A DNA stretch of 36,830 nucleotides from Rubidibacter lacunae KORDI 51-2 (GTDB taxonomy: Bacteria; Cyanobacteriota; Cyanobacteriia; Cyanobacteriales; Rubidibacteraceae): contig NZ_ASSJ01000050.1 of NCBI RefSeq assembly GCF_000473895.1, positions 1-36,830 of the forward strand, in the 5' to 3' direction. Position numbers and translations under genes: made by a program. Positions 1-36,830 of this stretch are shown piece after piece (positions within the stretch are counted from its first letter, which is position 1; each line of letters begins with the position of its first letter). The notes under the pieces were generated by a model. It was not told where the DNA came from. It did no database searches and saw only the letters and a program-made list of their open reading frames with translations.

Positions 1-144
1 CCCTAGCTAGTTTCTAGCGTACTGAGAGGAGTCTTTGCATTCCGGTGCAGAATTAATTTTCTAGGAGGTCACACCTGCCCAGGCTTGGGCCTGCTTTTAC
101 CCAAACCCTTCTCCCTCTGTAGTTGAAGAAAACCTTGAAACGCC

Positions 145-861
145 TCAAGTTTTGTCTTGGCTGTAGGCAACATTTTTAAAGGTGACGCAGTTATTGGCGG
201 GATTATAGAGGGTGTAGGTTGCCTGTCTCGGAGTTCGTCCAACAGCCCCAGTGCCAACAACGCGGCGGGCTGTTTTCCCCTCTTGCTGCTGCTCCTGCTT
301 CCCGCCCAGAGTGGTGACTGTAGAGCGGAGTTTGCTGGGGGTTACCCAACATTCAAAGGCCAGCCCCGATCGCCCACAGAATAGGTTGTTGGCATCTGCA
401 CGGATGAGGCGATCGCACAACTGAACCGCGGGTGTGTTCGGTGTGAGTTCATCAGCATAACTCACTGTACTTCCATGAATCATTAAGCAGTCTAACTCGT
501 GAAAGCCAAAGTGATGCGAACGCAACCACCCCACCGACTCACGCGATACCGATTCCCACAGGTGCTTGACCCCATCGCCACCAAATTCTGCCATCAACTC
601 GGGAGCATCAGGCGAGCTACTAAGCCCGTGCAAGCTAAAGCATTGCTCTTCCCACCAACCGATGCAAACCTGAGGTTCTAGTTCTCCCGAGCGGGGCGAT
701 CGCAATCGCTCGATCGTCGCCTCATTATTTCCCTTTAGCCCTACTACATCTCCTATGATGTATAGATCGGTGACCGGGCTGCGCTGCCGTCGAATATCCT
801 GCAATACCGCTTCATAGGCTACTAAATTGCCCTCAATACCACTCAAAATTGCCCATTTCAT
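145..861 (-). CDS. Degenerate metallophosphoesterase-fold protein
   Basis: This 238-aa protein has the layout of a small calcineurin-like metallophosphoesterase, but most metal ligands are gone. The first motif, normally D-x-H-G-N, reads SGIEGN (residues 7-12). GDVVG (37-41) keeps its Asp. The GNHE motif reads GNNE (44-47). The single HGS histidine (129) remains, and the final G-H-x-H is replaced by CGRSG (162-166). The start ATG follows a GAGG about 13 bases upstream. It is the last gene of the minus-strand zinc-type cluster, 425 bp downstream of the ccmM-like gene, so it may have its own promoter. The family assignment rests on the motif framework. Loss of a conventional two-metal phosphatase centre is inferred from the substitutions, so it may be a pseudoenzyme or bind ligands without metal. 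Confidence 0.7.
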   Translation of the reverse strand: MKWAILSGIEGNLVAYEAVLQDIRRQRSPVTDLYIIGDVVGLKGNNEATIERLRSPRSGELEPQVCIGWWEEQCFSLHGLSSSPDAPELMAEFGGDGVKHLWESVSRESVGWLRSHHFGFHELDCLMIHGSTVSYADELTPNTPAVQLCDRLIRADANNLFCGRSGLAFECWVTPSKLRSTVTTLGGKQEQQQEGKTARRVVGTGAVGRTPRQATYTLYNPANNCVTFKNVAYSQDKT

Positions 862-1285
862 TAGCCTGCTTCCTCGAAAGCAACTAGATTATCTCAGACT
901 TTTAGCAACGGAAGGGGTATGGAAAAACAGAGTTTTCATGTCCCTAAATGCTAATCTTCATGCCCTCAATCCGCCCTCACGCTCGAACTTGGCGAACTTG
1001 CTTATTCTTGCCCTGATGCACAATCCTCAATTGAGTTGCTTTTCAACCATTCCGACTGGTCAACCGGACGGTGATTCGCTGCTATTTTAACCCGATCCAT
1101 CAGCTTTAAACGGCCCGACAGCAGCGCAACTTTACAAGAGTGAATGATACATTCGCGATTGGCTTTCGGTAGTTGAGATGGAAGTAGCCGATCGACAGGA
1201 TGAATTGGTTTGCCAGCAAAAAAGGTGATGGATAGATGTAAGCACCATCTTATAAACAACTCATCATAGATTTGACCTGCGAGGC
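862..1285. other. Intergenic gap, no gene recognised
   Basis: This 424-bp stretch separates the metallophosphoesterase-like gene from the ccmM-like gene. An open frame on the minus strand (1002-1259) shows no recognisable family and no ribosome binding site. A short inverted repeat, GAATG-ATA-CATTC at 1142-1154, vaguely resembles half of the operators found elsewhere in the cluster but is too short to call. On the minus strand, GATAAT near 890 could be a -10 element for the downstream gene. Confidence 0.5.
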
Positions 1286-2221
1286 TTACTCAGGCTTCTG
1301 AATCGTTCGTTCCAACTGACGCCGTTTCGCCCTGGGGTCAATGCCTAACAATCGCACATAGTCGCCGGGACGATCCGCTAAAAACTGCTCCACCTGGTTG
1401 AGTACCCGGGCTTCATGATCACTAGCAATTGTAGGACCGCTCTGCCATGAGCCTGCTTTAAAACGGCGGGCATCGGCAAATTCCAGACCAATGTGGTGTC
1501 CTAAGCGGAGTTGTTGCTCGATAACATCGACGATGTCTGCTCTCAAAGAGCGAGCCATCGGGCCTTTTAGAGGCATCGATTGGAAACCCTTAGTGGATGA
1601 GGAATCCTGCGAAGCCGTGACGCAGGCAATGTCGTTCGCGCAGCGGTACCCAGCTCGCAGGGACTGGTTGATTTCGACCACATGATGAGAAAAAGTGCGA
1701 TCGCTCTCATTGGCATCCGGTAGTCGATCGGCAGCCTGTTGGGTTGTAATCACCGCTCCTGATGGCACATACTTACCGCGAGGAATCTCCACATCCTGTA
1801 TTAGGGCGTGCATCATCACAATGCAGCCGTGGCCTACCTGGGCGTTGAACACTGTGGAGCGAAAGCCAATAAAACATTCATTCCCAACGTAAGCCGGTCC
1901 GTGGATCAACGACATGTGGGTAATGCAGGTGTCGTGGCCTATCCACACCGAGTAGGGTTCCCGATCGTCCCCTAAGACACGCCCCTGCTCTAACCCATGG
2001 ATAACCACTCCATCCTGAATGTTGGTATTCGCCCCAATGTAAAAGGGAGACCCTTCATCGGCTCGAATGGAGGTATTGGGAGAAACGATCGCATTTTCGC
2101 CCAGCCGTACATCCCCAATCAAACTGCTCTGGGGATGGACATAGGCAGATGCGGCAATGGTGGGCCGATCCCGATCGCTGTCCCAGGGTGTTGGTGGAGC
2201 GGGTTGATGACGGAGCGGCAT
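1286..2221 (-). CDS. ccmM: CcmM paralog: gamma-carbonic anhydrase plus one RbcS-like module
   Basis: Residues 1-210 form a left-handed beta-helix gamma-carbonic anhydrase domain matching the N-terminus of carboxysomal CcmM. The three expected metal histidines are present (His75, His102, His107), as is a cysteine pair (Cys194, Cys200) that in CcmM forms an activating disulfide. After a short linker there is one RbcS-like (SSUL) module (about 223-308) with the signatures [11 protein letters not shown] and YVRLLGIDP. Carboxysomal CcmM normally carries three or more such modules, so this 311-aa protein is a short-form paralog. AAGGAG lies seven bases before the ATG. The gene begins 15 bp after hisI, implying one transcript. 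Expected role: a bicarbonate/CO2 enzyme that can also dock on Rubisco, here placed among zinc-starvation genes. Zinc dependence of this copy cannot be read from sequence. Confidence 0.9.
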
Positions 2222-2236
2222 GTAACTCTCCTTGGT

Positions 2237-2722
2237 TCAAAGTTGAGTGGGATTGGGAGCATTCCCATAGACGGCGATGGGGTCAAACGTTTTGGTGGTT
2301 TCCGTAAACGCGAGCGCAATGGGGCGACCCGCCTTAATATCACCCTCACCAGGAGATACCTGACGGTAAAAGCAAGAGCGATAGCCCACATGGCAACTGG
2401 CCCCTGTTCCAGCTACAGCGACCTTCATCCACAGACAATCCCGATCGTCATCAATTAGCAATTGCTGCACGGATTGCATCAGTCCACTAGTTGCGCCTTT
2501 ATGCCAGAGCTGCTGACGACTGCGGCTGTAGTGGTGGGCTTCGCCCGTTTCAAGGGTTTTCAGCAACGCCGCTTCATTCATATAGGCGTGCATCAGTACC
2601 TCGCCGGTTGCAGCATCTGTGGTAACCACAGGGATGAGCCCATTCGCGTCAAACTTGGGGGCCAAGAGCATCCCTTCTTCGACAACTTCAACTGAAGTCC
2701 GGTCAGCAAATCGTGATGGCAT
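2237..2722 (-). CDS. hisI: Stand-alone phosphoribosyl-AMP cyclohydrolase
   Basis: HisI hydrolyses phosphoribosyl-AMP in the third step of histidine synthesis and is a zinc enzyme. From the ATG at 2722 the protein has 161 aa. It shows an acidic D-x-D-x-D stretch (91-95) followed by [14 protein letters not shown] (107-120), the family zinc-cysteine signature. There is no fused HisE pyrophosphohydrolase domain, whereas many cyanobacteria use a bifunctional HisIE, so this is likely an extra copy. Another in-frame ATG lies at 2752, but the sequence there overlaps an inverted repeat (2741-2756). Neither start has a clear ribosome binding site. Extra HisI copies are known members of Zur-type zinc-starvation sets, which fits the neighbours: FeoB-like upstream and ccmM-like 15 bp downstream. 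Confidence 0.88.
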
Positions 2723-2943
2723 GGCACGACAGACTGTAAGAATAATATACATTATTGCATAGTTTTGCGAACTACATCGGTTACAACCTAGGGCAAACGC
2801 ATACAGATTTCTGTGCCACGATCGAATTTAGGGTTTCAGCATTCTGGAGTGCTTGAACTGAGCTCTCCGTTCTCAACAAGTCCCGCTAGAGTCTCGCATT
2901 TTGCGACGATCGAACTGAGATTCTGAGTTTGTGTTTCCCCTAG

Positions 2944-4581
2944 TTACAACCAGTTGCCTACCCAGGCCAGAAGCATTGAAAAAACGATCGCGGCGCTCGC
3001 CTGACGAACCATCAGCACTATTGCAAACCGTACCGACTGTTCGCGGGCAATAGTCAGTGCGGTGACCAGGCAGGGCAGCAACACCCCGGTCAGGTACACG
3101 CCCGTCAAAATTTGCAGAGGTGTTAGTACCGCTAGGGTATCTGGTTCGGCAAAGAGCAGCAGTCCGTCTTTGCGAATCGAGGCGAAAATAACAGGTAAAG
3201 CTGCTTCTGGAGGCAGTCCAAAAAGCCCCATTAAGGGATTAATCCATCCTGCTAGAGCGGCAATTAGACCAAACCAATCCAAGACTGAGGCGACGATCGC
3301 GATCGCGAAAAAGATGGGAATTGCATTCGCAAAAAATTGGCTGAGGGTACATTGGGTTTCGCGCCAGATGGCTGACCAGCGAGGTATTTCCAAAAATGTG
3401 CGCCGTTCAATTATCAGGGTATTGTGCATAGAACGGGTTGCTTTAGGCGCAATCAGACGGGTGTAGATCGACGTGGTCAGGGTTAAATAGACCAGGTAGG
3501 GTACCACTAAGCCGGGCAATTTGGCGGCGCTGAAAACCCCCAAGGTGGCGCCGAATTGGTAGGAACAGGCGGAACCAAAGGCGATCGCACTCACACAGGT
3601 CTGCCGAGAACAACTGGAACAGGCGCGAGTGCTAATCACGGCGGGCACATTGCAGCCAAATCCCATAATGACCCGCACCAAATCTCGCCCGGATAGACCG
3701 AAAGGTCTCAGGAGTGGATGCAGCGCCTCGGAAATGCGTTCCACTAAGCCGCTAGCCTTGTATGTTCCTAAAAACAGGGCATACAGAATCACCGTAGGTA
3801 CCGCCCAGACAAATAACAGCGGCCCCATCGAAACTAAGCCATAACGGCCAATCAGAATTGCCTCTAGCAGCGAGGGTGTCTGGGATAGGAAATTGACCAG
3901 AGGGGCTAATCCGATGTGTATCAGCGGATCGAGCATGCTCGCGACTCTATTGGCGACCCAAACGGCAATGATGGCAGGCAACAGCAACAATAAGATGGCC
4001 AGCAACCCACCCCAACGGGGGTGTTCCAACGAAGTAGGCGCGGGCTCGATCCGCCATCCCACCGGAATTGGGTGCCATTGCTGGGGAAAGGGGGCTGGAG
4101 TCTGCAATGCCTCTAGAATCTGCTGGTGTTGCCCCTGGCTTAAATGACGGGCATCCACAGGAATAAACCTCACCTGGGAGGCTTGCTCCCAACGGTCCAA
4201 AACTTGCTGGATGAAGTCAGAAGGCAAAATTTTATCCCAGAAGGTGATGACCACCAGCCCTTGTTTCCCGGCTACTAGCGGTAGCAAATCCGCCAAGTCA
4301 TCATCAATATGGGTCGCTTTAACAACCAACAAAATCCTGTCATGGGTCTGGAGTTGCGCTAGAGCGGTTCGGGTGGTAGCGGTGTCGGAACGAAAGAGGA
4401 TACCTGGGGTGTCGATCAAGGTATCGTTTCTGGTCTGATAGGTTTCGCAGGCGATCGTCGAGCCTTGAATGTTAGTGCTGACAGGAGAACGCCCCGCGAG
4501 CGCTGCTGCCAGCTCGGATTTTCCTGTACTTTCTTTGCCGACAATTACGGTGCTGCGTTGGGCAGGCGGGGTAGTGGGCAT
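2944..4581 (-). CDS. Short FeoB-like GTPase/permease
   Basis: The 545-aa protein begins with a small G domain: G1 GKESTGKS (16-22), G3 DTPG (57-60), and TFWDK where a canonical N/TKxD motif is expected. It continues into a membrane region with two FeoB Gate-type blocks. Gate 1 keeps GFGCNVPAVISTR but is followed by an unusual cysteine cluster (ACSSC, then RQTC) and GSACSYQF in place of the usual serine/cysteine-proline motif. FeoB proteins of enteric type are about 770 aa; this one lacks most of the spacer after the G domain. The chosen ATG is at 4581; a TTG at 4653 would add 24 residues, and neither has a good ribosome binding site. It follows the flavoprotein gene closely. Known family role is GTP-dependent Fe(II) import; zinc or another metal is inferred here only from context. 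Confidence 0.82.
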   Translation of the reverse strand: MPTTPPAQRSTVIVGKESTGKSELAAALAGRSPVSTNIQGSTIACETYQTRNDTLIDTPGILFRSDTATTRTALAQLQTHDRILLVVKATHIDDDLADLLPLVAGKQGLVVITFWDKILPSDFIQQVLDRWEQASQVRFIPVDARHLSQGQHQQILEALQTPAPFPQQWHPIPVGWRIEPAPTSLEHPRWGGLLAILLLLLPAIIAVWVANRVASMLDPLIHIGLAPLVNFLSQTPSLLEAILIGRYGLVSMGPLLFVWAVPTVILYALFLGTYKASGLVERISEALHPLLRPFGLSGRDLVRVIMGFGCNVPAVISTRACSSCSRQTCVSAIAFGSACSYQFGATLGVFSAAKLPGLVVPYLVYLTLTTSIYTRLIAPKATRSMHNTLIIERRTFLEIPRWSAIWRETQCTLSQFFANAIPIFFAIAIVASVLDWFGLIAALAGWINPLMGLFGLPPEAALPVIFASIRKDGLLLFAEPDTLAVLTPLQILTGVYLTGVLLPCLVTALTIAREQSVRFAIVLMVRQASAAIVFSMLLAWVGNWL

Positions 4582-4681
4582 GGGTAGGGAAAGGAAAAAG
4601 TTGCCAGTTCTTGGTTTTGAGCTTTGAGTTGGCGGCTGAGTAGAAGAAATCAAAACTCAAAATTCAGCATTCTGAACCTTG

Positions 4682-5806
4682 CTAACAAATGCAGTCATTG
4701 CTGCAGCAGGAGAGGTCATCGAGGAAAAGTCCGCCCTCGCGGTAGGCATCAAGGGGGCTGGGGTCAAGACCAAGGCGATGGGCGATCGCATTGGCCACCA
4801 CCGCAAAGCGTTGGCGAAACTTGTAGATGAAGCAAAAGATCAAATCCCCATGGCGCACGGAAGGTCCTGTGACAAAGAGGCCAGGGGTGAGCGTGGATTC
4901 ATCGTTCTCAGTGAGGGCAGCATAACCCTCGGACCAATCAAATAGGGACACAATCTGTTTCAAGCTGGTGTCGAAGCCGGTGCAGAGAATGGGGGGATGG
5001 GCTGTCGTCCACTGCTGATATTCGCTGTAGACTGCGTAGCCCCCTGAAATAGGTCTGACTTCCTCGATGCTGGCGTTACCGACCATATCCAGGCGGCCTG
5101 TGCGGTAAACAAACTCCAATCGCTGAAGCGTGTAGGGGGAGAGGGCAATGCTGGGGTCGGTGTCGGGATTAGCCCAAGCCCCGGTGCGATCGAGCACGCC
5201 GACTTTCTTACCCAGCGCTACTAAATTGGCAGCGGCATCCATACCGCTTTCGTACCCGCCGATGATGATGAATTCGTCGCCCTCCAGACCCGCCCACGAT
5301 CGAATTTGAGTGTTGTGGATGCAGTGCTCTGCCCCCAGAAAGGGATTGAGATGGGGATATTGATATTCCCCAGCGGCCCAAATGACAAACCGGGCAGACA
5401 GGTCACCGTTGCTAGTGCGCAGAGTAAAGCCTCCCTGGGGCAGAGGCTCAACGGTTTGTACATCTACTTCTGTTTGGATCGGCAACTCAAAGCGATCGGC
5501 AACGGTCTGCAAGTACAACGCGTATTGCTTACCGCTGATGTGCTCTCGCCGAAAGGCGAGAGCAGGTGAGGTATTTAAGGTCACTGCATTCAGGTCGAGC
5601 AATCCAAAACCATGACTTGGGAATGAAGGAGTAATGAATTTCATCTCCTCAGGCCAGCGGCTGAAGGATGCTCCAACCTGGTGTCTTTCTAAAACTGTGA
5701 AGCGCTCTAGACCCAGTTCTTTAAGCACAACGCCACAACCAATGCCGGCAGCTCCGGCACCAACGATCGCTACGTCATAGGACCGATCCGCTTGGGATTG
5801 CTTCAC
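4682..5806 (-). CDS. CzcO-like FAD-dependent oxidoreductase with Cys-rich tail
   Basis: This 374-aa flavoprotein has an N-terminal FAD-binding GAGAAGIGCG (17-26) and a second dinucleotide-binding GGYESG in the middle, the layout of the CzcO/flavin monooxygenase-like NAD(P)H oxidoreductases. It ends in SCCSNDCIC, a compact cysteine tail (Cys367, 368, 372, 374) that looks able to bind a metal or form redox disulfides. Translation starts at a GTG, 23 bp downstream of the strongest operator in the window (5829-5857), so it is the first gene of a transcript that runs on into the FeoB-like gene. CzcO relatives were named for association with cation-efflux loci, but their substrate is generally unknown. 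Substrate and partner are unknown here too. Confidence 0.82.
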   Translation of the reverse strand: MKQSQADRSYDVAIVGAGAAGIGCGVVLKELGLERFTVLERHQVGASFSRWPEEMKFITPSFPSHGFGLLDLNAVTLNTSPALAFRREHISGKQYALYLQTVADRFELPIQTEVDVQTVEPLPQGGFTLRTSNGDLSARFVIWAAGEYQYPHLNPFLGAEHCIHNTQIRSWAGLEGDEFIIIGGYESGMDAAANLVALGKKVGVLDRTGAWANPDTDPSIALSPYTLQRLEFVYRTGRLDMVGNASIEEVRPISGGYAVYSEYQQWTTAHPPILCTGFDTSLKQIVSLFDWSEGYAALTENDESTLTPGLFVTGPSVRHGDLIFCFIYKFRQRFAVVANAIAHRLGLDPSPLDAYREGGLFLDDLSCCSNDCIC

Positions 5807-5828
5807 ACCGGTTTACTCGAATCGATAT

Positions 5829-5857
5829 TATATGAAAATGATAATCATTCTCATATA
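5829..5857. promoter_or_regulatory. Zur/Fur-type operator upstream of the flavoprotein gene
   Basis: A 29-bp palindrome centred on 5843 with a single mismatched pair (5836/5850). Its core is AATGATAATCATT (5837-5849). It lies 23 bp before the GTG start of the CzcO-like gene. The core matches the cyanobacterial Zur box pattern (TGATAATnATTATCA-like), and Fur boxes are similar. Zur is preferred because of the gene set it controls. Confidence 0.8.
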
Positions 5858-6255
5858 TTTTGTCCAGGAGCTTGGAAGGTGACAGCGTGCCAAAGCCTTT
5901 TCTGTGGCTTTTTTCAGGTTCTAAAGTTGCAGAGCAATTTGTTTAAGGGACTGCGAATTTTTGCCGCCGGGACGCCATAGTGTGAGTCCCCGGAATAGCA
6001 TCGGGACCTGCAGGCCGTTCGAACTTGAAACCAGATCGCACCTGATGCTAGAAGGGTCTGCCTAGTCTCGATCCTGAGGATTCGTCACCTGTCTGACACA
6101 AGTGCCTCAAGCCATGCAAGCTCGTGGCAAGATTTCAAGGATTTCAGGAGATTTGTCAGCCAGCCAGGTTCGTTACTCCCTGATGTCTGCGATGGAGGAT
6201 GCAAGGTATAGAAAAAGATTCCGGGCTTGCCCGCTGTTCGAGTCAGGCCCGGGTT
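5858..6255. other. Intergenic region with remnant sequence
   Basis: About 400 bp between the operator and the decayed DsrE-like gene. No intact gene is seen. An AAAGCC/GGCTTT hairpin followed by T residues near 5903-5930 resembles a plus-strand terminator, but no plus-strand gene precedes it. The stretch nearest 6255 may contain scrambled C-terminal sequence of the decayed gene. Confidence 0.4.
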
Positions 6256-6566
6256 TCATACCATCAGCATCAACGCTGCAGTTTTCAGGCTGAAACCGAT
6301 GCAAACTGCGGCCAAGGGCTGACCACTTACGTTTCTTTCTAGGGCAAATAGATCGCACATCATCAAAAAAATGTCTTGTCTTTCTGCCAACTTTGCCAAT
6401 CGTTCTCCGATCGGATCGCCCTTTCGCAAAACGAAGCAGTTGTCATCCAAGAAGAACATACACACAACTTCAGCTCCATGCACACCCACTTTAGCTGCGG
6501 CAGAATCATTTGCTCTAACTTTCAAGTTTCGCAGCGAGGATGGGTAAAAACATAAGCAACTTTCAT
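6256..6566 (-). pseudogene. Decayed DsrE/DsrF-like gene
   Basis: The ATG at 6566 lies 17 bp after the thrS stop and opens a frame reading MKVAYVFTHPRCET, then TGA (6522-6524), then KLEQMILPQLK. A shift of frame then gives VGVHGAEVVCMFF and GDPIGERLAKLAERQ, followed by LMMCDLFALERN. Joined, these resemble small DsrE-family sulfur-relay proteins, in which the CDQC-like position usually carries a cysteine that is lost here. One stop and one frameshift within 45 codons, plus a missing C-terminal half, mark a pseudogene. Its position implies it was once cotranscribed with thrS. The family call comes from remembered motif similarity and is moderate. Confidence 0.55.
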
Positions 6567-6583
6567 TGCACTTTTATCTCGAT

Positions 6584-8446
6584 CTAAATTTGTTGTTTGT
6601 TGATAACTGAATGCTGCATTTTTCCCTGAAGTTCTGACAGCGTCAATGCTCCGATTTCTCCTGCTTGACGGGTTCGTACACTCAAGGTCTGGTTTTCCAC
6701 TTCCCGTCTGCCAATAACCGCAACCATTGGGATCTTCTCCAACTCAGCCGAGCGTATTTGCTTGCCTAGTCGCTCGCCACTAGTATCGACTTCTACTCGA
6801 AAGCCTCCTTCTTGGAGTTGTCGAGCAGTTGCCTCAGCATAGGAACGATGCGCGTCACCGACTGGCAGCAAGCGTATTTGCACGGGCGCTAGCCATAGGG
6901 GGAAAGTACCCGCATAATTCTCCACCAAAATCCCAAAAAAGCGCTCCAAAGAACCGAAAATGGCCCGATGAACCATAATCGGGCGCTGGCGCGTGCCATC
7001 CGCCGCCACATAGTTCAAATCAAACCGTTCCGGTAAATTGAAATCCACTTGAATTGTCGAACATTGCCAGAGTCGCCCAATGGCATCTTGAATTTTGATA
7101 TCGATTTTAGGTCCATAAAATGCGCCACCGCCTTCATCGATCGCATAGTCCCAACCCTTAGTATTTAATGCTTCTACTAAAGCATCGGTAGCGAGTTGCC
7201 AAATGCCATCAGTTCCAACCGATTTAGCAGGACGGGTCGAAAGATTCACTTCATACTCGGAAAAACCAAAGTCCGATAAAATTTTCTCCGTCAGATTTAG
7301 CACTCCTAAAATTTCCTGTGCCGCCTGCTCTGGGAGACAAAAGATGTGAGCATCATCCTGGGTGAAGCCCCGCACCCGCATCAACCCATGTAACACCCCC
7401 GATCGCTCGTAACGATAGACTGTCCCCAACTCTGCCCACCGGACCGGCAGCTCGCGATAGGAATGCAATCGGCTTTGGTAGGTCAAGACATGGAACGGGC
7501 AGTTCATGGGTTTGAGCTGATATTGCTGCGCTTCAACTTCAATGGGGTCAAACATGTTCTCCCGATAGAAGTCGACATGACCTGATCTTTTCCACAACTC
7601 CACGTTTGCTACATGGGGGGTATATAACAGGTCATAACCTGCTGCCAGATGCGCCGAACGCCAGTAATCCTCAATCAACAACCGCATCCGCGCACCCTTA
7701 GGATGCCAGAATACTAACCCGCCTCCCGCATCTTCTTGGATGCTGAATAAATCCAACTCTTGTCCCAGCTTCCGATGATCGCGGCGCTTAGCTTCTTCTT
7801 TCTGCTGTAGATAGGCTTGAAGTTGGCCGGGGGTTTCCCAGGCAGTACCATAAATCCGCTGCAACTGGGGCTTGGTCTCATCCCCGCGCCAGTAGGCTCC
7901 GGCCACACTTTCCAGCGAAAATGCATCGGGGTGAATATCTCCCGTAAAGTTTAGGTGTGGTCCTGCACAGAGATCCCACCACACCTCCGTGGGGGGCACA
8001 GTGATTGGATGAATTAAGGATGGTTCGATCTCGGGATGTGAGGCAATCCCCACATCTGGGGAGCCAATAAAGTAGCGGGTAATGGGTTCATCAGCAGGAA
8101 TGCTATCGAGAATTTCTTCTTTGTAGGGCTCCTGGAGTGCGATTATTTCCGCTCGAATGTCTTCCCGGTTTACGACCTCTCGGATAACAGGCAGGTTTGC
8201 TCGAACGATCCGCCGCATCTCTATTTCAATTTGCTCTAAGTCTTCAGGGGTGAAGGGTTTAGGGCGTTCGAAGTCGTAGTAGAATCCAGTCTCTGTCCAG
8301 GGACCGATCGTGACCTTGGTTTCGGGAAATAGGGTTTGCACCGCCATTGCCAAAACGTGGGCACAAGTATGCCGAATCCGCAGCAATGTCTGTGGGTCAC
8401 CTTGAGGGCAAGAGGATTGTTGGGAAGATTTAACCGGATTCAGCAT
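6584..8446 (-). CDS. thrS: Threonyl-tRNA synthetase, probable zinc-starvation copy
   Basis: Class II ThrRS of 620 aa that charges tRNA-Thr. It lacks the N-terminal TGS domain and opens directly in the editing domain, whose residues are present: RHTCAH (about 25-30) and LCAGPH. The catalytic zinc ligands are also kept: Cys in MNCPFH, His in RGFTQDDAHIF, His in RPIMVHRAIFGS. The ATG at 8446 is chosen over a TTG two codons earlier because a degraded duplicate upstream (9440) preserves the same ATG. A Zur-type operator lies 13 bp upstream. In Anabaena a second ThrRS (T2) is induced by low zinc through Zur and is poor at proofreading; the operator suggests this is the T2 equivalent, although the signature editing residues look intact here. 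Confidence 0.92.
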   Translation of the reverse strand: MLNPVKSSQQSSCPQGDPQTLLRIRHTCAHVLAMAVQTLFPETKVTIGPWTETGFYYDFERPKPFTPEDLEQIEIEMRRIVRANLPVIREVVNREDIRAEIIALQEPYKEEILDSIPADEPITRYFIGSPDVGIASHPEIEPSLIHPITVPPTEVWWDLCAGPHLNFTGDIHPDAFSLESVAGAYWRGDETKPQLQRIYGTAWETPGQLQAYLQQKEEAKRRDHRKLGQELDLFSIQEDAGGGLVFWHPKGARMRLLIEDYWRSAHLAAGYDLLYTPHVANVELWKRSGHVDFYRENMFDPIEVEAQQYQLKPMNCPFHVLTYQSRLHSYRELPVRWAELGTVYRYERSGVLHGLMRVRGFTQDDAHIFCLPEQAAQEILGVLNLTEKILSDFGFSEYEVNLSTRPAKSVGTDGIWQLATDALVEALNTKGWDYAIDEGGGAFYGPKIDIKIQDAIGRLWQCSTIQVDFNLPERFDLNYVAADGTRQRPIMVHRAIFGSLERFFGILVENYAGTFPLWLAPVQIRLLPVGDAHRSYAEATARQLQEGGFRVEVDTSGERLGKQIRSAELEKIPMVAVIGRREVENQTLSVRTRQAGEIGALTLSELQGKMQHSVINKQQI

Positions 8447-8459
8447 ATCCAATCGAAAC

Positions 8460-8478
8460 GAGAATGGTTATCATTCTC
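8460..8478. promoter_or_regulatory. Zur/Fur-type operator of thrS
   Basis: GAGAATG-GTTAT-CATTCTC, a 19-bp palindrome centred on 8469 with one G/T mismatched pair. It ends 13 bp before the thrS ATG and shares its arms with the boxes at 5843 and 9463. Binding here would block transcription start or ribosome access. Confidence 0.78.
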
Positions 8479-8590
8479 AATTTAGCATTGTGCATCATGT
8501 CTGCGCTCAGGAAGACCAGCGGGTAGATCGGTGTCGTCCTGTTAGTCTTGAGAGATTGCTGGAACCAACTCCATGGTGATGAGAAATTCC

Positions 8591-9229
8591 TCAGCGCAAC
8601 GGTGGGGTATGGCGAATCAAATTCATAAACTCCTGACGGGTGCTGTCATTCTCTGCAAAAACCCCTTGCATGGAGCTAGTCACGGTCCAAGAACCGGGTT
8701 TTTGTACCCCCCGCATGACCATACACATGTGGGTTGCTTCCACCACCACGGCAACCCCTTGCGGTCGCAATAGTCCCTGCAAAGCACTAGCAATTTGTTG
8801 GGTCAGCCTTTCTTGTACCTGCAAACGACGGGCATACATTTCACAAATGCGTGCAATTTTGGATAAACCAATGACTTTGCCATTGGGAATGTAGGCAACA
8901 TGAGCGCGTCCCAAAATAGGCAGGATATGGTGTTCGCATGAGCTAAACAAGTCAATGTCACGTACCAACACCATCTCATTGGCATCTTCGTGGAATATCG
9001 CCCCATTCAACAATTCATCCAGAGACTGGTTGTAGCCGGAGGTTAGAAACTTGAGGGCTTTAACAACACGTTTTGGCGTGTCGCGCAGACCTTCGCGGTC
9101 GGGATCTTCCCCTAAACCCAAGAGCAAGGTGCGGACTGCTTGCTGCATTTCCTCCTCCGAGACAGGGGCTTTAGGTTCGGTAAGGATAGCTTGCTTGCGG
9201 ATATCGTCGGGCAAGTTGGAGAAGTCCAT
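8591..9229 (-). CDS. folE: GTP cyclohydrolase I (type IA)
   Basis: The 212-aa protein converts GTP to dihydroneopterin triphosphate, first step of tetrahydrofolate/pterin synthesis. The zinc-site signature SSCEHHILP lies in the middle, and [15 protein letters not shown] near the C-terminus supplies the second cysteine. It is therefore the classical zinc-dependent FolE, not the zinc-independent FolE2. It starts with ATG at 9229 with no clear ribosome binding site. The stop lies about 110 bp before the thrS operator, in the same direction. The nearest operator upstream is at 9454-9472, giving a leader of over 200 nt that runs through the thrS remnant. folE copies are known in Zur-linked clusters. 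Confidence 0.93.
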
Positions 9230-9298
9230 ACGTAAGTCTTAGTCAGCAAATGAGTTAGTAACGTATTCGTCGAACAATTCAGGTGAAGGCTGCAGGGC

Positions 9299-9440
9299 GA
9301 TCGCGAGCTTAGTTTCGGGGAAAAAAGTCTGCACCGCCACTACCAAAACGCGGACACTAGAAATGTCGAATTATCAGCAACGTCTGCGGGTCGTTCTGAG
9401 TGCAAGAGGATTGTTGAGAAGATCGGCCCGAGCTCAGCAT
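9299..9440 (-). pseudogene. Duplicated, decayed 5' end of thrS
   Basis: The ATG at 9440 opens MLSSGRSSQQSSC, then NDPQTLLIIRHF and a TAG, clearly the start of the neighbouring ThrRS (MLNPVKSSQQSSC, then GDPQTLLRIRHT). After the stop a shifted frame continues VAVQTFFPETKLAI, matching VAMAVQTLFPETKVTI-like sequence of the real gene. Homology ends near 9299. Stop and frameshift show that it no longer encodes ThrRS. It lies between its own operator copy and folE. Confidence 0.85.
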
Positions 9441-9453
9441 AGCCAGTCGAAAC

Positions 9454-9472
9454 GAGAATGATTATCATCCCC
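9454..9472. promoter_or_regulatory. Zur/Fur-type operator upstream of folE
   Basis: GAGAATGATTATCATCCCC, centred on 9463, pairs at seven of nine positions; the core AATGATTATCAT is intact. It is the duplicate of the thrS box and the only visible operator upstream of folE, about 225 bp before the folE ATG. Confidence 0.72.
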
Positions 9473-9633
9473 AATTTAACATTAGGTATCACGATTGCGT
9501 TAAGGAAAACCAGCAAGCACGTGATCTACGCAAAAGCCATAGCGATTGATACTCACTTGAGTTGCGAGGCTGTATAGTTTGTTTTTTCAATGTAAGCTGC
9601 CAGAGAAATAACCCAACTAGGAGACTGCAACCC

Positions 9634-9909
9634 ATGTCCAGACAAAAGCAAAACCTTCTGAAGCCAACCAGCTCCTCAACCAACTCCTGCAGCATCGATC
9701 CGGTCTCAGGCAAATCCTTGGAGAGAATGGTCTGCTCGAGCAACTCACCACCCCCTTGGTCAAATACGCCCGCCTGCGAACCCCATGGCAAGTCGGCTCT
9801 GAAGACCGCTCCCGTGCTACGTCAACTGACCTGTCTGCGACCGACTTGGCGAGACAAGTCTGCAACAACTTCGCAGCAAGGGTTTCAAGCCTTGTGGCAA
9901 TTCCCAACT
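9634..9909 (+). pseudogene. IS256-type transposase fragment
   Basis: After ATGTCCAGACAAAAG at 9634 the frame shifts, and from about 9660 it reads EANQLLNQLL, then LRQILGENGLLEQLTTPLVKYA. This resembles the N-terminus of IS256-family (transposase_mut) transposases, which typically read ...DLLGENGLLKQLTKxLLERAL. The similarity stops after about 45 codons and the frame ends with TAG at 9907-9909; no DDE catalytic region follows. No terminal inverted repeats were identified. It is a decayed insertion-sequence remnant between the zinc-type cluster and the GC-rich remainder. Confidence 0.5.
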
Positions 9910-10139
9910 AGCTGGGGCTATTGAGATCGCACAACGGGAAATCAAGGCTTTCGAGCGCCCTAAAAACCTGCCGATTTTACTCGCCAAAAGATAGCTGGGA
10001 AAGTCAGCTCTGCGTAAGTCCAAATCCCGTTCCCGATGCTGCAGCTATCCGAACTGACGCTCGCTCGGTCATACATTCCGAAGCTCGTATAGTCCTGAGG
10101 CGTTGGGTGCGACCTGCCTCAATGGGATCTCATCTGACT
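9910..10139. other. Intergenic remainder of the scar region
   Basis: Between the transposase fragment and the J-domain gene. Open frames here show no recognisable family. Probably further decayed mobile-element sequence. Confidence 0.35.
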
Positions 10140-11435
10140 TTACGTTGCGTGCATCGTCGCGAATACGAAGTACGAGCAGAAACCACTAACAATACCCATT
10201 AGGGGAACGGTAAGAGCTGCCGCGCGCTCGGAAAGATTGGTAATCTGCGTGCAACCGCTGTAGAGCATTAACACCCCATAACTGCCGACAAACGCCGTCA
10301 AGATCAGCATCAGCGCGTTCGGCAATGCAAGTCCATTGGCCAATCCGAGCAAACCCACTGGCAGCAGCACCGCCCCGGCTAAAAATACATCCCCAGTCCA
10401 ACTCCCGGCTTGCCGGGCGAGCGACCGCGCGATCGCACTCGTTCCGGCAATGCCAGCAAAAGGAATCGCGCCAAGCAAGAGCAATTGCAATAGCGACAGT
10501 TCCCAAGACTGTCCGAGACCAATGCCGCTTGCAAAGCACAAATCGGCGATCGCCCCCAGTCCGATGCCAACTCTCCCCGCTCGGCGGTCGTTCAGACCCG
10601 TATAAGCTGGCAGCAGACCCCCAATTGGATCGCGCCCCAAGTGCCTTAAGACGCCTACTATATCCCAGTAGCTTTCGCGGACCGAAATTGCGAGCGACCG
10701 GATTGAGAAACTGCCCAGCCTGAGGGGCAGCCAGCTCGCACGCGCGAGGGTTTCGATCGCCAATTTGTAGCCGGCTTCATCCCCGCGCAAGCGACAAAGT
10801 TCGGCGTATTCGCGCCAATCATTTACTGCGCTGGCACGGTTCTTGAGCTCGTAGTGTGCGATGCCACGATAATAGAAGGCCTGGGCATAATCTGCCTGCA
10901 CCATGAGTGCCTTTGAATAGGCTTGAACTGCCGACTCGATATAGCCGAGACGCTGGCGGGCGCGCCCGCGAAAGAAGTATGCTTGCGCGCACTCTGGCTG
11001 GAGCTGTAAAACCTGCTGGCAGTCTTCCAACACCTTGCTGTCTTGCCCGAGCTGGCTGTAAGCGTCGCAGCGTCGCAAGAACGCCTCCACAAAACGCGGA
11101 TTGAGCGCGATCGCGCGTCCGAACTCCTCGACTGCACCAGCATAATCGCGCATCAATACTTTCTCGATGCCTCGTACGTAAAACACCTGCGGGCTAACAC
11201 CCGGGGTCGCCTGCGCGCGCTCGAGCTGGCGATTGTACTGGTAACGCTGCACGTCATCGGAAAGCACGTCGTAAGCTTCGCGCAGCACGCGAAACGTCTC
11301 GGCAGCAGTAGGATTGTCCGGTTGCAAGTCGGGATGGTGTCGGCGTGCCAACGCGCGGAATGCTTGCTTAACCTCCTGAGCGCTCGCGTCGCGGGAGATC
11401 TCAAGAACCTCGTAGTAATCTCGATGTTTAGGCAT
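10140..11435 (-). CDS. J-domain/TPR membrane protein
   Basis: The 431-aa protein starts with a J domain (about 5-70) containing the HPD motif (34-36) that stimulates DnaK ATPase. A run of TPR helices follows (about 80-215; for example AVEEFGRAIALNPRFVEAFLR and AVQAYSKALMVQADYAQAFYYRG). The C-terminal third (about 285-430) is hydrophobic, with several predicted membrane segments of Yip1-like appearance. No DnaJ zinc finger is present. It starts 50 bp after the comF stop, in the same direction, so the two may be cotranscribed. Inferred role: recruiting DnaK to a membrane site. The client is unknown. Confidence 0.8.
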   Translation of the reverse strand: MPKHRDYYEVLEISRDASAQEVKQAFRALARRHHPDLQPDNPTAAETFRVLREAYDVLSDDVQRYQYNRQLERAQATPGVSPQVFYVRGIEKVLMRDYAGAVEEFGRAIALNPRFVEAFLRRCDAYSQLGQDSKVLEDCQQVLQLQPECAQAYFFRGRARQRLGYIESAVQAYSKALMVQADYAQAFYYRGIAHYELKNRASAVNDWREYAELCRLRGDEAGYKLAIETLARASWLPLRLGSFSIRSLAISVRESYWDIVGVLRHLGRDPIGGLLPAYTGLNDRRAGRVGIGLGAIADLCFASGIGLGQSWELSLLQLLLLGAIPFAGIAGTSAIARSLARQAGSWTGDVFLAGAVLLPVGLLGLANGLALPNALMLILTAFVGSYGVLMLYSGCTQITNLSERAAALTVPLMGIVSGFCSYFVFATMHAT

Positions 11436-11485
11436 CGGTATCAGATCCTTCGAACGCTCCTCATGGTATCTTCCTCATCCGCCCA

Positions 11486-12190
11486 TCAGGACCTATCGCG
11501 ATCGCGCGATCGCGGCGATATTTGTCCTGCCTGCCCGGCAAGTGCCGCAACAGCCACGCCGGCCACTCGCCCGCCTGCTCGAATCAATACTTTCTTAGCA
11601 GCTCGCGTCGTCGCGCCTGTAGTGTAAATATCGTCCAAGAGTAATATCGGAGCGCGCGGCAGGGGCCTGCCACTACCGAGTGCAAACGCTTCGGTCATAG
11701 CCTGCTGGCGGCCGGTGGCATCGAGTCCGTAGAGTGCCTCAGTGGCCCGGACGCGAACCAGTACGCGCGGCTTTAGCGACAGACCGGTTATCCGCGCGAA
11801 GCTCCGTGCTATCAGTTCGGCTTGGTTGTATCCGCGCTGCCGCTGTTTGTCGGGATGCAGGGGGATTGGCACGACTGTCGCTGCCTTCAGGTCGCGGGCG
11901 ATCGCGGAGGTTCGCCATACTTCGCCCAGCCAGTCCCCCAACAGCGTGCCGAGTTCCGGTCGACTGTCGTACTTGAGTGCCGCGATCGCGCGTTTGAGCG
12001 GGCCGCCGTAACCACCCCAAGCAAACACTGGCTCGCGGCTGCACCAACGGGCGGCGCAGTTGGCAAGCTGGCAGCTTTTCAACTGCCGCGCGCAAGCCGC
12101 ACAAACAACTGCCTCCGTTGCACGATTGCATAACGGACATTGCGGCTGCCACAGCAACGCCTGAATTCCTCGGGATAGAGTTCTCAGCAT
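11486..12190 (-). CDS. comF: ComF-family phosphoribosyltransferase-like protein
   Basis: ComF-type protein of 234 aa. An N-terminal zinc-finger-like C-x2-C pair (CPLC, then CAAC; about 18-34) is followed by a type I phosphoribosyltransferase fold with the PRPP-binding motif LLLDDIYTTGAT (about 183-194) and the RQRGYNQAELIA signature. ComF is required for DNA uptake in naturally transformable bacteria, probably at the inner face of the membrane, and is widespread in cyanobacteria. The 3' neighbour is the J-domain/TPR gene, 50 bp downstream. Confidence 0.9.
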   Translation of the reverse strand: MLRTLSRGIQALLWQPQCPLCNRATEAVVCAACARQLKSCQLANCAARWCSREPVFAWGGYGGPLKRAIAALKYDSRPELGTLLGDWLGEVWRTSAIARDLKAATVVPIPLHPDKQRQRGYNQAELIARSFARITGLSLKPRVLVRVRATEALYGLDATGRQQAMTEAFALGSGRPLPRAPILLLDDIYTTGATTRAAKKVLIRAGGRVAGVAVAALAGQAGQISPRSRDRDRS

Positions 12191-12900
12191 GGCGCTCTCA
12201 GCTTAGCTCACGCAACCTCGAACGCCGCCCCCTGCTATCACAAGACTGCGTGGAGTTCGATCGAACAACAGTATCTACCAAGCGCCATGCTCGAAGCAGA
12301 GTCGTAATTCCCGCAAACCTGCTTCCCAGCAGCTCTAGCCTGGATCGGTCACGAAGATTTTGACGAGCCTCAAACCATTGCTCTGACTAGGCTCCAATCT
12401 ACTTGTATAGAAATGCACTGTCATTGAGCGAAAAAGTCTGCAAGCCCTGCAAGGCAAAAGTTTAGGGTCTCCGCATAAGAGCTCATGAATAATCCAGGAT
12501 AGAACGCAATATCCCTGCAAACTATCATATTCAACCCCGAGAACGACTTGCGGTTCTCGACATCGCACCCGAAGAAGCGCTGGAAAAATCTTCTTGATGG
12601 AGGTCCGAATGCTTGGTCCTTTCGGACTGGGCATATCCGACGCTAACCTTTCAACCGTATATGAGCATCCAGGCTCCCTTGCGACCGCCAATAGGGTCAA
12701 CAGTATCCGTAAAGTTTTGTCGCAGCAGGCAAAGAATCATTACGGACGCAAACACCGTGGGGACGGGTATCGGCGAGCGATCCCACTACATCAGGCAGGA
12801 CAGTCGGCGATCGGACAGTTGATGTCACAATAAGTACAACTCGTCGCTTAAGGGACGAGGCAAACGGCGTATCTGCAAGTATCGAACTCCACAACACTCT
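12191..12900. other. 710-bp gap without a recognised gene
   Basis: Open frames on both strands (for example 12335-12700 minus and 12594-12833 plus) do not resemble known families and lack ribosome binding sites. A perfect 7-bp-arm hairpin (CGAGAAC/GTTCTCG, about 12538-12560) and a 6-bp-arm hairpin (CTCGTC/GACGAG, about 12841-12861, just before ftrC) are visible. The region may contain decayed mobile-element sequence plus the promoters of the divergent comF and ftrC genes. Confidence 0.4.
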
Positions 12901-13275
12901 ATGACTGCACCTGACTCGAAAGCGCGCCCAACCGCGAATCCAGATAAGACTCTGGACGTGATGCGGAACTTCGCGCAAACCTACGCTAAGCGAACCGATA
13001 CCTACTTCTGCGTCGATCCGTCTGTAACGGCCGTTGTTGTGGAAGGACTTGCTCGCCATAAGGACGAACTCGGCGCGCCCTTATGTCCGTGCCGCCACTA
13101 CGAAGATAAGGAAGCTGAGGTGAAGCAAGGATTTTGGAATTGCCCTTGCGTACCCATGCGCGAACGAAAGGAGTGTCATTGTTTGTTGTTCCTGACACCC
13201 GATCACGATTTTGCAGGTGACAAACAGGAAATTTCCCTCGAACACCTCAAGCAAGTCCGCGACAGTATGGGTTAG
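12901..13275 (+). CDS. ftrC: Ferredoxin-thioredoxin reductase, catalytic subunit
   Basis: This 124-aa protein carries the complete FTR catalytic signature: a CPCRHY motif, then CPCVPMRERKECHC, supplying the 4Fe-4S ligands and the redox-active disulfide. It transfers electrons from photosynthetically reduced ferredoxin to thioredoxin, linking enzyme activity to light. Length is normal for cyanobacteria (110-125 aa). ATG at 12901 without a clear ribosome binding site. It stands alone on the plus strand, divergent from comF; the variable subunit is not in the window. Confidence 0.97.
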   Translation: MTAPDSKARPTANPDKTLDVMRNFAQTYAKRTDTYFCVDPSVTAVVVEGLARHKDELGAPLCPCRHYEDKEAEVKQGFWNCPCVPMRERKECHCLLFLTPDHDFAGDKQEISLEHLKQVRDSMG

Positions 13276-13429
13276 GGTACGTCTTTTGGTTGTAGCTAGT
13301 TCCGTAAATAGAGAGTGGATATTAGTTTTCACCGTCGTGCGGGGCTGATAGCTTACAATCCAGTACCCGCAATCGATTGCGGGGTAGCCATTACGAGCCC
13401 CAGCTCTCCCGTAAATGAGGAGCGCGATC

Positions 13430-13828
13430 GTGCCGCCAGCAGCACTCAGGCAGGGAATCGAGCAATTCAACCAGCAGGAGTTCTACGCTTGCCACGATAC
13501 GTTGGAAGCGTTGTGGATAGATGCGCCCGAACCAGAACGGCGTTTCTACCAGGGTATCCTGCAGATAGCGGTTGGCTGCTATCACTTGAGCAATCAAAAC
13601 TGGCGCGGGGCAGTCTTGTCTCTGGGTGAAGGCTGCCAGCGTCTTAGCGATTATGCGCCGGCGCATGCTGGCGTCAATGTCGATCGTCTCCTTGATGCAA
13701 GTGTTGAACTGCTCGAACGCCTGCATGCTGACGCTCCAGTGGGCACCGACGCAGTCGTTCGCCAGTTTTCTATGCCAGGCGATGTTGCGCTGCCGCGCAT
13801 TGTCTGCGTGGAGGAAGCAGCATCGTGA
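13430..13828 (+). CDS. DUF309 protein
   Basis: This small helical protein (132 aa from the GTG at 13430) has the DUF309 signature: FNQQEFYACHDTLEALW followed by RRFYQGILQIAVG and a conserved YHL. GTG is preferred over the in-frame ATG at 13415 because AGGAG (13418-13422) lies seven bases before it. Function of the family is not established; the H-x2-LE-x2-W and FYQG motifs define it. Its stop overlaps the start of the next gene (GTGA), so the two are translationally coupled. Confidence 0.88.
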   Translation: MPPAALRQGIEQFNQQEFYACHDTLEALWIDAPEPERRFYQGILQIAVGCYHLSNQNWRGAVLSLGEGCQRLSDYAPAHAGVNVDRLLDASVELLERLHADAPVGTDAVVRQFSMPGDVALPRIVCVEEAAS

Positions 13829-14220
13829 AGCCAAAGTTTGCAGATGCAGAGGCGTGGGAGCAGGCACAGTTACTTTTGCAGCCGGCTTATATTCGCCTGC
13901 TCGATAACCTCCGCAAGCAACTCGAAGGCTCATCCTGGAAGGAGAGCTACCGCAAAGTGGACTTCCCGATTCCAGGCTACGAACTCTGCTTGGGTCGGGG
14001 CGGTCGGGAAATCGCGGTCAACTTGTGGGATTTGTGTTTCAAGGTGTGTTTTCGCGCCTATCCACCGCTGTTTGCCGATGACGATGCCGAATATGTTGAG
14101 GTTGAAATCGACACCAACCTCTTCGATCCGGAAACTGGCAACGTGGATTGGCAGCGCCTTGATACTAAGGCGCAGGTCCGCGTTGAAGAAGTCTTTGCCC
14201 GGTTGCCGAAGCTAAAGTAA
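13825..14220 (+). CDS. Conserved cyanobacterial protein of unknown function
   Basis: The 131-aa soluble protein starts with GTG overlapping the DUF309 stop, with GGAGG at 13810-13814. No known domain is recognised. It is rich in aromatic and acidic residues, with an internal KVDFPIPGYELCLGRGG and a later YVEVEIDTNLFDPETGNVDW segment. Translational coupling suggests it works with the DUF309 protein. Confidence 0.75.
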   Translation: MKPKFADAEAWEQAQLLLQPAYIRLLDNLRKQLEGSSWKESYRKVDFPIPGYELCLGRGGREIAVNLWDLCFKVCFRAYPPLFADDDAEYVEVEIDTNLFDPETGNVDWQRLDTKAQVRVEEVFARLPKLK

Positions 14221-14524
14221 TAACGCGAGCAGACGGATTTACCGATCGCAAATGTCAACAACTCCGGAGATTGCGTCAGCGATCGATTTGGCTGCTGCTC
14301 GGTTAGTCTGGATATAGAAGACCGGCGGATTAAATCTTGAATGTCCTCAGCAACCGTTCAGCTGACTGCGCTGAGGGCTCCAGTTGAGAACGCGTGCACT
14401 GGAGTCGGGCTAACATGGCTCGCCGCACGAGTTCGTGTAGTTCAACCTTGCTTACTGTCGGTCGGGAACCTCCCCACATTCAGAACTCCTCTATAAACAT
14501 AGGGAAGTTGAGGAAGCTTAAAAT
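14221..14524. other. Intergenic region before the histone-like gene
   Basis: About 300 bp with no gene. A CCTCAGC/GCTGAGG inverted repeat lies near 14344-14376. TATAAA near 14491 is a plausible -10 element for the downstream gene, and TGAGGAAG near 14506 its ribosome binding site. Confidence 0.45.
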
Positions 14525-15721
14525 ATGCCGCGGACACCAGCAGGGAAAGTGCGGGTCAACCTGTACCTCGAGAGCGAGCTGCGCGAATGGTTTCAAGACT
14601 ATTGCAAAGATCGAGATCTATCGCAGCCGAGTGCATTACACCGGCTCGTGACAGCGCTCCGCGACGGAAAATTTGACATTGCCGATGATGGGGAAAGCCA
14701 ACCGGAGCCCCCCAGTCCCCAGCTCACCCAGCAGCAAGAGTCTCCTGATTGGCTGCAGATGCTTGAAGCGGTGAGAGCAGAAATCGGGAAGCTGCGAGAT
14801 CGCTTGATTGTATTAGAAGAGCGGGAGTCATCGACCTCAGTTTCAACACCAAAATCTTTATCAGCACCATCGGCAACGTCAGCAACGTTACCAGCAACAG
14901 TATCTAAATCGGCGAAGACAGCAGCATCTAAGGTTACAGCATCCAAATCCAAGAAGGCGACAGTCCCCAAATCGACGAAGGCGACAACATCCAAGTCAGC
15001 ATCTTCTAAGGCTAAGGCGACAGCAACCCCATCAAAGAAGGCAACAGCATCTAAGGTAACCAAATCACCTCCAGCAGTAGCAGGGGTATCGACAGCATCG
15101 GCAGCTAAGTCGCGCAAGTCGACGAAGACAATTAATGCGAAGGGAGCTAAGACAACGAAAGCACCTTCTGCAGCAGCATCAACGACATCATCATCGGCAA
15201 CCAAGCTCCGTAAGACAGCTAAAACGCCTCGCGCAGCCACAGGGACAACGACCAAGTCAGGAAAGGTGACAAAGTCGGCTTCGCTATCAGACAAGTCTCG
15301 GAAAACCAAGCCAGCATCAGCGTCAGCAGAGAACAAATCCAAGAAAGCGAAGTCGAGTGGAACGACTGCGCGAACGCCCCAACAGTCGATGTCCAAGAAA
15401 GCGGGACAGCAGTCCAAGCAACAATCCCTAGCACCGGCTAAGTCATCAAAGGTAGGACAGTCGAAGTCCAAGAAGACGGTCCAGCAATCGAAAGCACCAC
15501 AATCCAAGCAACAATCGAAGCCACCAAAAACGGTTCAGCGAAAGATCGCTAGCACGTTAACGAGCCGCGAAGCCTGGGATATTGCCTGTTCCAGAGGTTA
15601 TCAAGGTGCGTTCGAGAGCTTCCGCAAAACGGCTACGCGCCCCGGCTGGGAGCGTTACGGAATCCGCAAAGTCGATTCCCAAACTCACCAAGGTGCTCGC
15701 AACTGGCAGCGGCTTGATTAA
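14525..15721 (+). CDS. Histone H1-like protein with ribbon-helix-helix-like N-terminus
   Basis: Three parts are visible in 398 aa. Residues 8-50 (VRVNLYLESELREWFQDYCK, then LSQPSALHRLVTALRDG) look like a ribbon-helix-helix DNA-binding fold. Residues 74-100 form a short possible coiled coil (EAVRAEIGKLRDRLIVLEER). Residues 105-345 are a long low-complexity tail of Lys, Ser, Ala, Thr and Pro with many SKK, SKS and TTKA-type units, like the tail of eukaryotic histone H1. Residues 347-398 form a compact C-terminal domain (TSREAWDIACSRGYQGAFESF, ending in WQRLD). Domain function is inferred from composition; chromosome compaction or RNA/DNA binding is plausible. Confidence 0.8.
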   Translation: MPRTPAGKVRVNLYLESELREWFQDYCKDRDLSQPSALHRLVTALRDGKFDIADDGESQPEPPSPQLTQQQESPDWLQMLEAVRAEIGKLRDRLIVLEERESSTSVSTPKSLSAPSATSATLPATVSKSAKTAASKVTASKSKKATVPKSTKATTSKSASSKAKATATPSKKATASKVTKSPPAVAGVSTASAAKSRKSTKTINAKGAKTTKAPSAAASTTSSSATKLRKTAKTPRAATGTTTKSGKVTKSASLSDKSRKTKPASASAENKSKKAKSSGTTARTPQQSMSKKAGQQSKQQSLAPAKSSKVGQSKSKKTVQQSKAPQSKQQSKPPKTVQRKIASTLTSREAWDIACSRGYQGAFESFRKTATRPGWERYGIRKVDSQTHQGARNWQRLD

Positions 15722-17084
15722 GTCCGACATCTCTGTGTAGTTGAGTGCGTTCGGCTAGGAGAGTCCTTAAGCTTGTTGACTGACAAAACTTACACGAGAG
15801 CAGAGAAATAGCTAGTAGTCAGAACTTCGAGCTCCAGCTGAAAGTAGCGTTGCTCGTGCTGCCGCCGTGACGTTTGCGCCGGCTCCAGATTGACGTAGCC
15901 ATGGAATCGCCCCTTGCGAAGCAGCTGCCAACCCGTGTATTTTAGGGCATTTACCTCCTCCCAACCGGTGCGGAAATAGCGATTTCCCCCAAAACAAGTG
16001 CGGGTTCACTCAGTACCTCTGACCTGTTGCTAATACAGCAACCCACTGGGCGGTCACTTCGTGGATCGCAAGCGCCAATTCTAATCAGAGTCGCGACAGG
16101 GCACAAAGCTACAAGGCCGGAGACTTCCGGAGATTCCAACCGTTGAATTGGTCATCGAGGAAACGCTCCACGATGTCGAACGGCACCCCTTATTCCTGGA
16201 ACGTTTGCAGGGTCTTCTCCACGTTGCTGACCACTTCCCAAAACTCACGATGGACGTCTTGCAAACTGATGCGCAGGTTTGGAGCCAGCATTGGAGGCAC
16301 CGCTGCCCGCTCTGAGCGGGGCGCCTGTGAGTTAGGTGCGCCTGTGAGTAAGGAGATAAGCTAACCAGCGGATGAGGTTGTCCTATCCGGTCTGCAGGCA
16401 TAGACCCAGTATCTGGCAAACGGTGGTGAGGCAGTGTGAGCTAAGCCTAAGCCGCCAGTTGACGCAGCCAGGCGCGGACATGTTAGGGAACGGGAATTTT
16501 TCCACAGCGCCGTCGAGTTGGAACGATGTCAAATCTTGAAGATGCATGCTTCCAGTCGGGGTTGACAAGAGCCCAATGCCATGCGAGTCAAGGACTTGCC
16601 CTGCTTGGAAGCATCTTTTGCAAGTCAATCAGGTCCTCAAGGCATGCTTGCGATGACTAGTGACTACATGCAACCGAAAAAGTGCAGTAACGAGATCGCC
16701 ATCTCACCAGTTGTGCCGCCCTTGAAAATGTCCGAAGAGATCCGAACGATATAACATTTGCGGATATCTTCTCGGTCTCTAAAGTCACCTACACTAACTC
16801 GCGAGAGGCTTGTGAAGCATGGGTTGCCGCAAACCTACTCATGCTACAACAAAGCCCAGAGAACTACAATTGAGATTCACTGGTATTGGTGCTGCTTGCT
16901 AAATTCCTACCTCGACAGAGCGTTACGCGGATTGTTCGAGTTGGCTAGGGGGATCCCTGAAAAGATTTGTTAAGGCGGCAGCAATTTTGTAAAATCAGAT
17001 ACAGAAATTCGTGGTATATTTAAATCTGTAAGGAGCAGTGGCGCGATCGCGTCAGGTACTGGTTACCCTTAGGAGGTCGATTTT
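15722..17084. other. 1.36-kb gap with decayed coding sequence
   Basis: No intact gene. The best coding trace is on the minus strand (15794-16360, listed separately). Around 16545-16615 an inverted repeat with ATGCTTCCA/TGGAAGCAT arms encloses about 55 bp. Minus-strand sequence around 16480-16420 (reading HVRAWLRQLAA then LTLPHHRLPDTG) may be another decayed frame. The right end holds the promoter region of the 65-aa gene, with TATATT near 17013. Confidence 0.45.
15794..16360 (-). pseudogene. Decayed gene of unknown family
   Basis: Read on the minus strand, one frame gives AVPPMLAPNLRISLQDVHRE, then FWEVVSNVEKTLQTFQE, a TAA, then GVPFDIVERFLDDQFNGWNL. Farther on, another frame gives GGNRYFRTGWEEVNALKYTG, then WQLLRKGRFHGYVNLEPAQ and RYFQLELEVLTTSYFSALV before a TAA near 15794. 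These read like real protein segments with normal composition, interrupted by stops and frameshifts. No family is recognised. Confidence 0.4.
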
Positions 17085-17282
17085 ATGTCTGCTCAAGAGC
17101 AAGCCCGCGCGCTGATGATGCGCCACCACAACGCTATTAAGAACCGCCAGCAATCGATGTTAGGACGCGCCGCTGCAGAAATCGGTCTCGATCCTGACAG
17201 CGCTTACTGGGGTCACATCCAGGGCAAGGTTCAATCAACGTTCCGCAAGTCCTACGATCGCAGTGGCTCAGCACTCAGCTAA
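17085..17282 (+). CDS. Small conserved-looking protein, 65 aa
   Basis: The ORF is preceded by a near-perfect ribosome binding site (AGGAGG, 17071-17076) and a plausible -10 (TATATT near 17013), and is followed by a strong terminator. The protein is hydrophilic with a helical N-terminal half (EQARALMMRHHNAIKNRQQS) and a conserved-looking YWGHIQGKVQSTF segment. No known domain is recognised. The signals indicate an independently and probably highly expressed monocistronic gene. Confidence 0.8.
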   Translation: MSAQEQARALMMRHHNAIKNRQQSMLGRAAAEIGLDPDSAYWGHIQGKVQSTFRKSYDRSGSALS

Positions 17283-17341
17283 CGAGCCTGATCGCTTCAT
17301 AACAACATCGAGTCGTTGAGTACGAGAACCGAATACCCTTG

Positions 17342-17368
17342 AGCGGGAGTTCCATCTGAACTCCCGCT
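17342..17368 (+). terminator. Intrinsic terminator of the 65-aa gene
   Basis: Perfect 11-bp stem AGCGGGAGTTC/GAACTCCCGCT with a 5-base loop (CATCT) followed by TTT. It lies 60 bp after the stop codon. Confidence 0.85.
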
Positions 17369-17999
17369 TTTCAACAATCTAGCTTTATAGCAATTCCAGG
17401 AAACTCCCATTCCAACCTGAACTTTGGGAAAAAACAACACCCCTGCAGTCGGAGAAGGAAGATGAAAAGAGCCATTCATCAACACATGCTGTCGTTGATG
17501 CTGTTTTCTTGGCTCAGCGGTACCGCAATGAATTGAGTTAAACCAGGGGACAGCGCCCTCGAGGCGGTATTTGGGAGTGAAAAGTTTTTTTGGTCAGTGA
17601 GTCTCAATCGTAGCGCACTCGGAATGCTCGATGACATATACTGCTAGCGCCGCGTTTCATTCGCCAGGAGCGTCGTACATTTTTCGGAAATGCTCTGTAG
17701 CGCTAGTCTGGGCAACTTGAAAATAGCTTCCTCTTAAGGAAAAAACCCTTGGTTTTCAATACCTTCTGCAACGAGTACTTCAGCGACACATTTGCGTTTG
17801 TTTTGTAAATCCCCCACCGGATTTCTGGCAGGTCTCGAAGAACGAGATGGGCAACCCCTAGCGCTGGAACCACATCGTGCTGATGGTCGAGTAGGGTGGC
17901 GTCCCATTAACAACAAACTCTGTTGGTGCATCCACGGCACCCGCAATTGTCTCTGCGCGGTAACTCATTCTCGGGTCCGCTGCTATGGTCTTGCACTGC
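17369..17999. other. Intergenic region without a recognised gene
   Basis: About 630 bp between the terminator and the duplicated aminotransferase start. Several open frames exist but none has recognisable motifs or a ribosome binding site. The right end passes into the decayed duplicate. Confidence 0.4.
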
Positions 18000-18105
18000 G
18001 CCCGGCGGAGGTCCCCCGCGATCGCTTCTGCACGCGATCGCCACCGTCAGCATTTTCCGAGCCTGGATGGCAAAGCCGTTTTCAACTCCACCTGCTGGCA
18101 ACCGC
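18000..18105 (+). pseudogene. Decayed tandem copy of the aminotransferase 5' end
   Basis: This segment aligns at a constant offset of 137 bp to about 18137-18242, the start of the class V aminotransferase gene. Shared runs include GAGGTC, GATCGCCACCGTCAG and TTTCCGAGCC. The start codon is replaced by GCG, and the conserved FNFGG block downstream has diverged, so it is non-coding. Confidence 0.75.
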
Positions 18106-18154
18106 ATCGAACTTGCGTTAACGTGACCGCGTTGCCCGTCGTGCGAGGTCGACC

Positions 18155-19315
18155 GTGATTGCCTCTGAATTCGATCGCCACCGTCAGGAATTTCCGAGCC
18201 TTGATGATAAAGTCTTTTTCAACTTCGGCGGTCAGGGACCGCTACCTCGAGCAGCTCTCGATGCGATTGTTGACGCCTACGACAAAATCCAGCGCGAGGG
18301 TCCGTTTGGCGAAAGCGTGAATGCCTGGTTGCAGGAGCAATCGGCGCTGACCCGGCAGGCGATCGCGGCCGAACTCGGCACGTCTGCAGCAGCGATCGCG
18401 CTGACGGAAAACGTGACGGCAGGCTGTAACATCGCCCTGTGGGGCACGCACTGGCAAGCAGGGGATCGCGTGCTGCTGACTGACTGTGAGCATCCGGGCA
18501 TCATTGCGGCGGTGCAGGAGATTTCCGCGCGCTTCGGCGTTGCGATCGACGTTTGTTCGGTGCTCGACACGCTCAACGACGGCGATCCAGTCGTGACGAT
18601 TGCGCGGGGGCTGCAGGACAAGACGCGCATGGTGGTGCTGTCGCACCTCCTGTGGAATACGGGGCAAGTGCTGCCGCTGGCGGCGATCTCGGCACTGTGT
18701 CGCGATCGCGGCGTGCGGGTAATGGTGGATGCAGCCCAGTCAGTGGGCTCGTTGCCATTGGATCTGGATGCGATCGGCGCGGATTATTACGCCTTCACCG
18801 GACACAAGTGGCTCTGCGGTCCGGCTGGGGTCGGGGGACTGTTCGTGCGTCCAGAAATCCTCTCGGAGCTGTCGCCAACGTTCATCGGCTGGCGCGGTAT
18901 CACGATAGATCGCGGCGGACAACCAACCGGCTGGCAGCCCGACTCGCGACGCTACGAATTGGCGACGTCAGCTTACCCGCAATACATCGGACTCAGTGCC
19001 GCGATCGCCACGCACAATCGTTGGGGAACGCCCGCCGAGCGGTACGCGCGCATCTGCGACCTGAGCGAGCACTTGTGGGAACGCTTGTCGGAACTCGGTG
19101 GCCTCCGCTGCTTGCGATCGCGGCCGCCGGAAGCCGGATTGGTGTCGTTCCAGCTTGAGAGTGGCAAACATGCCCGACTCGTGCGATCGCTCGAAAACGA
19201 CGGATTCTTCCTCCGCACAATCGCCCATCCCGACTGCGTCCGCGCCTGCACCCATTACCTCACCCGCGAGGACGAGATCGACCGATTGGTCGAGGCGATC
19301 GGCAAGCGACTGTAG
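18155..19315 (+). CDS. Class V PLP-dependent aminotransferase-fold enzyme, cyst(e)ine lyase-like
   Basis: The 386-aa fold type I enzyme has the PLP lysine in TGHKWLCGPAG (Lys218), the preceding Asp in VDAAQSVGS, and TENVTAGCN for phosphate binding. It belongs to the group that includes cysteine desulfurases, isopenicillin-N epimerase-like enzymes and the cyanobacterial cystine C-S lyase (C-DES). The cyanobacterial context and the FFNFGGQGPLP N-terminus favour the C-DES-like group, but substrate is not settled. It starts with GTG at 18155, five bases after GAGGT. Its stop is 40 bp from the convergent symporter gene. Confidence 0.82.
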   Translation: MIASEFDRHRQEFPSLDDKVFFNFGGQGPLPRAALDAIVDAYDKIQREGPFGESVNAWLQEQSALTRQAIAAELGTSAAAIALTENVTAGCNIALWGTHWQAGDRVLLTDCEHPGIIAAVQEISARFGVAIDVCSVLDTLNDGDPVVTIARGLQDKTRMVVLSHLLWNTGQVLPLAAISALCRDRGVRVMVDAAQSVGSLPLDLDAIGADYYAFTGHKWLCGPAGVGGLFVRPEILSELSPTFIGWRGITIDRGGQPTGWQPDSRRYELATSAYPQYIGLSAAIATHNRWGTPAERYARICDLSEHLWERLSELGGLRCLRSRPPEAGLVSFQLESGKHARLVRSLENDGFFLRTIAHPDCVRACTHYLTREDEIDRLVEAIGKRL

Positions 19316-19357
19316 CGATCGCTAGTGGATTATCCTCCTGGTTTGCGGGAGTTCACT

Positions 19358-21181
19358 TCAGGCTGAGGGCTCGCTAGCTGGAGCGGCAGTTTTCGGGTCG
19401 CTAACGCGGACTTCCTTCGAGAGATGTCGGTACCAGGTAAAGTACAGCCCGATCGACAGCAAGAGCCACACGAGCACCAATAATCCGAAGCTGTCCCACT
19501 GCTGCATCATCGCCATCATGCCGGAGAGGAACAATACCAACTGCCACGGCACTGCCAGACACACCGCGATCGCGTCGCGCTGATTTTCGGCCGCAATCTT
19601 AGCGCGGACGCCACGCGGCAGCGTCTCTCCAACGGATCCCCAAAATCCGAACGGTCGCGTGACACGATAGAAGTTCTCTAGAACGGCTGTATCAGTTGCG
19701 GGCGTAAGATACGTTCCGATTAGACATCCCAACAGCGAAAGCCCACTTGGGAGTAAGAAGTTGGCATATTCTGGCAAGGTAACGTCCGAGAGCCGCAAAG
19801 CGATGGCCGAGACCGCACCCGTCGCCATCCCGATGGCAAACCCAAATCCGTTGAAACGCCACCAGTACCAGCGAAGCAGCAAAGGTACGAATAGTCCCGA
19901 GCCCATCGCAAATGTCAGCCAGCCCCAGATGTCGTTGACGTTTACCGCCGAAAAGCTGAACGCCAGTCCTAACGCCATGATGACCAGCGACGAAATACGA
20001 CTGTGCCAGATTAACTGGCGCTCGGTGGCCTGCGGGTTGATAAAGCCCTGATAGAGATCGCGCACCCAGAAGGCCGCGCTGGAGTTGATAATCGAGTCGA
20101 ACGTAGACATTGCCGCCGCGACGAAACACGCTACGAGCAAGCCTTTGATTCCTACTGGAATGTAAGCATCCAAAACTGTCGGCAGCACTAATTCTGGATC
20201 GGCGATCGCACCGCGCGTAAGTCCATGATGGATGCCCAAAACGGCAAATGCCGTCACCAGCGGCCAGCGGAACGAGAGCAAGAGAATCCAGAATGCTGAG
20301 AGCAACCCGACCTCGCGATCGCTGCGGGCAGCAAAATACCGCTGGCTGATGTAACCGCCGACGCCACTCATGCCTTCCAGGACGGTCTTAAGGAAATAGA
20401 ACCCGACCGTCACGCCCAGAAAATTGAACGCCGAATATTGCCCGGGTAGATCCAGCTCCGCTGCCGGCCACAAGCGACTCCAGTCGCTCAGCGTGTTGGT
20501 GATTTCTACGAACTGCCCGTCAGCGGCAGGCACCGACACCATGAAGCTCTCTGGCAGCACCACCGTTTGCATGGCGATCGCGCAAACGTACAAAATCGCC
20601 ACGAAAATCAGCACGCCTTGGAAGACGTCGGTCCAGATCACGCCGTAGAAGCCGCTCACTGCCGTGTAGAGTCCTGCCAAGACAATCGTCAGCATGGCTG
20701 CGAGGCGATCGTCGATGCCTAGCAGCAACCCGAAAAACTTGCCGCCGCCCGTGGCGAAGAAACTCAAAATCCAGATCGATACCACCAGATTAGCCACCGC
20801 CGCGATCGCGCGCGCCCAGCGACCGGCCGCACCCGTCCCGAAGCGCAACTCCATCCACTCCGCCAGCGTCATCGCTTGCGATCGCCGCATCCACTTGCCC
20901 ATAAAGATCGCGAAGAACGCCATCACCAAGACGATGCCGCCCCGCAGCTCGATGAAGAAGCCTTGCGTCCCCAAGGCGTAGACCAACGCCGTAATTCCCA
21001 TCGTGCCAGCGATATCCGTATTCGAAGCCATCCCCGACGCGCCCAACGCCCACCAGGGCAAGTCGCGATCGCCCAAGAAATATGCTTCGATGCCGCCCGA
21101 CGCTCGTCGCTGCAACCAGAAGCCGAGTGCCACGATCGTGCCGAGATAGAGCGCTACGACGATCCAGTCGATAATTTGCAT
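19358..21181 (-). CDS. Sodium/solute symporter (SSS family)
   Basis: The 607-aa integral membrane protein has about 13 hydrophobic segments and SSS-family hallmarks: an extracellular-start N-terminal helix (IIDWIVVALYLGTIVALGFW), FLGDRDLPWWALGASGMAS, and the AAAMSTFDSIINSSA segment associated with the second sodium site. ATG at 21181 is preferred over a start 28 codons upstream because it directly precedes the first membrane helix. Substrate cannot be assigned; the family moves sugars, amino acids, organic acids and others. It converges with the aminotransferase gene. Confidence 0.9.
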   Translation of the reverse strand: MQIIDWIVVALYLGTIVALGFWLQRRASGGIEAYFLGDRDLPWWALGASGMASNTDIAGTMGITALVYALGTQGFFIELRGGIVLVMAFFAIFMGKWMRRSQAMTLAEWMELRFGTGAAGRWARAIAAVANLVVSIWILSFFATGGGKFFGLLLGIDDRLAAMLTIVLAGLYTAVSGFYGVIWTDVFQGVLIFVAILYVCAIAMQTVVLPESFMVSVPAADGQFVEITNTLSDWSRLWPAAELDLPGQYSAFNFLGVTVGFYFLKTVLEGMSGVGGYISQRYFAARSDREVGLLSAFWILLLSFRWPLVTAFAVLGIHHGLTRGAIADPELVLPTVLDAYIPVGIKGLLVACFVAAAMSTFDSIINSSAAFWVRDLYQGFINPQATERQLIWHSRISSLVIMALGLAFSFSAVNVNDIWGWLTFAMGSGLFVPLLLRWYWWRFNGFGFAIGMATGAVSAIALRLSDVTLPEYANFLLPSGLSLLGCLIGTYLTPATDTAVLENFYRVTRPFGFWGSVGETLPRGVRAKIAAENQRDAIAVCLAVPWQLVLFLSGMMAMMQQWDSFGLLVLVWLLLSIGLYFTWYRHLSKEVRVSDPKTAAPASEPSA

Positions 21182-21322
21182 GCGCTTACATAAATAATTG
21201 CGATTGCTCTGGTAAAGAGAATACCGACAGTTTGGCGAGCGTGCTGCCGTGCGAGAAGGCAGCACGCGATCGCATTCGACCCATGCTAACGGAGAATCGA
21301 TAAGCAGTTCGATGGCAACAGT

Positions 21323-22081
21323 TTGGCGATCGCCGTTCGCCCCTTAGCCGCCCTCCCTGACCAGGCGGAAGACGAACCTCTCGCAGAGGAAAAGCCCGAC
21401 GAATTCGATCCGCGCTGCGACGCAATTCCAGTTGCAAACTTGCTCGCTGCGAACTACAACTGGATGAACAACAGTACCGATGCCATTCCGTTTCGGATTG
21501 CCACTCTATTGCGCGATAGGGCAGAACAAGATGGCAAGGGAATGCGCGTGCTGCGTCGCTGCGACAACCTCACTCCGGTTGGGTTTTCGTTGTTCTATCC
21601 CACGCAACGCAGTTCGGAGGCGCTCTTCTTCGGTCCGTCCAGCAAGGGATTGCACCTCAGTGCGCTCACCGATGTCGATCCGTTTGAATACGCGCAACCC
21701 GGCGATTCGAGCTATCGCACGGTATTTTTTCGCAGCTGGGCGATCGCAGCACCTTAACGGGATCGCGAGCAGGGTAATTTCCTTCAGGACGCTCAACAGA
21801 CCCTTGCACGCCTGCAGTTGGATTTTCCCAACCTCTGCGACTTGCATACGCTGATTATTCACCCGAGCTACGAGCGGCTGGCGCGATCGCTCGGCTTTCA
21901 GAAAACTAGCTACGATCCCAAAGTCTCGGTGTACCGGATGTATTTAGCGCTAGATCGCTCCCTGGCATTGGATGCGAAACACCTGCTGGCAAGCGCTCGC
22001 CCCGGAGATACGGTTGCGAGCTCGACCATGAAGAAGGTTGTTGCTCGAGCCGAACTCGGCTTGGGCCCCAATGGACAATGA
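21323..22081 (+). pseudogene. Conserved-type gene broken by an in-frame TAA
   Basis: One frame runs from a TTG near 21323 to 21757, hits TAA (21755-21757), and continues in the same frame from 21758 (RDREQGNFLQDAQQTLARLQ) to 22081. The part after the stop (NLCDLHTLIIHPSYERLARS, then LGFQKTSYDPKVSVYRMYLALD) reads like the C-terminus of a GNAT-like acetyltransferase. The part before it includes a well-formed VGFSLFYPTQRSSEALFFGP-type segment. An ATG at 21312 in another frame hints that the 5' end may also carry a frameshift. Nonsense mutation is the simplest reading. The acetyltransferase idea is tentative. Confidence 0.55.
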
Positions 22082-22095
22082 ATTGCCCAGATCGC

Positions 22096-23601
22096 TCAGG
22101 ACTCGGATGTGAATTCGGGTTCGGCTTTGTAGGTACCTTTAGCTTCGGCAACGCGCAGCCTGCTGCGATCGCCAGATGCTGCATCAACTGCCACCGGTTT
22201 GAGTGGGGATATTGGCAGTTGCTGGGGTGTGTCGTAGGTCGCGCGGCGACGGGCAGCGATGCGTTCTTCGCTAGTATCGGCGGCGATTAATTCGTAGAGC
22301 AAGGCCAGTTTGCGATCGCTGCTGCCTTTGCGGAGAATGCGCCCGAGCCGCTGCACGTATTCGCGAGTCGAACTCGTACCCGACAGCACGATTGCTATGC
22401 GTGCGTCTGGCACGTCAACGCCTTCATTGAGCACGCGTGACGTCGCAATCGTGGGATAGACGCCTGCTTGGAAGGCTTGCAAAATCGCGTGACGCTCTTT
22501 GACAGGCGTTTGGTGCGTGATCGCCGGAATTAAAAACTCCTGCGCGATGCGATAAACCGTGGCGTTGTCATTGGTAAAAATCAGCGTGCGTTCTGGATAG
22601 TGCCGGGCCAGCAGTTCGCCGAGTACGTGCAGTTTCCCGTCCGTGCCGAGCGCTAGCTCCCTCGCCTCGCGATGAGCCAACATGGCCCGCCGACCCGCTG
22701 CCGAGCGCGCGCCGATCTGAACGAAACGCTGCCAGCCTTTGAGACTGCCTAAGGAAATCTTTGCTTCGCGCAGAAACCCATTGCGACAGGCGATCGCCGC
22801 ATCGTAGCGCTCGCGTTCTGCTGCCGACAGCTCCACCGAGATCCGGACAATGTCGTGGGCAGCCAGTGTCGTCCCGGACAGTTCGGCAGCACTTTTGCGA
22901 TAAAGCATCGGGCCCAGCAGCGTATCGAGATCGCGATGGGCGTTGTCGCTACGTTCGGGTGTTGCTGTTAGTCCCAAGCGGTAGGGCGCGATCGCGTATT
23001 CGGCAACAACGCGATAGAACTCCGTAGGCAGGTGATGGCACTCGTCGCAAACCAGCAATCCGTAACGATTGCCCAAGGATTCGGCATGGATTGCCGCACT
23101 ATCGTAGGTTGCTACCAAAATCGGCGCGCGATCGCACGCGCCACCACCGAGCGCCCCGATGTCTGCACCGGGATAGGTTGCCTCTAGCTGCGCATACCAC
23201 TGATGGAGCAAATCGATGGTCGGGACAACCACCATCGTGCTGCAACCTGCCGCCTGCATCGCTAGTTGCGCGAAGTAGGTTTTCCCCGCCCCGGTCGGCA
23301 ACACGACGACGCCGCGCCGGCCGCTCTGCTCCCACGCTGCCAGCGCCTCGCGTTGGTGGACGAACGGTTCCCGCACGGCGACTGGCATCAGATCCGCAGT
23401 GGGAAAGTCCGGTGCTCGATCGTTGAAGACAGCGCGATCGCGCTGCAATGCGCCGACCAGCGCTCGGTAGTGCAGTGCCGGAAAGCGAAACTTCTCGACG
23501 CGATCGTCCCAGGTAGCAAAGTCAATCCAGGCTTTCCCGCGCGGTGGCGGGTGCAGCAGCAACGTGCCGCGATCGTAAGTTAGCTCGGGCGTTCGCCCCA
23601 T
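22096..23601 (-). CDS. XPB/Rad25-type superfamily 2 DNA helicase
   Basis: The 501-aa helicase shows Walker A LPTGAGKT (101-108), the DECHH Walker B variant, GLTATPER (motif III), IFTNDN (motif IV), and QRLGRILRKG (motif VI). The N-terminal wing, the VHQREALAAW Q-motif-like region and the DExH box spelled DECHH place it with bacterial XPB/SSL2 (COG1061) proteins. It likely unwinds DNA in repair. In archaea and some bacteria XPB pairs with the nuclease Bax1 (DUF790); no such gene lies next to it here. It is transcribed alone; the upstream neighbour psbM is about 250 bp away. Confidence 0.9.
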   Translation of the reverse strand: MGRTPELTYDRGTLLLHPPPRGKAWIDFATWDDRVEKFRFPALHYRALVGALQRDRAVFNDRAPDFPTADLMPVAVREPFVHQREALAAWEQSGRRGVVVLPTGAGKTYFAQLAMQAAGCSTMVVVPTIDLLHQWYAQLEATYPGADIGALGGGACDRAPILVATYDSAAIHAESLGNRYGLLVCDECHHLPTEFYRVVAEYAIAPYRLGLTATPERSDNAHRDLDTLLGPMLYRKSAAELSGTTLAAHDIVRISVELSAAERERYDAAIACRNGFLREAKISLGSLKGWQRFVQIGARSAAGRRAMLAHREARELALGTDGKLHVLGELLARHYPERTLIFTNDNATVYRIAQEFLIPAITHQTPVKERHAILQAFQAGVYPTIATSRVLNEGVDVPDARIAIVLSGTSSTREYVQRLGRILRKGSSDRKLALLYELIAADTSEERIAARRRATYDTPQQLPISPLKPVAVDAASGDRSRLRVAEAKGTYKAEPEFTSES

Positions 23602-23846
23602 CGGTCAGAGTCCGTCAGCGCAATTGCCCCTCATTGTAGAGAGGCGATGAAGCGGCGAAAGCTTGCGGCAATTGACTCTCCTCAACCGGGTGCTCAGTTG
23701 CAAGCCCCATGCGAAGGCACTTGTACCCTCCGACAGCCCGCAGTCATCGACCGGCGGGCAATACCCCAACAATAAATCTCCCGCCGACGCAGGAGCGATT
23801 GGCAGGAGATACATCAATAGCAGTCGAGTTAGGGAACGCGATCGCT

Positions 23847-23957
23847 CTAACCCGCCTTATCTTCGTTGCGGGTCTGAATATAAAGTATCAGCAGGAACAC
23901 TGCAGGAACCAGAACGAACAAAAGGCTGGCAACGAATCCGAGTTTATTAGTCTCCAT
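23847..23957 (-). CDS. psbM: Photosystem II protein M
   Basis: The 36-aa reading frame encodes METNKLGFVASLLFVLVPAV followed by FLLILYIQTRNEDKAG, an almost exact PsbM: one transmembrane helix and the diagnostic YIQTRNE tail. PsbM sits at the PSII dimer interface. GGA lies five bases before the ATG at 23957. Confidence 0.96.
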   Translation of the reverse strand: METNKLGFVASLLFVLVPAVFLLILYIQTRNEDKAG

Positions 23958-24037
23958 GATTTCCAAACACCAACAGCAAGCTGACCCAAACGGCCTTAGG
24001 ATATCACCCCAACGGCCTGCGCACGGCGTACCCGCGC

Positions 24038-24364
24038 CTACTTCTTCTTATCTTGCTTGCGCGTCTGCGGCTTGGTGATAACGCTCACAGTGCCGCCTTT
24101 GACGAGGATCTGACAGGCCAAGCGGAACGAATCCGGGCGTTTGCTCAGGCGTTTCACTTCTACGGGCGTGCGTTCTGAAAGATTCTCCATACCTTCGACG
24201 ATCTCGACCAAGCACGTGCCGCATTGACCGTAGCCGCCGCAGTTGATCATCTTGCCCTTGAAGGTGTATAAGTCAATCTGGTTTTCCAGGGCTTTCTGGC
24301 GCAAATTTGCACCGTCAGCGGCAACAACCTCGAGTCCTTCCTCGATAAATTTGATGGCTCCCAT
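24038..24364 (-). CDS. 2Fe-2S ferredoxin
   Basis: The 108-aa ferredoxin has cluster ligands Cys42, Cys48, Cys51 and Cys84 in the order C-x5-C-x2-C...C ([11 protein letters not shown]). The C-x5-C spacing differs from the C-x4-C of the main photosynthetic plant-type ferredoxin PetF and indicates an accessory ferredoxin. The C-terminus is lysine-rich. AAGGAGGGCAG just before the ATG is a strong ribosome binding site. It lies 80 bp upstream of psbM in the same direction, so the two may be cotranscribed. Its redox partner is unknown. Confidence 0.9.
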
Positions 24365-24454
24365 CTGCCCTCCTTGCTCCTTACGACAGCACTCTCAAAT
24401 TTTTAGGAATTTTAACCCGCTGTCCTCGCAGGAATAAAGCCGCCATAGTATGAG

Positions 24455-25534
24455 ATGAAGGAACCGGGAACAGGGGGAGCTGTGAGACTCCAACGCTGGA
24501 TCGCGCAACGGGAAGTGCACTGGCAGCGCCTCGACGAACTGCTGCACCAGGTTGAAAAACGCGGATTTCGATCGCTGTCGGCCAAGGAGTTACGGGAGCT
24601 GGCGAGCCTCTACCGCTCCACATCCGGTGACCTGGCCCGCGCGCGCGCGCACCGCGCCGGACGCTTGCTCCAGCACGATTTGCAACAGCTGACCGTACGC
24701 GCTTACACGGCTATTTATCAGGGTTCGCGCCGGCAGGAATGGAATGCGATCGTGGATTTCTGTTTGTGGGGATTTCCCGCCACCGTCCGCGAGGCGGGTG
24801 GCTACATTGCAGCAGCAACGGTCATCTTCGCAATCATGGGGGTTGTAGGCGGATGGTACGGATGGCAAGATCCGGGCTTCTTGGAGTTGATGTTGCCGGA
24901 GTGGTTGATTGCGATGGTGCGCGATCGCGGCGAATTATGGACGGGTCCGATCCTCGGTTGGGAAGCCGTCTCGTCCAGCAACTTGGCCATTAACAACATT
25001 TCAGTTTCACTAGGTGCCGTCGGAGGTGGCATCACAGCCGGGTTGTGGACGATCTACATCTTGATGCTGAACGGGCTGCTGATCGGTACGGTGGGCGCCT
25101 TGGTAGGGCGCTACGAACTGGCGTATCCGTTTTGGGCGTTCGTGTTCCCCCACGGCGCGTTGGAACTACCGGCCATTTTTCTGGCCGGGGGGGCAGGACT
25201 GGCGATCGCGCGATCGCTCGTGTGGCCCGGGGCGTTGCGGCGGGCAGATGCTCTCAAACAGTCCGGAACGCTGGCAGCGCGGCTGTTATTCGGGATCGTG
25301 CCGCTCTTGCTAATTGCGGGGGCGATTGAGGGCTTCATATCGCCGAGCGAATCTATTCCTAATGCAGTCAAGTACGCGCTCGGCGGGGTCAACTTCGTGT
25401 TGTTCGCGATCTACTGCCAGCGCATCCGTCCCTCAGTCACCGCCCCCGATGCACCTGCGGCGACTCCTGTAGAAACACCTGCAGCAGCGGTCGTTCCCAA
25501 CGGGGCACCAACTGCCTCACCTCCCCTTTCCTGA
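24455..25534 (+). CDS. SpoIIM-like (stage II sporulation protein M) membrane protein
   Basis: The 359-aa protein has a soluble helical N-terminus (1-100), then a SpoIIM-type membrane domain (about 110-325) with six or so hydrophobic segments and the family signatures NNISVSLGAVGGG and FPHGALELPAIFLAGGAGL. It ends in a Pro/Ala-rich cytoplasmic tail. Cyanobacteria do not sporulate; homologues are common and often linked to membrane-remodelling or MoxR-type clusters, and function is unknown. An in-frame GTG at 24482 after AGGGGGAG is an alternative start. It diverges from the ferredoxin gene. Confidence 0.85.
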   Translation: MKEPGTGGAVRLQRWIAQREVHWQRLDELLHQVEKRGFRSLSAKELRELASLYRSTSGDLARARAHRAGRLLQHDLQQLTVRAYTAIYQGSRRQEWNAIVDFCLWGFPATVREAGGYIAAATVIFAIMGVVGGWYGWQDPGFLELMLPEWLIAMVRDRGELWTGPILGWEAVSSSNLAINNISVSLGAVGGGITAGLWTIYILMLNGLLIGTVGALVGRYELAYPFWAFVFPHGALELPAIFLAGGAGLAIARSLVWPGALRRADALKQSGTLAARLLFGIVPLLLIAGAIEGFISPSESIPNAVKYALGGVNFVLFAIYCQRIRPSVTAPDAPAATPVETPAAAVVPNGAPTASPPLS

Positions 25535-25599
25535 AAGACCAGCGGGATTGGCTTCGCATCGCTAAACATTATTATGAATTGCCGCTTTCCCGAGCTGCT

Positions 25600-26550
25600 A
25601 TGTCTCCCCAAGTTAGTTTGCTGCGAGCAACGCGCTACGATGCCCCGCACCTGCAAACCGCGATCGCGCAGGTCCTGACCCCCTTTGGCGGCATGGAATC
25701 GTTCGTCAAGGCGGGCGATCGCGTGTTGCTCAAACCGAATTTGCTCACGGGTAGCAAGCCGCGCCGCGAATGCGTGACCCGCCCGGAAATCGTTGCCGCC
25801 GTTGCCGAGTCGGTCAAAGCAGCTGGTGGCACGCCCTTCCTGGGCGACAGTCCGGCATTTGGGAGCGCGCGTGGCGTCGCTGCAGCCAACGGCTACGGTC
25901 CGCTCCTGGAGTCCATGGACCTGCCGGTTGTCGAATTCAGCGGACAGCGTTATGGCACGGCTAGCGACACCTTCGAACACCTGCGCTTGAGCAAGGAAGC
26001 GATGGATGCCGATGTCGTCATTAACTTGCCGAAGGTCAAATCACACTGCCAGCTGACGTTAACTTTGGGCGTGAAGAATCTCTTCGGATGCGTTCCTGGC
26101 AAGATGAAGGCGTGGTGGCACATGGAAGCCGGCAAAGACGCCGATCGCTTTGGCGAGATGCTCGTCGAAACCGCTCGGACGATCGCGCCAGACCTGACGC
26201 TGATCGACGGCATCGTGGGACATCAAGGCAACGGGCCGAGCGCGGGCGAGCCACGTCCCCTCGGCGTGTTGGGTGCGGCTTCGGATGTCTTCGCCCTCGA
26301 CTGTGCTCTTGCCGCACTGCTGCAGGTGGACCCGCAACAGGTTCCGACGCTGGCTGCCTCGCAGCGATTGGGGCTCTGCCCGGACCTTGACGCAATCGCG
26401 TTTCCGCTTGAGCGCCCGAAAGATCTGGCGATCGACGACTGGCAACTGCCGGCGGACGTGCACGCGATCGACTTCGGCGCACCGAGGGTAGTGCGTTCGC
26501 TGTTCAAGCACTTGTACATTCGTTTCATCAAAGAGCCGATAGCCATGTAG
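25600..26550 (+). CDS. DUF362 protein
   Basis: The 316-aa protein has the DUF362 core: DRVLLKPNLL near the N-terminus, GDSPAFGSARGVA, VINLPKVKSH, and GVKNLFGCVPG. These typically bind phosphate or a cofactor; some family members carry extra 4Fe-4S ferredoxin domains, but none is present here. ATG at 25600 is preferred; a TTG at 25579 would add 7 residues. It follows the SpoIIM-like gene by 65 bp and may share its transcript. Enzyme activity is unknown. Confidence 0.85.
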   Translation: MSPQVSLLRATRYDAPHLQTAIAQVLTPFGGMESFVKAGDRVLLKPNLLTGSKPRRECVTRPEIVAAVAESVKAAGGTPFLGDSPAFGSARGVAAANGYGPLLESMDLPVVEFSGQRYGTASDTFEHLRLSKEAMDADVVINLPKVKSHCQLTLTLGVKNLFGCVPGKMKAWWHMEAGKDADRFGEMLVETARTIAPDLTLIDGIVGHQGNGPSAGEPRPLGVLGAASDVFALDCALAALLQVDPQQVPTLAASQRLGLCPDLDAIAFPLERPKDLAIDDWQLPADVHAIDFGAPRVVRSLFKHLYIRFIKEPIAM

Positions 26551-26572
26551 GTAACTCGCCGAAAACTATAGT

Positions 26573-26599
26573 CGATAGCCGGAATAAGGACGGCTATCG
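26573..26599 (+). terminator. Hairpin after the DUF362 gene
   Basis: A perfect 9-bp stem CGATAGCCG/CGGCTATCG with a 9-base loop, 20 bp after the stop codon. It is followed by GCGAAAACTTC rather than a T run, so it is a possible terminator or processing hairpin rather than a canonical intrinsic terminator. Confidence 0.45.
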
Positions 26600-26730
26600 C
26601 GAAAACTTCTTCGCCTAGGCGACAATCACGGCTCGGAATTTGCGATTAAAATCAAGAAGTGCATCGAGCGCGGCTAAACTGCGTTTGTTGTCACCTTCAC
26701 TACCAAACTTGTTTGGCTTTAATCATCTGT

Positions 26731-26919
26731 ATGGATTCCAGCAGTAGTTTGCCTGGCAGGTCGTCCGAGATACCTCGACATCGCTTGGCCGGGATCGTTG
26801 GTTCCCTCATTGCCGTCCTGACGCTAGCTGCTCCGCTGCTTGCCGTAGGGTACTTTTCCTCCGACATCAGTTTGCGAGCGCTTCCCGACACCGCAGCTCC
26901 ATTGCGGCTGGGGAATTAG
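26731..26919 (+). CDS. Possible small membrane protein, 62 aa
   Basis: From the ATG at 26731 the frame encodes a hydrophilic start, one clear transmembrane helix (LAGIVGSLIAVLTLAAPLLA), and a short proline-containing tail. There is no visible ribosome binding site and no recognised family; hydrophobicity pattern is the only support. Confidence 0.35.
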   Translation: MDSSSSLPGRSSEIPRHRLAGIVGSLIAVLTLAAPLLAVGYFSSDISLRALPDTAAPLRLGN

Positions 26920-26950
26920 GCTAGACAGCTGACGGCATTTTTCGTTTTTG

Positions 26951-26968
26951 GCCCCGTTCGGACGGGGC
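26951..26968 (+). other. GC-rich hairpin with UCGG loop
   Basis: GCCCCGT/ACGGGGC with a TCGG loop, 30 bp after the small ORF stop. T runs precede it rather than follow it, so it is not a canonical terminator. Confidence 0.4.
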
Positions 26969-27303
26969 TGCTTGTCTCGCGCAGATCGCTTTGCGCAGCA
27001 GCAGGTGTTTGGCATGCTTGCTAGTGCAACCAATAGAGCCTGGGTTTGAGGCGCCAGGCGACCTAGCGCGACCGGTTGATGTACTCTGCTTTTTTAGGTG
27101 CCCCGGTCCTGATAGCCGTAACCCCATAAATTGCCGCACTTCACCATGGCAGGGCGGAGGTTATAGGTTGTAAGTGTTCGGCCAGTCCCCGTTGCGGCGT
27201 CCCCGTTGTCGGCTAGAATGCTCCCGAAGTGGCGCTCGCGCTGCTCGGTGGCTGCAGTTGCTGCAGCGGTTTCGACCTGCATAATTTGCACCGGAGAGCA
27301 CTC
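26969..27303. other. Leader region of ppa
   Basis: About 335 bp with no recognised gene. It holds the ppa promoter region. A standard RNA gene (tRNA, rRNA, SRP RNA) was looked for and not seen. Confidence 0.4.
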
Positions 27304-27813
27304 ATGGATTTATCGCGCATTCCCGCGCAGCCCAAGCCTGGCATCCTTAACGTCATCGTTGAAATTGCAGGCGGCAGCAAGAACAAATACGAATTCGATA
27401 AGGATCTCAACGCGCTAGCGCTCGATCGCGTGCTGTATGCGTCGGTACAGTATCCGTTTGACTACGGGTTCGTGCCCAACACGCTCGCCGACGACGGCGA
27501 CCCACTCGACGGCATGGTGATCATGGACGAGCCGACATTTCCCGGTTGTGTCATCGCCACCCGACCGATCGGAATGCTGGAAATGATCGACGGCGGCGAT
27601 CGCGATGAGAAACTACTGTGCGTGCCGGTCAAAGACCCGCGCTATGCAGACGTGACCTCGCTCAAGGACATTGCCCAGCACCGCCTTGACGAGATTGCAG
27701 AGTTCTTCGGTACTTACAAGAACTTGGAGAAGAAGTCGGTCGAAATCCTCGGCTGGCAAGATCTCGACCAAGTATTGCCGCTGGTCGAAAAATCTATCAA
27801 GGCTGCTGGCTAA
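27304..27813 (+). CDS. ppa: Inorganic pyrophosphatase, family I
   Basis: The 169-aa soluble enzyme hydrolyses pyrophosphate to phosphate, driving biosynthesis. Family I signatures: [35 protein letters not shown] (the DxDxxD-type metal site), and KDPRY with later YKNLE, which bind Mg and substrate. Length is typical of bacteria and cyanobacteria. The ATG at 27304 follows GGAG by seven bases. It stands alone; the downstream hisC-like gene is 200 bp away. Confidence 0.97.
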
Positions 27814-28015
27814 CGCGCACTCGCAGAGGTCGCGCGTGCCAATCCAACAATTGCGTTGCCACATGGTGCCAGCGCATCATGGTAGAGCGATGGCGTCTAT
27901 TAGCTGGCTTGGTTTAACGCGCGGCAGCGAGTGCGCTAGGGGAGTTCTCGATGCGCTCGCCGCTCGCGCGTCCGTTCGATTAGTTTAGTCAGGTTAAGGT
28001 CCTTAGAGGTCGGCG

Positions 28016-29110
28016 ATGGTCGCTCGCATCAACGATTGCATTCGCGCGCTGGCGGTAAAATCTGCTAGCCCGTCGCGAGGGGCAAATGCCGTGCGCCTTG
28101 ACAAAGGCGAGTTTCCCTATCCGCCCTCGCCGAAGGTTATCGACGCGATCGCGGCGGCAGCCGGGTCGGTCAACCGCTACCCACCGATGCTCGGCGGCGA
28201 CCTGAGGGCACAACTAGCAGCTTATGCTGGCGTCGCTCCAGAGCAAATCGCGATCGCTAACGGCTCGGACGACCTGATCGAGCTAGTTCTCAAAACCTGC
28301 TTGCCGCCTGGTGGAGCGGTGCTACTGCCGACACCCACCTTTTTTGTATACGGATTCTCGGCTCGAGTGTTAGGTGGCAGGGTCGTGGAAGTCCCGCGCT
28401 CGTCGATCGATTTTGCCGTCGATACGAAGGCACTGTTGGCTCGGTCAATACCGCAAACGCACGTCCTGTTTTTGGCCAACCCCAACAACCCAACGGGAAA
28501 TCTAATGCCGCGCGCGGCAATCGTCGAGTTACTGGAGCACTTTGACGGGTGGGTCGTTGTGGATGAATGCTATTTCGAATACTGCGGTGAGACAGTCGTT
28601 GACTTGCTGTCGCATTACCCGCAGTTGATCGTGCTCAGAAGCCTGTCCAAAAGCTTCGGACTGGCCGGGCTGCGCGTGGGGTACGCGATCGCGTCGGCCG
28701 AAGTTGCCGGCCACCTTTACCGCGCCGCACAGATTTTTCCCGTGAATTGCTTGGCATTAGCCGCTGCCAGCGCTGCGCTTGCCGACTGCGCTTATTTCGA
28801 AAAAACGCGCAAGCAAATCCTTCGCGATCGGGCGGCGCTTGCCCGCGACCTAAGCGCCCTCGGATTGACCGCGTTTCCCTCTGCCGCTAACTATCTATTC
28901 GTCAGTAGTGAATCCCTCGGATTGCGCTCGGACGTGCTAGTTAGCTGGCTACAACAGCAGCAGGTGTGGGTAGCCGACTTCGGCAGCAAACAAGGGCTGG
29001 CCCCCTACTTTTGGCGTGCGGCGATCGGCTTGCCGGACGAGAACCGGGCTCTGCTCGCCGGACTGAGCAGCATCTTCACTTCGGCGTCCGGCTTTAGATC
29101 GCAGACTTGA
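28016..29110 (+). CDS. hisC: Histidinol-phosphate aminotransferase-like enzyme
   Basis: The 364-aa fold type I PLP enzyme has ANGSDDLIELVLK (phosphate/PLP contact), FLANPNNPTGN, VDECYFEYCG (PLP aspartate and tyrosine) and SLSKSFGLAGLRVGY (PLP lysine in SKS). These are HisC-type signatures; the enzyme would make L-histidinol phosphate from imidazole-acetol phosphate with glutamate. GAGGT lies nine bases before the ATG at 28016. It is not next to other his genes here, so it could be one of several paralogues with aromatic substrate range. Confidence 0.88.
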   Translation: MVARINDCIRALAVKSASPSRGANAVRLDKGEFPYPPSPKVIDAIAAAAGSVNRYPPMLGGDLRAQLAAYAGVAPEQIAIANGSDDLIELVLKTCLPPGGAVLLPTPTFFVYGFSARVLGGRVVEVPRSSIDFAVDTKALLARSIPQTHVLFLANPNNPTGNLMPRAAIVELLEHFDGWVVVDECYFEYCGETVVDLLSHYPQLIVLRSLSKSFGLAGLRVGYAIASAEVAGHLYRAAQIFPVNCLALAAASAALADCAYFEKTRKQILRDRAALARDLSALGLTAFPSAANYLFVSSESLGLRSDVLVSWLQQQQVWVADFGSKQGLAPYFWRAAIGLPDENRALLAGLSSIFTSASGFRSQT

Positions 29111-29618
29111 TGGGATCTATATCTCGTTAGGGATGCTCTGTGGTATTGAAACCATATCTCGAGAGAAACAGCACCTATTGTTCCCAGCCACTCAGCCGAC
29201 ATCCTTGCCCTTAAATATAAAAAACACCTAGAACACCGCTTCCTTGGCGACGATCTCAAGACGACCTTTGACGAGAGTTCGACAGCGCGTGCGATGGCGA
29301 GAGCGATATTCGAGGTGGCTTTTCGGGATCGCAATGCGAGCGCTTGTACCTAATAGTTGCCAAGTGTTGTGAAAAGCGGTCCGTGTTCTCAATTAAAGTA
29401 CTTGCTGCTAAAGTACTTTCTGCGTCTATACAGCAGCTCAGCTGCCTTGATATTCGATCTACTCTTAGCAAGGATTTCAGCAGTCGGGTCGATCGAACTC
29501 ACGTCGCCATGACGAGCGGCGGACGACACCGCGCAGCCGATGCCGAAACGCCGCTTGCCGTCAGGGAGTTGGGTGCTCGTTCGAAGTAGATTTTCGTCCG
29601 AAGCCCCGCGGGAAGAGT
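29111..29618. other. 500-bp gap, possible gene fragment
   Basis: No intact gene. On the plus strand a frame of about 65 codons from 29141 to about 29353, with no start codon, reads SHSADILALKYKKHLEHRFL then GDDLKTTFDESSTARAMARA and IFEVAFRDRN. It has normal protein composition and may be the end of a lost gene. Nothing is seen from 29360 to 29618. Confidence 0.35.
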
Positions 29619-30110
29619 CTAGTTTAAGGTCTTCCCACCGCCCCACAGGCGTCCCCGCACGCGGGGTTGAAACAAAATGTGCGCCCCGATGTGTTCTAGA
29701 TCTTCATCGGTAAGATTGCGCATCTCAGCCCACAGGTCGGAACGGGTGGTGTTCGGGTGCAGCTCCAGCAAGTCACTCTCGCCGTCGTATGTGGTGGGGT
29801 ATTCCATGTAGTCGACAAGTGCAACGACGTTATCGCGAGGGGGCTCGGCTCCGTTGAGCACCGGGAGTGCAAGATTGACGTTCGGATTGGTCTTAGTAAT
29901 GCCGCCAACGTGGCACTGGGAGCACACATTGTTGAACAAGCTCTTGCCGCGCTCCAACTGCTGGAGGCTATAGATGACTTGCTCCCCTTCCTCGTTGTAA
30001 GGAAGCGTCCGGATTTCTTCGGTCAGTTCGAGGGCGGCAACGCTGCCAGCGCAAAGCTGCCAGACTAGCAAAATTGCTGCCATTGCTGCCCAGATTGTTC
30101 GCTTTAACAT
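29619..30110 (-). CDS. psbV: Photosystem II cytochrome c-550
   Basis: The 163-aa precursor has a lysine-containing N-terminus, a hydrophobic signal (about 7-26) and a mature part beginning near ALELTEEIRTLP. Heme is bound by CSQCH (Cys63, Cys66, His67); the second axial histidine is in LHPN (His118). PTTYDGE, MRNLTDEDL and WGGGK are PsbV signatures. It is an extrinsic lumenal subunit that stabilises the oxygen-evolving complex. The ATG at 30110 is chosen because AGAGGAGA precedes it. The last residues are GGGKTLN instead of the usual GGGK plus two aromatic residues. No psbV2 or petJ follows, as in some cyanobacteria. Confidence 0.93.
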   Translation of the reverse strand: MLKRTIWAAMAAILLVWQLCAGSVAALELTEEIRTLPYNEEGEQVIYSLQQLERGKSLFNNVCSQCHVGGITKTNPNVNLALPVLNGAEPPRDNVVALVDYMEYPTTYDGESDLLELHPNTTRSDLWAEMRNLTDEDLEHIGAHILFQPRVRGRLWGGGKTLN

Positions 30111-30247
30111 GGATTCTCCTCTCAAAAGATGGTCGAGAAATGGTGCATTGAATAGGGCTGTCGCTCGGCGAGTGCCGTCCGACAGCTATTGCCCCAGACC
30201 AATCGCCGAGCGACCGGTGCGGGTGGGTCTCGGCCCTGCAGCAAGCG

Positions 30248-30502
30248 TTAGCAAGGTCGCGCGCGCGCGCAATCGCCTTCTGCCGGGTCCTGCGCGCGGC
30301 CGAGGATCTCTAACATCACGGCCTTTGCATCTTCAAGAGCCAGATTCGTCCCCTCGTCCCGGTAGGTAATGTCCAGGCGAGTGCAAATCTGCATGACGTC
30401 CGAAACTGCCAAGCGATACTCAGCAGCAATATCGGCAATGGAAAGGTCGGCAAAACCCATAATGGCAGGCAAGCGTAGTCGAGATCCCCAGTTAAATATC
30501 AT
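30248..30502 (-). CDS. Small cyanobacterial protein annotated in relatives as IF-2-like
   Basis: The short protein (85 aa from ATG 30502, 71 aa from ATG 30460) reads MGFADLSIADIAAEYRLAVS, then DVMQICTRLDITYRDEGTNL and ALEDAKAVMLEIL. It is a small helix-turn-helix-like fold, resembling the N-terminal helical module of translation initiation factor IF-2, and relatives carry that label. It has no G domain, so it is not an initiation factor. Neither start has a clear ribosome binding site. It lies 57 bp downstream of cobA in the same direction. Confidence 0.6.
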   Translation of the reverse strand: MIFNWGSRLRLPAIMGFADLSIADIAAEYRLAVSDVMQICTRLDITYRDEGTNLALEDAKAVMLEILGRAQDPAEGDCARARPC

Positions 30503-30558
30503 GCCAGCGAATGCGATCGCCTGCAGGCATCCAAACAAGAGAGGATGAGTTTTCGTCG

Positions 30559-31362
30559 TTACGGCTTGTCGTAGTGCGGTGACAATACGACCGGCCGGCA
30601 GCCGGCGAGTACCTCGCGGAGCGCAACCACGCGACCGATCACCGCGATCGCCGGGGCGGCGAACTGCTGGCGCTCGACGGTCTCGACAATGGTTGCGAGA
30701 GTGGCAATGAGATCGGTTTGTTCCGGACACGTGCCCCAGCGAATCAGAGCGACAGGGGTCTCCGGCGCAAGTCCGGCGTCCATCAGTTTGCCAACAATGT
30801 AAGCAAGATTGTGGATGCCCATGTAAACCGCAATGGTCTCCGCCGCGCGGGCGATCGCAGTCCAGTCTATATCGGGGCGATATTTCCCGGCGGCCTCGTG
30901 GCCGGTGACGAAGATGACCGAGGAGCTATGGGCGCGGTGGGTGAGCGGAATGCCGGCATAGGCCGGGGCGGCGATTCCCGAGGTGACGCCGGGGACGACC
31001 TCCACTGGAATTCCGGCAGCAACGAGGTCGGTCATTTCTTCGCCGCCGCGCCCAAACATGAAGGGGTCGCCGCCCTTCAGCCGGACCACAATCGCTGCGT
31101 CGCGTGCCTTGGCAATCAGTAGCTGGGCGATTTCGGATTGCGCGCGCGAGTGTCGCCCCCGTCGCTTGCCAGCGTCGATGCATTCCGTACGGGGATTCAC
31201 CATCGCCAAGATTGCCGGGCTGACAAGGGCGTCATACACCACTACATCGGCGCATTCGAGCAAACTCTTGCCTTTGAGCGTTAGCAAACCCGGATCCCCG
31301 GGTCCGGCACCAACTAAGTACACTTTCCCGACGGGAAGCGCCCCCGAACTACATGGCATCAT
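30559..31362 (-). CDS. cobA: Uroporphyrinogen-III C-methyltransferase
   Basis: The enzyme methylates uroporphyrinogen III twice with SAM to give precorrin-2 for siroheme or cobalamin. Signatures: VGAGPGDPGLLTLKG near the N-terminus, VVYDALVS, RLKGGDPFMFGRGGEE and PGVTSGIAAPAYAGIPLTHR. It is about 267 aa and monofunctional (no CysG-type dehydrogenase domain). The ATG at 31362 overlaps the sirB stop as ATGA, indicating translational coupling; an upstream ATG at 31374 is possible. Confidence 0.95.
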   Translation of the reverse strand: MMPCSSGALPVGKVYLVGAGPGDPGLLTLKGKSLLECADVVVYDALVSPAILAMVNPRTECIDAGKRRGRHSRAQSEIAQLLIAKARDAAIVVRLKGGDPFMFGRGGEEMTDLVAAGIPVEVVPGVTSGIAAPAYAGIPLTHRAHSSSVIFVTGHEAAGKYRPDIDWTAIARAAETIAVYMGIHNLAYIVGKLMDAGLAPETPVALIRWGTCPEQTDLIATLATIVETVERQQFAAPAIAVIGRVVALREVLAGCRPVVLSPHYDKP

Positions 31363-32186
31363 CGTTGGAACCATTCAACAATCGTGTCGGCAAGTGCAGG
31401 AACCGTCCCGAGGGGGGAGCCAAAGTGTACAGTTAAGTCCGGGCGATCGCCGCACAGGCGCTCGATTTCGGTCGCGATCGCGTCGATAATCCGACCGGGA
31501 AACAAGACATACGGCACGATCGCTAAGTGGCGATAGCCAGCTGCCCCCAACGTACGGATGCACTCGCCTAGGTGCGGCGGAACAGACCAGAAAGCAGCAG
31601 TTGCCCCCAGACGGGCGGCGGTTGTCGCGATCGTGCCATTGCCCTCGGATTGATGGCTGCCGTGGGCGAGCAAAATGCGCCCAATCGGTTGTGAAGCACG
31701 CTCAGCGTCGGCATTAATGCGGTCCGCGAGGGCAGCGAAGCGATCGGCAAGCAAAGGAACTAATCCTGCATGGCTGCCAAGATAAGCTCCTAACTCTAGC
31801 TCGAATTCGCCACCGACGAGTTGTTGCGCGCGCGCGACCTCAGCCGGCAAGTCGCTGCGCACGTGAACACCGGGCAACAAGAACAAGGGCAGAATCCGCA
31901 CGCGATGCAATCCGGCTACCCGGATGGCCGGGAGTTGCTGCAAGATTGCCTGGTGAAGCGGTACCGCACCCATTTCCAGCACGGCCGTCAATACGATGGA
32001 GTGCCGCTCTAGGGTGGCGGTGGCTCGATGCTCTCGATTTATTGGCCGGCGGGCGGCGGTTTCACAGACGATGGCGCGATCGCGAACGCATGCAGCCAGC
32101 TGGGCAAGGGCGACGCGGGCGCGTGGATCGCGGCTGCCGTGGGCAACGAGGATATATGCGGCGGGCAAGCGATCGGATACAGCCAT
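31359..32186 (-). CDS. sirB: Sirohydrochlorin chelatase (SirB/CbiX type)
   Basis: The 275-aa two-domain chelatase has the two expected halves: VAHGSRDPRA near the N-terminus and LLAHGSHQSEG in the C-terminal half, each giving a metal-contacting histidine. MGAVPLHQAI and LPLFLLPGVHVRSDLP are also family segments. With cobA it forms siroheme (iron) for nitrite and sulfite reductases. It overlaps cobA by four bases. The same fold also inserts cobalt; the siroheme assignment is from cyanobacterial context. Confidence 0.9.
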   Translation of the reverse strand: MAVSDRLPAAYILVAHGSRDPRARVALAQLAACVRDRAIVCETAARRPINREHRATATLERHSIVLTAVLEMGAVPLHQAILQQLPAIRVAGLHRVRILPLFLLPGVHVRSDLPAEVARAQQLVGGEFELELGAYLGSHAGLVPLLADRFAALADRINADAERASQPIGRILLAHGSHQSEGNGTIATTAARLGATAAFWSVPPHLGECIRTLGAAGYRHLAIVPYVLFPGRIIDAIATEIERLCGDRPDLTVHFGSPLGTVPALADTIVEWFQR

Positions 32187-32331
32187 CGGGATCCAGATCC
32201 GAAACAGAACTTTACAATCAACCGGTTGCCTACTATCCTAGGACGCCAGCAAGGGCAATGACCGTAACGAGCGTGTCAATTCTCAAACTACTGTCGGGTT
32301 GAGGAGCTGATTGGTAGGTTTCACCAACGCC

Positions 32332-33069
32332 TTACAGCCCCGGCTTGCCCTGTCGCAAAGCTAAGAGATCCAGCGCCGCCAAATGCATGTAGGCATCCGC
32401 GACGATGCCGCGCCCGCGCAAAAATCCCGTGTTCGCACCCGGGCACAAGTACCGCAGCGTTTCGGGAGTAAAGCGATCGCGTAGTGCCTGCACCGCATCC
32501 AGTTGCCGCCACCAATGAAAGGTTTTGGCTGCGCGCAGCGGCACGACCTGCCCGCGCGTATCTGGCAGTAGATGGCGTCCGGAAAATAAAACGCCGCCTG
32601 CCCGCGCTAGGTACAAACAGGCTGAGCCCGGCGTGTGCCCGCACGTCCACAGTCCTAAGCAAGGTTCCAGTCCGGGCAATTCAAGCGCGATCTCCGACTG
32701 GAACGGCGTCGTTTCCACCTCTGGCAGCAAATAGGCTTCCTGCTCTTGGACGACGACCGCGCAGTTGAGCTCTGCTTGCCACTGCGCCACCCGCGCCGCC
32801 GCGCCGCGATGGGTCAGAAACAGCCACCGAATCGGGCGATCGCGGAGGAACTCGCGGTTAGTTGCTTCCCACGCCGGGCAGTCCACGAGCACATCTCCAA
32901 CAGCGCGGCTGCCGTCCCCAACGCTATCGTTCCCTACAATGAGGTATGCGGTCGCCCCCAGCGTCTCGCGGTTGGGTGCGAACGCAAAGATTCCTGCGGG
33001 TTCAGGAAGCCTGCGAGGCGGCTTGGGGGGACGAGGCAGCAGTTCGTTCGGACGGGCATCGACAGACAT
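32332..33069 (-). CDS. MBL-fold protein with degenerate metal site
   Basis: The 245-aa protein has the metallo-beta-lactamase fold, but the HxHxDH motif is reduced to THRGAAAR. The later histidine CGHTPGS and the FSGRHLL segment (where Asp is usual) are also altered. PGANTGFLRG near the C-terminus is typical of a cyanobacterial group with this degenerate site. Two-metal hydrolase activity is unlikely as written; a different chemistry or a structural role is possible. Confidence 0.75.
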   Translation of the reverse strand: MSVDARPNELLPRPPKPPRRLPEPAGIFAFAPNRETLGATAYLIVGNDSVGDGSRAVGDVLVDCPAWEATNREFLRDRPIRWLFLTHRGAAARVAQWQAELNCAVVVQEQEAYLLPEVETTPFQSEIALELPGLEPCLGLWTCGHTPGSACLYLARAGGVLFSGRHLLPDTRGQVVPLRAAKTFHWWRQLDAVQALRDRFTPETLRYLCPGANTGFLRGRGIVADAYMHLAALDLLALRQGKPGL

Positions 33070-33253
33070 CGGCAGGCGTCGCGACGTGGTTCGCGCCGCG
33101 TATCTCGGGTATCTTCAATTGGCGGCATCGCAGCGCGCCTTAGTATCCTAGTGTGCGCTCCGTCCTGACGTGTTTCCGTCCGCACGCTCTTCGTTGCTGG
33201 AGGACGCGCGCCGTACCTGTTCTGCTTCTCTTACTGCCACCTGACGCGATCCG

Positions 33254-34780
33254 ATGCCTGTTTTGGGGTTAATGCTACTGTTGCTTGGCTTGCTGACCTA
33301 CGCGATCCTGCGTCGCAGCGTTGCCGGATTGACGCGGACGCCGCTGTGGCTGCTCTGGTCGGTCATGATGATGCCGGCGTTTGTCTGGAGCGCGTGGATC
33401 CTAATCGCCGGTGAAGATCGACCCATGCCAGTGCTACTAGCACTGGCACCGTTTTTAATCTGCCCGCCCTTATACCTCTGGCTCGTCCAGCGCGGCCGCC
33501 GCAAACCGCCGCGCCAGGACGCGCCGCCCTCAGACCGACTGGCAGCGAACCTCGCGACCGACCGACCGACTGCTACGGTACCCGAAACAGCACCCGAAAA
33601 GGCACCACGCTTGCTCGCTCCCGAAGAAGAAAAGCAGTTGCGCAACTGTTTCCCCTGGAGCGTGTACTATCTCCAGCACGTCGATCAAAATCTACAAGCC
33701 GTGCTCTGTCGGGGCAAGTTGCGCGCGGCGTCCGACGAGGCCTACCGCAAGATTGCCGGCAATATTCAGGCTGAATTCGGCGATCGCTTTCTCGTGGTGT
33801 TCCAGGAAAGCCTGCGCGGCGAGCCTTTTTTTGCCCTGGTGCCCAACCCCCGTTCGCGCGATCGCCTCAATGTCGAGGGCGAGCAGCCGCTCAACCGCCC
33901 CGGCTGGTTAGTGGGTTTGTTACTGCTAACCCTCGTGACGACGGCAAACATCGGCTGGCAGCTTGCGGCAGTTTTTGAGAACCCCGCTACCGACTTCAGC
34001 AATACTGAATTCACATACGAACTGCTGCTGCAGGGATTGCCATACACCCTGGGATTGATGACGATCCTCGGTGCCAAAGAACTCTGCCATTACAGCGTCG
34101 CGATCGCCTATGAGATCCACTCGACGCTACCTTATTTCATCCCCGTCCCCATCGCTCCAGGCACCTTCGGCGCGTTCGTAATCATGCGATCTCCCATCCC
34201 AAATCGACGTGCCTTGTTCGACGTGGCAATTGCCGGACCGCTGTGCGGCTTTGCGGTAACGATTCTTATTTTGCTGTGGGGCCTCTCGCTGTCCCAAGCC
34301 GTTCCGCTGACCGAAGACTCAACGATACTGAGTATCAACGCCTTGGATCCGCGCTTCTCGTTGCTGCTAACCGTTTTTGCCAAGTTAACGCTCGGCGAGC
34401 ATTTTAGCGCCGGGGCGGCAATCCAAATGCATCCGCTGGCCGTAGCTGGGTACGTCGGCTGGATCGTGACGGCCTTAAAGCTCATCCCCTTCGGCCAGCT
34501 CAATGGCGGCAACATCGTCCACGCCATTTACGGCATTCGCACCGCAGCAATCGTCGGTCAAATTGCGCGCTTGCTCTTGCTGTTGCTCGCTTTAGCCGAG
34601 CCGTGGTTTTTGGCGGTGGCAATCGTGCTATTCTTCTTGCCGTCGATCGGTGAGCCCGCTCTCGATGACGTTAGCGAACTCGACGATCTTCGCGACGCGA
34701 TCGGCCTAACCGTGCTGGTGCTGCTCCTGGCGATGGTATTGCCGATGCCGCAAGTGTTGGCGCAGTGGCTGAACGTATGA
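33254..34780 (+). CDS. S2P-like membrane protein with broken protease site
   Basis: The 508-aa protein has two N-terminal helices, a soluble domain (85-215), and a site-2-protease-like membrane core from about 217. The expected HExxH is KELCH (residues 275-279; AAA codon at 34076), so the first zinc histidine is gone. The third ligand, the Asp of the C-terminal motif, is Asn in GQLNGG (Asn417; AAT at 34502). NRRALFDVAIAGPLCGF and PVAVAGYxGWIVTALK-type segments otherwise match the cyanobacterial/plastid EGY group. Plant EGY3 is a known inactive member. Likely a pseudoprotease; a chaperone or regulatory membrane role is inferred. Confidence 0.8.
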   Translation: MPVLGLMLLLLGLLTYAILRRSVAGLTRTPLWLLWSVMMMPAFVWSAWILIAGEDRPMPVLLALAPFLICPPLYLWLVQRGRRKPPRQDAPPSDRLAANLATDRPTATVPETAPEKAPRLLAPEEEKQLRNCFPWSVYYLQHVDQNLQAVLCRGKLRAASDEAYRKIAGNIQAEFGDRFLVVFQESLRGEPFFALVPNPRSRDRLNVEGEQPLNRPGWLVGLLLLTLVTTANIGWQLAAVFENPATDFSNTEFTYELLLQGLPYTLGLMTILGAKELCHYSVAIAYEIHSTLPYFIPVPIAPGTFGAFVIMRSPIPNRRALFDVAIAGPLCGFAVTILILLWGLSLSQAVPLTEDSTILSINALDPRFSLLLTVFAKLTLGEHFSAGAAIQMHPLAVAGYVGWIVTALKLIPFGQLNGGNIVHAIYGIRTAAIVGQIARLLLLLLALAEPWFLAVAIVLFFLPSIGEPALDDVSELDDLRDAIGLTVLVLLLAMVLPMPQVLAQWLNV

Positions 34781-34808
34781 AGAGAACCGAACCGATAGGA
34801 ACCTTCGC

Positions 34809-35450
34809 ATGGATGACGACGCGCTCCTGACGACCGGCGCAGCCTTGGATTCGATCGCAATTTCGCCGCGCGACGGGCGATCGCCGCACCGCCTGTTCGT
34901 AGGGCTGCACGGCTGGGGGGCAAATGCAGCGGATCTGGCCGGACTCGCGCCCCTCTTGGCGTTAGACAACTGCCTGCTGGCTTTCCCCGACGCGCCATTT
35001 CCACATCCCTACGTTGCCGGTGGGCGGGCATGGTACGACCTCGAACGCCGCGACGTGGAGCAACTGGAGTTCGGTCGCCAACTTCTGCAAGCATGGATGG
35101 TGGATTTACTGGAGTCGTCGGGAATTCCGAGCGATCGCACCGTGCTGTGTGGATTTTCCCAAGGCGGCGCGATGGCGCTCGACGTGGGATTGGTGCAGCC
35201 GCTAGCGGGGGTCGTCTGCTTGTCGGGTTACCTTCATGCCCCACCCAACTCACCTTCGACGTTTCCACCAGTATTGCTCGTCCACGGCACGCTGGATCCA
35301 GTTGTCCCAGTCTCGGCAGCCCGCCAAGCTCGATCGGTTTTGGATAAAGCTGGGGTAACCGTGGACTATCGCGAGTTCGAAATGCAGCACGAGATCCCAC
35401 CACCGGTCGTCGCGCTGGTGCAGAAATTTCTAGCCGAACGCATGGAATAA
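34809..35450 (+). CDS. Alpha/beta-hydrolase carboxylesterase
   Basis: The 213-aa hydrolase has the catalytic serine in GFSQGG (Ser117), the acid in HGTLDPVVP (Asp163), and the histidine in MQHEIPP (His194). The HGWGANAADL oxyanion loop and size match the phospholipase/carboxylesterase (COG0400) family. AGGAA lies nine bases before the ATG. It follows the S2P-like gene by 28 bp, same strand. Substrate is unknown. Confidence 0.88.
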   Translation: MDDDALLTTGAALDSIAISPRDGRSPHRLFVGLHGWGANAADLAGLAPLLALDNCLLAFPDAPFPHPYVAGGRAWYDLERRDVEQLEFGRQLLQAWMVDLLESSGIPSDRTVLCGFSQGGAMALDVGLVQPLAGVVCLSGYLHAPPNSPSTFPPVLLVHGTLDPVVPVSAARQARSVLDKAGVTVDYREFEMQHEIPPPVVALVQKFLAERME

Positions 35451-35567
35451 CGCACGGGAGTTTGACCCGCTCGCAACCAGATTGCCTGCGAGCGGATGCA
35501 GTAGGAACGCGCCTGGATGCGGCAGTATAATGACCTTTCGTAACGATGCGACCGAGCAGGATGGCTC

Positions 35568-36809
35568 ATGGCAGAGTGGCACGCGATTGACGGTGGCGTA
35601 ACTGCGCCCAAGGGATTCAAGGCAGCAGGCATTGCGGCGGGACTCAAACCCTCCGGAGCTCCGGATTTGGCCCTGATTGTCTCGGAAACGGACGCAATTG
35701 CGGCGGGGGTCTTCACGCTCAGTCGGGTGCGCGCCGCCTGTGTGGACTATTGCCGCCAGCGCTTGCAAGACAAAGCCATGGCCCGCGCAATCCTCTGCAA
35801 TGCCGGTCAGGCGAACGCTGCAACGGGCGATCGGGGAATGGAGGATGCGCTGCAGACCGCCCAATGGCTGGGAGCAGAATTGCAAATCGACCCGAACGCG
35901 ATCCTGCTGGCATCCACCGGCGTGATCGGGCGGCGGATGCAGATGGATGCCTTCCAGGCGGGGATCCCGAAGCTAGTCAGCGCGCTTTCGGGAGATGGAA
36001 GCGCAGCGGCTGCCAGCGCAATTATCACGACCGACCTAATTTCTAAAGAATTTGCTGCCGAGACCGAAATCGACGGCAGGCCCGTGCGGATCGGAGGCAT
36101 AGCCAAGGGCTCGGGCATGATCCACCCGAACATGGCGACGATGTTGGCATTTGTGACCTGCGACGCTGCCGTCTCGACCCAGCTTTGGCAGACCATGTTA
36201 CACCGTGCCGCTAATCGCAGTTTCAATCAAATCACCGTCGATGGCGATACCAGCACGAACGACACGTTGATTGCCTTGGCAAACGGTCAATCGCGTACCC
36301 CCGCCATTATCGAGATGGGTCCGGCGGCGGAGACGCTAGAGGCAATGCTGACAGCAACTTGCCAGCACCTGGCAAAGGCGATCGCGCGCGATGGAGAAGG
36401 GGCCACATGCTTGATTGCAGTGCGGGTAACCGGGGCGCATGATGAGGCGGATGCTCAACTGATCGCCAAGACGATTGTCAGCTCTTCGTTAGTCAAATCG
36501 GCAATTTTCGGGCGCGATCCCAACTGGGGGCGCATCGCCGCTGCTGCCGGTCGCGCGGGCGTTATCTTCGACCAAGAAGACCTGCGGGTGCAGCTCGGCG
36601 ATATCGTTTTGATGGAATGCGGTCAGCCTCAACCCTTCGATCGCGCTGCTGCCAGCGAATATCTCAAGCAAGCAGCTGCCGGGGAGTATCTGAAAAGCGA
36701 CACGATCGCGATTGCGGTGTCGGTCGGGGACGGTTCCGGCGAGGGCATTGCCTGGGGCTGCGACCTGAGCTACGACTACGTGCGCATTAACGCCGAGTAC
36801 ACGACGTGA
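35568..36809 (+). CDS. argJ: Glutamate N-acetyltransferase / ornithine acetyltransferase
   Basis: The 413-aa protein recycles the acetyl group between acetylornithine and glutamate in arginine synthesis. It has the self-cleavage site HPNMAT (Ala190-Thr191), with Thr191 as nucleophile of the beta chain, and the upstream IGGIAKGSGMI. CNAGQANAATG and DGDTSTNDT are further family motifs. Length is typical of bifunctional ArgJ, but bifunctionality cannot be read from sequence. AGGA precedes the ATG by eight bases. The stop lies 21 bp before the window end. Confidence 0.96.
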   Translation: MAEWHAIDGGVTAPKGFKAAGIAAGLKPSGAPDLALIVSETDAIAAGVFTLSRVRAACVDYCRQRLQDKAMARAILCNAGQANAATGDRGMEDALQTAQWLGAELQIDPNAILLASTGVIGRRMQMDAFQAGIPKLVSALSGDGSAAAASAIITTDLISKEFAAETEIDGRPVRIGGIAKGSGMIHPNMATMLAFVTCDAAVSTQLWQTMLHRAANRSFNQITVDGDTSTNDTLIALANGQSRTPAIIEMGPAAETLEAMLTATCQHLAKAIARDGEGATCLIAVRVTGAHDEADAQLIAKTIVSSSLVKSAIFGRDPNWGRIAAAAGRAGVIFDQEDLRVQLGDIVLMECGQPQPFDRAAASEYLKQAAAGEYLKSDTIAIAVSVGDGSGEGIAWGCDLSYDYVRINAEYTT

Positions 36810-36830
36810 CATCCTCCCGACGCTGATGCT

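Follow-up and report, generated by a model that had tools for sequence, protein, structure and literature searches.

Carbonic anhydrases need zinc, and the upkeep of the carboxysome of beta-cyanobacteria in zinc-poor water is an open question. It is addressed here through a gene, termed ccmM2, in a stretch of 36,830 nucleotides from Rubidibacter lacunae KORDI 51-2 (contig NZ_ASSJ01000050.1; "the window" denotes this whole stretch). What could a second, short CcmM be needed for in this cyanobacterium, and what is to be made of the genes beside which it is encoded?

Architecture of CcmM2 and the main CcmM of the genome

The gene is read on the minus strand (Table 1); a plus-strand reading of positions 1286-2221 is ruled out by 11 stops. 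Its 311-aa product, CcmM2, has the order of gamma-carbonic anhydrase (gamma-CA) domain and Rubisco-small-subunit-like (SSUL) module that is typical of CcmM. Pfam detects Hexapep (3.9e-13) and one RuBisCO_small stretch (residues 227-310, 3.2e-12), while phmmer aligns residues 4-203 with the CcmM gamma-CA of PDB chain 3kwc_A (2.9e-91) and residues 222-310 with the CcmM SSUL of PDB chain 6mr1_A (2.2e-22). The first-pass annotation had described a protein with all gamma-CA residues and a single SSUL module. His75, His102, His107, Cys194, and Cys200 are all found where it had placed them, and the single module is confirmed by the one RuBisCO_small stretch and the one region matching 6mr1_A.

It had also taken the protein for a paralog of CcmM, the number of modules being the comparison to be made. 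A separate CcmM is indeed encoded elsewhere in the analyzed genome (4.15 Mb, 99 contigs). It has 686 aa and four SSUL modules versus one in CcmM2 (G000:C49:94756-96813), and its gene is preceded by two genes resembling ccmK and one resembling ccmL (names read from translations). This rules out that ccmM2 is the sole ccmM of the genome. Because of the longer protein, we regard ccmM2 as a satellite paralog, and it is located outside the main ccmK-L-M-N locus. The two proteins are 62% identical over residues 5-310 of CcmM2.

With the NCBIfam CcmM model NF053794 (cut-off 550 bits), the main CcmM scores 848.7 bits and CcmM2 479.7 bits, which is under the cut-off. The same holds for all seven short proteins scanned (468-497 bits), while both long proteins scanned exceed 550 bits. 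The whole-protein score counts repeats, so that a one-module protein can hardly reach this value. CcmM2 thus shares its gamma-CA and SSUL domains with the full-length CcmM (M58 type) of beta-carboxysomes but differs from it by one SSUL instead of three to five (range as given in PMC5853843), by a position off the ccm locus, by its low-zinc neighbours, and by a score below the NCBIfam cut-off.

Gene row and Zur-like boxes in the window

In the direction of transcription on the minus strand, the genes are folE, thrS, the gene for a flavin-dependent oxidoreductase, the FeoB-like gene, hisI2, ccmM2, and an unnamed gene (861-145). hisI2 is directly upstream of ccmM2, with 15 bp between the ORFs, and is itself preceded by a gap of 191 bp. 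The gene had been placed between hisI and a Zur-type gene set; the adjacency to hisI is correct, but ccmM2 does not lie between the two, as the other low-zinc genes are upstream of hisI.

Table 1. Features of the ccmM2 island, with coordinates in the window
Feature	Coordinates	Strand	Basis
Unnamed gene, recurs in 4/27 short-ccmM loci	145..861	minus	recurrence
ccmM2, satellite CcmM (gamma-CA domain + one SSUL module), 311 aa	1286..2221	minus	ORF, Pfam, phmmer, residue check
Single SSUL module of CcmM2, residues 224-311, Cys-free, Arg252-Arg253 kept	1289..1552	minus	Pfam RuBisCO_small, 6mr1, dN/dS, Cys count
gamma-CA domain of CcmM2, residues 1-203, with His75, His102, His107, Cys194/Cys200	1613..2221	minus	3kwc match
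hisI2, phosphoribosyl-AMP cyclohydrolase, second genomic copy	2237..2752	minus	Pfam PRA-CH
FeoB-like GTPase/Gate membrane protein, 569 aa	2944..4653	minus	Pfam Gate, MMR_HSR1; NCBIfam feoB below cut-off
Flavin-dependent oxidoreductase, Cys-rich C-terminus, head of row	4682..5806	minus	Pfam Pyr_redox_3
Overlapping pair of Zur-like boxes with 1 and 2 mismatches, upstream of the oxidoreductase start by 27 bp	5833..5853	.	pattern match
thrS2, second threonyl-tRNA synthetase	6584..8452	minus	NCBIfam thrS
Overlapping pair of weaker Zur-like boxes with 3 mismatches each, close upstream of thrS2	8459..8479	.	pattern match
folE, second GTP cyclohydrolase I	8591..9229	minus	NCBIfam FolE
Zur-like box, 2 mismatches, about 220 bp upstream of folE	9453..9467	.	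pattern match

The genome has two copies of hisI, and further copies of thrS2 (56% identical) and of the folE of the island (72% identical) are found elsewhere in it. Paralogs of HisI, ThrRS, and gamma-CA have been tied to Zur in proteobacteria (Haas 2009, PMC2770081), and for Anabaena a review (PMC6103462) lists hemB2, thrS2, and folE2 among the genes regulated by Zur. By this analogy, the gene set of the ccmM2 island resembles the known low-zinc kit.

Several other features of the island are recorded here. The FeoB-like GTPase/Gate protein, the gene for which is present in 14 of the 27 short-ccmM loci treated below, may be a metal transporter that takes part in the low-zinc response. The flavin-dependent oxidoreductase could be an enzyme of the low-zinc set that handles metals or thiols; its Cys-rich tail (CC-S/D-NDC-x-C) is kept in all 13 short-ccmM loci having the gene, including that of genome G679, where the gene has a box of its own. 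For the gene at 145-861, which occurs in the window, L049, L072, and L154, there was no match in Pfam or NCBIfam; its start resembles a metallophosphoesterase by eye. Between the box at 9453 and folE, a minus-strand stretch (9318-9440) is similar to ThrRS residues 3-43 (51%) and contains a stop, being perhaps a relic of an older thrS2.

Zur-like boxes were searched with a 7-1-7 pattern which we take to be the consensus of cyanobacterial Zur. The 7-1-7 form is also used by Fur in other bacteria. Allowing up to three mismatches, the window has six matches where 0.72 are expected, one of the six being far off, at 34323. Five places in the whole genome match with up to two mismatches, and three of these are in the ccmM2 island (two of them overlapping); a reversed control pattern matches at four places under the same conditions. 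The only one-mismatch place of the genome is the box which heads the ccmM2 row. A term search in the accessible text of PMC10957091, PMC4628125, PMC12058595, and PMC9337993 did not find the cyanobacterial Zur consensus.

Some details of the window speak against the low-zinc reading: the box at 5833-5853 is 3.6 kb upstream of ccmM2, the gap before hisI2 contains a weak promoter-like match, a weak terminator-like match is located at 4681-4658, and directly before hisI2, at a place where many relatives have a box, there is only a remnant with five mismatches. Neither of the two weak matches is clearly above shuffles, and the same applies in this region to the sigma-70-like hexamers which the box pair overlaps.

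Short and long ccmM loci in other cyanobacteria

In a survey of the phylum (386 genomes, 124 matching at the required E ≤1e-60), short frames were found in at least three genomes, and in a survey of the order (388 genomes, 303 matching at 1e-110) in at least ten genomes among the matches listed, R. lacunae being included in each case. Within the family of genome G296, two of 29 have short frames. A scan of named genomes, comprising the best 80 of 420 relatives, yielded 20 short and 60 long loci, the latter being biased to intact gamma-CA domains because the query by which they were selected was itself intact. Altogether, 26 loci besides the window (27 in all) were classed as short; two of the 26 are frame-broken, one is cut by a contig end, and one was matched only from residue 54. 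Among the carriers are Leptolyngbya sp. PCC 7375 and PCC 6406, Adonisia turfae CCMR0081, Nodosilinea sp. LEGE 07088, two Symploca MAGs, Geitlerinema sp. P-1104, and Phormidium willei.

Short and long loci of the named-genome scan differ in their upstream regions. Zur-like boxes with up to two mismatches occur in the nearest 1.5 kb upstream of 15 of 19 short but of none of 59 long loci, and within 8 kb in 16 of 19 versus two of 59 (L061, short, and L127, long, had too little upstream DNA and were left out). The 1.5-kb stretches of the short set contain 23 boxes (overlapping pairs counted) versus 0 in shuffles, and the 8-kb stretches of the long set contain 2 versus 3.5 in shuffles. Seven further short loci, including the window, have a box within 1.5 kb in four cases and within 8 kb in all seven, the three with the more distant box being the window, L049, and L154. 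Loci from repeated genomes (L050/L057, L052/L059, L053/L068, L054/L075, and L055/L077) were entered once in the box, residue, and marker counts.

Of the long loci, just two have a box in the 8-kb stretch. One of them is L118 from Hyella patelloides, where a one-mismatch Zur-like box (about 7460) precedes the main ccmK-ccmK-ccmL-ccmM row by ~465 bp.

The gene neighbourhood shows the same division. At least one of 12 low-zinc marker genes is found in 21 of the 27 short versus two of the 60 long loci, each of these two having a hisI match. hisI2 was detected in 18 short loci; in 17, the end of the match and the ccmM2 start are separated by 18-41 bases. A lone ccmM2 (L038, L039, L075, L077) has its box about 60-170 bp upstream. 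In Leptolyngbya sp. PCC 6406, one strand carries genes for a CobW_C protein, an ABC-3 permease, and an ABC ATPase together with znuA and hemB, and the other strand a FUR-family gene, hisI2, ccmM2, COG0523, folE, and COG0523; in G669, a box without mismatches precedes thrS, a small gene, hisI2, and ccmM2, and the surroundings include folE, COG0523, and a FUR-family gene. Genome G679 (L155, 9580-10527) encodes a more distant short CcmM (54%), with a box 8 bp from the start and a neighbouring cysS running in the opposite direction. Neither a box nor a marker gene was found in L068 (= G462) and L109, and L066 has hisI2 but only boxes with three and four mismatches.

Instead of zinc, iron acting through Fur might control ccmM2, or some other member of the FUR family might do so. 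The box form is shared with Fur of other bacteria, a FeoB-like protein is encoded in the row, and R. lacunae has three FUR-family genes, each of which may be a Fur, PerR, or Zur. The FUR-family gene beside ccmM2 in L072 also fits the Fur and PerR models better than the Zur model, with all scores below the cut-off. We nevertheless consider this alternative unlikely, as the neighbouring genes either serve zinc uptake or encode paralogs of zinc enzymes (znuA, hemB, hisI, thrS, folE, cysS, COG0523) and five places in the genome with up to two mismatches are few for an iron regulon.

The three His ligands, the N-terminal PPTPW stretch, and the Cys194/Cys200 pair reportedly all have roles in active CcmM-type gamma-CA. 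The His ligands and the Cys pair are kept in each of 24 short proteins, and so is PPTPW, with a P10L change in one of them. (L067, L076, and L109 belong to the 27 loci of the marker count but not to these 24 proteins; L070, which is cut by a contig end, is among the 24 but not on the tree described below.) Conservation is lower in 12 main CcmMs from a subset of the genomes having a short copy: both Cys are kept in 4/12, PPTPW in 5/12, and His75 in 9/12. Since the Cys pair is lost in 8/12, the short form is the only one of the two CcmMs with the full set in eight of these 12 genomes. In R. lacunae, both CcmM2 and the main CcmM have the full set, as do all 60 long proteins of the named-genome scan, a sample picked by likeness to an intact query. 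A metal switch read from lost ligands is not supported, because the usual metal ligands are all kept in the short protein.

The SSUL of the short CcmM is under purifying selection: its dN/dS is 0.08-0.22 in nine of ten pairs and 0.58 in one, compared with 0.03-0.13 for the gamma-CA domain and 0.25-1.95 for a 20-codon linker. In the alignment, the Arg pair of this module corresponds to R251/R252 of SSUL1 from S. elongatus, with the first Arg kept in 24/24 and the second in 23/24 short proteins. R251/R252 are needed for self-condensation and are within a region that is also used in Rubisco binding (PMC8580825). The SSUL lacks Cys in 22 of the 24 short proteins (one of the 24 is cut short). A Cys-free SSUL was rejected as a diagnostic, given that SSUL1 is also without Cys in 20/60 long proteins and in 6/12 main CcmMs.

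A constrained SSUL would also be expected if CcmM2 modulated the scaffold, lowering the valency of the CcmM-Rubisco network and thereby altering the size or number of carboxysomes, with catalysis beside the point. R166 and D174 of CcmM2, which are aligned with the residues of the head-to-head salt bridge in S. elongatus (R164/D172), are invariant in a ten-row alignment (one copy per genome where locus and genome entries repeat), and an engineered one-SSUL construct strongly cut condensation with CcaA and abolished homodemixing (PMC8580825). A pure modulator would, however, have no need for the catalytic and regulatory residues, which are kept in 24/24 short proteins even where the main CcmM has lost some of them, and this makes such a role very improbable.

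A tree was computed from 61 rows; its long rows include L073 and L074 and a random draw of 24 from 58 others. A single group (support 100/99) unites 22 of the 23 short rows, with L155 outside; a constraint to one clade for all short forms was not rejected (p-AU 0.183). The group carries the labels Leptolyngbyaceae, Nodosilineaceae, Geitlerinemataceae, Coleofasciculaceae, and others, together with the family of G669 and that of R. lacunae. The short CcmM of G679 (L155) may represent, perhaps, a second and independent origin of a low-zinc one-SSUL CcmM. The grouping of 22/23 short rows and the constrained SSUL rule out that ccmM2 is a truncated or decaying copy.

Decay or sequence error is seen in individual relatives: an early in-frame stop in L067 (10001-10945), a frame change in L076 (10001-10944), and a second fragment in L062 (12117-12509) with the end of the gamma-CA domain and the SSUL.

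In the phylum survey (E ≤1e-60), none of six relatives from the family of R. lacunae has a short copy, five having one longer match each and one having none. This distribution makes a sideways transfer of the ccmM2 island into the lineage of R. lacunae plausible.

The only good match to a beta-CA (CcaA-like) in the genome of R. lacunae is split into two frames, with a stop in one (G000:C82 20709-21181, minus strand, within L157). This is either a broken gene or an error of the draft assembly; if real, the frame break raises the weight on the gamma-CAs.

Single-SSLD satellite CcmMs are known from Leptolyngbya and Acaryochloris (Long 2011, as cited by Sommer 2017, PMC5853843) and from Microcoleus and Rubidibacter (Sommer 2017, PMC5853843), and the latter article proposes that they recruit extra CA activity to Rubisco. 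ccmM2 is the same kind of gene: a second ccmM with one SSLD, off the locus, and with a full ccmM elsewhere. For Rubidibacter, the suggestion would amount to an ordinary extra carboxysomal CA in strains whose CcaA does not function, and zinc shortage would give it no special role. The two-frame beta-CA would suit this, as would four of ten short-ccmM genomes which have no beta-CA match (one of the four being 93% complete). Five of the ten, however, have an unbroken match; absence of CcaA is thus not a general reason for the short form. As the boxes and the low-zinc neighbours would also be left unexplained, we regard this as quite improbable.

A candidate low-zinc carbonic anhydrase of the carboxysome

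We consider it likely that CcmM2 is a Zur-repressed spare carboxysomal gamma-CA which is carried to Rubisco by its one SSUL, and that it serves as an enzyme more than as a scaffold. The proposal starts from observed features, namely the architecture, the kept residues, the second copies, the boxes, the neighbourhood, and the constraint on the SSUL. Two features of a Zur regulon are found at ccmM2: a Zur-like box stands before the row, and the low-zinc neighbourhood is kept across genomes. With these boxes, the second copies of zinc enzymes, and the COG0523, znu, and FUR-family neighbours in relatives, the low-zinc reading appears well supported by comparative genomics. The first-pass annotation had thought of a low-zinc form of the carboxysome "scaffold/enzyme"; the low-zinc part of this stands, for the same reasons, and for the rest the enzyme is favoured over the scaffold.

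The gamma-CA-like domain of the S. elongatus construct gamma-CAL-1S is reportedly inactive. This engineered construct (residues 1-313 of CcmM; Zang 2021, PMC8580825) has domains like those of CcmM2 and nearly the same length, but it is artificial and its SSUL1 forms a disulphide, whereas natural short proteins are mostly Cys-free in the SSUL. It showed no self-condensation and condensed poorly with CcaA (PMC8580825), and its loss of self-condensation argues for a tagged enzyme rather than a scaffold.

The proposed course of events is as follows. When zinc is sufficient, zinc-loaded Zur would bind the box at 5833-5853 and shut off the row, presumably co-transcribed, from the oxidoreductase gene through the FeoB-like gene and hisI2 to ccmM2. 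When zinc falls, Zur would be released, and CcmM2 is predicted to be made together with the spare copies of the zinc enzymes HisI, ThrRS, and FolE. CcmM2 would trimerise via its gamma-CA domain. The three SSULs of the trimer, one per chain, may still bind Rubisco, in line with the three contacts named in the first-pass annotation, and would thus dock CcmM2 for entry into the forming carboxysome. Inside, a disulphide between Cys194 and Cys200 would activate CcmM2, which could then supply CO2 at times when metal is lacking for the usual carboxysomal CA. Having one SSUL, CcmM2 would accompany the main CcmM as a cargo enzyme rather than build the Rubisco network.

Free carbonic anhydrase in the cytosol of a cyanobacterium leads to loss of the bicarbonate pool. 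Docking would keep CcmM2 out of the cytosol, where it would drain this pool, and an SSUL that docks on Rubisco combined with a redox switch would solve the problem. The idea of a low-zinc gamma-CA is that of Haas 2009, where iron is also suggested for gamma-CA (PMC2770081). The Zur-linked gamma-CA "Cam" of proteobacteria is likewise a gamma-CA paralog found with HisI, ThrRS, and COG0523, but it belongs to bacteria without carboxysomes and appears to be without a Rubisco-docking module, which CcmM2 has (Haas 2009, PMC2770081).

The first-pass annotation knew of no description of such a low-zinc form. The architecture has been described, as one-SSUL satellites, including one in Rubidibacter, are already in print (PMC5853843); for the zinc link, the annotation agrees with the literature searched. 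A term search of the accessible text of PMC5853843 returned no occurrence of the word "zinc" and thus no zinc link for satellites there, and "Zur" occurs in the searched text of this article and of PMC13249358 only as a German word in a reference. In the literature covered, which included a minority of the subscription journals, nothing was found that links CcmM or the carboxysome to Zur or zinc limitation. Within that literature, only the zinc link of the one-SSUL satellites looks unreported.

Given the FeoB-like gene in the row, Fe(II) is worth considering as the metal of CcmM2. A bolder version, which we find rather doubtful, is that zinc status rebuilds the carboxysome: at low zinc, release by Zur would provide a tagged Fe(II) gamma-CA, fed by the FeoB-like protein, in place of the CO2 supply from zinc-bound CAs. 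Where the main CcmM has lost catalytic residues, the satellite would then be the only catalytically complete CcmM, with scaffold and enzyme split between two genes and the enzyme under metal control.

If the likely reading, a Zur-repressed spare gamma-CA with a Rubisco tag, is true, zinc sensing reaches into the carboxysome via one tagged enzyme, and zinc chelation or loss of Zur should alter carboxysome composition. The proteobacterial answer, a plain Zur-linked gamma-CA, would harm the cyanobacterial cytosol, so that a Rubisco-tagged gamma-CA may fill this slot. CcmM2 might also serve carboxysome engineering as a natural minimal design of tag plus enzyme. The single-module satellite CcmMs that are already in print would, if this holds, have been given a purpose.
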